DNA of 35,358 nt from contig WHST01000066.1 in the NCBI GenBank assembly GCA_009379955.1, positions 1-35,358 on the forward strand. The letters run 5' to 3'. The stretch comes from Streptosporangiales bacterium (lineage in GTDB: Bacteria > Actinomycetota > Actinomycetes > Streptosporangiales > WHST01). A program made the position numbers and the translations under genes. This document shows, piece by piece, positions 1 through 35,358 of this stretch (the first letter of the stretch is position 1; each line of letters opens with the position of its first letter). The notes below the pieces were generated by a model. That model had not been told where the DNA came from. It did not search any database and worked only from the letters and a program-made list of their open reading frames with translations.

Positions 1-83
1 GGAGGACCCTGGCGGGCCATCCCCTACGGGTGAAAGGTGACCACCACCCCCCGCTGGGTCCCTAGTCGTGGCCGGTGCGCCGG

Positions 84-136
84 CTTCCCATGGTGAGTAC
101 GTCCTTCCCATGGCGCATGGGCCATGGGAAGGACGT
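84..136. repeat. Direct plus inverted repeat, extragenic hairpin
   Basis: The word CTTCCCATGG occurs at 84-93 and again at 104-113, 20 bp apart. The second copy is part of a perfect 15-bp inverted repeat (99-113 against 122-136) with an 8-nt loop. It lies beyond the 3' end of the minus-strand operon that stops at 299. It could be a terminator, a recombination product or a protein-binding palindrome. No T-run follows on either strand. The stretch 1-83 shows no gene I can support. Confidence 0.6.
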
Positions 137-186
137 GTTCATCAACTGAACATGATCATTCGCCTCAGGCACGCGCCACGGCCAGG

Positions 187-240
187 CCCGTGAGGGGCAC
201 CCTCACCGTGTCCTGGCGCGGTGAGGGTGCCCCTCACGGG
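187..240 (-). terminator. Perfect 22-bp hairpin downstream of operon A
   Basis: Positions 187-208 and 219-240 are perfect reverse complements with a 10-nt loop (209-218). The hairpin begins 58 nt past the stop codon of the last operon A gene, so it is a plausible intrinsic terminator or 3'-end stabiliser. It lacks a U-tract, which is common in high-GC actinomycetes. The arm core GTGAGGGGCACC nearly repeats in the hairpin near 27980-28019. Confidence 0.6.
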
Positions 241-298
241 GTCCCTGGCCGCCGCTCTTTTCGAATGAACGTGATCAGCGGGGACACGCCGAGGGTGC

Positions 299-769
299 TC
301 AGGCAGCCGTCCCCGCGTCGGCGGTCAGGCCGACCGTCTCGACGCCCGCGACCGCGCACTCCTCGTCGCGGTCGGAGGTGTCACCGCTGATGCCGACCGC
401 GCCGATGACGTCCCGGGTCTCCGGGTCGCGGACGAGCACGCCGCCGGGTGCCGGCAGGAGACCACCGGGCGCGAGTGCGGCGAGCGCGGCGAAGAACTCC
501 GGCTGCTTCTGCGACCTGCGCGCGATCTCGCGGCTCGGCAGCCCCATGCCGAGGGCTCCCCACGCCTTGCCGGACGCGATCTGCGGCCGCATGATCCCCG
601 AACCGTCCTCGCGGTGCAGCAGCACGACGTGCCCGCCCGCGTCCAGCACCGCGACGGTCAGCGGGTCGTAGCCGCGTTCGAGACGCAGCTCGAGCGCGTG
701 GGCCGCGATCGCCTCGGCCACCGCCAGGCCGAGACGCCCGGCACCCGTGGACCTTCCTTCTGACGCCAT
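299..769 (-). CDS. GlcG/HbpS-like heme-binding-domain (DUF336) protein
   Basis: The 156-residue product has the GlcG/HbpS (DUF336) fold pattern. An N-terminal helix (LGLAVAEAIAAHALEL) is followed by VAVLDAGGHVVLLHREDG, then ASGKAWGALGMG, then LPAPGGVLVRDPETRDVIGA and a closing GVSGDTSDRDEECAVAG-like segment (here GISGDTSD). The ATG at 769 is chosen because AGGAGGAAGT sits just upstream. Family members bind heme or accompany small-acid catabolic operons (glycolate, propanediol, aromatic side chains), and the exact role is usually unknown. It is the last gene of the eight-gene operon, 49 nt after the MFS gene. A direct metabolic role in the pathway is inference. Confidence 0.8.
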   Translation of the reverse strand: MASEGRSTGAGRLGLAVAEAIAAHALELRLERGYDPLTVAVLDAGGHVVLLHREDGSGIMRPQIASGKAWGALGMGLPSREIARRSQKQPEFFAALAALAPGGLLPAPGGVLVRDPETRDVIGAVGISGDTSDRDEECAVAGVETVGLTADAGTAA

Positions 770-818
770 GACTTCCTCCTCGTACGTTCCGCCCCCGACC
801 TCACCACACCCCGACACC

Positions 819-2006
819 TCACGGTGCCACCACCCCGTGACCGCTTCCTCGCTCCGACTCCGCGATCCTGTGGACGCACCACAGCAGCACCGCGGACACG
901 GCGCTCAGGACGGCCGTCGTCACCCACAGCACCTGGTAGCCGACGGCGTGGGCGACGTGCCCGAGCACCAGCGGGCCGAGGAAGCCGCCCGACGCGAATC
1001 CGGTCATCAGCACGCCCGTCGCCCGCGCGGCACCGGCGGGGTGGCCCACGACGACCGCGTAGTGCAGCAGGCCCGACCAGGCCCAGCCGAGCCCGTACGC
1101 GACGATCGCGCCCGCGACGTACGCCACGGTGTTCCCGGTGCCGACGAGCAGGTGTCCCACCGTGCCCGCGATCAGCAGGCCGACCGTGAGCGGCACGGGT
1201 CCTGGACCCCGCGGCCGGTCCATCAACATGCCGGCGCCGATGCGTCCGAGGAGTCCCATGCCGCTGGCGACCGCCAGCGTCAGGCCGGCCGCACCCTCGG
1301 CGACCCCGGCCCCGTTGGCGCCGTAGTCGACGAGGAAGGTGCCGAGGGAGTTGCCCGCGGCCCCGCCGCAGCCGGCTCCGACCGCCACCACGACGAGCAG
1401 GCGCGGGCCTGCGATCCCCCCACCGCGCACCGGGCGCGCCTCGCGTGGCTCCTGCGGAGCGACCCGGGCGGCGGCGAAGACCAGCAGGAAGGTCGGGACC
1501 GCCGCCGCGAGGAACGACCAGCGCCAGCCCACCGTCAGCGCGACCGCGGGGACGGCGAGACCGGCGAGCAGCCCCGCGAGGGCCGGGGCACTCTGCTTGA
1601 CCCCCATCGACAGGCCGAGCGGCACCCGCGCGCTCTCGGCGGAGAGCAGCTTGTTGGTCGACGGGTGGACCGCGCCGTTGGCCAGGCCACCGACGGCCAG
1701 CGCGAGGGCGAGGTGGACGACGGACTGCGCGGCGGCGACGCCGGCGAGCGAGGCGCAGCTGACCACCATCGTCGCGACGAGGCTCACCCGCACGCCGGCA
1801 CGCTCGACGAGGCGGCCGAGCGTCGCGGACGAGAGTGCCGTGAGGCCGAAGAAGAGCGCGACCGCGTTGCCGAGCGTCGCCGGGCTCAGCCGCAGGTCGG
1901 CACCGATCTGCACGGCCTGGGCGCCGACCAGGAACAGCGGGGAGATCGACGCCGTCGTCGTCACCGTCGCGAAGAGCAGCGGCCGGCCGGCGAGGGCGAC
2001 GGCCAA
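819..2006 (-). CDS. MFS transporter
   Basis: The product has 395 residues and about 12 hydrophobic segments, typical of the major facilitator superfamily. A loop with GRLVERAG lies between early segments, a glycine-rich mid-protein linker carries charged residues, and GRIGAGMLMDRPRGPG is the equivalent loop in the second half. The only usable start is a TTG at 2006. It lies three nucleotides after the acyl-CoA dehydrogenase stop and in the same frame (TGA-CGG-TTG), so translation is probably coupled by termination-reinitiation. Its place inside a CoA-acid degradation operon suggests import of the organic-acid substrate, but the substrate cannot be read from sequence. Confidence 0.8.
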   Translation of the reverse strand: MAVALAGRPLLFATVTTTASISPLFLVGAQAVQIGADLRLSPATLGNAVALFFGLTALSSATLGRLVERAGVRVSLVATMVVSCASLAGVAAAQSVVHLALALAVGGLANGAVHPSTNKLLSAESARVPLGLSMGVKQSAPALAGLLAGLAVPAVALTVGWRWSFLAAAVPTFLLVFAAARVAPQEPREARPVRGGGIAGPRLLVVVAVGAGCGGAAGNSLGTFLVDYGANGAGVAEGAAGLTLAVASGMGLLGRIGAGMLMDRPRGPGPVPLTVGLLIAGTVGHLLVGTGNTVAYVAGAIVAYGLGWAWSGLLHYAVVVGHPAGAARATGVLMTGFASGGFLGPLVLGHVAHAVGYQVLWVTTAVLSAVSAVLLWCVHRIAESERGSGHGVVAP

Positions 2007-2009
2007 CCG

Positions 2010-3155
2010 TCAGAGACCCATCGTCTTCGCGATGATGTTTCGCTGGATCTCCGACGTGCCCGCGCCGATCGTGCCGAGACGCGAGTCGCGGAGGTGGCGC
2101 TGCAGGTCGTACTCCATCGTGTAGCCGTAGCCGCCGAGGATCTGCACGCCCATGTCGGCCACCGCCTTGTACGCCTCGCTCACGTAGAGCTTCAGTATCG
2201 CCGCGTCGCGGACCGTGTTGGTCCCCTGGTCGAGGCGTTCGGCGTAGCGGTAGACGAGGGTCCGGGAGATGTCGACCATCAGCTGCATCTCGGCGAGCTT
2301 GTGACTGACGGCCTGGTACGCCCCGATCGGCTGCCCGAACTGGTGGCGCTCCTTGGCGTACGCGAGCGCGTCGTCGAGCGCCGACTGCGCGGCGCCCATC
2401 CGCGCGGCCGACAGGCACAGGCGCTCGAACTCGAGCACGTCCATGAGGACGGGCCAGCCGTCGTCCTGCGGACCGATCCGGTTCTCCGCGGGCACCTCGA
2501 CGTCGTCGAAGTGCAGCACGGTGGTGCCCAGCGGCCAGTGCCCCAGCGTCTCCAGCGGCCTGGCCGTGAGACCGGGGCTGTCGGTCGGCACGAGCAGCAG
2601 CGTGATGCCGTGGTGCTTGCGCTTCCCCGTGCTCGTCCGCGTGACAGTCAGGACGTAGTCGGACACCTTGAACCCGGAGCAGAAGATCTTGCCACCGGTG
2701 ACCCGGTATCCGTCGCCTGTCGGTGTCGCCGCTGTCCTGATCGCCGCCGCGTCGGAGCCGGAGTCGGGCTCGGTCAGCGCGAAGCACACCGAGATCTCGC
2801 CGCGCGCCAGCGCCGGCAGGAACCGTTGCCGCTGCTCGGGTGTGCCGTGCGTGCCGAGTGCGTGCGCACCGTGGCCGAGGTTGCGGAAGGTCCAGAAGGC
2901 GAGGTCGAGGAATCCCCTGCCGAGCTCCTCGAGCAGCGTGGCCACCGTGGACGTGCCGGCACCGCCGCCGCCGTACTCCTCCGCGACGTTGACGCCCAGG
3001 TACCCGAGCTGTCCCAGCTCCTTGAACGCCTCGACGGGTGCGCGGTGCTCGCGGTCGCACTCGCGCACGTACTCGCGCGGGTAACGCTTCGCGAACAGGT
3101 CGCGCACCGTGCTCCTGAGCATCTCCTGCTCGTCGGTGGTCTCGTTACCCTTCAT
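2010..3155 (-). CDS. Acyl-CoA dehydrogenase
   Basis: The 381-residue product is a normal-length flavin acyl-CoA dehydrogenase. An N-terminal helical domain comes first, then the FAD/substrate motif CFALTEPDSGSDAA (about residues 124-137), YRVTGGKIFCSG (150-161), and the C-terminal helical domain with QLMVDISR, ILGGYGYTMEYDLQRHLRDSR and GTSEIQRNIIAKTMGL. The position used as catalytic base in medium-chain enzymes is Ala here (IGAGTSEIQR). Glu244 in LEFERLCLSAARMG sits where isovaleryl-CoA and long-chain enzymes keep their base, suggesting a branched-acid substrate. The ATG at 3155 follows AAGGAG. It overlaps the CoA-transferase stop by ATGA, so the two are translationally coupled. Confidence 0.93.
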   Translation of the reverse strand: MKGNETTDEQEMLRSTVRDLFAKRYPREYVRECDREHRAPVEAFKELGQLGYLGVNVAEEYGGGGAGTSTVATLLEELGRGFLDLAFWTFRNLGHGAHALGTHGTPEQRQRFLPALARGEISVCFALTEPDSGSDAAAIRTAATPTGDGYRVTGGKIFCSGFKVSDYVLTVTRTSTGKRKHHGITLLLVPTDSPGLTARPLETLGHWPLGTTVLHFDDVEVPAENRIGPQDDGWPVLMDVLEFERLCLSAARMGAAQSALDDALAYAKERHQFGQPIGAYQAVSHKLAEMQLMVDISRTLVYRYAERLDQGTNTVRDAAILKLYVSEAYKAVADMGVQILGGYGYTMEYDLQRHLRDSRLGTIGAGTSEIQRNIIAKTMGL

Positions 3156-4402
3156 GGCACCACTCCTTCGCCGTGTGGACGCGCACCGACCTCCGCGTCG
3201 GCCTGGGGCTCCCAGACGCCGATGAGGCCGCGTTCGGCCAGTCCGGAGATGGTGGCGTCGTCGAGGCCGAGCCGGTCGGCGAGCACCTCGGCCGTGTGCT
3301 GGCCGATCATCGGTGCCGTCGCGTTGGGGAACGTCCAGTCCTGGTACTGGATCGGGCTCGCGGGATAGCGCACCGGGCCCAGCTCCGGATGGTCGTAGCT
3401 GCGGACGAGCCCGCGGGCGACGACCTGCGGGTCGGAGAAGACCCCGTCGAAGTCGTTGACCGGGGCGGACGGGATGTCGTACTCGTCGAGCACGGCCATG
3501 GCCTCGTCCTTCGTCCTGCCGCCGAACGCGTCCTCGAGCACCGAGGTGACGAACTCGCGATTGGCCACCCGCGCGCTGTTGCCGGCGGTACGGGCGTCGT
3601 CCTTGAGGTCGGGGCGCCCGATGGCATCGCACAGCCGTCGCCAGAACTTGTCCTCGCGTGCCGCGATGACGACGTGGCCGTCCTTCACCGACAACGCCTG
3701 CCACGGCACCATGTGGGCGTGCGCGGTGCCCTGACGGGTGACCGCGCGTCCGCTGTTGAGGTGGTCGAGCGCGTCGTACGACAGCATCGAGACCAGCGAG
3801 TCGAGCATGCCGACGTCCGCGTGCTCGCCGCGGCCGTGCAGCAGGCGACCGCAGAGCCCGCCGAGCACGGACACACACGCGAAGAGGCCACCGGCGATGT
3901 CGGCGAGCGGGATGCCCACCCGCGACGGCGGGCCTTCGGGCTCACCGGTGACGTGGAGGTGCCCCGAGAACGCCTGGATCACCAGGTCGAACGCGGGCCT
4001 GTCCTTCGCCGGGCCGTACTCACCAAACCCGGTGACCGACGCCGTCACGAGGTCGGGGTTACGTTCCTTGAGCGTGTCGTGGTCGATGCCGAGGCGCTTC
4101 ATCACGCCGGGCCGGAAGTTGTCGATGACGACGTCGGCCTGCTCCACGAGGCCGTAGAACAGCGCGCGGCCCTCGGCGCTCTTGAGGTCGAGCGCGATGC
4201 TCTTCTTGTTGCGGTTCATGAACAGGTGGATCGAGCTCTCCCCTCGCCATGGCGCGATCGCCGCGTTGCGGTTGGCGTCGCCCTTCAGCGGCTCGACCTT
4301 GATGACCTCGGCACCCATGTCCGCGAGGATCACGCCGCCGTAGGTGCCCGCGATGACCTGGCCGAGCTCGAGGACGGTGATCCCGTCGAGCATCCCGCTC
4401 AT
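3152..4402 (-). CDS. CaiB/BaiF class III CoA-transferase
   Basis: The 416-residue product is a family III CoA-transferase, which moves CoA between carboxylic acids through enzyme-bound anhydride intermediates. It shows the N-terminal LDGITVLELGQVIAGTYGG, the ADMGAEVIKVEPLKGD segment, NRNKKSIALDLK, VVIDNFRPGVMKRLG, and VGIPLADIAGGLFA with Asp168 at the catalytic aspartate position. The C-terminal part includes FSDPQVVARG. The first of two nearby ATGs (4402) is chosen because GAAGGAG lies 7-8 nt upstream. Within the operon it would activate the imported acid before the acyl-CoA dehydrogenase step. The donor, perhaps succinyl-CoA, is not determinable. Confidence 0.93.
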   Translation of the reverse strand: MSGMLDGITVLELGQVIAGTYGGVILADMGAEVIKVEPLKGDANRNAAIAPWRGESSIHLFMNRNKKSIALDLKSAEGRALFYGLVEQADVVIDNFRPGVMKRLGIDHDTLKERNPDLVTASVTGFGEYGPAKDRPAFDLVIQAFSGHLHVTGEPEGPPSRVGIPLADIAGGLFACVSVLGGLCGRLLHGRGEHADVGMLDSLVSMLSYDALDHLNSGRAVTRQGTAHAHMVPWQALSVKDGHVVIAAREDKFWRRLCDAIGRPDLKDDARTAGNSARVANREFVTSVLEDAFGGRTKDEAMAVLDEYDIPSAPVNDFDGVFSDPQVVARGLVRSYDHPELGPVRYPASPIQYQDWTFPNATAPMIGQHTAEVLADRLGLDDATISGLAERGLIGVWEPQADAEVGARPHGEGVVP

Positions 4403-4415
4403 GGGCACACTCCTT

Positions 4416-5513
4416 CTAGGCCGGCCGACGAAGGGAGACGATCTCGCCCGTGCGCACGGACTCGTCGATCGCCAACGACACCTGCAGTACGTCCTGACCC
4501 TGCTGACCGGTGGCAAGGATCGGATGGACCCGGCCGGTGCCGACGCTCTCGACGAACGCGTGGGTCTCGTCCTTCATGGCACCGAAGTACTCACCGAGCG
4601 CCCAGTCTCCCGGCATCGCCGAGCCCAGCATCGCGACGTTCATGCTGACGTCGGGCGTGTACGGCGACGGCACGGCCTGGTCCGAAGCGAGCAGGATGTC
4701 CCTGTGGTCGTCCTTGACGCTGAGCACGCCGGAGCGTCCGAACAGCTCGAACTCCATGGTGGCGACGTACGCGGGCCAGTACTCCGGCAGCTCCCAGCTC
4801 ACCCCGAGGTTGGCGACGGCGCCGTCGTCGAACGTCAGCACGCACCACGTCGAGTCGGGGGTGCCGTGCTCGTCGAAGATGCGGCCACGCGCGCCCTGCG
4901 CGTACGCGCTGACCGGCCACCGGCCGGGGAGGTACCACAGCAGCAGGTCGATGCAGTAGGTCAACGTGTTGATCGACGGCGTCGTAGTGCTGGCGCGTGA
5001 GATGACCGCCTTGGCGACGGCCTGGGTCAGGTAGATGGAGGCATGCGCGCTCGTCACCTCGCCCAGGTAGCCGTCGTCGACGTGCTGCTTCATCGCGAGG
5101 AAGCGACGGCGGAAGCGCTGGGTGAACCCCGAGTAGAGCGCGACACCCTTCGCGTCCGCGGCCGCGACCAGCTTGTCGCCGTCCTCGGGGAGGATCGCGA
5201 ACGGCTTCTCGACGAGCACGTGCCTGCCCGCGTCGATCGCCGCGATCGACGGGTCGAAGTGGGCGTCCTCCGTGGTCGCGACGATGACCGCGTCGATCGC
5301 GTCGCTGCGGACGAGCTCGGCCGCGTCGGTCGTCCACGCGTCTGCCTCGCAGTCCTCGGCAAGCGCCCGCGCCTTCGCCTCGTCGACGTCGCAGACCGCG
5401 AGGTAGCCGACCGACGGGTGCCGGTGGGCGATCTGCGCGCGCAGGCGCCCGATCGTGCCGCAACCGATGATCGCGACGCCGACGCCGCCGGTGATCTGCC
5501 GACTCCGTGCCAT
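4416..5513 (-). CDS. Gfo/Idh/MocA family oxidoreductase
   Basis: The 365-residue product begins with a Rossmann fold (VAIIGCGTIGRLRA, about residues 12-25). Other family hallmarks are a conserved acidic residue after the second strand (CDVDEAKA), the VEKPFAI motif, and a C-terminal alpha/beta domain with WCVLTFDDGAVANLGVSWELP. These enzymes oxidise or reduce sugar-like alcohols or ketones with NAD(P). It is the odd member of a fatty-acid-type operon, so it may oxidise a hydroxy-acid or polyol precursor, or reduce a keto product (inference). The start at 5513 is preceded by AGGTAGGTGACGAC, which is repeated exactly before the binding-protein gene at 14492. Confidence 0.88.
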   Translation of the reverse strand: MARSRQITGGVGVAIIGCGTIGRLRAQIAHRHPSVGYLAVCDVDEAKARALAEDCEADAWTTDAAELVRSDAIDAVIVATTEDAHFDPSIAAIDAGRHVLVEKPFAILPEDGDKLVAAADAKGVALYSGFTQRFRRRFLAMKQHVDDGYLGEVTSAHASIYLTQAVAKAVISRASTTTPSINTLTYCIDLLLWYLPGRWPVSAYAQGARGRIFDEHGTPDSTWCVLTFDDGAVANLGVSWELPEYWPAYVATMEFELFGRSGVLSVKDDHRDILLASDQAVPSPYTPDVSMNVAMLGSAMPGDWALGEYFGAMKDETHAFVESVGTGRVHPILATGQQGQDVLQVSLAIDESVRTGEIVSLRRPA

Positions 5514-5533
5514 GTCGTCACCTACCTGTTCCG

Positions 5534-6412
5534 TCAGCGCCGCGCCGCCTCGGCGCGGGCGATCACCTGTCGCGCCCGGCGCGCGACGGCGTAGTCGACC
5601 ATCCGTCCGTCCACACCGATCGACGCGGACCCGTTCGCCACCGCCTCCTCGAACTTCTCCAGCACCATCCGCTGGTACGCCACCTCGTCGTCGGTGGGCG
5701 TGAAGACCTGGTGGATCACCTCGACCTGCGCCGGATGGATCGCCACCTTGCCGACGTAGCCGACGCGCTTCGCGAGCTCGCACTCGGTGCGCAGCGCGTC
5801 GAGGTTCCTGAAGTCCATGAACACCGCGTCCATCGGCCGCTCGATGCCCGCCGCACGCGCCGCGATGACGACCAGCGAACGCGCCGTCAGCAACGCGGTG
5901 CCGTCCGGCGTCCACTCGCACCCGAGGTCGACGACGAGATCGCCCTCCTCGCCCGACCCGAACAGGACGGACCGGATGCGCGGGCTGCTCGTGACGACGT
6001 CGTTGATGCGGGCGACCCCGAGGGCGCTCTCGACGAGCGGCACGATCTCCGTCGAGCCGGCCTCGCGGCCCGCGTCGAGCTCCAGAGCCGTGAGCGCGCC
6101 GTCGATGCGCCGCAGCAACTGCGGATCGTCGGCCTTCGGCAGCACCACGCCCGCGACGCCGGCCCGGCCGGCGGCCACCACGTCGGGCCAGAGGAACTCG
6201 GTGTCGCCGCCGTTGAGCCGGACGAACACCGGCACCTCCGCCTGCTCGATCTCGCCGAGGTTGTCCCTCGCCTGCGGCTTCGCGGCGACGGGGACGGCGT
6301 CCTCCAGGTCGACGATGACCGCGTCGGTCCCCGACCGCGTCGCCTTGCCGACCAGGTCGAGCCGGTTCCCCGGCGTGAACAGCATCGAACGGAAGGCACG
6401 CACCCCGCTCAC
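5534..6412 (-). CDS. CitE-like HpcH/HpaI aldolase / beta-hydroxyacyl-CoA lyase
   Basis: The 292-residue product matches CitE-type lyases: FRSMLFTPGNRLDLVGKA at the start, AVIVDLEDAVP (acidic Mg site), VFVRLNGGDTEF, VVLPKADDPQLL, IVPLVESALGVARI, VLFGSGEEGDL and VGKVAIHPAQVEVI. Stand-alone relatives cleave citramalyl-CoA, malyl-CoA or methylmalyl-CoA to acetyl- or propionyl-CoA plus pyruvate or glyoxylate. The start is a GTG at 6412 that overlaps the stop of the preceding MaoC gene as GTGA, an arrangement typical of coupled genes. With the hydratase pair upstream, a hydration-then-cleavage step is well supported. The precise substrate is inference. Confidence 0.88.
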   Translation of the reverse strand: MSGVRAFRSMLFTPGNRLDLVGKATRSGTDAVIVDLEDAVPVAAKPQARDNLGEIEQAEVPVFVRLNGGDTEFLWPDVVAAGRAGVAGVVLPKADDPQLLRRIDGALTALELDAGREAGSTEIVPLVESALGVARINDVVTSSPRIRSVLFGSGEEGDLVVDLGCEWTPDGTALLTARSLVVIAARAAGIERPMDAVFMDFRNLDALRTECELAKRVGYVGKVAIHPAQVEVIHQVFTPTDDEVAYQRMVLEKFEEAVANGSASIGVDGRMVDYAVARRARQVIARAEAARR

Positions 6413-6828
6413 CTCGTCCCACTCATAGGCAGGCTCACGACGGCGGTACCCGTCGTCGTCCGCTCCCCCGACTCGGCCCGCTCCATCCACATCTCGACGG
6501 TCGCCGTCGCGTCGTCGACGGCCTGCAGCCGACCGCCGATGACGACCTGCTCGTCGACGTGCAGGGCGGCCAGGTGCCGGTAGCTCACCGACGTCAGGCG
6601 CGCACCGTCGACGAGCGCGTCACCGAGCACCTGGAACAAGTGCACCGCCTGCAGGGGACCCTGCACGAGCAGCTCGTCGTGGCCTTCGACGTCGCGGGTG
6701 TAGCGCTGGTCGTAGTGCACCCGGTGCGGGTTCCAGGTGGCCGCGCTGAACAGGAACAGGTCCTGCGTCCGGTACGTCCGCGTCGCCTGCGGGACCGTGC
6801 CCTCGCGCAACACTTCCGCGGGTTCCAT
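6409..6828 (-). CDS. MaoC-like hydratase, C-terminal-type subunit
   Basis: This 139-residue protein has a single hot-dog fold. TYRTQDLFLFSAATWNPHRVHYDQRYTR carries the Asp/Asn-x4-His-type hydratase motif (NPHRVHYD), followed by LLVQGPLQAVHLFQVLGD and a beta-rich end. It corresponds to the C-terminal half of two-domain FAS1-like/mesaconyl-CoA hydratases. The N-terminal half is encoded by the gene just upstream, 13 nt away, so the two probably form a heterodimer. The ATG at 6828 has GAGGAGGT upstream. The predicted reaction is reversible addition of water to an enoyl-CoA, feeding the CitE-like lyase. Confidence 0.85.
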   Translation of the reverse strand: MEPAEVLREGTVPQATRTYRTQDLFLFSAATWNPHRVHYDQRYTRDVEGHDELLVQGPLQAVHLFQVLGDALVDGARLTSVSYRHLAALHVDEQVVIGGRLQAVDDATATVEMWMERAESGERTTTGTAVVSLPMSGTR

Positions 6829-6841
6829 GCGGCTGACCTCC

Positions 6842-7360
6842 TCAACGGAAGATGCGGGTGAAGTGCTCCACGACGTACGGCTCGTCGGCGGCGTCGGCGT
6901 ACCGGTACTCGAACCTGACGAACGTGAGGGTGCCGCTGCGTCCCTCCTTGCGGACGACGGACTCCGCGTGACGCGTGCACGTGACGACGTCGCCCGCGAC
7001 GAACGGCCGGTAGAGCTCCGCTGTCGTCTCCCCCGCCATGGCCTGGCGGAACGAGATCGGCGGGATGTCGCGCAGCGGTGTGCCCTCGTCGTGCAACTCG
7101 TGCTGCGGGACGAGGTGGAAGACGCCCGTGCGCAGCGCGACGTAGTACAGGTCGGGCGCGACGACGTCGGCATGGCCGCGGGCCCTGGCCGCCGCCGCGT
7201 CGAAGTGGACGTCGTCGGTGGCACCGATCGCGACGGCGAACCGCGCGATGTCCTGAGGGGTGACGGTGACGGTGCGGCTGGTGCGGGCCGCACCCGGCCA
7301 CTCGGCGAGGTCGAGACCGTCCGTCTCGGCCGCGTTCGCCGACGAGGCCGGCACGCTCAT
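6842..7360 (-). CDS. MaoC-like hydratase, N-terminal (FAS1-like) subunit
   Basis: The 172-residue product has TVTVTPQDIARFAVAIGATDDVHFDAAAARA, then VAPDLYYVALRT and PPISFRQAMAGETTAELYRPFVAGD, then a beta strand set ending in FRFEYRY-like FVRFEYRYADA. This is the MaoC N-terminal (FAS1-like dehydratase) domain. It lacks the full catalytic motif of its partner subunit, as is usual for the structural half of such heterodimers. It is the first gene of operon A. The ATG at 7360 follows GGGGGT. Two longer in-frame starts exist upstream, but they would overlap the GTCTC operator region, so they are not preferred. Confidence 0.82.
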   Translation of the reverse strand: MSVPASSANAAETDGLDLAEWPGAARTSRTVTVTPQDIARFAVAIGATDDVHFDAAAARARGHADVVAPDLYYVALRTGVFHLVPQHELHDEGTPLRDIPPISFRQAMAGETTAELYRPFVAGDVVTCTRHAESVVRKEGRSGTLTFVRFEYRYADAADEPYVVEHFTRIFR

Positions 7361-7397
7361 GGGACCCCCAGAGGCCGCAGGATCATTATCGCAACAC

Positions 7398-7496
7398 TGT
7401 CTCATTCTAGTGTGAGACACCGGGGCAATGCGGCGCAAGGGTCCGAGGGGATCGGGCAGGCAATCCGTCTCGGATCAGCAATACGAGACATTGTCT
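7398..7496. promoter_or_regulatory. Promoter/operator region of operon A with GTCTC/GAGAC palindromes
   Basis: The 159-bp gap between two minus-strand genes (start at 7360, stop at 7520) holds four GTCTC/GAGAC words. TGTCTCA (7398-7404) and TGAGACA (7413-7419) form a perfect inverted repeat with an 8-bp spacer. GTCTC recurs at 7467-7471 inside ATCCG-TCT-CGGAT (7463-7475). GAGAC is followed by TTGTCT at 7485-7496. These are good operator candidates for control of operon A. The bound regulator is not identified. The same word appears at 19363-19386, 21974-21986 and 30431-30452. Confidence 0.6.
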
Positions 7497-7519
7497 GGAG
7501 ATGCCTGGGGCGCACGAGG

Positions 7520-8032
7520 TCAGTGGTGGGTGCCGCTGCGGATGTGCTCGAAGATCAGGTGGGTCTCGGTGTTCGCGACGTCGGGGTCGGCACTGAGCCG
7601 GACGACGAGGTCGCGCAGGTTGTGCGTGCTGGTGGCGGCGACGTGCACGTAGAAGTCCATGGGCCCACCGAGGAAGAACACGTTGAGCACCTCGGGGAGC
7701 TCGGCGACCCGCGGCGCGAACCTCGTGATGTTGCCGCGCGCATGGGCCTGCAACCGCACCGAGATCATCGCCTCGATCTCGCGGCCGAGGGCCGCGGGGT
7801 CGATGTCGGCGTGGAAGCCGCGCAGCACCCCGCGCTCGCGCAGCGCGCGTACCCGTCCGAGGCAGGTGGACGGGGCGATGCCGACCCGCTCCGCCAGGGC
7901 GTTGTTGGGCAGCCGCGCGTCCCGCGCGAGGTGGCGGAGGATGCGGTGGTCGATCTCGTCGAGCACGGGAGCCCGAAGATCCTTCGGAGCAGCGGTGCCG
8001 AGCGATCGGGCGTCCGATGATTGCGCTGACAT
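7520..8032 (-). CDS. aldR: Lrp/AsnC family regulator (AldR-type)
   Basis: The 170-residue product has an N-terminal winged helix (LDEIDHRILRHLARDARLPNNALAERVGIAPSTCLGRVRALRERGVL, about residues 24-70) and a C-terminal RAM effector domain (VRLQAHARG to NVFFLGGPMDFYVHVAATS). This is the classical Lrp/AsnC layout. It is divergent from alanine dehydrogenase with 117 bp between the starts. That is the same arrangement as mycobacterial AldR/ald, where the regulator senses amino acids and controls ald. The symbol is assigned by this synteny. The ATG at 8032 is the only reasonable start for a complete protein. Confidence 0.88.
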   Translation of the reverse strand: MSAQSSDARSLGTAAPKDLRAPVLDEIDHRILRHLARDARLPNNALAERVGIAPSTCLGRVRALRERGVLRGFHADIDPAALGREIEAMISVRLQAHARGNITRFAPRVAELPEVLNVFFLGGPMDFYVHVAATSTHNLRDLVVRLSADPDVANTETHLIFEHIRSGTHH

Positions 8033-8080
8033 GTGCCCGACTCTATCGAATCTTCGAACGACTCACTGGCGCCCGACCCT

Positions 8081-8135
8081 CCGATGATTCATGATCATGC
8101 CTATCCGTGAGGCTCTTGTTCTAAGAGGCTCTTGT
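8081..8135. promoter_or_regulatory. Lrp/ald divergent control region
   Basis: The 117-bp intergenic region (8033-8149) contains an 11-bp direct repeat, GAGGCTCTTGT, at 8109-8119 and 8125-8135 (16-bp period), directly in front of the ald ribosome site. Nearby is the AT-rich near-palindrome ATGATTCATGATCAT (8084-8098). The word CCGATGATT occurs at 8081-8089 and again at 8013-8021 inside the regulator's own start region. Lrp-family proteins bind multiple phased sites, so these are candidate operators. Confidence 0.45.
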
Positions 8136-8149
8136 GCTGAGGAGGACGT

Positions 8150-9265
8150 GTGCGAGTCGGTGTTCCGCGCGAGGTGAAGGACCACGAGTACCGCGTCGCT
8201 CTCACCCCCGCCGGCGTGCGTGAGCTCGTCACCCACGGGCACGAGGTCGTGGTCGAGGCGGGCGCCGGTGCCGGGTCCGCCATTCCCGACGAGGACTACC
8301 TGGCGGCCGGCGCCAAGATCCTCGACTCGGCCGACGCCGTGTGGGCGGCCGGCGAGCTGATCCTCAAGGTCAAGGAGCCGGTCGAGCAGGAGTTCCACCG
8401 GCTGCGCGACGACCAGGTGCTGTTCACCTACCTCCACCTCGCCGCCTCCCGGGAGTGCACCGACGCGCTGCTGGCCGCCGGCACGACCGCGGTGGCGTAC
8501 GAGACGGTGCAGTTGCCGGACCGCTCGCTGCCGCTGCTCGCACCGATGTCGGAGGTGGCCGGAAGGCTCGCCACCCAGGTCGGCGCGTACCACCTGATGC
8601 GGCACGGCGGCGGTCGCGGCGTGCTCATCGGCGGTGTACCAGGGGTGCATCCGGCGAGGGTCGTCATCATCGGCGCGGGAGTGTCGGGGCGCAACGCCGC
8701 CGCCATCGCGGTGGGCATGCACGCCGACGTGCTGCTCCTCGACCGCGACGTGAACCGGCTGCGGGAGGTCGACACCGCGTACCGCGGACACGTCACGACG
8801 GTCACGTCCAACGCCTACGCGCTCGAGGCCGCCGTCCTCGAGGCCGACCTGGTGATCGGCGCGGTGCTCGTGCCGGGCGCCAAGGCACCGACGCTCGTGA
8901 GCAACGACCTCGTGTCGCGGATGAAGCCCGGCTCGGTGCTGGTCGACATCTCGATCGACCAGGGCGGCTGCTTCGAGGACTCCCACCCCACGACGCACGC
9001 CGAGCCGACGTACCCCGTGCACGGGTCGCTGTTCTACTGCGTCGCCAACATGCCGGGCGCCGTGCCGCACACCTCGACCCACGCGCTGACCAACGTCACG
9101 CTGCCCTACTGCCTCGCACTCGCCGACCGCGGCTGGCGCGCGGCGCTGCGCGGCGACCCCGCCCTCGCGCTCGGCCTCAACACGAGCGGGGGCGCACTCA
9201 CCAACGCGTCCGTCGCCATGGCGCACGGCTACGACGCCACCCCCGTCGCGCAGCTCCTCGGCTGA
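8150..9265 (+). CDS. ald: Alanine dehydrogenase
   Basis: The 371-residue product matches NAD-dependent L-alanine dehydrogenase (alanine to pyruvate plus ammonium) in length and motifs. It starts MRVGVPREVKDHEYRVALTP, with the pyruvate-binding lysine region LILKVKEP, catalytic His in TYLHLAAS, the Rossmann motif VVIIGAGVSGRNAA (about 170-184), DRDVNRLRE, and the closing SIDQGGCFEDSHPTTH and NMPGAVPHTSTHAL. The GTG at 8150 has GAGGAGG 6 nt upstream. It is the only plus-strand gene in the first 22 kb, and it is probably controlled by the divergent Lrp-type gene. It would generate pyruvate from alanine and is not obviously part of operon A. Confidence 0.96.
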   Translation: MRVGVPREVKDHEYRVALTPAGVRELVTHGHEVVVEAGAGAGSAIPDEDYLAAGAKILDSADAVWAAGELILKVKEPVEQEFHRLRDDQVLFTYLHLAASRECTDALLAAGTTAVAYETVQLPDRSLPLLAPMSEVAGRLATQVGAYHLMRHGGGRGVLIGGVPGVHPARVVIIGAGVSGRNAAAIAVGMHADVLLLDRDVNRLREVDTAYRGHVTTVTSNAYALEAAVLEADLVIGAVLVPGAKAPTLVSNDLVSRMKPGSVLVDISIDQGGCFEDSHPTTHAEPTYPVHGSLFYCVANMPGAVPHTSTHALTNVTLPYCLALADRGWRAALRGDPALALGLNTSGGALTNASVAMAHGYDATPVAQLLG

Positions 9266-9281
9266 GGCGCCCTCACCACAA

Positions 9282-9325
9282 CCGGGGACCCCAACGGGCG
9301 CCGGCACCACGACCGGGGGCCCCGG
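9282..9325. terminator. Bidirectional terminator between ald and the CocE-type hydrolase
   Basis: CCGGGGACCCC (9282-9292) pairs with GGGGGCCCCGG (9315-9325) with one mismatch, across the convergent ends of ald (stop at 9265) and the hydrolase gene (stop at 9326). The hairpin abuts the hydrolase stop codon. No T-tract is present. Confidence 0.5.
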
Positions 9326-11065
9326 CTATGCCTCTGCCGGGGGGATCACCGGAAGCAGGAGGTAGGGCTCCTTGCCCGCGGCGAAGTGCAGGGTATTCGT
9401 CCCGCCGAACACCTCGGCCGGGCGGTCGTCGGGGTTCGTGTGGGTGAACGGGCCGATGCCCTTCAACGGGTACATCGCACCGGGTACCACGGTGCCGTCG
9501 TTCTCGTAGTCCCTGCCGCGCACGTTCAGCGCGAGGGTGTAGCCGACGGGGACGACCAGGCAGGTCGGCCAGATCTCGACGTCGAGCTCCACCGGCACGC
9601 CGGGCTCCAGCGGCCACGACTCGTCGTGCGGGTGGTACGGCCGGCCCGGCGTGTTGCGCGACTCGTCGAGTTTGCGCTGCGACGCGCGCAGCCAGCCCAG
9701 GCCGACGGGCGTGCGCGGGTCGTTGGAGCCGACGAAGGTGACCTCCTCGCCCTCGGGGTCGAAGACCTGCAGGACGAGGAAGACGTCGGCATCGGCGGTG
9801 TCGGACGACACGAACAGCTTCGCCGCGACGGGACCGGTGATCTCCAGCTGCTCGGTGAGCGGCGGGGTCCGGAACGTCACGCCCTCCCCCGTCGTGTCGT
9901 ACGAGACGTCGTCGCCGGTCGCCGCCTGCTCGCCGAGGCCGTGCTCACCGGGGTCGAGGTAGAACCTCGTCCAGCGCGTCCGAGCGAGCGGCCACTCGCG
10001 CTCCGCGCGGGTGACGAACTTCTCGCCCGGGTGCCGCACCTGCAGCTCGACGGGAGGCTGGTCCTGCCAGCCGGTTTCCTCGTCCCTGAGGAAGTGGCCG
10101 AAGAACCGCTTCTGCAGGGCGACGCCGCGGTCGCTGTAGAACGGCGAGAAGTGCGAGTCGCCGTGCATCTCCAGCCACTTCTGCTCCGACGCCGACGCCA
10201 GGTAGCCCTCGAGGTTTCCGCGTGGGTGCAGGCCCTGCCCACCCCAGTTGCCCGCGGACAGCAGCGGGACGCTGATGCGCTCGTAGTTCGGCGAACGCTG
10301 CCGGTAGTACTCGCCGTCGAGCGGCCGCGCGAGGACGTCGCGTCCTGGCTCGGCGCGGTTGCTCACGAGCACATCCTCGGCGATCGTCTCCGGGCCGGCG
10401 ACCGTGTCGCCCGTCACCGGGTTGCGGAACCCGCGGTCGCCGACGCCGTGCTGGACGCGGACGACCTGCCGGGCGTACCAGGCGCCGAGAAAGTCGCAGA
10501 GGATCCCGCCGTGCCGGCACAGGTCGCGGTAGTGGTCGGCCGCGCCCTCCCACACGCAGATCGCCGACAGGTGCGGCGGTCGCAGGGAGGCGATGTGCCA
10601 CTGGTTCATCGCGTAGTACGAGATGCCCAGCAGCCCGATCCGCCCGTTGCTCCACGGCTGCGCGGCCGCCCACTCGATGCACTCGTAGAAGTCCCTGGTC
10701 TCCCGTGGCGACCAGACGTCGAGGTACCCGGGCGTACGGCCCGCGCCGCGCGAGTCGACCCGCAGGCAGACGTAGCCGTCGGGCACCCACTTCTCCGGGT
10801 CGACGAGCTCCCAGTTCTGGTACGTGTTCGTCGTGCCCTCGGCGACCTCCGGGTAGGCCGCGATCATCCGGTCCCAGTTGCCCTTGAACCCCTCCTGGAA
10901 CGACAGGCCCTTCGCGTACGGCCCCATCGCCATGATGACGGGGTACTCGCCGTCCTCGACCGGACGGAAGACGTCCGCGCGTAGGACGAGGCCGTCGTCG
11001 ATCGGGATCGGCACGTCCCAGTCGACGGCAATCCCGTCGGACACGACGCTGCGGACCTGTTCCAT
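9326..11065 (-). CDS. CocE/NonD family hydrolase
   Basis: The 579-residue product is an X-Pro dipeptidyl-peptidase/cocaine-esterase type alpha/beta hydrolase. The N-terminal domain has PIPIDDGLVLRADVFRP, the oxyanion region GYVCLRVDSRGAGRTPG, the nucleophile elbow GLLGISYYAMNQ (Ser149), and HGDSHFSPFYSD, which likely supplies the histidine. The C-terminal jelly-roll domain has LEITGPVAAKLFVSSDTADADVFL and VGYTLALNVRGRDYEND. Members hydrolyse esters or amides. It is the last of three different hydrolases downstream of an ABC importer, suggesting sequential hydrolysis of an imported substrate. The ATG at 11065 follows GGGAG. No secretion signal is visible, so it is cytoplasmic. Confidence 0.9.
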   Translation of the reverse strand: MEQVRSVVSDGIAVDWDVPIPIDDGLVLRADVFRPVEDGEYPVIMAMGPYAKGLSFQEGFKGNWDRMIAAYPEVAEGTTNTYQNWELVDPEKWVPDGYVCLRVDSRGAGRTPGYLDVWSPRETRDFYECIEWAAAQPWSNGRIGLLGISYYAMNQWHIASLRPPHLSAICVWEGAADHYRDLCRHGGILCDFLGAWYARQVVRVQHGVGDRGFRNPVTGDTVAGPETIAEDVLVSNRAEPGRDVLARPLDGEYYRQRSPNYERISVPLLSAGNWGGQGLHPRGNLEGYLASASEQKWLEMHGDSHFSPFYSDRGVALQKRFFGHFLRDEETGWQDQPPVELQVRHPGEKFVTRAEREWPLARTRWTRFYLDPGEHGLGEQAATGDDVSYDTTGEGVTFRTPPLTEQLEITGPVAAKLFVSSDTADADVFLVLQVFDPEGEEVTFVGSNDPRTPVGLGWLRASQRKLDESRNTPGRPYHPHDESWPLEPGVPVELDVEIWPTCLVVPVGYTLALNVRGRDYENDGTVVPGAMYPLKGIGPFTHTNPDDRPAEVFGGTNTLHFAAGKEPYLLLPVIPPAEA

Positions 11066-11103
11066 GAGCTCTCCCGAGGTGTGCGTGCAGTGGAGGTGGA
11101 CGA

Positions 11104-12297
11104 TCAGGAGCGGGGTCGGAGGACGTCCTCGACCCAGTCCCACATCGCGCTGATGCCGATGCTGACGTTGTCGATCCGGCAGTGGTGGTAGCCGCCCTCC
11201 CCGCGCGTGAAGACGCGGAACGTCTTGTCCGCGGAGCCGACCGCGTCGAAGCAGCGCTGCGCGTCGCTGAGTGGCACCTGCTCGTCACCCTCGCCGTGGA
11301 GCAGCAGGAACGGACAGCCGATGCGCTGCACGACGCCGTCGAGGCGGAACGGCTCGAGGCTGGCCATCGCCTCCGCACGCGTCTCGACGCCGAACGCCCA
11401 CAGCAGGTGCCGCCACGGGACGGAGAGCGACGGTGTCTGCGCCTCGTCGAGCCGGGCGAACCGTGCCGCCCAGGTCGCGTGGTAGTCCCACTGCGCGCCC
11501 CACGCCACGCAGCAGGCGAACCGCGGCTCGAACGCCGCCGCCCGCGGCGCGTAGTAGCCGCCAAGGCTGATCGCCATGACCCCGATGCGGTTCTCGTCGA
11601 CGTCGGGACGCGCCGCCAACCACTCGTACGCCGGCGTCGCGTACCGCTCGGTCTCGTGGTGCAGTGGGTATCCGCGGAAGCGGATCGCCTCACCGTTGCC
11701 CGGTCCGTCGACGATCAGGCACGACACCCCACGGGCCGCGAGCTCGGCGACGCCCTTGAAGTACTGGATCTCCTTGGTGATGTCGAAGCCGTCGAAGTAC
11801 ACCATCGCCGGCGCAGGCGCGGTGTCGCCCGGACGCCGCTCCGCGTGGACGAGGAGGGCCGGCAGCGACCCGTCCTCGTACGGGATCTCGACGGGCTCGA
11901 CGCGAGGCCGGTCGACGAGACCGACCGCGTCGCGGAAGCACGCGACGCCACGCTCGTACGCGGCGTCGCTCTCCTTCGTCTTCGGCTGAACGAACCGCTC
12001 GCCCACGTGGTAGTAGTTCGCGGCGCGGAAGAGGTACGATGCCGCGCTGCGCGCATGGCCGGAGGACCCGCGGTCGCGGCCGGCCGCCTCAACCGTCTCG
12101 GCCTCCGCCGCCCACTCACGGAACCACGCCTCGTCGTCGCCGACGCGGTCCTTCAGGCGCAGGCCGACCCGGTGCACCTCGCCGATCTCCGCCCCGCCCC
12201 AGGGTGCGGTGTTCAGCGCGATGAGCAGGCCGTGCGACCACCGGTAGTCGTCGGGGAAGTAGGTGAACGCCAGCTCGCCGTCGACCTCGTCCGTCAT
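11104..12297 (-). CDS. Alpha/beta hydrolase (FrsA/DHPON-hydrolase-like)
   Basis: The 397-residue product has an N-terminal helical cap (about 1-130, including SAASYLFRAANYYHVGERF) and then an alpha/beta hydrolase core. VYFDGFDITKE is the oxyanion side, GPGNGEAIRFRG follows, and Ser244 is in MAISLGGYYAPR. Asp338 is in LLLHGEGDEQVPLS and His371 in GGYHHCRIDN. This architecture is shared with FrsA-like esterases and with C-C hydrolases such as 2,6-dihydroxypseudooxynicotine hydrolase. The ATG at 12297 has AGGAGGACG upstream. The next gene upstream encodes a distant paralogue with the same cap-plus-core layout. The substrate is unknown. Confidence 0.82.
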   Translation of the reverse strand: MTDEVDGELAFTYFPDDYRWSHGLLIALNTAPWGGAEIGEVHRVGLRLKDRVGDDEAWFREWAAEAETVEAAGRDRGSSGHARSAASYLFRAANYYHVGERFVQPKTKESDAAYERGVACFRDAVGLVDRPRVEPVEIPYEDGSLPALLVHAERRPGDTAPAPAMVYFDGFDITKEIQYFKGVAELAARGVSCLIVDGPGNGEAIRFRGYPLHHETERYATPAYEWLAARPDVDENRIGVMAISLGGYYAPRAAAFEPRFACCVAWGAQWDYHATWAARFARLDEAQTPSLSVPWRHLLWAFGVETRAEAMASLEPFRLDGVVQRIGCPFLLLHGEGDEQVPLSDAQRCFDAVGSADKTFRVFTRGEGGYHHCRIDNVSIGISAMWDWVEDVLRPRS

Positions 12298-12319
12298 GGA
12301 ACGTCCTCCTCCGTGCGTG

Positions 12320-13465
12320 TCAGTTGGGCTCGGCAATCCAGACCTCCGCGTCGAGATCGGGCGCGGTGTCGCCGGTGAGCCGGTCCCTCAGCCAGTCGGC
12401 CGCCGCGGCGAACATCTCGCCACGCTGCCGGCCGAGCGGGTGGAACTCGTTCTCGTAGACCCACAGCTCCTTCGGGCAGTCGAGCATCGTCAGGAGCTCA
12501 CGGGCGTCGGACAGCGGGCACAACTGGTCGAACTCGCCGTGCATCAGCAGCGTCGGGCAACGGATGTCGGCCGCGAACCGGGCCAGGGTCATCCGTTCCG
12601 CCATCTCGTCGAACGCGGCGTCGTCATGGATGCCCGACATCTCCATGAAGTTCTTCCTGAACGCCGGCGGCGCGACGTTGAAGATGATGTGCTTGTCGAG
12701 GAAGCACCCCATGGCGGCGGCGCACGCCTTGACGCGCGGATCGCGCGCGGCGATGGTGGGCGCCCAGTAGGAGCCCATGCTGCACCCGAAGACGCCGATG
12801 CGCTCGTCGTCGATGGCCGGCTCGGTCGCAAGGAAGTCGAGGGCCGCCGATCCGGCTTCCGCGTAGTTGTCGGGTGTCACGTGCAGTCCGTGCAGCCACG
12901 TCTCGCCCTGGCCGGGACCGTCGATCGACAGGCACGCCAGGCCGCGCTTGACGAACCTGTTCTCCTGCAGGTTCGGGTACTCCTCCTTCACCATGTCCAT
13001 GCCGGGCACGAAGACGACGCAGGGTGCGGGCTCCGTGCTGTCGGGAAGGTGCAGCACGCCGTAGACCGTGTGCTCGCCGAACGGGATCTCGACCCGCCGC
13101 ACGGTGTACGGCACCAGGTCCACCGCCTTCGCGTACGCCTCGCGCATCCGCTCGTGCGTCTCCGCGCTCTTGTTCCCCCAGAACGCCTTGCCGTACGCGA
13201 AGGCTGCGCGGTGGTAGAACTCGAGCGCGCTCTCGCGGTGTCCCTTCGCCTCGCAGCCCTCGGCCCGGCCCACCAGGTCCGCCGCGGTGACCGACCACGC
13301 CTTGCCGAGCATCTCGGTCGACCTGACCCTGGCCATCGTCCGCTTGTAGTCCTGCAGCCGCATGCCCTGTTCGAGCCAGCCGATGTACGCGTCGGGGAAG
13401 ACGAGATCGAACCCGAGAGACGTGATCAGGGAGTCGGTCACCCACCGCTGCCCGCTCCGTCGCAT
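12320..13465 (-). CDS. Alpha/beta hydrolase, cap-domain type (paralogue of next gene)
   Basis: The 381-residue product again has an N-terminal helical cap (1-125, with ESALEFYHRAAFAYGKAFWGNKSAE) followed by the hydrolase core. VFVPGMDMVKEE and SIDGPGQGETWLHG are the oxyanion and strand motifs. Ser229 is in GVFGCSMGSYWAP, Asp313 in LLMHGEFDQLCPLS and His342 in ENEFHPLG, so the triad is complete. The ATG at 13465 is one nucleotide after the stop of the binding-protein gene (TGA-C-ATG), so translation of a transporter component and this hydrolase is coupled. That coupling is the best evidence that the enzyme acts on the transported compound. Confidence 0.85.
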   Translation of the reverse strand: MRRSGQRWVTDSLITSLGFDLVFPDAYIGWLEQGMRLQDYKRTMARVRSTEMLGKAWSVTAADLVGRAEGCEAKGHRESALEFYHRAAFAYGKAFWGNKSAETHERMREAYAKAVDLVPYTVRRVEIPFGEHTVYGVLHLPDSTEPAPCVVFVPGMDMVKEEYPNLQENRFVKRGLACLSIDGPGQGETWLHGLHVTPDNYAEAGSAALDFLATEPAIDDERIGVFGCSMGSYWAPTIAARDPRVKACAAAMGCFLDKHIIFNVAPPAFRKNFMEMSGIHDDAAFDEMAERMTLARFAADIRCPTLLMHGEFDQLCPLSDARELLTMLDCPKELWVYENEFHPLGRQRGEMFAAAADWLRDRLTGDTAPDLDAEVWIAEPN

Positions 13466-13466
13466 G

Positions 13467-14492
13467 TCAGCCCTTGCCCTTCGCTGCGGCGTCGACCAGC
13501 GAGTTGTCGTACTTGGACTTGAGCTCTCCCGGAGGAGGAGCGTTCTTCAACCCCTCCTTCTTGATGTTCTCGACCGTCCTCTCGAGGAAGGCGTGGTCGA
13601 TCCGCCCGTCGAGCGGCGACGCCTTCAGCGTCGTCACGAACTGGTCGTACGTCGCAGCGGCCGCCTTCTCCGAGACGTTCATCTCGGCCGCGATGTCGGC
13701 GACGGCCTTGTCCTTGTTCTTCGGGTCGTACAGCCACTTGACGCTGGCGAGATAGCCGCGCATGAAGTCGACGGCCACCTCGCGGTTCTCGTCGTACCAC
13801 TCCTTGTTGGCGATGATCGAGCCCATGAGGACGTCGTGCAGGTTCGGCTGGTCCGACGCGGCGGCGATCGACTTCATCCCCTTGTCGACGAGCTTCTGCG
13901 CGTCCGGCTCGAAGCTCATCACGGCGTCGATCTGGTTCTCCAGCAGCGCGGTCGCGCGCTGCGGCGGCGGTCCCGCGTTGGTGAAGTTGTAGTCGCGCTT
14001 CTCCTCGAGACCGTGGGCCTGCAGCAGCAGCTTCGCGGTGAAGTAGTCGGCGCTCGCACCCATCCCGGTGACGCCGATCGTCTTGCCCTTGATGTCCTTC
14101 AGCGACTTGATCTCCGGCGACACGATCATGCTGTAGGGGTTGTTGGTGATCTCGGCCGCGACCATCTTCAGGCCGGGCTCCTCCTCCTGGGCGCTGAACA
14201 CCTGCTCGGGCGCGGCCATGCCGAAGTTCACCGATCCGGACAGCAGCGCCGGCGTGATCTGGCCCGTGTTCTGGAACGTGACGATGTCGAGGTCGACGCC
14301 GTACGGCTCCATCAGCTTCTCGTCGCGCGCGACGATCAACCACAGGTGCAGGGAGTTGAGCGACGTCACGCCCACGGGCACCTTGTGCCGGCCGCCCTCC
14401 CCCGCGTCGCCACCACCTGGACCGCACCCGGCCGCCAGGACCGTGACCGCCAGCACGGCCGCGAGCCATCGAACCCACCTGTACGTGCGCAT
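13467..14492 (-). CDS. ABC transporter substrate-binding lipoprotein (NitT/TauT type), copy 2
   Basis: This is a 341-residue lipoprotein: a signal peptide with lipobox VLAAGC (Cys23), then an NMT1/SsuA-like binding domain. Motifs include VGVTSLNSLHLWLIVARDEK, FQNTGQITPALLSGSVNFG, LKDIKGKTIGVTGMGASADY and QIDAVMSFEPDAQKLVDKG. It is a close paralogue of the next protein upstream, the two aligning almost without gaps over the mature part, so a tandem duplication followed by divergence is likely. The start at 14492 shares AGGTAGGTGACGACATG with the gene starting at 5513. It probably delivers an organic anion or small ring compound to the importer at the membrane. Confidence 0.92.
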   Translation of the reverse strand: MRTYRWVRWLAAVLAVTVLAAGCGPGGGDAGEGGRHKVPVGVTSLNSLHLWLIVARDEKLMEPYGVDLDIVTFQNTGQITPALLSGSVNFGMAAPEQVFSAQEEEPGLKMVAAEITNNPYSMIVSPEIKSLKDIKGKTIGVTGMGASADYFTAKLLLQAHGLEEKRDYNFTNAGPPPQRATALLENQIDAVMSFEPDAQKLVDKGMKSIAAASDQPNLHDVLMGSIIANKEWYDENREVAVDFMRGYLASVKWLYDPKNKDKAVADIAAEMNVSEKAAAATYDQFVTTLKASPLDGRIDHAFLERTVENIKKEGLKNAPPPGELKSKYDNSLVDAAAKGKG

Positions 14493-14592
14493 GTCGTCAC
14501 CTACCTCTCACGTTCGTGGCGTACGGATCCGCGGGGCGCCGAACGTTGCGACGACCGCTGATGTGCTGGCTGTGGCAGTCCTGGCGGCTGCG

Positions 14593-15621
14593 CTACTTCT
14601 GCTTCGCCGCCTCCTCGACCAGTGAGTTGTCGTACCTGTCCGGCAGGGAGTCGATGGCGGGGGCGGCCTTGACGCCGGCGATCTTGGCGTTCTTCGCCGT
14701 CGTCTCCAGGAAGGCGGGGTCGATCCTGCCGTCCTTCGGGTAGGCCTTCAGTTCGGTGACGAACTTGTCGTAGGTGGCGGTCGCGGCCTTGTCCGACACC
14801 TTCATCTGCTTGGCGATGATGTCGACGGCCCGACTCTTGTTCGCCGGGTCGTAGAGCCACTCGACGCTGGCCAGGTAACCCCGGAAGAAGTCGACGGCCA
14901 GCTCGTGGTTGTCCTCGTCCTCGTACCAGCCCTGCTTCGCCATGTACATCGCGATGATCACGTCGTGCAGGTTGTCGAGCTCCGACGCCTCGGCGATCGA
15001 CTTCATCCCCTTGTCGACGAGCTTCTGCGCGTCCGGTTCGAAACTCATCACGGCATCGACCTGACCCTCGATGAGAGCGGTCGCGCGCTGGGCAGGAGGA
15101 CCGGCGTTGATGAAGGTGTAGTCCTGCTTCTCCTTCAGTCCCGCGTCCTCGAGCATCAGCACCGCGGTGAAGTAGTCGGCGCTCGCGCCGATGCCGGTCA
15201 CGCCGATCGTCTTGCCCTTGAGGTCGTCGATCGTCTTGATGTTCGGCGAGACGATCAGGCTGTACGGGTTCGTGGAGACCTCGGAGCAGATCATCTTCAG
15301 TTCCGGCTCCTCGTCCTGCGCAGCGAACATCTGCTCGGGCGTCGCGGTGCCGATGTCCAGAGAGCCGGAGAGCAGTGCGGGGATGATCTGACCGGTGTTC
15401 TGGAAGGTGTTGATCTCCAGGTCGATGCCGAACGGTTCCATGAGCTTCTCGTCCCGCGCCATCAGGATCGGGAGGTGGAGCGAGTTGAACGTGGTCAGGC
15501 CGACCGACAGCGGCTGCAGGCTCTCGTCGTCGCCGTCACCGCCCGAGCCCCCGCAGGCGGACACGACGAGAGCGAGCACGCAGATCGTTGCCAGGCGCCG
15601 GGCCTGGCGGAAGGTGTCCAT
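14593..15621 (-). CDS. ABC transporter substrate-binding lipoprotein (NitT/TauT type), copy 1
   Basis: The 342-residue product has lipobox LVVSAC (Cys23) and an NMT1-like domain: VGLTTFNSLHLPILMARDEK, FQNTGQIIPALLSGSLDIG, IDDLKGKTIGVTGIGASADY and QVDAVMSFEPDAQKLVDKG. It lies 11 nt after the ATPase gene and 100 nt before its paralogue. The 100-nt gap (14493-14592) holds a 7-bp inverted repeat, ACGTTCG/CGAACGT (14510-14516, 14540-14546), possibly a processing or attenuation element. Two binding proteins for one permease would let a single pore serve two related ligands or affinities (inference). Confidence 0.92.
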   Translation of the reverse strand: MDTFRQARRLATICVLALVVSACGGSGGDGDDESLQPLSVGLTTFNSLHLPILMARDEKLMEPFGIDLEINTFQNTGQIIPALLSGSLDIGTATPEQMFAAQDEEPELKMICSEVSTNPYSLIVSPNIKTIDDLKGKTIGVTGIGASADYFTAVLMLEDAGLKEKQDYTFINAGPPAQRATALIEGQVDAVMSFEPDAQKLVDKGMKSIAEASELDNLHDVIIAMYMAKQGWYEDEDNHELAVDFFRGYLASVEWLYDPANKSRAVDIIAKQMKVSDKAATATYDKFVTELKAYPKDGRIDPAFLETTAKNAKIAGVKAAPAIDSLPDRYDNSLVEEAAKQK

Positions 15622-15632
15622 GGTGGTCCTCT

Positions 15633-16499
15633 CTAGGAGACTGGCGGCTCGTTGCTCGTCCTCGTGGTCATCTTCATCCCCATCGCGAACCGGACCTCCT
15701 CCTCGATCATGGTCCAGATGCGGTCGATGATCGCGACGAACTCGGGCGTCCGCTTCAGCGACAGGTCACGCGGCCGGTCGAACGGGACGTCGACGATCTC
15801 CTTGATCCGGCCCGGGCGTGCCGTCAGCACGATGATGCGGTCGGCGAGGAACGTCGCCTCGTCGATCTGGTGCGTGACGAAGAGCACGGTGCCGCCCGCC
15901 GTCTCGCTCCAGATGCGCAGCAGCTCGGTCTGCATGATCTCGCGGGTCTGCGCGTCGAGTGCGGCGAACGGCTCGTCCATCAGCAGCAGCTCGGGCTGGA
16001 TGCAGAACGCACGTGCGAGGTTGACCCGCTGCCGCATGCCACCGGACAGCTCGTGCGGGTACGAGTCCTCGAAGCCCGCGAGCCCGACGAGCTCGATGCA
16101 GCGCATCGCCTGCTCGTTGGCGAGCTTCTTCGGCTTGCCCTGGAACTCCAGGCCCATCAGCACGTTCTTGCGCACTGTGCGCCATGGGAAGAGGCTGTCC
16201 TGCTGGAACACGACCCCGCGGTCGGGTCCGGGCGCCGTCTCCTCCCTGCCGTTGACGAGGAGCTGGCCGCGACTCGCGCGCTCGAGGCCGTCGGCCGTAC
16301 GCAGCAGGGTGGTCTTGCCACAGCCGCTCGCGCCGAGGATCGCGACGAACTCGCCGGGAGCCACGCTGAAGTTGATGTCGCGCAGCACCTCGAGCACGCT
16401 GCCGCGCTGGCTGAAGTACTTCGAGAGCCCCCTGGCCTCGAGTCGCGGAGGGACCGTCGCGCTCGTCGAGGGCGTCACGGCATCTTGAAGTCGCGCCAT
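15633..16499 (-). CDS. ABC transporter ATP-binding protein (NitT/TauT/SsuB type)
   Basis: The 288-residue ATPase has the complete motif set: Walker A GASGCGKTT, Q-loop VFQQDSLFPWRTVRKNV, signature LSGGMRQRVNLARA, Walker B LLLMDEPFAALD, and the H-loop in FVTHQIDEA. The family is the nitrate/sulfonate/taurine subgroup. The ATG at 16499 is chosen because AAAGGTGG lies about 8 nt upstream, giving a 25-nt overlap with the permease gene. A GTG at 16478 that overlaps the permease stop as GTGA is a serious alternative and would remove seven residues. It energises import from the cytoplasmic face. Confidence 0.93.
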   Translation of the reverse strand: MARLQDAVTPSTSATVPPRLEARGLSKYFSQRGSVLEVLRDINFSVAPGEFVAILGASGCGKTTLLRTADGLERASRGQLLVNGREETAPGPDRGVVFQQDSLFPWRTVRKNVLMGLEFQGKPKKLANEQAMRCIELVGLAGFEDSYPHELSGGMRQRVNLARAFCIQPELLLMDEPFAALDAQTREIMQTELLRIWSETAGGTVLFVTHQIDEATFLADRIIVLTARPGRIKEIVDVPFDRPRDLSLKRTPEFVAIIDRIWTMIEEEVRFAMGMKMTTRTSNEPPVS

Positions 16500-17338
16500 G
16501 GGGCGAGCCACCTTTCGAAGCGGTACATCAGCTTGATCAGTGTCATGCCGATGATGGCCAGCACGAACACGCCCAACCACACGTCCGCGGTGGCGAAGTT
16601 CTGCGAGGCGGTGAAGACCATGTGGCCGAGTCCCGCGCGGGCACCGAAGAACTCGGCGACCACGACCGCGATCAGCGCGCGTCCGACGGCGAGCCGCAGG
16701 CCGGTCACGATGAACGGCACGGCCGACGGGATCAGCACCTTGGTGAAGATCTGGAACCGGCCGGCACCGAAGGAGTGCGCGCACTCGATCAGGTTGCGGT
16801 CGGTCGTCTTGATGCCTGCGGCGGTGTTGATGATCACGGGGAAGATCGCCAGCGTGATGACGACCGCGACCTTCGCCGTCAACCCGATGCCGAAGACCAC
16901 GATGAACAGCGGCGCCAGTGCGATGAGCGGAGTGGAGTAGAGCGCCGACACCCACGGGTCGAGGAAGTCGAAGACCACCTTGGACGTCGCCATGAGCACG
17001 CCGATCACCACACCGGCGATCGACGCGATGACGAAGCCGATCGTGAAGCCCTGGAAGCTCGCGAAGAAGTCCGTCCAGAGCTGGCCCGAGCGCAGCGACG
17101 TCACGAACGCCTCGACGATCTCGCCGAGCGACGCCATGACGAGTCCGCTCGCGTTGGCCGCGGCGATCTGCCAGATACCGAGGCCGAGGAGCACGGTCAG
17201 GACGGTGTGGACGAGCACCGACCGTCTTCGGTACAGCCCTACCAGGCCGCGTCGCTCCGTCGCCTCGACCGGGACGAACGCACCGACCTCCCGCGCGTCG
17301 TCGTCGGACGTCGTGCCCGTCACCTTGCCCGGCATCAT
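16475..17338 (-). CDS. ABC transporter permease (NitT/TauT/SsuC type)
   Basis: The 287-residue protein has an N-terminal cytoplasmic tail, then about six membrane helices starting at VLVHTVLTVLLGLGIWQIAAA. The cytoplasmic EAA loop near ECAHSFGAGRFQIFTKVLIPSAVPFIVTG contacts the ATPase. It is the first gene of the importer operon. Of two adjacent ATGs, 17338 is used because GGAGGAGG lies at the best distance. The longer GTG reading at 17365 would put the operator-like palindrome inside the gene. It is probably controlled from the short region 17339-17425. Confidence 0.92.
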   Translation of the reverse strand: MMPGKVTGTTSDDDAREVGAFVPVEATERRGLVGLYRRRSVLVHTVLTVLLGLGIWQIAAANASGLVMASLGEIVEAFVTSLRSGQLWTDFFASFQGFTIGFVIASIAGVVIGVLMATSKVVFDFLDPWVSALYSTPLIALAPLFIVVFGIGLTAKVAVVITLAIFPVIINTAAGIKTTDRNLIECAHSFGAGRFQIFTKVLIPSAVPFIVTGLRLAVGRALIAVVVAEFFGARAGLGHMVFTASQNFATADVWLGVFVLAIIGMTLIKLMYRFERWLAPWRDFKMP

Positions 17339-17361
17339 CGAGGCCTCCTCCGAAGAGCCAT

Positions 17362-17386
17362 GCACATTACACAGTGCAGTATGTGC
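17362..17386. promoter_or_regulatory. Operator-like palindrome before ABC importer operon
   Basis: GCACAT (17362-17367) and ATGTGC (17381-17386) form an inverted repeat centred in the 87-bp gap upstream of the permease. Its centre contains ACAGTGCA (17371-17378), which also occurs at 19369-19376 before the cyclase operon. This is a candidate site for the nearby IclR regulator (inference). Confidence 0.5.
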
Positions 17387-17425
17387 GCGGGGATGGCCGT
17401 CCGTCCATAGCTCGCGACACGACGG

Positions 17426-18304
17426 TCAGGACTCGGCGAGAATCGGGTTGGCCGCGAAGACCTCTTTGCGCCGCCAGTCCCGCAGCGTCCCCGGCTTGGT
17501 CCGCCACGGCGACTCACCCACGACCGTGCGGTCATGCTCCGCGCGCAGCCAGCGGATCCTGTCGATGTCGACCGTCGCGAGGTGGACGCCCTCGGCGTGC
17601 TCCTCGAGGAGAATCTGCTCGGGCCCGCAGATCATCGCGAACGCCTTGCGTCCCTCCTCGGGGATGTTCGAGCACAGTGCCGTGTACGCGAGGTTCTCGA
17701 TCGCACGCGCCCACGCGAGCGTGCGCCAGGTCGCGTAGAGCGCGCCGCCGTAACCGCCGGGGAGCCGCTCCGGTCCGATCAGCCCTGCCGGCAGCAGGAT
17801 GACCTCCGCCCCCTTCAGGGCGAGGATCCGTGCCTGCTCGGGGGCGTAGACCTCGCTGCACATGAGCAGACCCACCGTGCCGAGCTCCGTCTCGAAGACC
17901 GGCAGGTCGTCGGCCGGTACCCAGTCGAAGTCCCAGTACGCGCCGCCGCGGTAGATCCAGGGCGCATGGGCGGGGACGGTCCGCCGGTAGCGCCCCACCT
18001 CCACGCCGTCGGGCCCGAACAGCGCGAGCGTGTTGAAGCAGCGGACACCCTCCTCGTCGAGCGGTTCGGCGAACCCGCCGACGAGGTAGACGCCGTTGTC
18101 GCGCGCGATCTCCGCCAGCTCCCGGTCCGGAGTCCACCGGATCGGACTGCGCCACGACCCGGGGAACGTCTCGGGCAGGCAGACGAGCTGCGCTCCGCCC
18201 TCCGCGGCGCGTCGCACGTACGCGGCCGCGGCGGCGAGGTTGGCCTCCGCGGCGTCGTCGCCGAAGCGGGTGAGGGTGTTGACGACTGCGAGGGTGAATG
18301 GCAT
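17426..18304 (-). CDS. Nitrilase/carbon-nitrogen hydrolase superfamily protein
   Basis: The 292-residue product has the CN-hydrolase fold. Catalytic Glu45 is in VCLPETFPG and Cys149 in GLLMCSEVYAPE. The segment GRYRRTVPAHAPWIYRGG aligns with the KYRKxxPW region of aliphatic amidases. Its catalytic Lys position is Arg108 here, an unusual replacement that could alter or abolish normal amidase activity. The tail is extended (DRIRWLRAEHDRTVVGESPWRTK). The gene starts 6 nt after the cyclase stop, so the pair forms an operon. A role in hydrolysing an amide or nitrile intermediate is inference. Confidence 0.85.
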   Translation of the reverse strand: MPFTLAVVNTLTRFGDDAAEANLAAAAAYVRRAAEGGAQLVCLPETFPGSWRSPIRWTPDRELAEIARDNGVYLVGGFAEPLDEEGVRCFNTLALFGPDGVEVGRYRRTVPAHAPWIYRGGAYWDFDWVPADDLPVFETELGTVGLLMCSEVYAPEQARILALKGAEVILLPAGLIGPERLPGGYGGALYATWRTLAWARAIENLAYTALCSNIPEEGRKAFAMICGPEQILLEEHAEGVHLATVDIDRIRWLRAEHDRTVVGESPWRTKPGTLRDWRRKEVFAANPILAES

Positions 18305-18310
18305 CGCGAC

Positions 18311-19279
18311 CTACTTCACGGCGAGAGGATTCAGCGGGGACCCGACCGCGGCGGTGAACGGCAGGGGCGGGCCGCAGAACATGAACTCGTACACGCTGTC
18401 ACCGGCGCAGTCGTCGGCGATCGCCTCGAGGTCGAAGATCTCGCCGACCCACAGGCCCATGTGCACGATGAAGACGATGTGCAGGGGCTGGAAGACGTCG
18501 GGGGTCTCGTTGGGGCGCACCTCCATGCCCCACGTGTCGGTCGCGACCGCGGCGATGTCGCGCTCGGCGATCCAGTCGACGCTTGCGAGCCCGAGGCCGG
18601 GAGCGGCGCCTCCCGCGTAGTCGCCCCACCGTCCGGCGGCGCGCACCGACGCCATGACCCCGGTGCGGACGAAGACGAAGTCGCCGGCGCCGACCTCGAC
18701 GCCGCCGAACTCGGCGGCCCGCTGCAGGTCGTCCGCCCCGATGGCCGTCCCGGGCTCGAGCCAGGACAGGCCCTGGCTCCGCGGGACGTCGAGCAGGACG
18801 CCACGACCGACCATGCTGTCGGCGCCGTTGCAGATGTCGTTCTTCAACGCACCCTTGCTGCTGACCTGGTCGGCGCTGTAGCCGTTGTAGATCATGTCGT
18901 CGTAGACGACGTGGGCCAGCGAGTCCCACTGGGTGCCGCTCTGCAGCGGCATGATGACGATGTCGTCGGTGCCGCGGAAGTACTTGTCGACGCCCCCGTA
19001 GAAGTCCCTGACCGACGTCCCGACGAGCGCGTCGGCGCCGTCGCGCGTCATCAGGTGGATCGGGTTGAACCTGTTGAACGTGCCCTGCTGCGGCCCGTGC
19101 TCGTCGAACGGCAGGGCCATCGAGACGACCCGACCGGAGCGGACGAGGCGCGAGGCGGCGACGACCTGTTCCGGCCCGACCAGGTTGAGCGTGCCGCGCT
19201 GGTCGTCGGGACCCCACCGACCCCAGTTGGTGTGCCGACGGCACAGCTCCTTGACGGTCTCGATGGTCGGTTCCGCCAT
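18311..19279 (-). CDS. Cyclase family protein (PF04199-like hydrolase)
   Basis: The 322-residue product belongs to the cyclase/kynurenine-formamidase-like family of metal hydrolases that open cyclic or N-acyl substrates. The usual metal motif H-x-G-T-H-x-D-x3-H appears as QSGTQWDSLAH (113-123), with Gln in place of the first two His but Asp119 and His123 kept. Other conserved parts are NWGRWGPDDQRGTLNLVGPE, VGRGVLLDVPRSQG and DTWGMEVRPNE. The ATG at 19279 follows GGAGGAGAG. It is the first gene of a two-gene operon with the nitrilase homologue. The promoter holds GTCTC and ACAGTGCA words. Confidence 0.88.
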   Translation of the reverse strand: MAEPTIETVKELCRRHTNWGRWGPDDQRGTLNLVGPEQVVAASRLVRSGRVVSMALPFDEHGPQQGTFNRFNPIHLMTRDGADALVGTSVRDFYGGVDKYFRGTDDIVIMPLQSGTQWDSLAHVVYDDMIYNGYSADQVSSKGALKNDICNGADSMVGRGVLLDVPRSQGLSWLEPGTAIGADDLQRAAEFGGVEVGAGDFVFVRTGVMASVRAAGRWGDYAGGAAPGLGLASVDWIAERDIAAVATDTWGMEVRPNETPDVFQPLHIVFIVHMGLWVGEIFDLEAIADDCAGDSVYEFMFCGPPLPFTAAVGSPLNPLAVK

Positions 19280-19362
19280 CTGCTCTCCTCCGCGTCGGTG
19301 CGGTCGGCTCGAGACGTCGGAAGCCGGACCGCGACAGGTGCACGCGGCGCGGTCCGAGAATC

Positions 19363-19386
19363 GTCTCAACAGTGCAACAGTGTCTC
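19363..19386. promoter_or_regulatory. Cyclase-operon promoter repeats
   Basis: Two GTCTC words (19363-19367, 19382-19386) flank a perfect tandem duplication of CAACAGTG (19367-19374 and 19375-19382). On the minus strand the second GTCTC belongs to AACGAGACACTG, like the motif near 7485. The 199-bp gap 19280-19478 otherwise holds no gene. Confidence 0.5.
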
Positions 19387-19478
19387 GTTATTCAGTGTCA
19401 CCCGCGGACGTGTGCTCGCGCAAGGGGGCGCGCGGGACTTACGACGGAAACGGGTGCGCGCCGCGGGGCGCGGCTGCG

Positions 19479-20291
19479 TCAGCCCTCCGGGGTGACGGCG
19501 TGGCCGAGGCGGGCGGAGAGCTGGCGGCTCGCGGACCGGACGGCGTCGGCGATCTCGGGGGCCAGGCGCACGTCGAACCGCTGCGCCGGGCAGGTCAACA
19601 CGATCGACCCCCGGCAGACGCCGCCGGCCGAGAAGAAGGGGGCGGCGATGGCGCAGCCGCCGATCACCCGCTCCCCCATGCTCATCGAGTAGCCGCGACT
19701 GCGGTCCTCGCCGATCTGGCGGCGCAGCTCGTCGGGCTCGGTGATCGTCTGCGACGTCACCGAGGCGAGCTCGGTGCGCTCGATGACCTCCTCGAACTCC
19801 TCGGGCGACAGTCCGGCGAGGATGGCGCGCCCACCGGCCCCCGCGTGCAACGGCGAGCGCTCGCCGACGTCGATGACGTAACGCACGGTGTGGTCGCAGT
19901 CGACCTTCTCCCGGAACATGATCTGGTCGAGCTCGCGGGTCGCGAGGTAGCAGGTCTCGTCGAAGCGGGCAGCGAGCGTACGGACGATCGGCTCGGCCGC
20001 CTCCCACATCGTGTCGCGGCCGTGGATGGTCGCGGCGAGAGCGAACAGGCGCGGCCCCGCGCGGAACCGTCCCGACACCTCCGACTGCTCGGCCACACCG
20101 AGCTCGCACAGCTGGTCGAACAGCCGCGACACCGCGCTCTTGTCGATGCCGGTGTCGCGCGCCAGCTCGCGCACGCCGATGCCGTGCTCGTGCGCGGCGA
20201 GCGCCTCGAGCAGACTCACGAGCTTGCTCGCCGTGCTGTGCCTGGTGAGGCGTTCCTCGGCCAGGCTCACGACCGTGACACCACCTGCCAC
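19479..20291 (-). CDS. IclR family transcriptional regulator
   Basis: The 270-residue product has an N-terminal winged helix (STASKLVSLLEALAAHEHGIGVRELARDTGIDKSAVSRLFDQL, about residues 19-62) and a C-terminal IclR effector domain. Conserved parts include SPLHAGAGGRAILAGLSPEE and SRGYSMSMGERVIGGCAIAAPFF. Such proteins control catabolic operons in response to small acids or aromatics. Its position between the acyl-CoA synthetase and the cyclase operon suggests local regulation. The GTG at 20291 follows GGGGAGGTCGCG. The overlapping ATG at 20293 is in another frame and terminates quickly. Confidence 0.9.
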   Translation of the reverse strand: MAGGVTVVSLAEERLTRHSTASKLVSLLEALAAHEHGIGVRELARDTGIDKSAVSRLFDQLCELGVAEQSEVSGRFRAGPRLFALAATIHGRDTMWEAAEPIVRTLAARFDETCYLATRELDQIMFREKVDCDHTVRYVIDVGERSPLHAGAGGRAILAGLSPEEFEEVIERTELASVTSQTITEPDELRRQIGEDRSRGYSMSMGERVIGGCAIAAPFFSAGGVCRGSIVLTCPAQRFDVRLAPEIADAVRSASRQLSARLGHAVTPEG

Positions 20292-20343
20292 ATCGCGACC
20301 TCCCCGTATATGCGGAAACGGACGTCACCATACTCCGTCGGCA

Positions 20344-21941
20344 TCAGGCTCGCCTGACGTCTGGTTCGCGTTCGACGCGGACGCCGAGCGCCCCCGGCAC
20401 CAGGTCGCGCAACCTCGCCTTCTGCACCTTCGCCGTCGGCGTCTTCGGCAGCTCGCCGTCGACGAACTCAAGGTAACGAGGCACCTTGAAGTACGCCAGG
20501 CGCTCCCGGCACCAGTCGAAGATCCCGGCCGCGTCGACGTCGGCTCCCTGGTGGCGCACGACGTAGACGAGGACCTCCTCGTCGGTCAGCTCCGACGGCA
20601 CGCCGACGACCGCGGCCTCGAGGACGCCCGGATGCTGTTCGATGATCCGCTCGACCTCCAGCGAGGAGATGTTCTCGCCACGGCGGCGGACGATGTCCTT
20701 CTTGCGGTCGACGAAGAAGTAATAGCCGTCGTCGTCGCACCAGGCACTGTCACCCGTGTGCAGCCATCCGTCGACGAGGGCGGCGGCCGTACGCTCCTCG
20801 TCGCCGAAGTACCCGGTCATCATCGCCGCGTTGCGCAGCAGCAGCTCGCCGACCACACCGGGGGCGACGTCGCGTCCCTCGTCGTCGACGATCTTCGCCT
20901 CGGTGCGCGGCACCGAGGGGTCGGGGTGATGCCGGGGCACGCCCATCGACCCGTCCCTGCGCACCTCGTCGAGCGGCTCGAGGAGGCCGAACGTCGTCTC
21001 GCTCATCCCGAACCCGGAGATCACCGTCATGTCGAACTTGCGCTCGATGTCGTCGCGCAGCTCGGGCGCGAGCGCGGGGACCCCGTACGCGAGATGCACG
21101 TCGTTGGCGCAGTCCTCGGGCGCCGGCGCCTTCTTCGACAGGATGACCGCCATGGCGCCGATCAGGTTGAAGACGTTGACCTTGTGCCGCCGTACGTCGG
21201 GCCAGAACGTGCTGGCGCTGAACCGCGGGGCGAGGACGACGGTGCCGCGCGTGCCGATGGCCCCCATGGTGGAGTACGACTGGGAGTTGATGTGGAACAG
21301 CGGCAGGCACGCGTAGATGCGCTGCCCTCGTGTCATCCGCATCCAGTACGGATACGCCTGGCCGGTGAGCACGAAGTTGCCGTGGGTCTGCATGACGCCC
21401 TTGGGGTACCCCGTCGTGCCCGAGGTGTAGATGAGGCTGATGACGTCGTCGGCGGCGAGGTCCACCCCGGGAGCGACGGGGTCGGCGGCCGCCATGGCCT
21501 CGCCGAACTCGTCATAGTCGGGGTGTGCGCCGACGACGAGGGTCTTCTCGAGCAGTGCCGAGGCGGCCGGGTCGACGGACGAGAACACGGGCAGGTGGTT
21601 CGCGCCGACGAGGGCCAGGCGCGTTCCCGAGTCGGACAGCAGGTACCCGGCCTCCGCCGCACGGAACGCGGTGTTGATCGCGACGAGGACACCGCCGATC
21701 TTGGCGAGCCCCAGCCACGCGTAGAGGAACTCCGGTGAGTTGTCGAGCATGAAGGCGACCCGCGGTCGCCCTTGCGGACACCGAGCGAGTGCCACAGCCG
21801 CGCGGCCCGGTCGATCCGCTCGCTGGCGTCGGCGTATCCCACCTCCTGCCCGTCGACCGTCCACACGAGGAACGGTGCGGCGGGCTCCTCCGCCGTGGCC
21901 TCCTCGAGGAAGGTGCGGACGTTCAGCGCGGCACGGTCCAT
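20344..21941 (-). pseudogene. AMP-dependent acyl-CoA synthetase, frameshifted
   Basis: Two frames together encode one CaiC-like acyl-CoA ligase. The first (from the ATG at 21941) gives MDRAALNVRTFLEEATAEEP to RLWHSLGVRKGD. The second gives RVAFMLDNSPEFLYAWLGLA to the end, with LIYTSGTTGYPKGVM, ISGFGMSETT, LHTGDSAWCDDDGYYFFVDRKKD, GENISSLEVE and PKTPTAKVQ intact. The switch is at about 21759-21766. Adding one base restores a 533-codon frame (the span is 1598 nt). Either the gene is recently inactivated or this is a sequencing error. An intact enzyme would activate an acid from the neighbouring hydrolases with ATP and CoA. Everything after the shift looks under selection. Confidence 0.85.
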
Positions 21942-21967
21942 GCAGGCCTCGAGACTGGTCGTGGGAC

Positions 21968-21990
21968 GAATGCGAGACGCCGTCTTATTA
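21968..21990. promoter_or_regulatory. Operator-like palindrome before acyl-CoA synthetase
   Basis: An interrupted palindrome, AATGCGAGAC-gcc-GTCTTATT, lies about 30 bp upstream of the synthetase start. It carries the same GAGAC word as other promoters in the window. The remaining gap up to 22117 shows no gene. Confidence 0.45.
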
Positions 21991-22117
21991 TCTCGACGAG
22001 CCGGTCGGATGGTCAACCGGACCGGTGACGGGGCGTACGGAGCGGGCGCCGGGACGGTCCACCGGATCCCCTGGGCCTACCCAGCCGGAGCCGCTCTACG
22101 CGGTCGACCCGGCACCC

Positions 22118-22333
22118 TTACCTGTCGGCGACGCGGACGTGGCGGAACTCGTCGCGCACGTGCGCGTTGAAGTAGCTCCCGATCGACGGGGCGGCGAGCA
22201 GCTCGTCGTGGACGCGTCTGGGAACCAGGAGGTAGCGGTAGACGTTGCCACTCACGAACTCGACCTCGAGCGTGCCGTGGTCGTCGTAGCCGACACTGCT
22301 CAGCACGCTCGAGTCGACCCGCCGACGCTTCAT
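22118..22333 (-). CDS. KTSC domain-containing protein
   Basis: This 71-residue basic protein covers one complete KTSC domain: VDSSVLSSVGYDDHGTLEVEFVSGNVYRY, then VPRRVHDELLAAPSIGSYFNAHVRDEFRHVRV. The domain is a short nucleic-acid-associated module named after the C-terminus of some lysyl-tRNA synthetases, and its stand-alone function is unknown. The ATG at 22333 is used. A GTG two codons upstream is possible. It is divergent from the HelD-type helicase across an AT-rich 120-bp region, so both could share control. Confidence 0.8.
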   Translation of the reverse strand: MKRRRVDSSVLSSVGYDDHGTLEVEFVSGNVYRYLLVPRRVHDELLAAPSIGSYFNAHVRDEFRHVRVADR

Positions 22334-22379
22334 CGTCACCCGCCCCGTCCGAACGCACGCACCACGCGCCGAGGTGCGC

Positions 22380-22450
22380 TATATTTAGTCGGTTGAGGTG
22401 CACATAACGTTTGTGCGGAAACTACCAATACAAATGATAAAGGACCTGGG
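22380..22450. promoter_or_regulatory. AT-rich divergent promoter region (KTSC / helD)
   Basis: This is the most AT-rich stretch in the window. It contains TATATT (22380-22385) and the inverted repeat GCACA-taacgtt-TGTGC (22400-22416). The helicase ribosome site AAAGGA (22439-22444) lies 9 nt before its TTG start. I see no long GC-rich palindrome of the rifamycin-associated type here. Confidence 0.45.
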
Positions 22451-22453
22451 GGT

Positions 22454-24811
22454 TTGTTGTCAAACGACGAAATTCGCCGTGAGCAGGAGTACGTCTCGAT
22501 GCTCTACGGCCGGCTCGACCGGCTCCGCGAACAGACCGCCACGCGCCTGACCCGGGTCCTGCGCACGCCGGGGGGAACCCAACAGGGCAGGTTCGAGCGC
22601 GACGCGTCGACCCACCAGTACACCGAACGGCTCGCCCATCTCGACGCGGTGGAGAACGGCCTGTGCTTCGGCCGGCTCGACCTGCACGGCGACGAGCGCC
22701 GCTACGTGGGGCGTCTCGGCATCCTCGACGACGAGGGCGACCACGAGCCGCTGCTGCTCGACTGGCGCGCACCGGCGGCCCGGCCTTTCTACCTCGCCAC
22801 CGCGGCGACTCCCGAGGGGGTCATGCGGCGCAGGCACATCCGCACCAGTTTGCGCCACGTCGTCGACATCGACGACGAGGTGCTCGACGGCACCGTCGAC
22901 GGCGCGGCGGTCCACGAGGGCCCGATCGGTCGCTCCGCGCTGCTCAGCACGCTCGACGCCGACCGCACGGGGCGGATGAAGGACATCGTCGAGACGATCC
23001 AGGCGGAGCAGGACAGGATCATCAGGTCCGACCGCACCGGCGTCCTCGTCGTGGAGGGCGGGCCGGGCACGGGCAAGACGGTCGTCGCCCTGCACCGCGC
23101 GGCGTACCTGCTGTACACGCACCGCGAGCAGCTCGCCAACCGCGGCGTCCTGATCATCGGCCCGAACAGCACGTTCCTCGACTACGTCGGACAGGTCCTG
23201 CCCTCGCTCGGCGAGACCGGCGTGGTGATGTCGACCGTCGGCGACCTGTATCCGGGCGTCCGGGCGCGTGACGCCGAGCCGGCCGCCGTCGCCGAGATCA
23301 AGGGCCGGCCCGCCATGTCCGACGTGGTCGCCGCCGCGGTGGCCGACCGGCAGCGGCTGCCCGACGACGCTGTCGACGTCCCGTTCGGCACCGAGACGCT
23401 GCGCCTCGAGCCGGACACGGTCCTCGCGGCTCGCGAGCGCGCCCGCGGCGCCCGCCGGCAGCACAACCAGGCCAGGCCGACGTTCATCGCGCACGTCCTC
23501 GACGCACTGGCCGAGCAGCTCGCCGACCGGCTCGGCGACGACCCGTTCGCCGATGACCCGCTGGGCGGCGACGACGCACCGGGTGTCGGGGCCCGCCTGC
23601 TCGATGCCCCGGACGTCGAGGCCATCCGCCGCGAGATGGCGTCCGACCCGGACGTGCTCGCGGCCGTCGACGAGCTGTGGCCGAGCCTCACCCCGCACCG
23701 GCTGCTGACCGACCTGTACGCGTCCCCCGAGCAGCTCGCGTCCGCCGCACCCGACCTCGCCGACGACGAGCGTGCGCTGCTGCGCCGGGAGCCGCACGAC
23801 GGCTGGACGGCGGCCGACGTCCCCCTGCTCGACGAGGCGGCGGAGCTGCTCGGCGACGACGACGAGGCGGTCGCCGCGCGCGAACGGGCGAAGCGGGCGG
23901 CGGAGGAAGAGCAGATCGCGTACGCCCAGGGCGTGCTCGACATCTCGGCGGGATCGGGGTCGACCGACTTCGACGTCGACGAGGAATCGGAGATCCTGAC
24001 GGCGTCCGATCTGCTCGACGCCGAGGACCTGGCCAGGCGGCACGAAGACGCGCGCACGAGGACGCTCGCGGAGCGTGCCGCGGCGGACCGCACCTGGGCG
24101 TTCGGCCACGTCATCGTCGACGAGGCGCAGGAGCTCTCGGCCATGGCGTGGCGCATGGTCATGCGGCGCTGCCCCAACCGGTCGATGACGATCGTCGGTG
24201 ACCCGGCGCAGACCGGCGACCTCGCCGGCGCCTCGTCGTGGGAGCTGATGCTCGGCCCGTACCTGGCCGAGCGCTGGCGGCTCGAACGGCTGACGGTGAA
24301 CTACCGCACGTCGGCGGAGATCATGGACCTCGCCGCGGACGTGCTCGCCGCGCTCGATCCCGATCGCGACCCGCCGCGGTCGATCCGCACGGGCGGGCCA
24401 CCGCCGTGGCGGCTCAGGGCCGGTCACGGCGAGCTCGGCACGCACCTCGCCGAGGTCGTCGCGGGAGAGACCGGAGCGATCGGCGACGGCCGGCTCGCCG
24501 TCATCGCGCCCGCGGCACTCCTCGACGAGGCACGTACGGCCGTCCGCACCGCGGCGCCCGACGCGACGGCCGGCGACGTCCCCGACCTGGAGCAGCCCGT
24601 GGTGGTGCTCGGCGTCACGCAGGCCAAGGGCCTGGAGTTCGACTCGGTCGTCGTCGCCGAACCCGCCCGCATCCTGGCCGAGTCACCCCGCGGCCTGAAC
24701 GACCTGTACGTCGCGCTCACCCGGGCGACCCGCCGTCTGGGCGTCGTCCACACCGGCGAGCCCCCGAAGGTCCTGAGCGCCGCAGCCGAGGAACGGACAC
24801 CGGTGAGCTGA
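22454..24811 (+). CDS. helD: HelD/HelR-like RNA polymerase-associated UvrD-type helicase
   Basis: The 785-residue product starts with an anti-parallel coiled-coil-like arm (DEIRREQEYVSMLYGRLDRLREQ), as in HelD proteins. It continues with VGRLGILDDEGDHEPLLLDWRAPAARPFY, Walker A GGPGTGKT (202-209), Walker B HVIVDEAQELSAMAWRM, IVGDPAQTGDLAG, LTVNYRTSAEIM, VTQAKGLEFDSVVV and LYVALTRATRRLGVVH. Actinobacterial HelD/HelR frees RNA polymerase from stalled or inhibitor-bound states, and some members confer rifamycin tolerance. Which subclass this is cannot be decided here. The TTG at 22454 is chosen for its AAAGGA at 9-nt spacing. A second TTG follows directly. Confidence 0.9.
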   Translation: MLSNDEIRREQEYVSMLYGRLDRLREQTATRLTRVLRTPGGTQQGRFERDASTHQYTERLAHLDAVENGLCFGRLDLHGDERRYVGRLGILDDEGDHEPLLLDWRAPAARPFYLATAATPEGVMRRRHIRTSLRHVVDIDDEVLDGTVDGAAVHEGPIGRSALLSTLDADRTGRMKDIVETIQAEQDRIIRSDRTGVLVVEGGPGTGKTVVALHRAAYLLYTHREQLANRGVLIIGPNSTFLDYVGQVLPSLGETGVVMSTVGDLYPGVRARDAEPAAVAEIKGRPAMSDVVAAAVADRQRLPDDAVDVPFGTETLRLEPDTVLAARERARGARRQHNQARPTFIAHVLDALAEQLADRLGDDPFADDPLGGDDAPGVGARLLDAPDVEAIRREMASDPDVLAAVDELWPSLTPHRLLTDLYASPEQLASAAPDLADDERALLRREPHDGWTAADVPLLDEAAELLGDDDEAVAARERAKRAAEEEQIAYAQGVLDISAGSGSTDFDVDEESEILTASDLLDAEDLARRHEDARTRTLAERAAADRTWAFGHVIVDEAQELSAMAWRMVMRRCPNRSMTIVGDPAQTGDLAGASSWELMLGPYLAERWRLERLTVNYRTSAEIMDLAADVLAALDPDRDPPRSIRTGGPPPWRLRAGHGELGTHLAEVVAGETGAIGDGRLAVIAPAALLDEARTAVRTAAPDATAGDVPDLEQPVVVLGVTQAKGLEFDSVVVAEPARILAESPRGLNDLYVALTRATRRLGVVHTGEPPKVLSAAAEERTPVS

Positions 24812-24840
24812 CTCGTCAATAGGCTCGCCGCCCGCACCGT

Positions 24841-24926
24841 TTGATCACGTTCACGTGATCAACGTGGACTTCACCTCGTGCCGGGACGAGGTGAAGTCCA
24901 CGTCGGTGAGGTGAAGCTCCACCGAC
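24841..24926. repeat. Three stacked hairpins after helD
   Basis: A perfect 10-bp palindrome with a 2-nt centre (24841-24862, arm TTGATCACGT) is followed immediately by a perfect 17-bp inverted repeat (24863-24879 against 24886-24902, loop 24880-24885). A weaker 7-bp hairpin (GTCGGTG/CACCGAC) starts at 24902. The word GAGGTGAAG recurs in the second and third elements. This is a strong terminator candidate for helD. The rest of the gap to 25037 shows no gene. Confidence 0.6.
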
Positions 24927-25133
24927 GACCCTCGCAGCGCACCCGTGAACGGCACCACAGCCGGGTCCACCCTGTCACCTGCCCGGGGACGCCGCACCAG
25001 CGGCGATGGATGACCGACAGGTCGATAGGCTGCTGCCATCGACCACCACGACTGGACCACGCCCGGCGCCTTTCCGGTCGCCGACGGGGTCCATCGCATC
25101 CCACTCCCGCTGCCGTCCGACGGCCTGCGCGCG

Positions 25134-26048
25134 GTGAACGTCTACGCCGTCGACGACGGCGACGGGCTCGCCCTCGTCGACTCCGGCTGGGCGCTGGCGG
25201 TGGCGCGGGAGCGGCTCGAGGCGGCGCTCGGCTCGATTGGTCGCGAGCTCGGCGACGTCCGCAGGTTCCTCGTGACGCACGTCCACCGCGACCACTACAC
25301 CCTCGGCGTCGTGCTGCGCCGCCTGTTCGGCTCGCGGATCGCGGTCGGCGCGCACGAGGAGCCGAACCTCCGCACGATCCTCGATAGCGACCACCGGGCC
25401 GAGCGCCCGCACCTCGACGAACTCAGACGTGACGGCGCCACACCGGTGATCGACCGGCTCCTCGCGCTCGGTACGGGCGAGCCGACCCTCGACTGGGAGC
25501 TGCCGGACGAGTGGCTCGCGGACGGCAGCGACGTCACCCTGGCCAAGCGCACCCTGCGCGTCGTCCACACGCCGGGACACACCCGCGGGCACGTGGTCTT
25601 CGCCGACCTCGACGCCGGCCTGCTGTTCGCCGGCGACCACGTGCTCCCGCACATCACCCCGTCGATCGGCTTCGAGGCGGCCCGCGCACCCCTGCCGCTG
25701 GGCGACTTCCTCGGCTCGTTGCGGCGCGTCCGCACGCTTCCCGACCTGCGCCTGCTGCCCGCCCACGGCCCGGTGACCGACAGCACCCACGGCCGCGTCG
25801 ACGAGCTGGTCGCTCACCACGACCGGCGCCTGGACCAGGCCGAACGCGCCGCCGGCGACGGGGCGTGCACACCGTACGAGGTCGCCCGCGTGCTGCCGTG
25901 GACACGTAGGGAGCGCGCGTTCGACGACCTCGACCCGTTCAACCAGATGCTGGCCGTCATGGAGACCGCGGCGCACCTCGACGTGCTCGTCCGCGACGAA
26001 CGGCTCCGGTCGTCACTCGTCGACGGCGTCGTGCACTACGCCCCCTGA
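25134..26048 (+). CDS. MBL-fold metallo-hydrolase
   Basis: The 304-residue product (from the only canonical start) has the metallo-beta-lactamase signature HVHRDHY, then HTPGHTRGHVVFADLDAGLLFAGDHVLP, and LLPAHGPV near the end. This is a typical glyoxalase II-like enzyme with a C-terminal helical extension. The GTG at 25134 appears to lie inside the protein. The same frame continues upstream to 25038 as DWTTPGAFPVADGVHRIPLP, family-like sequence, with no ATG, GTG or TTG after the in-frame TAG at 25026-25028. A non-AUG start (ATC at 25038), a base error or loss of the start are all possible. Confidence 0.85.
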   Translation: MNVYAVDDGDGLALVDSGWALAVARERLEAALGSIGRELGDVRRFLVTHVHRDHYTLGVVLRRLFGSRIAVGAHEEPNLRTILDSDHRAERPHLDELRRDGATPVIDRLLALGTGEPTLDWELPDEWLADGSDVTLAKRTLRVVHTPGHTRGHVVFADLDAGLLFAGDHVLPHITPSIGFEAARAPLPLGDFLGSLRRVRTLPDLRLLPAHGPVTDSTHGRVDELVAHHDRRLDQAERAAGDGACTPYEVARVLPWTRRERAFDDLDPFNQMLAVMETAAHLDVLVRDERLRSSLVDGVVHYAP

Positions 26049-26071
26049 GGGGTGAGCGCGTCCCCGTTCGT

Positions 26072-27061
26072 TCAGGCCTCGGACCCGTCGCCCACGTCGC
26101 CGTGCGGGATGTACGTGGCGGGCACAACACCCAGCTTGCCGGCCTGGTAGTCCTCGAACGCCTGCAGCACCTCGGCACGGGTGTTCATGACGAACGGTCC
26201 AGCCCAGGAGATCGGCTCGCGGATCGGGCGACCGCCGAGGACCACCACGTCGAGCCCGGCGAGGCGCGACTCCTGTGTGCGGTCGGCGGCGACGCTGACC
26301 GTGTCGCCCGCACCGAGCACCGCGAGCTGACCGGTGCGGACAGGGCGTCCCTCCGCCCCGACGGTGCCCGCTCCGGAGAGCACGTAGACCAGGGCGTTGA
26401 AGTCGCGCCGCCACGGCAGACGTACCCGCCCGCCGGGCGCGACCGTCGCGTGCATCATCGCCATCGGTGTGCGCGTCGAGCCCGGTCCCTCGTGCCCGGC
26501 CACCTCGCCCGCGATCACCCGGACGAGCGCGCCGCCGTCCGGCGTGGTGAGCAGCGCGGACTCCCTGCCGCGCAGGTCCTGGTACTTGGGCTCGAGCCAT
26601 TTGTCGGCCTTCGGGAGGTTCACCCACAGCTGCAGGCCGTGGAACAGCCCGCCGCTCGCCACCAGCGCCTCCGGCGGCCGCTCGATGTGCAGCAGCCCGC
26701 CGCCCGCGGTCATCCACTGCGTGTCCCCATCGGTGATGACCCCGCCACCGCCGTGGCTGTCCTGGTGCTCGAACGTGCCGTCGATGATGTACGTGACGGT
26801 CTCGAACCCGCGGTGCGGGTGCCAGGCCGTGCCCTTCGGCTCGCCCGGCGCGTACTCCACCTCGCCCATCTGGTCGAGGTGGATGAAGGGGTCGAGGTCG
26901 CGCAGGTCGACGCCCGCGAAGGCTCGGCGCACAGGGAACCCCTCGCCCTCGAACCCGGACGGCGCCGTCGTCACCGACGTCACCGGCCGGTCGACCGCGC
27001 CCGGCGCGGGCTCGGGGATGGCGGCGAGAGAGGTGAGGTCATCGACGGTGACGGCGGCCAT
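26072..27061 (-). CDS. Pirin family protein
   Basis: The 329-residue bicupin has all pirin hallmarks: FIHLDQMGEVEYAPGEPKGTAWHPHRGFETVTYIIDGTFEHQDS and DTQWMTAGGGLLHIE, giving the metal set His-x-His near residue 80 plus His and Glu in LLHIE. The C-terminal cupin has LVYVLSGAG and QLAVLGAGD. Bacterial pirins act as quercetinases or as modulators of central metabolism and stress responses, and the role here is open. The ATG at 27061 follows GAAGGAG. It ends 23 nt from the MBL gene, convergently. Confidence 0.92.
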   Translation of the reverse strand: MAAVTVDDLTSLAAIPEPAPGAVDRPVTSVTTAPSGFEGEGFPVRRAFAGVDLRDLDPFIHLDQMGEVEYAPGEPKGTAWHPHRGFETVTYIIDGTFEHQDSHGGGGVITDGDTQWMTAGGGLLHIERPPEALVASGGLFHGLQLWVNLPKADKWLEPKYQDLRGRESALLTTPDGGALVRVIAGEVAGHEGPGSTRTPMAMMHATVAPGGRVRLPWRRDFNALVYVLSGAGTVGAEGRPVRTGQLAVLGAGDTVSVAADRTQESRLAGLDVVVLGGRPIREPISWAGPFVMNTRAEVLQAFEDYQAGKLGVVPATYIPHGDVGDGSEA

Positions 27062-27075
27062 GACGCGCTCCTTCG

Positions 27076-27087
27076 TTGAAGGTTCAA
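27076..27087. promoter_or_regulatory. Short palindrome before pirin gene
   Basis: TTGAA-GG-TTCAA sits 15 bp upstream of the pirin start, partly over its ribosome site region. It may be a binding site for a MarR- or HxlR-like repressor, by resemblance only. Confidence 0.3.
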
Positions 27088-27135
27088 TCAGTATCGGATG
27101 AACAGCGGCGCCCGTCGCCGTGTTCCCTCACGACG

Positions 27136-27465
27136 CTACGCCGGTACGGCCTCCGGGCTCATCGCGGCGGCCAGGCGCAGATAGGTGTGCGCCTCCTCGT
27201 GGCGGCTCTGCCGCTGCAGGGTGCGCCCGAGCAGGAGGTGGGCGTAGACCTCGACGGGGTCCTCTGCCACCAGCTCGCGCAACGTCCGTTCGGCCCTGCC
27301 CAGCTGGGCGGAGTGGTAGTAGGCGCGCGCCAGGAGCAGCCGAAGTGCCAGGTCACCGGGCACCTCGGCGGCGAGGTCGGCGAGCATCCCGGCGGTCGTG
27401 ATGTAGTCCTCTGCGTCGAAGAACATCCGCGCCCGCTCGTAGCGCTCCATGAGGGTCTCGGTCAC
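27136..27465 (-). CDS. Tetratricopeptide repeat protein
   Basis: The 109-residue product consists of about three TPR helices pairs: LMERYERARMFFDAEDYITTAGMLADLAAEVP, DLALRLLLARAYYHSAQLGRAERTLRELVAEDP and EVYAHLLLGRTLQRQSRHEEAHTYLRLAAAMSP. This makes it a small protein-protein adaptor. The GTG at 27465 is chosen because GAGAGGAGA precedes it. An ATG at 27525 would add 20 low-complexity proline-rich residues without a ribosome site. The partner is unknown. It is divergent from a SHOCT-domain membrane protein. Confidence 0.8.
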   Translation of the reverse strand: MTETLMERYERARMFFDAEDYITTAGMLADLAAEVPGDLALRLLLARAYYHSAQLGRAERTLRELVAEDPVEVYAHLLLGRTLQRQSRHEEAHTYLRLAAAMSPEAVPA

Positions 27466-27633
27466 CGTCGTCTCCTCTCCGTCGGGCGGCCCCGGTAGGG
27501 GCGGCGTGGACTCAACAGCGGACATCCGTGCGGCATTCCGGCCACTCGGCACGTGCCCCTACTCCCCTGGTCGTACACGCGATGTCGTCCTCCGACGGAT
27601 GTGCGGGCGGCGTCGCCGGGCGAGACTCCTGCC

Positions 27634-27948
27634 ATGAACGCCTTCGTGACACAGACCCTCGCCGACGCCACCACCGCAATGCCCGCCGTCGTGTCGTGGG
27701 GCGGACCGGGCCATGGAGGACCGGGCTGGGACGGGCCGGGCGGCTGGGGATTCGGTCCCGGACCGTTCTTCCTGCTGTTCCCCCTGCTCCTCGGCCTGGC
27801 CGCCGCCGTGGCCATCGTCATCTGGCGGCGACGGTCCTCGGACACCTCGAGCAGCGAGGCGACGCTCGAGGACAGGTTCGCGCGCGGTGACCTCTCCGAG
27901 GAGGAGTACCGCTCGCGGCTGGCCGTGATCCGCGAGATGCGCGGGTAG
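27634..27948 (+). CDS. SHOCT domain-containing membrane protein
   Basis: The 104-residue protein has a glycine/proline/tryptophan-rich N-terminal segment (WGGPGHGGPGWDGPGGWGFG), one membrane helix (FFLLFPLLLGLAAAVAIVIW), a basic stop (RRR) and a C-terminal SHOCT motif (LEDRFARGDLSEEEYRSRLAVIREM). SHOCT tails are oligomerisation modules in membrane-associated proteins. The ATG at 27634 fits the topology. The longer upstream reading is arginine-rich and unlikely. Its function is unknown. It is followed by a long imperfect hairpin. Confidence 0.82.
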   Translation: MNAFVTQTLADATTAMPAVVSWGGPGHGGPGWDGPGGWGFGPGPFFLLFPLLLGLAAAVAIVIWRRRSSDTSSSEATLEDRFARGDLSEEEYRSRLAVIREMRG

Positions 27949-27969
27949 CGCTCTCGCCGCGGCCGGTGC

Positions 27970-28029
27970 ACGACGTCACGGTGCCCTTCACGTCGCGCCC
28001 CTACCTGGTGAAGGGCACCCTGATGTCGT
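27970..28029. terminator. Long imperfect hairpin after SHOCT gene
   Basis: GGTGCCCTTCAC (27980-27991) pairs perfectly with GTGAAGGGCACC (28008-28019). The stem extends with two mismatches to 27970 and 28029. It lies 21 nt beyond the SHOCT stop and is likely its terminator. The arm core matches the hairpin at 187-240 in 11 of 12 bases. Confidence 0.55.
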
Positions 28030-28138
28030 CGTCACCACACGACCGGTCCACCCGCAGCAGCGCGTCGGAGAGCATCCCGAGGGCCACGAGCGTCGCCACC
28101 GCCACGACACTCGCCACGGCTGCAACCACGATCATCAT
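28001..28138 (-). CDS. Possible 45-residue single-helix membrane protein
   Basis: The frame from the ATG at 28138 reads MMIVVAAVASVVAVATLVAL, then GMLSDALLRVDRSCGDDDIR and a short end. That is one hydrophobic helix plus a charged tail. It lies 36 nt after the stop of the NAD(P)/FAD oxidoreductase, on the same strand. Its stop codon falls in the loop of the hairpin at 27970-28029. There is no clear ribosome site, so it may be spurious. Translational coupling or a small-protein subunit is speculation. Confidence 0.35.
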   Translation of the reverse strand: MMIVVAAVASVVAVATLVALGMLSDALLRVDRSCGDDDIRVPFTR

Positions 28139-28174
28139 GACCGGAACGACGGACGCGCCCGCGGTCGTGTTGGC

Positions 28175-29257
28175 CTACTCCAGGCCGAAGAACTCCGCGT
28201 ACCGCCCGCTGAGCATGTCGGCTCCCTTGAGCCTCGAGGTCTCTGCGGCGTCGAGGACGCCCATGGCGGGCAGGTAGCTCGCCCCGCGGGCGGGGCCGAG
28301 CGGGATGGCGACACCCAGCTCGACGGGCTCGTATCCGGTGAGCTCGCCGCCGCCCTCGATCAGGGTGCGGATGTTCGCCGCGACCACCTCGGCGTGCCTG
28401 CCGGCCGCCGCCGCCTTCTTGGACTCGGGCACCCCGGTGACGTCACCGACGGCGAACACGCGCTCGTGACCCGCGAGGCGCAGCTCGGCGGTGACCTCGA
28501 GGTGACCGTCCGCGCGACGGGCGCCGGCGAGCTCGCCGGCGAGGTAGTCGCTGTTGGGCACCACGCCGAAGCAGCGGAACCAGATGTCGGCGGTGACCTC
28601 CCCGCCCGACCGCAGCGCCGCGGTGAACGTCTTCGTCTCGCCCGGGTCGGACGGCGGGTCCTCCCACAGGCTCGTTCCCAGCACGAGGTCGACGCCCATG
28701 TCGGCGAGCTGTGCACGCAGGTCCTCGCGGAGCGCCTCGGGGTACTCGCCACCCACGATGTCGTCGGCCGGGTCGACGACCGTGACGGCCTTGTCGGGCC
28801 ACGCCGCCGTGATCTCCCCCGCCAGTTCGAGGCCCACCGGGCCGGCACCGAGCAGGAGCACGCGGTCGGCCTCGATCAGTGCTCCGCGGGCCTCACCGAT
28901 CCTGACCTTGGCGTCCGCGCTGCCGTCGACGTCGTACTTCGCCGGGAACGGGTACGCCGATCCGGTCGCGAGGACGATGTAGTCCGCCGCGATCCGCTGC
29001 CCCGAGCCGAGCACGACGGCACCGGCCTCGACCAGCACGGCCCGGTCCCTGACCACCCGGCCGCGGGCGAGCAACCGGTCGTACGGCAGGAAGAGCCGGT
29101 CGGTCCACGCGGGATCGACGAGCCCGCGCAGCGCCGCGACGTTGTGGACGAACGCGTCCTTCGGCTCGACGAGCACCACGTCGGCCACGTCGTCGAGCGC
29201 CTTCGCCGTCGCGACGCCGCCGTACCCGCCACCGATGACCACCACGGTCGCACTCAT
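28175..29257 (-). CDS. FSP1/AIFM2-like NAD(P)/FAD-dependent oxidoreductase
   Basis: The 360-residue flavoprotein has the FAD-binding VVVIGGGYGGVATAKAL (5-21), VLATGSAYPFPAKY, the NAD(P)-binding VLLLGAGPVGLELAGEI (about 132-148), a GGEYPEALREDLRAQLADMGVDL region, and ERVFAVGDVTGVPESKKA. It resembles type II NADH dehydrogenases and the AIFM2/FSP1 quinone reductases, so it probably reduces a quinone at the membrane surface. It lacks a clear C-terminal membrane anchor. It is divergent from a MarR regulator with shared operator-like repeats, so it is likely repressed until redox or aromatic stress. Confidence 0.88.
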   Translation of the reverse strand: MSATVVVIGGGYGGVATAKALDDVADVVLVEPKDAFVHNVAALRGLVDPAWTDRLFLPYDRLLARGRVVRDRAVLVEAGAVVLGSGQRIAADYIVLATGSAYPFPAKYDVDGSADAKVRIGEARGALIEADRVLLLGAGPVGLELAGEITAAWPDKAVTVVDPADDIVGGEYPEALREDLRAQLADMGVDLVLGTSLWEDPPSDPGETKTFTAALRSGGEVTADIWFRCFGVVPNSDYLAGELAGARRADGHLEVTAELRLAGHERVFAVGDVTGVPESKKAAAAGRHAEVVAANIRTLIEGGGELTGYEPVELGVAIPLGPARGASYLPAMGVLDAAETSRLKGADMLSGRYAEFFGLE

Positions 29258-29285
29258 GCATCACTCCTGGTTCGTTGTACCGACT

Positions 29286-29324
29286 GTTCGTGTCGCGAAC
29301 TAAAGTAGTCCGTGCCGCGAACAA
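29286..29324. promoter_or_regulatory. MarR operator candidates
   Basis: GTTCG-TGTCG-CGAAC (29286-29300) is an inverted repeat. A related copy, CCGTGCCGCGAACAA, lies 22 bp downstream (29310-29324), about two helical turns away, between the divergent starts at 29257 and 29345. Confidence 0.55.
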
Positions 29325-29344
29325 TCGCCAACTACACTCGAACC

Positions 29345-29812
29345 ATGAAGGGCACGACCACCTCACCGCCAGCGGCCCGGCTGGGTCTCGCCGAGTCGCT
29401 CGCGCGCCTCTCCAACCTGGTGCAGCGCGCGTTCGTGGAGGTCGGCCGCCGGTACGACCTCACCGCGCAGCAGGCACAGTTCCTCTGCCGGCTCACCGAG
29501 GGCCCGGTCGGCATGACCGAGCTGACCCGGATGCTCCACCTGGAGAAGTCGAGCCTCACCGGGCTCGTCGACCGGCTCGAGCGGCGTGGCCTCGTCGCCC
29601 GGACGCCCCACTCGTGCGACAGGCGCGCCCACCTGGTCGCGCTGACCCGGCAGGGCACCCGCGCCGCAGCCGACTACCACGACGACCTGGTCGCGCGGCT
29701 CGAGACCATGACCTGCGACCTGCCACCCGCGGACCGGCGTCATCTCGAGGATCTGCTCGGGCAGGTGCTCGCCGGCGTCGCCGACGACGCGTCAGCCCAG
29801 CGGGCCGAGTAG
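29345..29812 (+). CDS. MarR family transcriptional regulator
   Basis: The 155-residue product has a central winged helix: LTAQQAQFLCRLTEGPVGMTELTRMLHLEKSSLTGLVDRLERRGLVAR, then the wing DRRAHLVALTRQGT, with flanking dimerisation helices. The ATG at 29345 is preceded by TACACT (29333-29338) as a -10 box 7 nt away and by no ribosome site, so it is probably leaderless. The GTG at 29312 would start inside the operator repeat and is rejected. It likely represses itself and the divergent oxidoreductase, responding to a phenolic or oxidative ligand (family knowledge). Confidence 0.9.
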   Translation: MKGTTTSPPAARLGLAESLARLSNLVQRAFVEVGRRYDLTAQQAQFLCRLTEGPVGMTELTRMLHLEKSSLTGLVDRLERRGLVARTPHSCDRRAHLVALTRQGTRAAADYHDDLVARLETMTCDLPPADRRHLEDLLGQVLAGVADDASAQRAE

Positions 29813-29938
29813 GACGAGCGGGATCTCCCGCTCCGTGCGCGCCTGGTAGGCGGCGTACCGCGGGTGCCGCCCGACGACCCTGGGCCAGCGATCGCCCAAC
29901 CCGACAGCCGCTACACCGAGCGGCACACCACCATCGGG
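29792..29938 (-). pseudogene. C-terminal remnant of deazaflavin/F420-type nitroreductase (DUF385)
   Basis: The minus-strand frame ends with RWPRVVGRHPRYAAYQARTE and then REIPLVLLGPLG, stop at 29792-29794. This is the typical C-terminus of Ddn-like F420-dependent nitroreductases. No start or N-terminal half is present here. Beyond about 29938 the homology is lost. The matching N-terminal half is at 31284-31562 on the same strand. It overlaps the 3' end of the MarR gene by 21 nt. Confidence 0.75.
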
Positions 29939-29998
29939 GGGGTTCGTTCTCTCCAATTCTCGGCTGTCTTCAGCGACGGTCGGCGGGCGCGGGCTGCG

Positions 29999-30394
29999 TC
30001 AGTCCTGTGGACTGTAGGCGATCGCGTCGACGTCGATCAGGAAGTCCAGCGGTGGACGTCCCTCGAAGGTCATGCGGGCCGGGAGGTAGTCGGTGAAGTA
30101 GGTGCGGTAGACCTCGTTGAAGGCGGCCCAATCGTCGACGTTCTGCAGGTGGACGGTCACCATGACGAGATTGTCGAGGGTGGCGCCTGCGGCGTCGAGG
30201 ACGATGCGGATGTTGTCGAAGACCCGTCGGGTCTGGGTCGCCAGGTCTTTCGGCACTACCTGTCCGGTCGCGGGATCGACCGGGACGGTACCGGACACGA
30301 AGATGAAGTCGCCGGCTTTGACCGCCTGCGAGAACGGCCCGAGTGGGATGCCGGCCTTCTCGGTGAACACGACTGTCTTGGATCCGGGCGTCAT
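29999..30394 (-). CDS. RidA family protein
   Basis: The 131-residue product is a full-length RidA/YjgF enamine/imine deaminase: FSQAVKAGDFIFVSGTVPVDP, TRRVFDNIRIVLDAAGATLDNLV, and the catalytic Arg107 in LPARMTFEGRPP followed by LIDVDAIA. RidA proteins hydrolyse reactive 2-aminoacrylate-like imines. The ATG at 30394 follows AGGAGTAGCC. It is divergent from an XRE-cupin regulator across a palindromic operator and lies inside the segment that splits the nitroreductase gene. Many such paralogues serve a particular catabolic pathway. Confidence 0.92.
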   Translation of the reverse strand: MTPGSKTVVFTEKAGIPLGPFSQAVKAGDFIFVSGTVPVDPATGQVVPKDLATQTRRVFDNIRIVLDAAGATLDNLVMVTVHLQNVDDWAAFNEVYRTYFTDYLPARMTFEGRPPLDFLIDVDAIAYSPQD

Positions 30395-30430
30395 GGCTAC
30401 TCCTCGACAAACGGCCTCTTATGCGAGGTA

Positions 30431-30452
30431 ACAGTCTCATATACGAGACTGT
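30431..30452. promoter_or_regulatory. Palindromic operator between ridA and XRE regulator
   Basis: ACAGTCTC (30431-30438) and GAGACTGT (30445-30452) form a perfect 8-bp inverted repeat around ATATAC. It is centred between the divergent genes and overlaps the -35 area of the regulator. The GTCTC-AT half-site matches the operon A promoter. Autoregulation by the XRE protein is likely (inference). Confidence 0.65.
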
Positions 30453-30477
30453 CGAGCAACGGGCTATCGTGACCTGT

Positions 30478-31065
30478 GTGGACGAGGCACGGCGGGCGGT
30501 CGCTGCCAACCTCCGCACGATCCGCGCGGCCAGAGGCCTGACGGTGGCGGCTCTGGCGCAGGCGAGCGGCATCGGGAAGGCGACGTTGTCACGGATCGAG
30601 GCCGGTCAGGCGAATCCGACCCTCGAGACCCTCTACGCACTCGCTGATGCTCTGGGGGTGTCCTGGGGGACCCTGGTCGCGGAGCCCCCGGCGCGCACCG
30701 TGCGTACCAGAGCTGCTGATGTTCCGGTGCTCGCCGGGCCCGTCGAGGCGAGGCTGCTGACCCAGATCACGGGTGTGCCGTTGTTGGAGGGGCTGGACGT
30801 GGGGTTCCCGGTGGGCGCTCGGCGGGAGTCGGGTGCGCATCCGCGGGGTGTGGTCGAGCACCTGTTCCTGGTTGGTGGGCGGCTGCGGGCGGGCCCGCTC
30901 GACGCACTGGAGGATCTCGACACCGGTGACGTGCTGCGCTTCGCCGCCGACGTCCCGCACGCCTACGAGGCGCTCGACGGGCGGGCCGCGCAGGCGATCC
31001 TGCTGATGACCTACCCGTCGATCTCGGCCGGAGATCGCGGGTCCGAGACTCCCGCGGGCTTCTGA
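30478..31065 (+). CDS. XRE family regulator with C-terminal cupin domain
   Basis: The 195-residue product has an N-terminal HTH_3 domain (AANLRTIRAARGLTVAALAQASGIGKATLSRIEAGQANPTLETLYALADALGV) and a C-terminal cupin (GVVEHLFLVGGRLRAGP, DTGDVLRFAADVPHAYEAL). The GTG at 30478 is chosen because TATCGT (30465-30470) gives a TANNNT -10 box 8 nt upstream, and no ribosome site exists, so it is probably leaderless. A GTG at 30469 is an alternative. Such regulators commonly control an adjacent transporter or small-molecule enzyme, here ridA. Confidence 0.9.
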   Translation: MDEARRAVAANLRTIRAARGLTVAALAQASGIGKATLSRIEAGQANPTLETLYALADALGVSWGTLVAEPPARTVRTRAADVPVLAGPVEARLLTQITGVPLLEGLDVGFPVGARRESGAHPRGVVEHLFLVGGRLRAGPLDALEDLDTGDVLRFAADVPHAYEALDGRAAQAILLMTYPSISAGDRGSETPAGF

Positions 31066-31074
31066 CGGTGGTGT

Positions 31075-31281
31075 GCGTCGGCGTGGGCAGTGGTGACCCG
31101 GTTGTCGCGGATGGCCCGCTCGGTGCGCCATCTCACCGAGGTCGCCGCGCTGCTCGCCGAGCGCGGGGTGGACCTGGTGGTGCTCAAGCAGGGCATCGAT
31201 ACCACCACCCCGGCGGGGCGGCTCCTGTTCCACGTCATCGGCGCGATGGACGAGATGCTGGCCGACCTGGTCAGCGAGGGC
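31075..31281 (+). pseudogene. Serine recombinase (resolvase) internal fragment
   Basis: The plus frame reads VVTRLSRMARSVRHLTEVAA, LLAERGVDLVVLKQGIDTTT and PAGRLLFHVIGAMDEMLADL, ending at VSEG. This is the middle and dimerisation helix of a small serine resolvase. The catalytic N-terminus and the C-terminal DNA-binding part are missing. It starts 10 nt after the XRE stop in the same frame, and it ends exactly where the nitroreductase half begins (31284). It is a mobile-element remnant marking a recombination boundary. Confidence 0.8.
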
Positions 31282-31283
31282 GG

Positions 31284-31562
31284 CCCTCCCCGCAGCGACA
31301 CCTCCACCTCAGGCCGTTCGCGGAGGTTCATGAACCAGGCCGGGTGCCGGTCGTCGCCACCGCGCGAGCCGACCACGACGTAGGTGCTCCCCTCGCGCAG
31401 CGGCGACGTCAGCACCGACCGTGGCCTGCCGGACCGTCGCCCGGCGGTCGTCAGCTCGAGGACGGGCATGCCCACGACGTCCCGACCGAAGCGACCAGCG
31501 GTGACGGCGAGGAGCAGCCGGTGGACGGCGTTCATCGCCTTCAGCGTCAGGTCGCGCGGCAC
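31284..31562 (-). pseudogene. N-terminal half of deazaflavin/F420-type nitroreductase (DUF385)
   Basis: From a GTG at 31562 the frame reads MPRDLTLKAMNAVHRLLLAV, GRFGRDVVGMPVLELTTAGRRSG, RSVLTSPLREGSTYVVVGSRGG and DRHPAWFMNLRERPEVEVSL. These are the N-terminal two thirds of a Ddn-like F420-dependent oxidoreductase. Homology stops at RGG (31284), and the following bases belong to the resolvase fragment read from the other strand. The C-terminal third is at 29792-29938. The start is 10 nt after the amidase stop, so the gene once ended the amidase operon. Confidence 0.82.
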
Positions 31563-31572
31563 AGCACCGTCC

Positions 31573-33003
31573 TCACCGTCCGACCGGCTGGTCGAACCGC
31601 GGGCGGTGACGTGACCAGGGCATCGCCTGTTCGAGGGCGTGGCCGACCTCGAGCACCGTGCGGTCGGCGCCGGGCGCGGCGACGATCTGCATGCCGACCG
31701 GCAGGCCGTCCGGTGAGAAGCCGGCGGGCACCGACAGGGACGGGCAGCCGATCGCGGTGACGAGCGTGCAGGAGCGCATCCAGCCGATGTAGTCGGGCTG
31801 CGGCACCCCCTCGACCTCGGTCGGGTACTCGACGTCGACGTCGAACGGCAGGACCTGGGTGGTCGGCGCGAGCAGTACGTCATAGCGGTCGAAGAAGTCC
31901 ACGGCGGCGAGACGCAGGTTCGCCCGGAGCACCTCGGCGCGGCCGACGTCTGCGGCGGACAGCCGCAGGCCACGCTCGGCGTTCCAGCGGATCGTCTCCT
32001 TCACCTGGTCCGGGTGCTCGCGCACCAACCCGCCGAACGCCGTCGCGAAGTGCCAGGCACGGATCACGTCGAACACCTCGTCGGCGTCGTCCAGGTCCGG
32101 GCAGTCCGGGGTGACCCGCATCCCGAGGCCCTCCACGACCGGCAGGGTGGCGGCGATGACGTCGCGCACCGCCACGTCGACCGGGATGCGACCGCCGAGG
32201 TCCGGCGCCCACGCCACGCGCAGGCCGGGTCGCAGCGGCGGCGGGGGCGGTGCGAACCCCGCGCCGGGCTCGCTCAGCGCGAGCGGCGCCCGCCGGTCGG
32301 GACCGGCCAGCACCGACAGCATGAGCGCGACGTCGGCGACCGTACGCCCGAGCGGGCCCTGCACCGCCAGCGTCGACCAGGGCTGCGCGCTCGGGTGCGA
32401 GGGGACGCGGCCCGGCGACGGGCGCAGGCCGGCGACGTTGCAGAACGCCGCCGGGTTGCGCAGCGAACCGCCCATGTCGCTGCCTTCGGCGAGCGGCGTC
32501 AGCCCGGCCGCGAGTGCGGCGGCGGCACCACCGCTCGACCCGCCGGCACTGACGTCGCGGCGGTACGGGTTCCGCGTCGCGCCGAACACCGGGTTGAAGG
32601 TGTGCGAGCCGGCCGCGAACTCGGGGACGTTCGACTTGCCCAGTCGGACGGCGCCGGCAGCGGCGAGCCTGGCCACGACGAGGTCGTCCTGGTCGGGCAC
32701 GAAGTCCGCGTGCAACGGCGACCCGAACGTGGTGCGCAGGCCGGCGGTGAGGTGGGTGTCCTTGTGCACGACCGGGAGCCCGTGCAGTGGCCCGAGCGGC
32801 TCACCGCGAGCAGTCCGTTCGTCCGCGGCCGCGGCCACCCGCCGGGCCCGGTCGGCGTCGAGGGTCACGACGGCGTTGACCGCCGGGTTCACCCGTGCGA
32901 TGCGCGCGAGGTGGGCCTCGAGCAGCTCACGTGCGGACACCTCGCGACGGCGCACCATGGCCGCAAGCTCCGTCGCCGGCAGGTAGCACAGCTCGTCCGA
33001 CAT
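31573..33003 (-). CDS. Amidase (amidase signature family)
   Basis: The 476-residue product is a normal-length amidase signature enzyme. The Ser-cisSer-Lys triad is visible: Lys in GLPVVHKDTH (about 83), the central SAGGSSGGAAAALAAG, and the nucleophile in GSDMGGSLRNPAAFCNVAGLRPS. The C-terminal part has IGCPSLSVPAGFSPDGLPVGMQIV. It hydrolyses amides to acid plus ammonia. The start at 33003 follows AGGGAG. It lies 22 nt after the carboxyltransferase gene, in one operon with it and the CoxL remnant, so its physiological partner may be lost. Confidence 0.94.
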   Translation of the reverse strand: MSDELCYLPATELAAMVRRREVSARELLEAHLARIARVNPAVNAVVTLDADRARRVAAAADERTARGEPLGPLHGLPVVHKDTHLTAGLRTTFGSPLHADFVPDQDDLVVARLAAAGAVRLGKSNVPEFAAGSHTFNPVFGATRNPYRRDVSAGGSSGGAAAALAAGLTPLAEGSDMGGSLRNPAAFCNVAGLRPSPGRVPSHPSAQPWSTLAVQGPLGRTVADVALMLSVLAGPDRRAPLALSEPGAGFAPPPPPLRPGLRVAWAPDLGGRIPVDVAVRDVIAATLPVVEGLGMRVTPDCPDLDDADEVFDVIRAWHFATAFGGLVREHPDQVKETIRWNAERGLRLSAADVGRAEVLRANLRLAAVDFFDRYDVLLAPTTQVLPFDVDVEYPTEVEGVPQPDYIGWMRSCTLVTAIGCPSLSVPAGFSPDGLPVGMQIVAAPGADRTVLEVGHALEQAMPWSRHRPRFDQPVGR

Positions 33004-33025
33004 CCTCGGGCTCCCTTCGGCCGAC

Positions 33026-34543
33026 TCACCAGGTGAACGTGATCGTGTCGCGGCGGTAGCGCGCGAGGCGGGCGGAGCGGTCGGCCGACGGGGCGTGCAG
33101 CAGGCGCAGCAACTCGGTGCCGACGGCGCCACCCATGCGGCGGCAGAACGGTTCCGGCTCGTCCGCGGCGTCGGGACGTTCCGCCACCACCATGTCGACG
33201 ATGCCGTCGGCAAGCAGGTCGGCCGACCTGATGCCCTGCCGGCCGGCGATCTCGCCGGCGTGCGCGGTGTCACGGTGGACGATGACGCTGGCACCCTCGG
33301 GCGGCAGCGGTGACAGCCAGGCATGCTCGGCCGCCACGACGCGATCGGCCGGCAGCAGGGCGAGCGCACCGCCACCACTCCCCTCGCCGAGCAGTACCGC
33401 GACGGTCGGCACGTCGAGGGTCACCAGATCGGCGAGGCACCACGCGATCTGCGCGGCGAGTCCGCCCTCCTCGGCCTCCTTCGAGAGTGCCGCACCCGGG
33501 GTGTCGATGACCGAGACCAGCGGCAGCGCGAGCTCGCTCGCCAACCGGATGCCGCGTCGCGCCTGCCGGAGTGCGCCGGGACCGAGCGCCTGCTGCTCGG
33601 TCTGCCGCCGGCGGTCCTGGCCGAGCAGGACGCAGGGAGCGCCACCGAACCTGGCCAGCGCGAGCAGCAGCCCGGGCTCGGACTCCCCCTCGCCGGTGCC
33701 GCTCAGCGGCAGGACGTCGTCCGCGGCGTGACGCAGCAGTTCCCGTACGCCGGGACGGTCGGGACGCCTCGAGCGGGTCACCGACTCCCAGGCCGGGGCC
33801 GGCTCCGTCGTGGACGCGACACGTGGCCGCGGCCCGACCTCCGCCGGGGGCGGGGGCAGGCCGTCGTCCACCGCGCACATGACGGTGAGCGCGCGATCGG
33901 CGATCGACGCGAGCTCTCCCGGCGCGAGCACCGCGTCGACGAGCCCGTGCGCGTGCAGATGCTCGGCGCGCTGGACGTGGCTCGGGAACGGCTCGCCGTG
34001 CAGCGCCTCGTACACCCGTGGCCCGAGGAAGCCGATCAGTGCGCCGGGCTCCGCGACCGTCACGTGCCCGAGCGAGCCCCACGACGCGAACACGCCACCC
34101 GTCGTCGGGTGGCGCAGGTACACCAGGTACGGCAGGCGGGCCCTGCGGTGCTCCGCGATCGCGCCACTGATCCGCACCATCTGCACGAACGCGAGAGCGC
34201 CCTCCTGCATCCTCGTGCCGCCGGACGCCGTCGCCGCGAGCAACGGCATCCGCCGCGCCGTCGCCCGGCCGATCGCGGCAACGAGCCGGTCCGCGGCCAC
34301 CACACCGATCGACCCGGCGAGGAACGAGAACTCCGACGCGATCACTGCGACCCGCCGGCCGCGCAGCAGACCCTCACCGGTGACGACGGCCTCGTCGAGC
34401 CCGGTCAGCCGTCGCGCCTCCGCCAGCTCGGCCGCGTACTCACCCGTGACCAGCGGCGCGGCGTGCTCCGAGTCGTCCCACCGCCGGAACGTCCCGTCGT
34501 CGAGGACCGACCGCAGCAACTCCTCCGCGCTGAGCCTGCTCAC
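33026..34543 (-). CDS. Fused AccD/AccA-like acyl-CoA carboxyltransferase
   Basis: The 505-residue product joins an AccD-like half (1 to about 245, with VVTGEGLLRGRRVAVIASEFSFLAGSIG and ATASGGTRMQEGALAFVQM) and an AccA-like half (about 265-505, with VSVIDTPGAALSKEAEEGGL and LLGEGSGGGALALLPADRV). It would carry out the carboxyltransfer step of a biotin-dependent acyl-CoA carboxylase. The AccD zinc finger is absent. No biotin carboxylase or carrier gene is nearby. The GTG at 34543 follows GAGGG and is 9 nt after the CoxL remnant. The acyl-CoA substrate is not predictable. Confidence 0.9.
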   Translation of the reverse strand: MSRLSAEELLRSVLDDGTFRRWDDSEHAAPLVTGEYAAELAEARRLTGLDEAVVTGEGLLRGRRVAVIASEFSFLAGSIGVVAADRLVAAIGRATARRMPLLAATASGGTRMQEGALAFVQMVRISGAIAEHRRARLPYLVYLRHPTTGGVFASWGSLGHVTVAEPGALIGFLGPRVYEALHGEPFPSHVQRAEHLHAHGLVDAVLAPGELASIADRALTVMCAVDDGLPPPPAEVGPRPRVASTTEPAPAWESVTRSRRPDRPGVRELLRHAADDVLPLSGTGEGESEPGLLLALARFGGAPCVLLGQDRRRQTEQQALGPGALRQARRGIRLASELALPLVSVIDTPGAALSKEAEEGGLAAQIAWCLADLVTLDVPTVAVLLGEGSGGGALALLPADRVVAAEHAWLSPLPPEGASVIVHRDTAHAGEIAGRQGIRSADLLADGIVDMVVAERPDAADEPEPFCRRMGGAVGTELLRLLHAPSADRSARLARYRRDTITFTW

Positions 34544-34552
34544 CGGCGGCCC

Positions 34553-34948
34553 TCATCGTCCACGAGCGGCCCGCAGGTGCGCGTGAATCAGTTCGGGACT
34601 CATCGGCACCCGGTGCAGCGGCGCGATGTCGAGCGGCGCGAGCGCGTCCTGCACGGCCGAGGCGAACACCGCTCCCACCGGGATCGTGCCCGCCTCGCCC
34701 ACGCCCTTGGCGCCGATCGGGTTGAGCGGCGACGGCGTCTCGATGTGGTGCATCTCCAGGTGCGGCACCTCGGTCGCGTACGGCATCAGGAAGTCCATGA
34801 AGCTCGCGTTGCGCAGGTTTCCCAGCTCGTCGTAGTCGAGGTGTTCGTAGAACGCCCCGCCGACCCCCTGGGCGACACCACCCGCGATCTGGCCCTCCAC
34901 GACCATGGGGTTGATCATATTGCCGCAGTCGTGCACCCGCGCAGCCGC
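34553..34948 (-). pseudogene. C-terminal fragment of CoxL/xanthine dehydrogenase-type molybdopterin subunit
   Basis: The frame ending at 34553 reads RVHDCGNMINPMVVEGQIAG, GVAQGVGGAFYEHLDYDELG, SFMDFLMPYATEVPHLEMHH and NPIGAKGVGEAGTIPVGAVF. This is the last ~130 residues of a roughly 750-residue molybdenum hydroxylase large subunit, with the catalytic Glu region (KGVGEAG) present. The N-terminal five sixths and any small/medium subunits are absent. Family-like sequence stops near 34948, about 80 bp before a tRNA-like sequence. The downstream genes are intact, so the operon lost its promoter end. Confidence 0.85.
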
Positions 34949-35026
34949 ACCCTGAATGGCAACACGAAACGGACCAAACGGATGGCGGTGACACCATCGA
35001 GAGCACGTTCCGCAGGTCAGAGTGTG

Positions 35027-35093
35027 TGGGGCGGGCGGGGCTCGAACCCGCGACCGACGGATCATGAGAACTGCTCTCCCCCGCTACCACACC
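35027..35093 (-). tRNA. Degenerate tRNA-Met-like sequence (CAT)
   Basis: The minus strand carries a perfect T-arm (GCGGG-TTCGAGC-CCCGC, 35035-35051), a plausible A73 (35027), 3' acceptor CCGCCCC (35028-35034), and a CTCATGA anticodon loop (35062-35068, CAT anticodon) followed by TCCGT. The 5' half is damaged. The D-arm is short, the 5' anticodon strand CAGTT does not pair with TCCGT, and the acceptor GGTGTGG pairs with one mismatch and one wobble. It is best read as a tRNA pseudogene or a 3' tRNA fragment of the kind left at integration sites. A working tRNA is unlikely. Confidence 0.5.
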
Positions 35094-35210
35094 CTCTACC
35101 TGCGACAACGCCCACACAGCCAACCCCGGCCACCGCCTGAAACCCACCAGTCACCGGCATTTCGCACGACCCGCACCACGCCACGGTCCCCGGCGGGCAG
35201 ATCAGGGCGC

Positions 35211-35358
35211 TCACCCTTTGCGCTTCTTGACTTCCTCGGTCAGCTGCGGGACGACGGTGTTGAGGTCGCCGACCACGCCGAAGTCGGCGATCTCGAACAG
35301 CGGCGCCTCGGCGTCCTTGTTGACGACGACGATGGTCTTGGACGTCTGCATGCCGGCC
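35211..35358 (-). CDS. etfA: Electron transfer flavoprotein alpha subunit, 3' end (partial)
   Basis: The partial frame (48 residues, running off the window) reads [48 protein letters not shown]. This matches the C-terminal FAD-domain end of EtfA. EtfAB collects electrons from acyl-CoA dehydrogenases, such as the one at 2010-3155, and passes them to the quinone pool. It appears to be core genome just outside the rearranged region. The gap 35094-35210 shows no gene. Confidence 0.9.

Follow-up and report, generated by a model that had tools for sequence, protein, structure and literature searches.

A DUF385 oxidoreductase gene probably disrupted by acquired DNA carrying an intact ridA/XRE-cupin pair in a Streptosporangiales bacterium

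The predicted BoxR (aromatic metabolism) and CatM/BenM-type regulons include RidA genes, in an arrangement other than the one described here (PMC6449761). We analyzed a window of 35,358 nucleotides from a Streptosporangiales bacterium (contig WHST01000066.1, assembly GCA_009379955.1), in which a gene of the RidA/YjgF family (PF01042, TIGR00004) and a gene for an XRE-cupin regulator lie inside an interrupted oxidoreductase gene, next to a recombinase remnant. The pair resembles RidA/YjgF genes with an XRE-cupin regulator in that both genes are complete, of usual length and divergent, with a palindrome between them, but the pairing was absent beside the fetched relatives, which reached ~35-49% identity for the XRE protein and up to 50% for RidA. 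The remnant resembles the small serine recombinases (Resolvase, PF00239) found on actinobacterial plasmids, being 64% identical over the kept core to a plasmid recombinase of Rhodococcus pseudokoreensis, and differs from them in consisting of only 64 residues that lack the catalytic serine segment.

The interrupted gene was assigned to the deazaflavin (F420)-dependent oxidoreductases (DUF385/PF04075) based on profiles and homologues. Its N-terminal piece (31284..31562, minus strand; 93 aa, GTG start) matched PF04075 (F420H2_quin_red) with E=5e-18 at profile positions 12-82 of 130, and the C-terminal piece (29792..29887, minus strand; W-P-R-V-V to P-L-G, followed by a stop) matched it with E=0.001 at positions 102-128, in the same order. 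The corresponding matches to the nitroreductase-like TIGR00026 were at positions 3-65 and 82-110 of 111. There was accordingly no full-length PF04075 match in one frame, and two separate partial matches were found instead. The original prediction had placed the C-terminal end at 29792-29938, which was too long: the homology stops at 29887, the piece starts at the tryptophan codon at 29887-29885, and 29888-29938 had no recognisable oxidoreductase homology.

Scanning genome contigs with the N-terminal piece yielded 58 loci, and at the 57 examined the relatives were intact proteins of ~143 aa from actinobacterial genomes. Both pieces aligned collinearly and on the same strand with one intact protein in at least 50 actinobacterial genomes, which bore out the earlier proposal of one gene split in two. 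The gap between the two matches in these intact relatives was mostly ~50-57 bp. In a family profile of 143 positions made from the 57 relatives, the N-terminal piece covered positions 1-99 (144 bits) and the C-terminal piece positions 112-141 (36 bits); about 17 residues are absent between them if 1-4 residues at the edge of the N-terminal piece are taken as chance matches. Since the two ranges do not overlap, the pieces are complementary halves of one protein. DUF385 genes are multicopy, and it could be argued that the halves stem from two different truncated paralogs with ordinary gene content between them. The only two other copies in the genome are distant (37-40%), with no closer intact copy, and we regard a two-paralog origin as very improbable for halves that are complementary without overlap, share strand and order, and are separated by a gap of ~17 codons.

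The nearest intact relative of the N-terminal piece was found in Pseudonocardia terrae (76% identity). The piece itself is one residue short, reading SV-LTSP where every relative listed has SVxLTSP, which is consistent with relaxed selection on the oxidoreductase. Judged from its sequence, the gene is a disrupted PF04075 member and thus a pseudogene, the product of which should be inactive. It is the final gene of an apparent carboxyltransferase-amidase-oxidoreductase operon, and going by this gene order, its loss was probably mild for the operon, as it is the last member. The C-terminal piece and the convergent MarR gene overlap at their ends.

The intervening segment proved real and somewhat longer than the 1.35 kb first given, covering 29888-31281 (~1.39 kb). 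From left to right, it contains a 50-bp stretch, ridA on the minus strand, the palindrome, the XRE-cupin gene on the plus strand, and the serine recombinase core (31090..31281, plus strand). The core corresponds to positions 69-130 of 145 in PF00239, lacking the N-terminal segment with the catalytic serine as well as the C-terminus; one cut lies close to the XRE gene and the other abuts the oxidoreductase. Its last position is 31281, and oxidoreductase homology starts again at 31284, in agreement with the prediction that it stops within 3 bp of the break. Its closest plasmid matches include Rhodococcus, Arthrobacter, and Pseudonocardia, and the genome held no second match to it at E 0.001. No full-length recombinase was found. 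The edges showed neither a target-site duplication nor a terminal inverted repeat, and the exact repeats shared by them were at most 7 bp long. A consensus promoter/terminator scan of 29700-31700 gave no match.

The complete ridA-XRE-resolvase block, for which a search at other sites had been proposed, had no further copy in its own genome, two genus mates, or 72,556 plasmids. The two genus mates had short fragment matches only, and the DNA comparison with the plasmids gave separate matches only, with RidA genes and recombinases among the matches listed. No RidA gene was found beside the fetched XRE loci and no XRE gene beside the fetched RidA loci, and the resolvase core had no match at either. 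All the marks of a serine-recombinase transposon or integrative element (an intact recombinase, terminal repeats or a target duplication, and occurrence of the block elsewhere among the sequences searched) were missing. A compact element of this type, whose own serine recombinase inserted the ridA/XRE cargo and subsequently decayed, would explain why a recombinase core of a family common on plasmids sits within the insert with one end exactly at the break. Nevertheless, with the recombinase truncated on both sides, no duplication or inverted repeat, no further copy of the block in genus mates or plasmids, and relatives that stand without each other or a resolvase alongside, we consider such an origin unlikely. 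The interruption of one gene is well supported, and its interruption by acquired, partly decayed DNA is supported. With no duplication, terminal repeat, full recombinase, or second copy of the block found in these searches, and with a remnant devoid of the catalytic segment and of recognisable ends, the originally predicted delivery of ridA and the XRE gene by a recombinase-bearing element is not established.

The 50-bp stretch at the left edge (29888..29937) matched plasmid DNA: over 43 bp it is 89% identical (E=4e-5) to a region without annotation that precedes mobF in a Pseudonocardia broussonetiae plasmid. This was its sole convincing match; translated searches recovered the same plasmid only, and an exact search of viral contigs gave no match. 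The plasmid counterpart is located at 2994-3050 of the fetched locus, and its plus frame is conserved as AI[AT]QPDSRYTERH. Several other assignments of this edge were rejected. An IS630 origin was suggested by matches of 81% to Azospirillum IS630 sequences, which had E values of ~0.9, and no IS630 frame was evident. A Tn3-type end, considered for the run GGGGGGGTTCG at 29937, had no partner repeat at the right edge and no second genomic copy. In other genomes of the order, pattern searches with the stretch mostly picked up a conserved motif of genes that by eye resemble alpha-L-fucosidases, and these matches were consequently not counted as relatives.

Taken together, we consider it likely that the oxidoreductase was disrupted by horizontally acquired DNA that was later trimmed, leaving a pseudogene and an intact, probably autoregulated ridA/XRE pair. 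This reading is favored by the collinear halves, the absence of a closer intact copy, the near lack of matches to the insert in the genus mates, the doubly cut recombinase and its plasmid relatives, the mobF-type plasmid match at the left edge, the residue lost from the N-terminal piece, and the low GC content of ridA (0.636, vs. 0.73-0.75 in the flanking genes). Against it stand the composition of the XRE gene, which is near that of the host (0.721), the shortness of the plasmid similarity in the 50-bp stretch, the different neighbors of the MarR orthologue, and the synteny check, in which no uninterrupted oxidoreductase allele was found among three genomes of the genus and family. The acquired DNA would probably have been plasmid- or island-derived, and later deletions would have trimmed it to the ~1.39-kb mosaic, also taking the ~17 target codons. 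The simplest history is thus the insertion of a longer acquired stretch followed by deletions. Both edges, the missing codons, and the truncation of the recombinase on either side are observed, whereas we infer that the insert was once larger and in which order these events took place. The fragments of the insert may have separate histories. The draft genome comprises 225 contigs with 3.8% contamination, and a mosaic of short unrelated pieces might also be produced by chimeric assembly or binning, but the same gene resumes beyond the insert in the right order and the composition is broadly uniform, which makes an artifact hardly credible.

The ridA-like gene (29999..30394, minus strand; 131 aa) is intact, with a full-length match to PF01042 above cutoff (1e-30, 106.5 bits, profile positions 6-120 of 121) and a further match to TIGR00004 above cutoff. 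A search of 347 genomes from the order and 396 from the phylum gave relatives of at most 50% identity. The XRE-cupin regulator (30478..31065, plus strand; 195 aa from the GTG at 30478) is likewise intact and has a clear HTH_3 match (6e-17) and a weak Cupin_2 match below cutoff (E=0.004). It aligned with homologues over ~180 residues, with ~35-49% identity among the matches listed for 299 genomes from the order and 395 from the class. The complete divergent pair of the original prediction was hence confirmed, with a weak cupin match. The palindrome predicted between the genes is also present (ACAGTCTC-ATATAC-GAGACTGT, 30431..30452), and its role as an operator is probable. When the 86-bp ridA-XRE intergenic region was shuffled 2000 times, arms of this length appeared in 23 cases; the region contains a second CTC-N6-GAG at 30416-30427. 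An operator shared with XRE relatives was rejected, as the palindromes upstream of those examined differ.

Going by the general behavior of such regulators and by the palindrome, ridA is probably controlled by the XRE-cupin protein, and the two genes would form a small surviving unit that regulates itself. The regulator would occupy the palindrome and repress both divergent genes, a small ligand filling the cupin domain would release ridA, and RidA, judging from its family, would then hydrolyze reactive enamines and imines. On Alicyclobacillus and Paracoccus plasmids, genes of the branched-chain amino-acid exporter AzlC/AzlD directly follow XRE relatives, which may point to the class of ligand that regulators of this family bind. 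A more far-reaching reading, in which the pair and its palindrome are a self-regulating detoxification cassette that travels from genome to genome and was caught at this site along with a portion of its carrier, appears quite improbable. The case is a real but ordinary gene disruption with genome decay, in which the gain of genes went together with the loss of another by a mechanism that is not new. Its value lies mainly in annotation, where two stubs become one pseudogene and the ridA/XRE pair a likely acquired, locally regulated unit.

A 170-aa frame at 34553-35065 of the window (minus strand) matched only the last 59 positions of MoCoBD_2 (225-283 of 283). By this profile match, it is a C-terminal scrap of a CoxL/xanthine-dehydrogenase-type gene, so that two truncated genes lie near the break. 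Its upstream translation (IRRSRVRAPPAP) resembles the translated 3' half of a tRNA, and although ARAGORN found no tRNA in this stretch, a former insertion at a tRNA site is possible.
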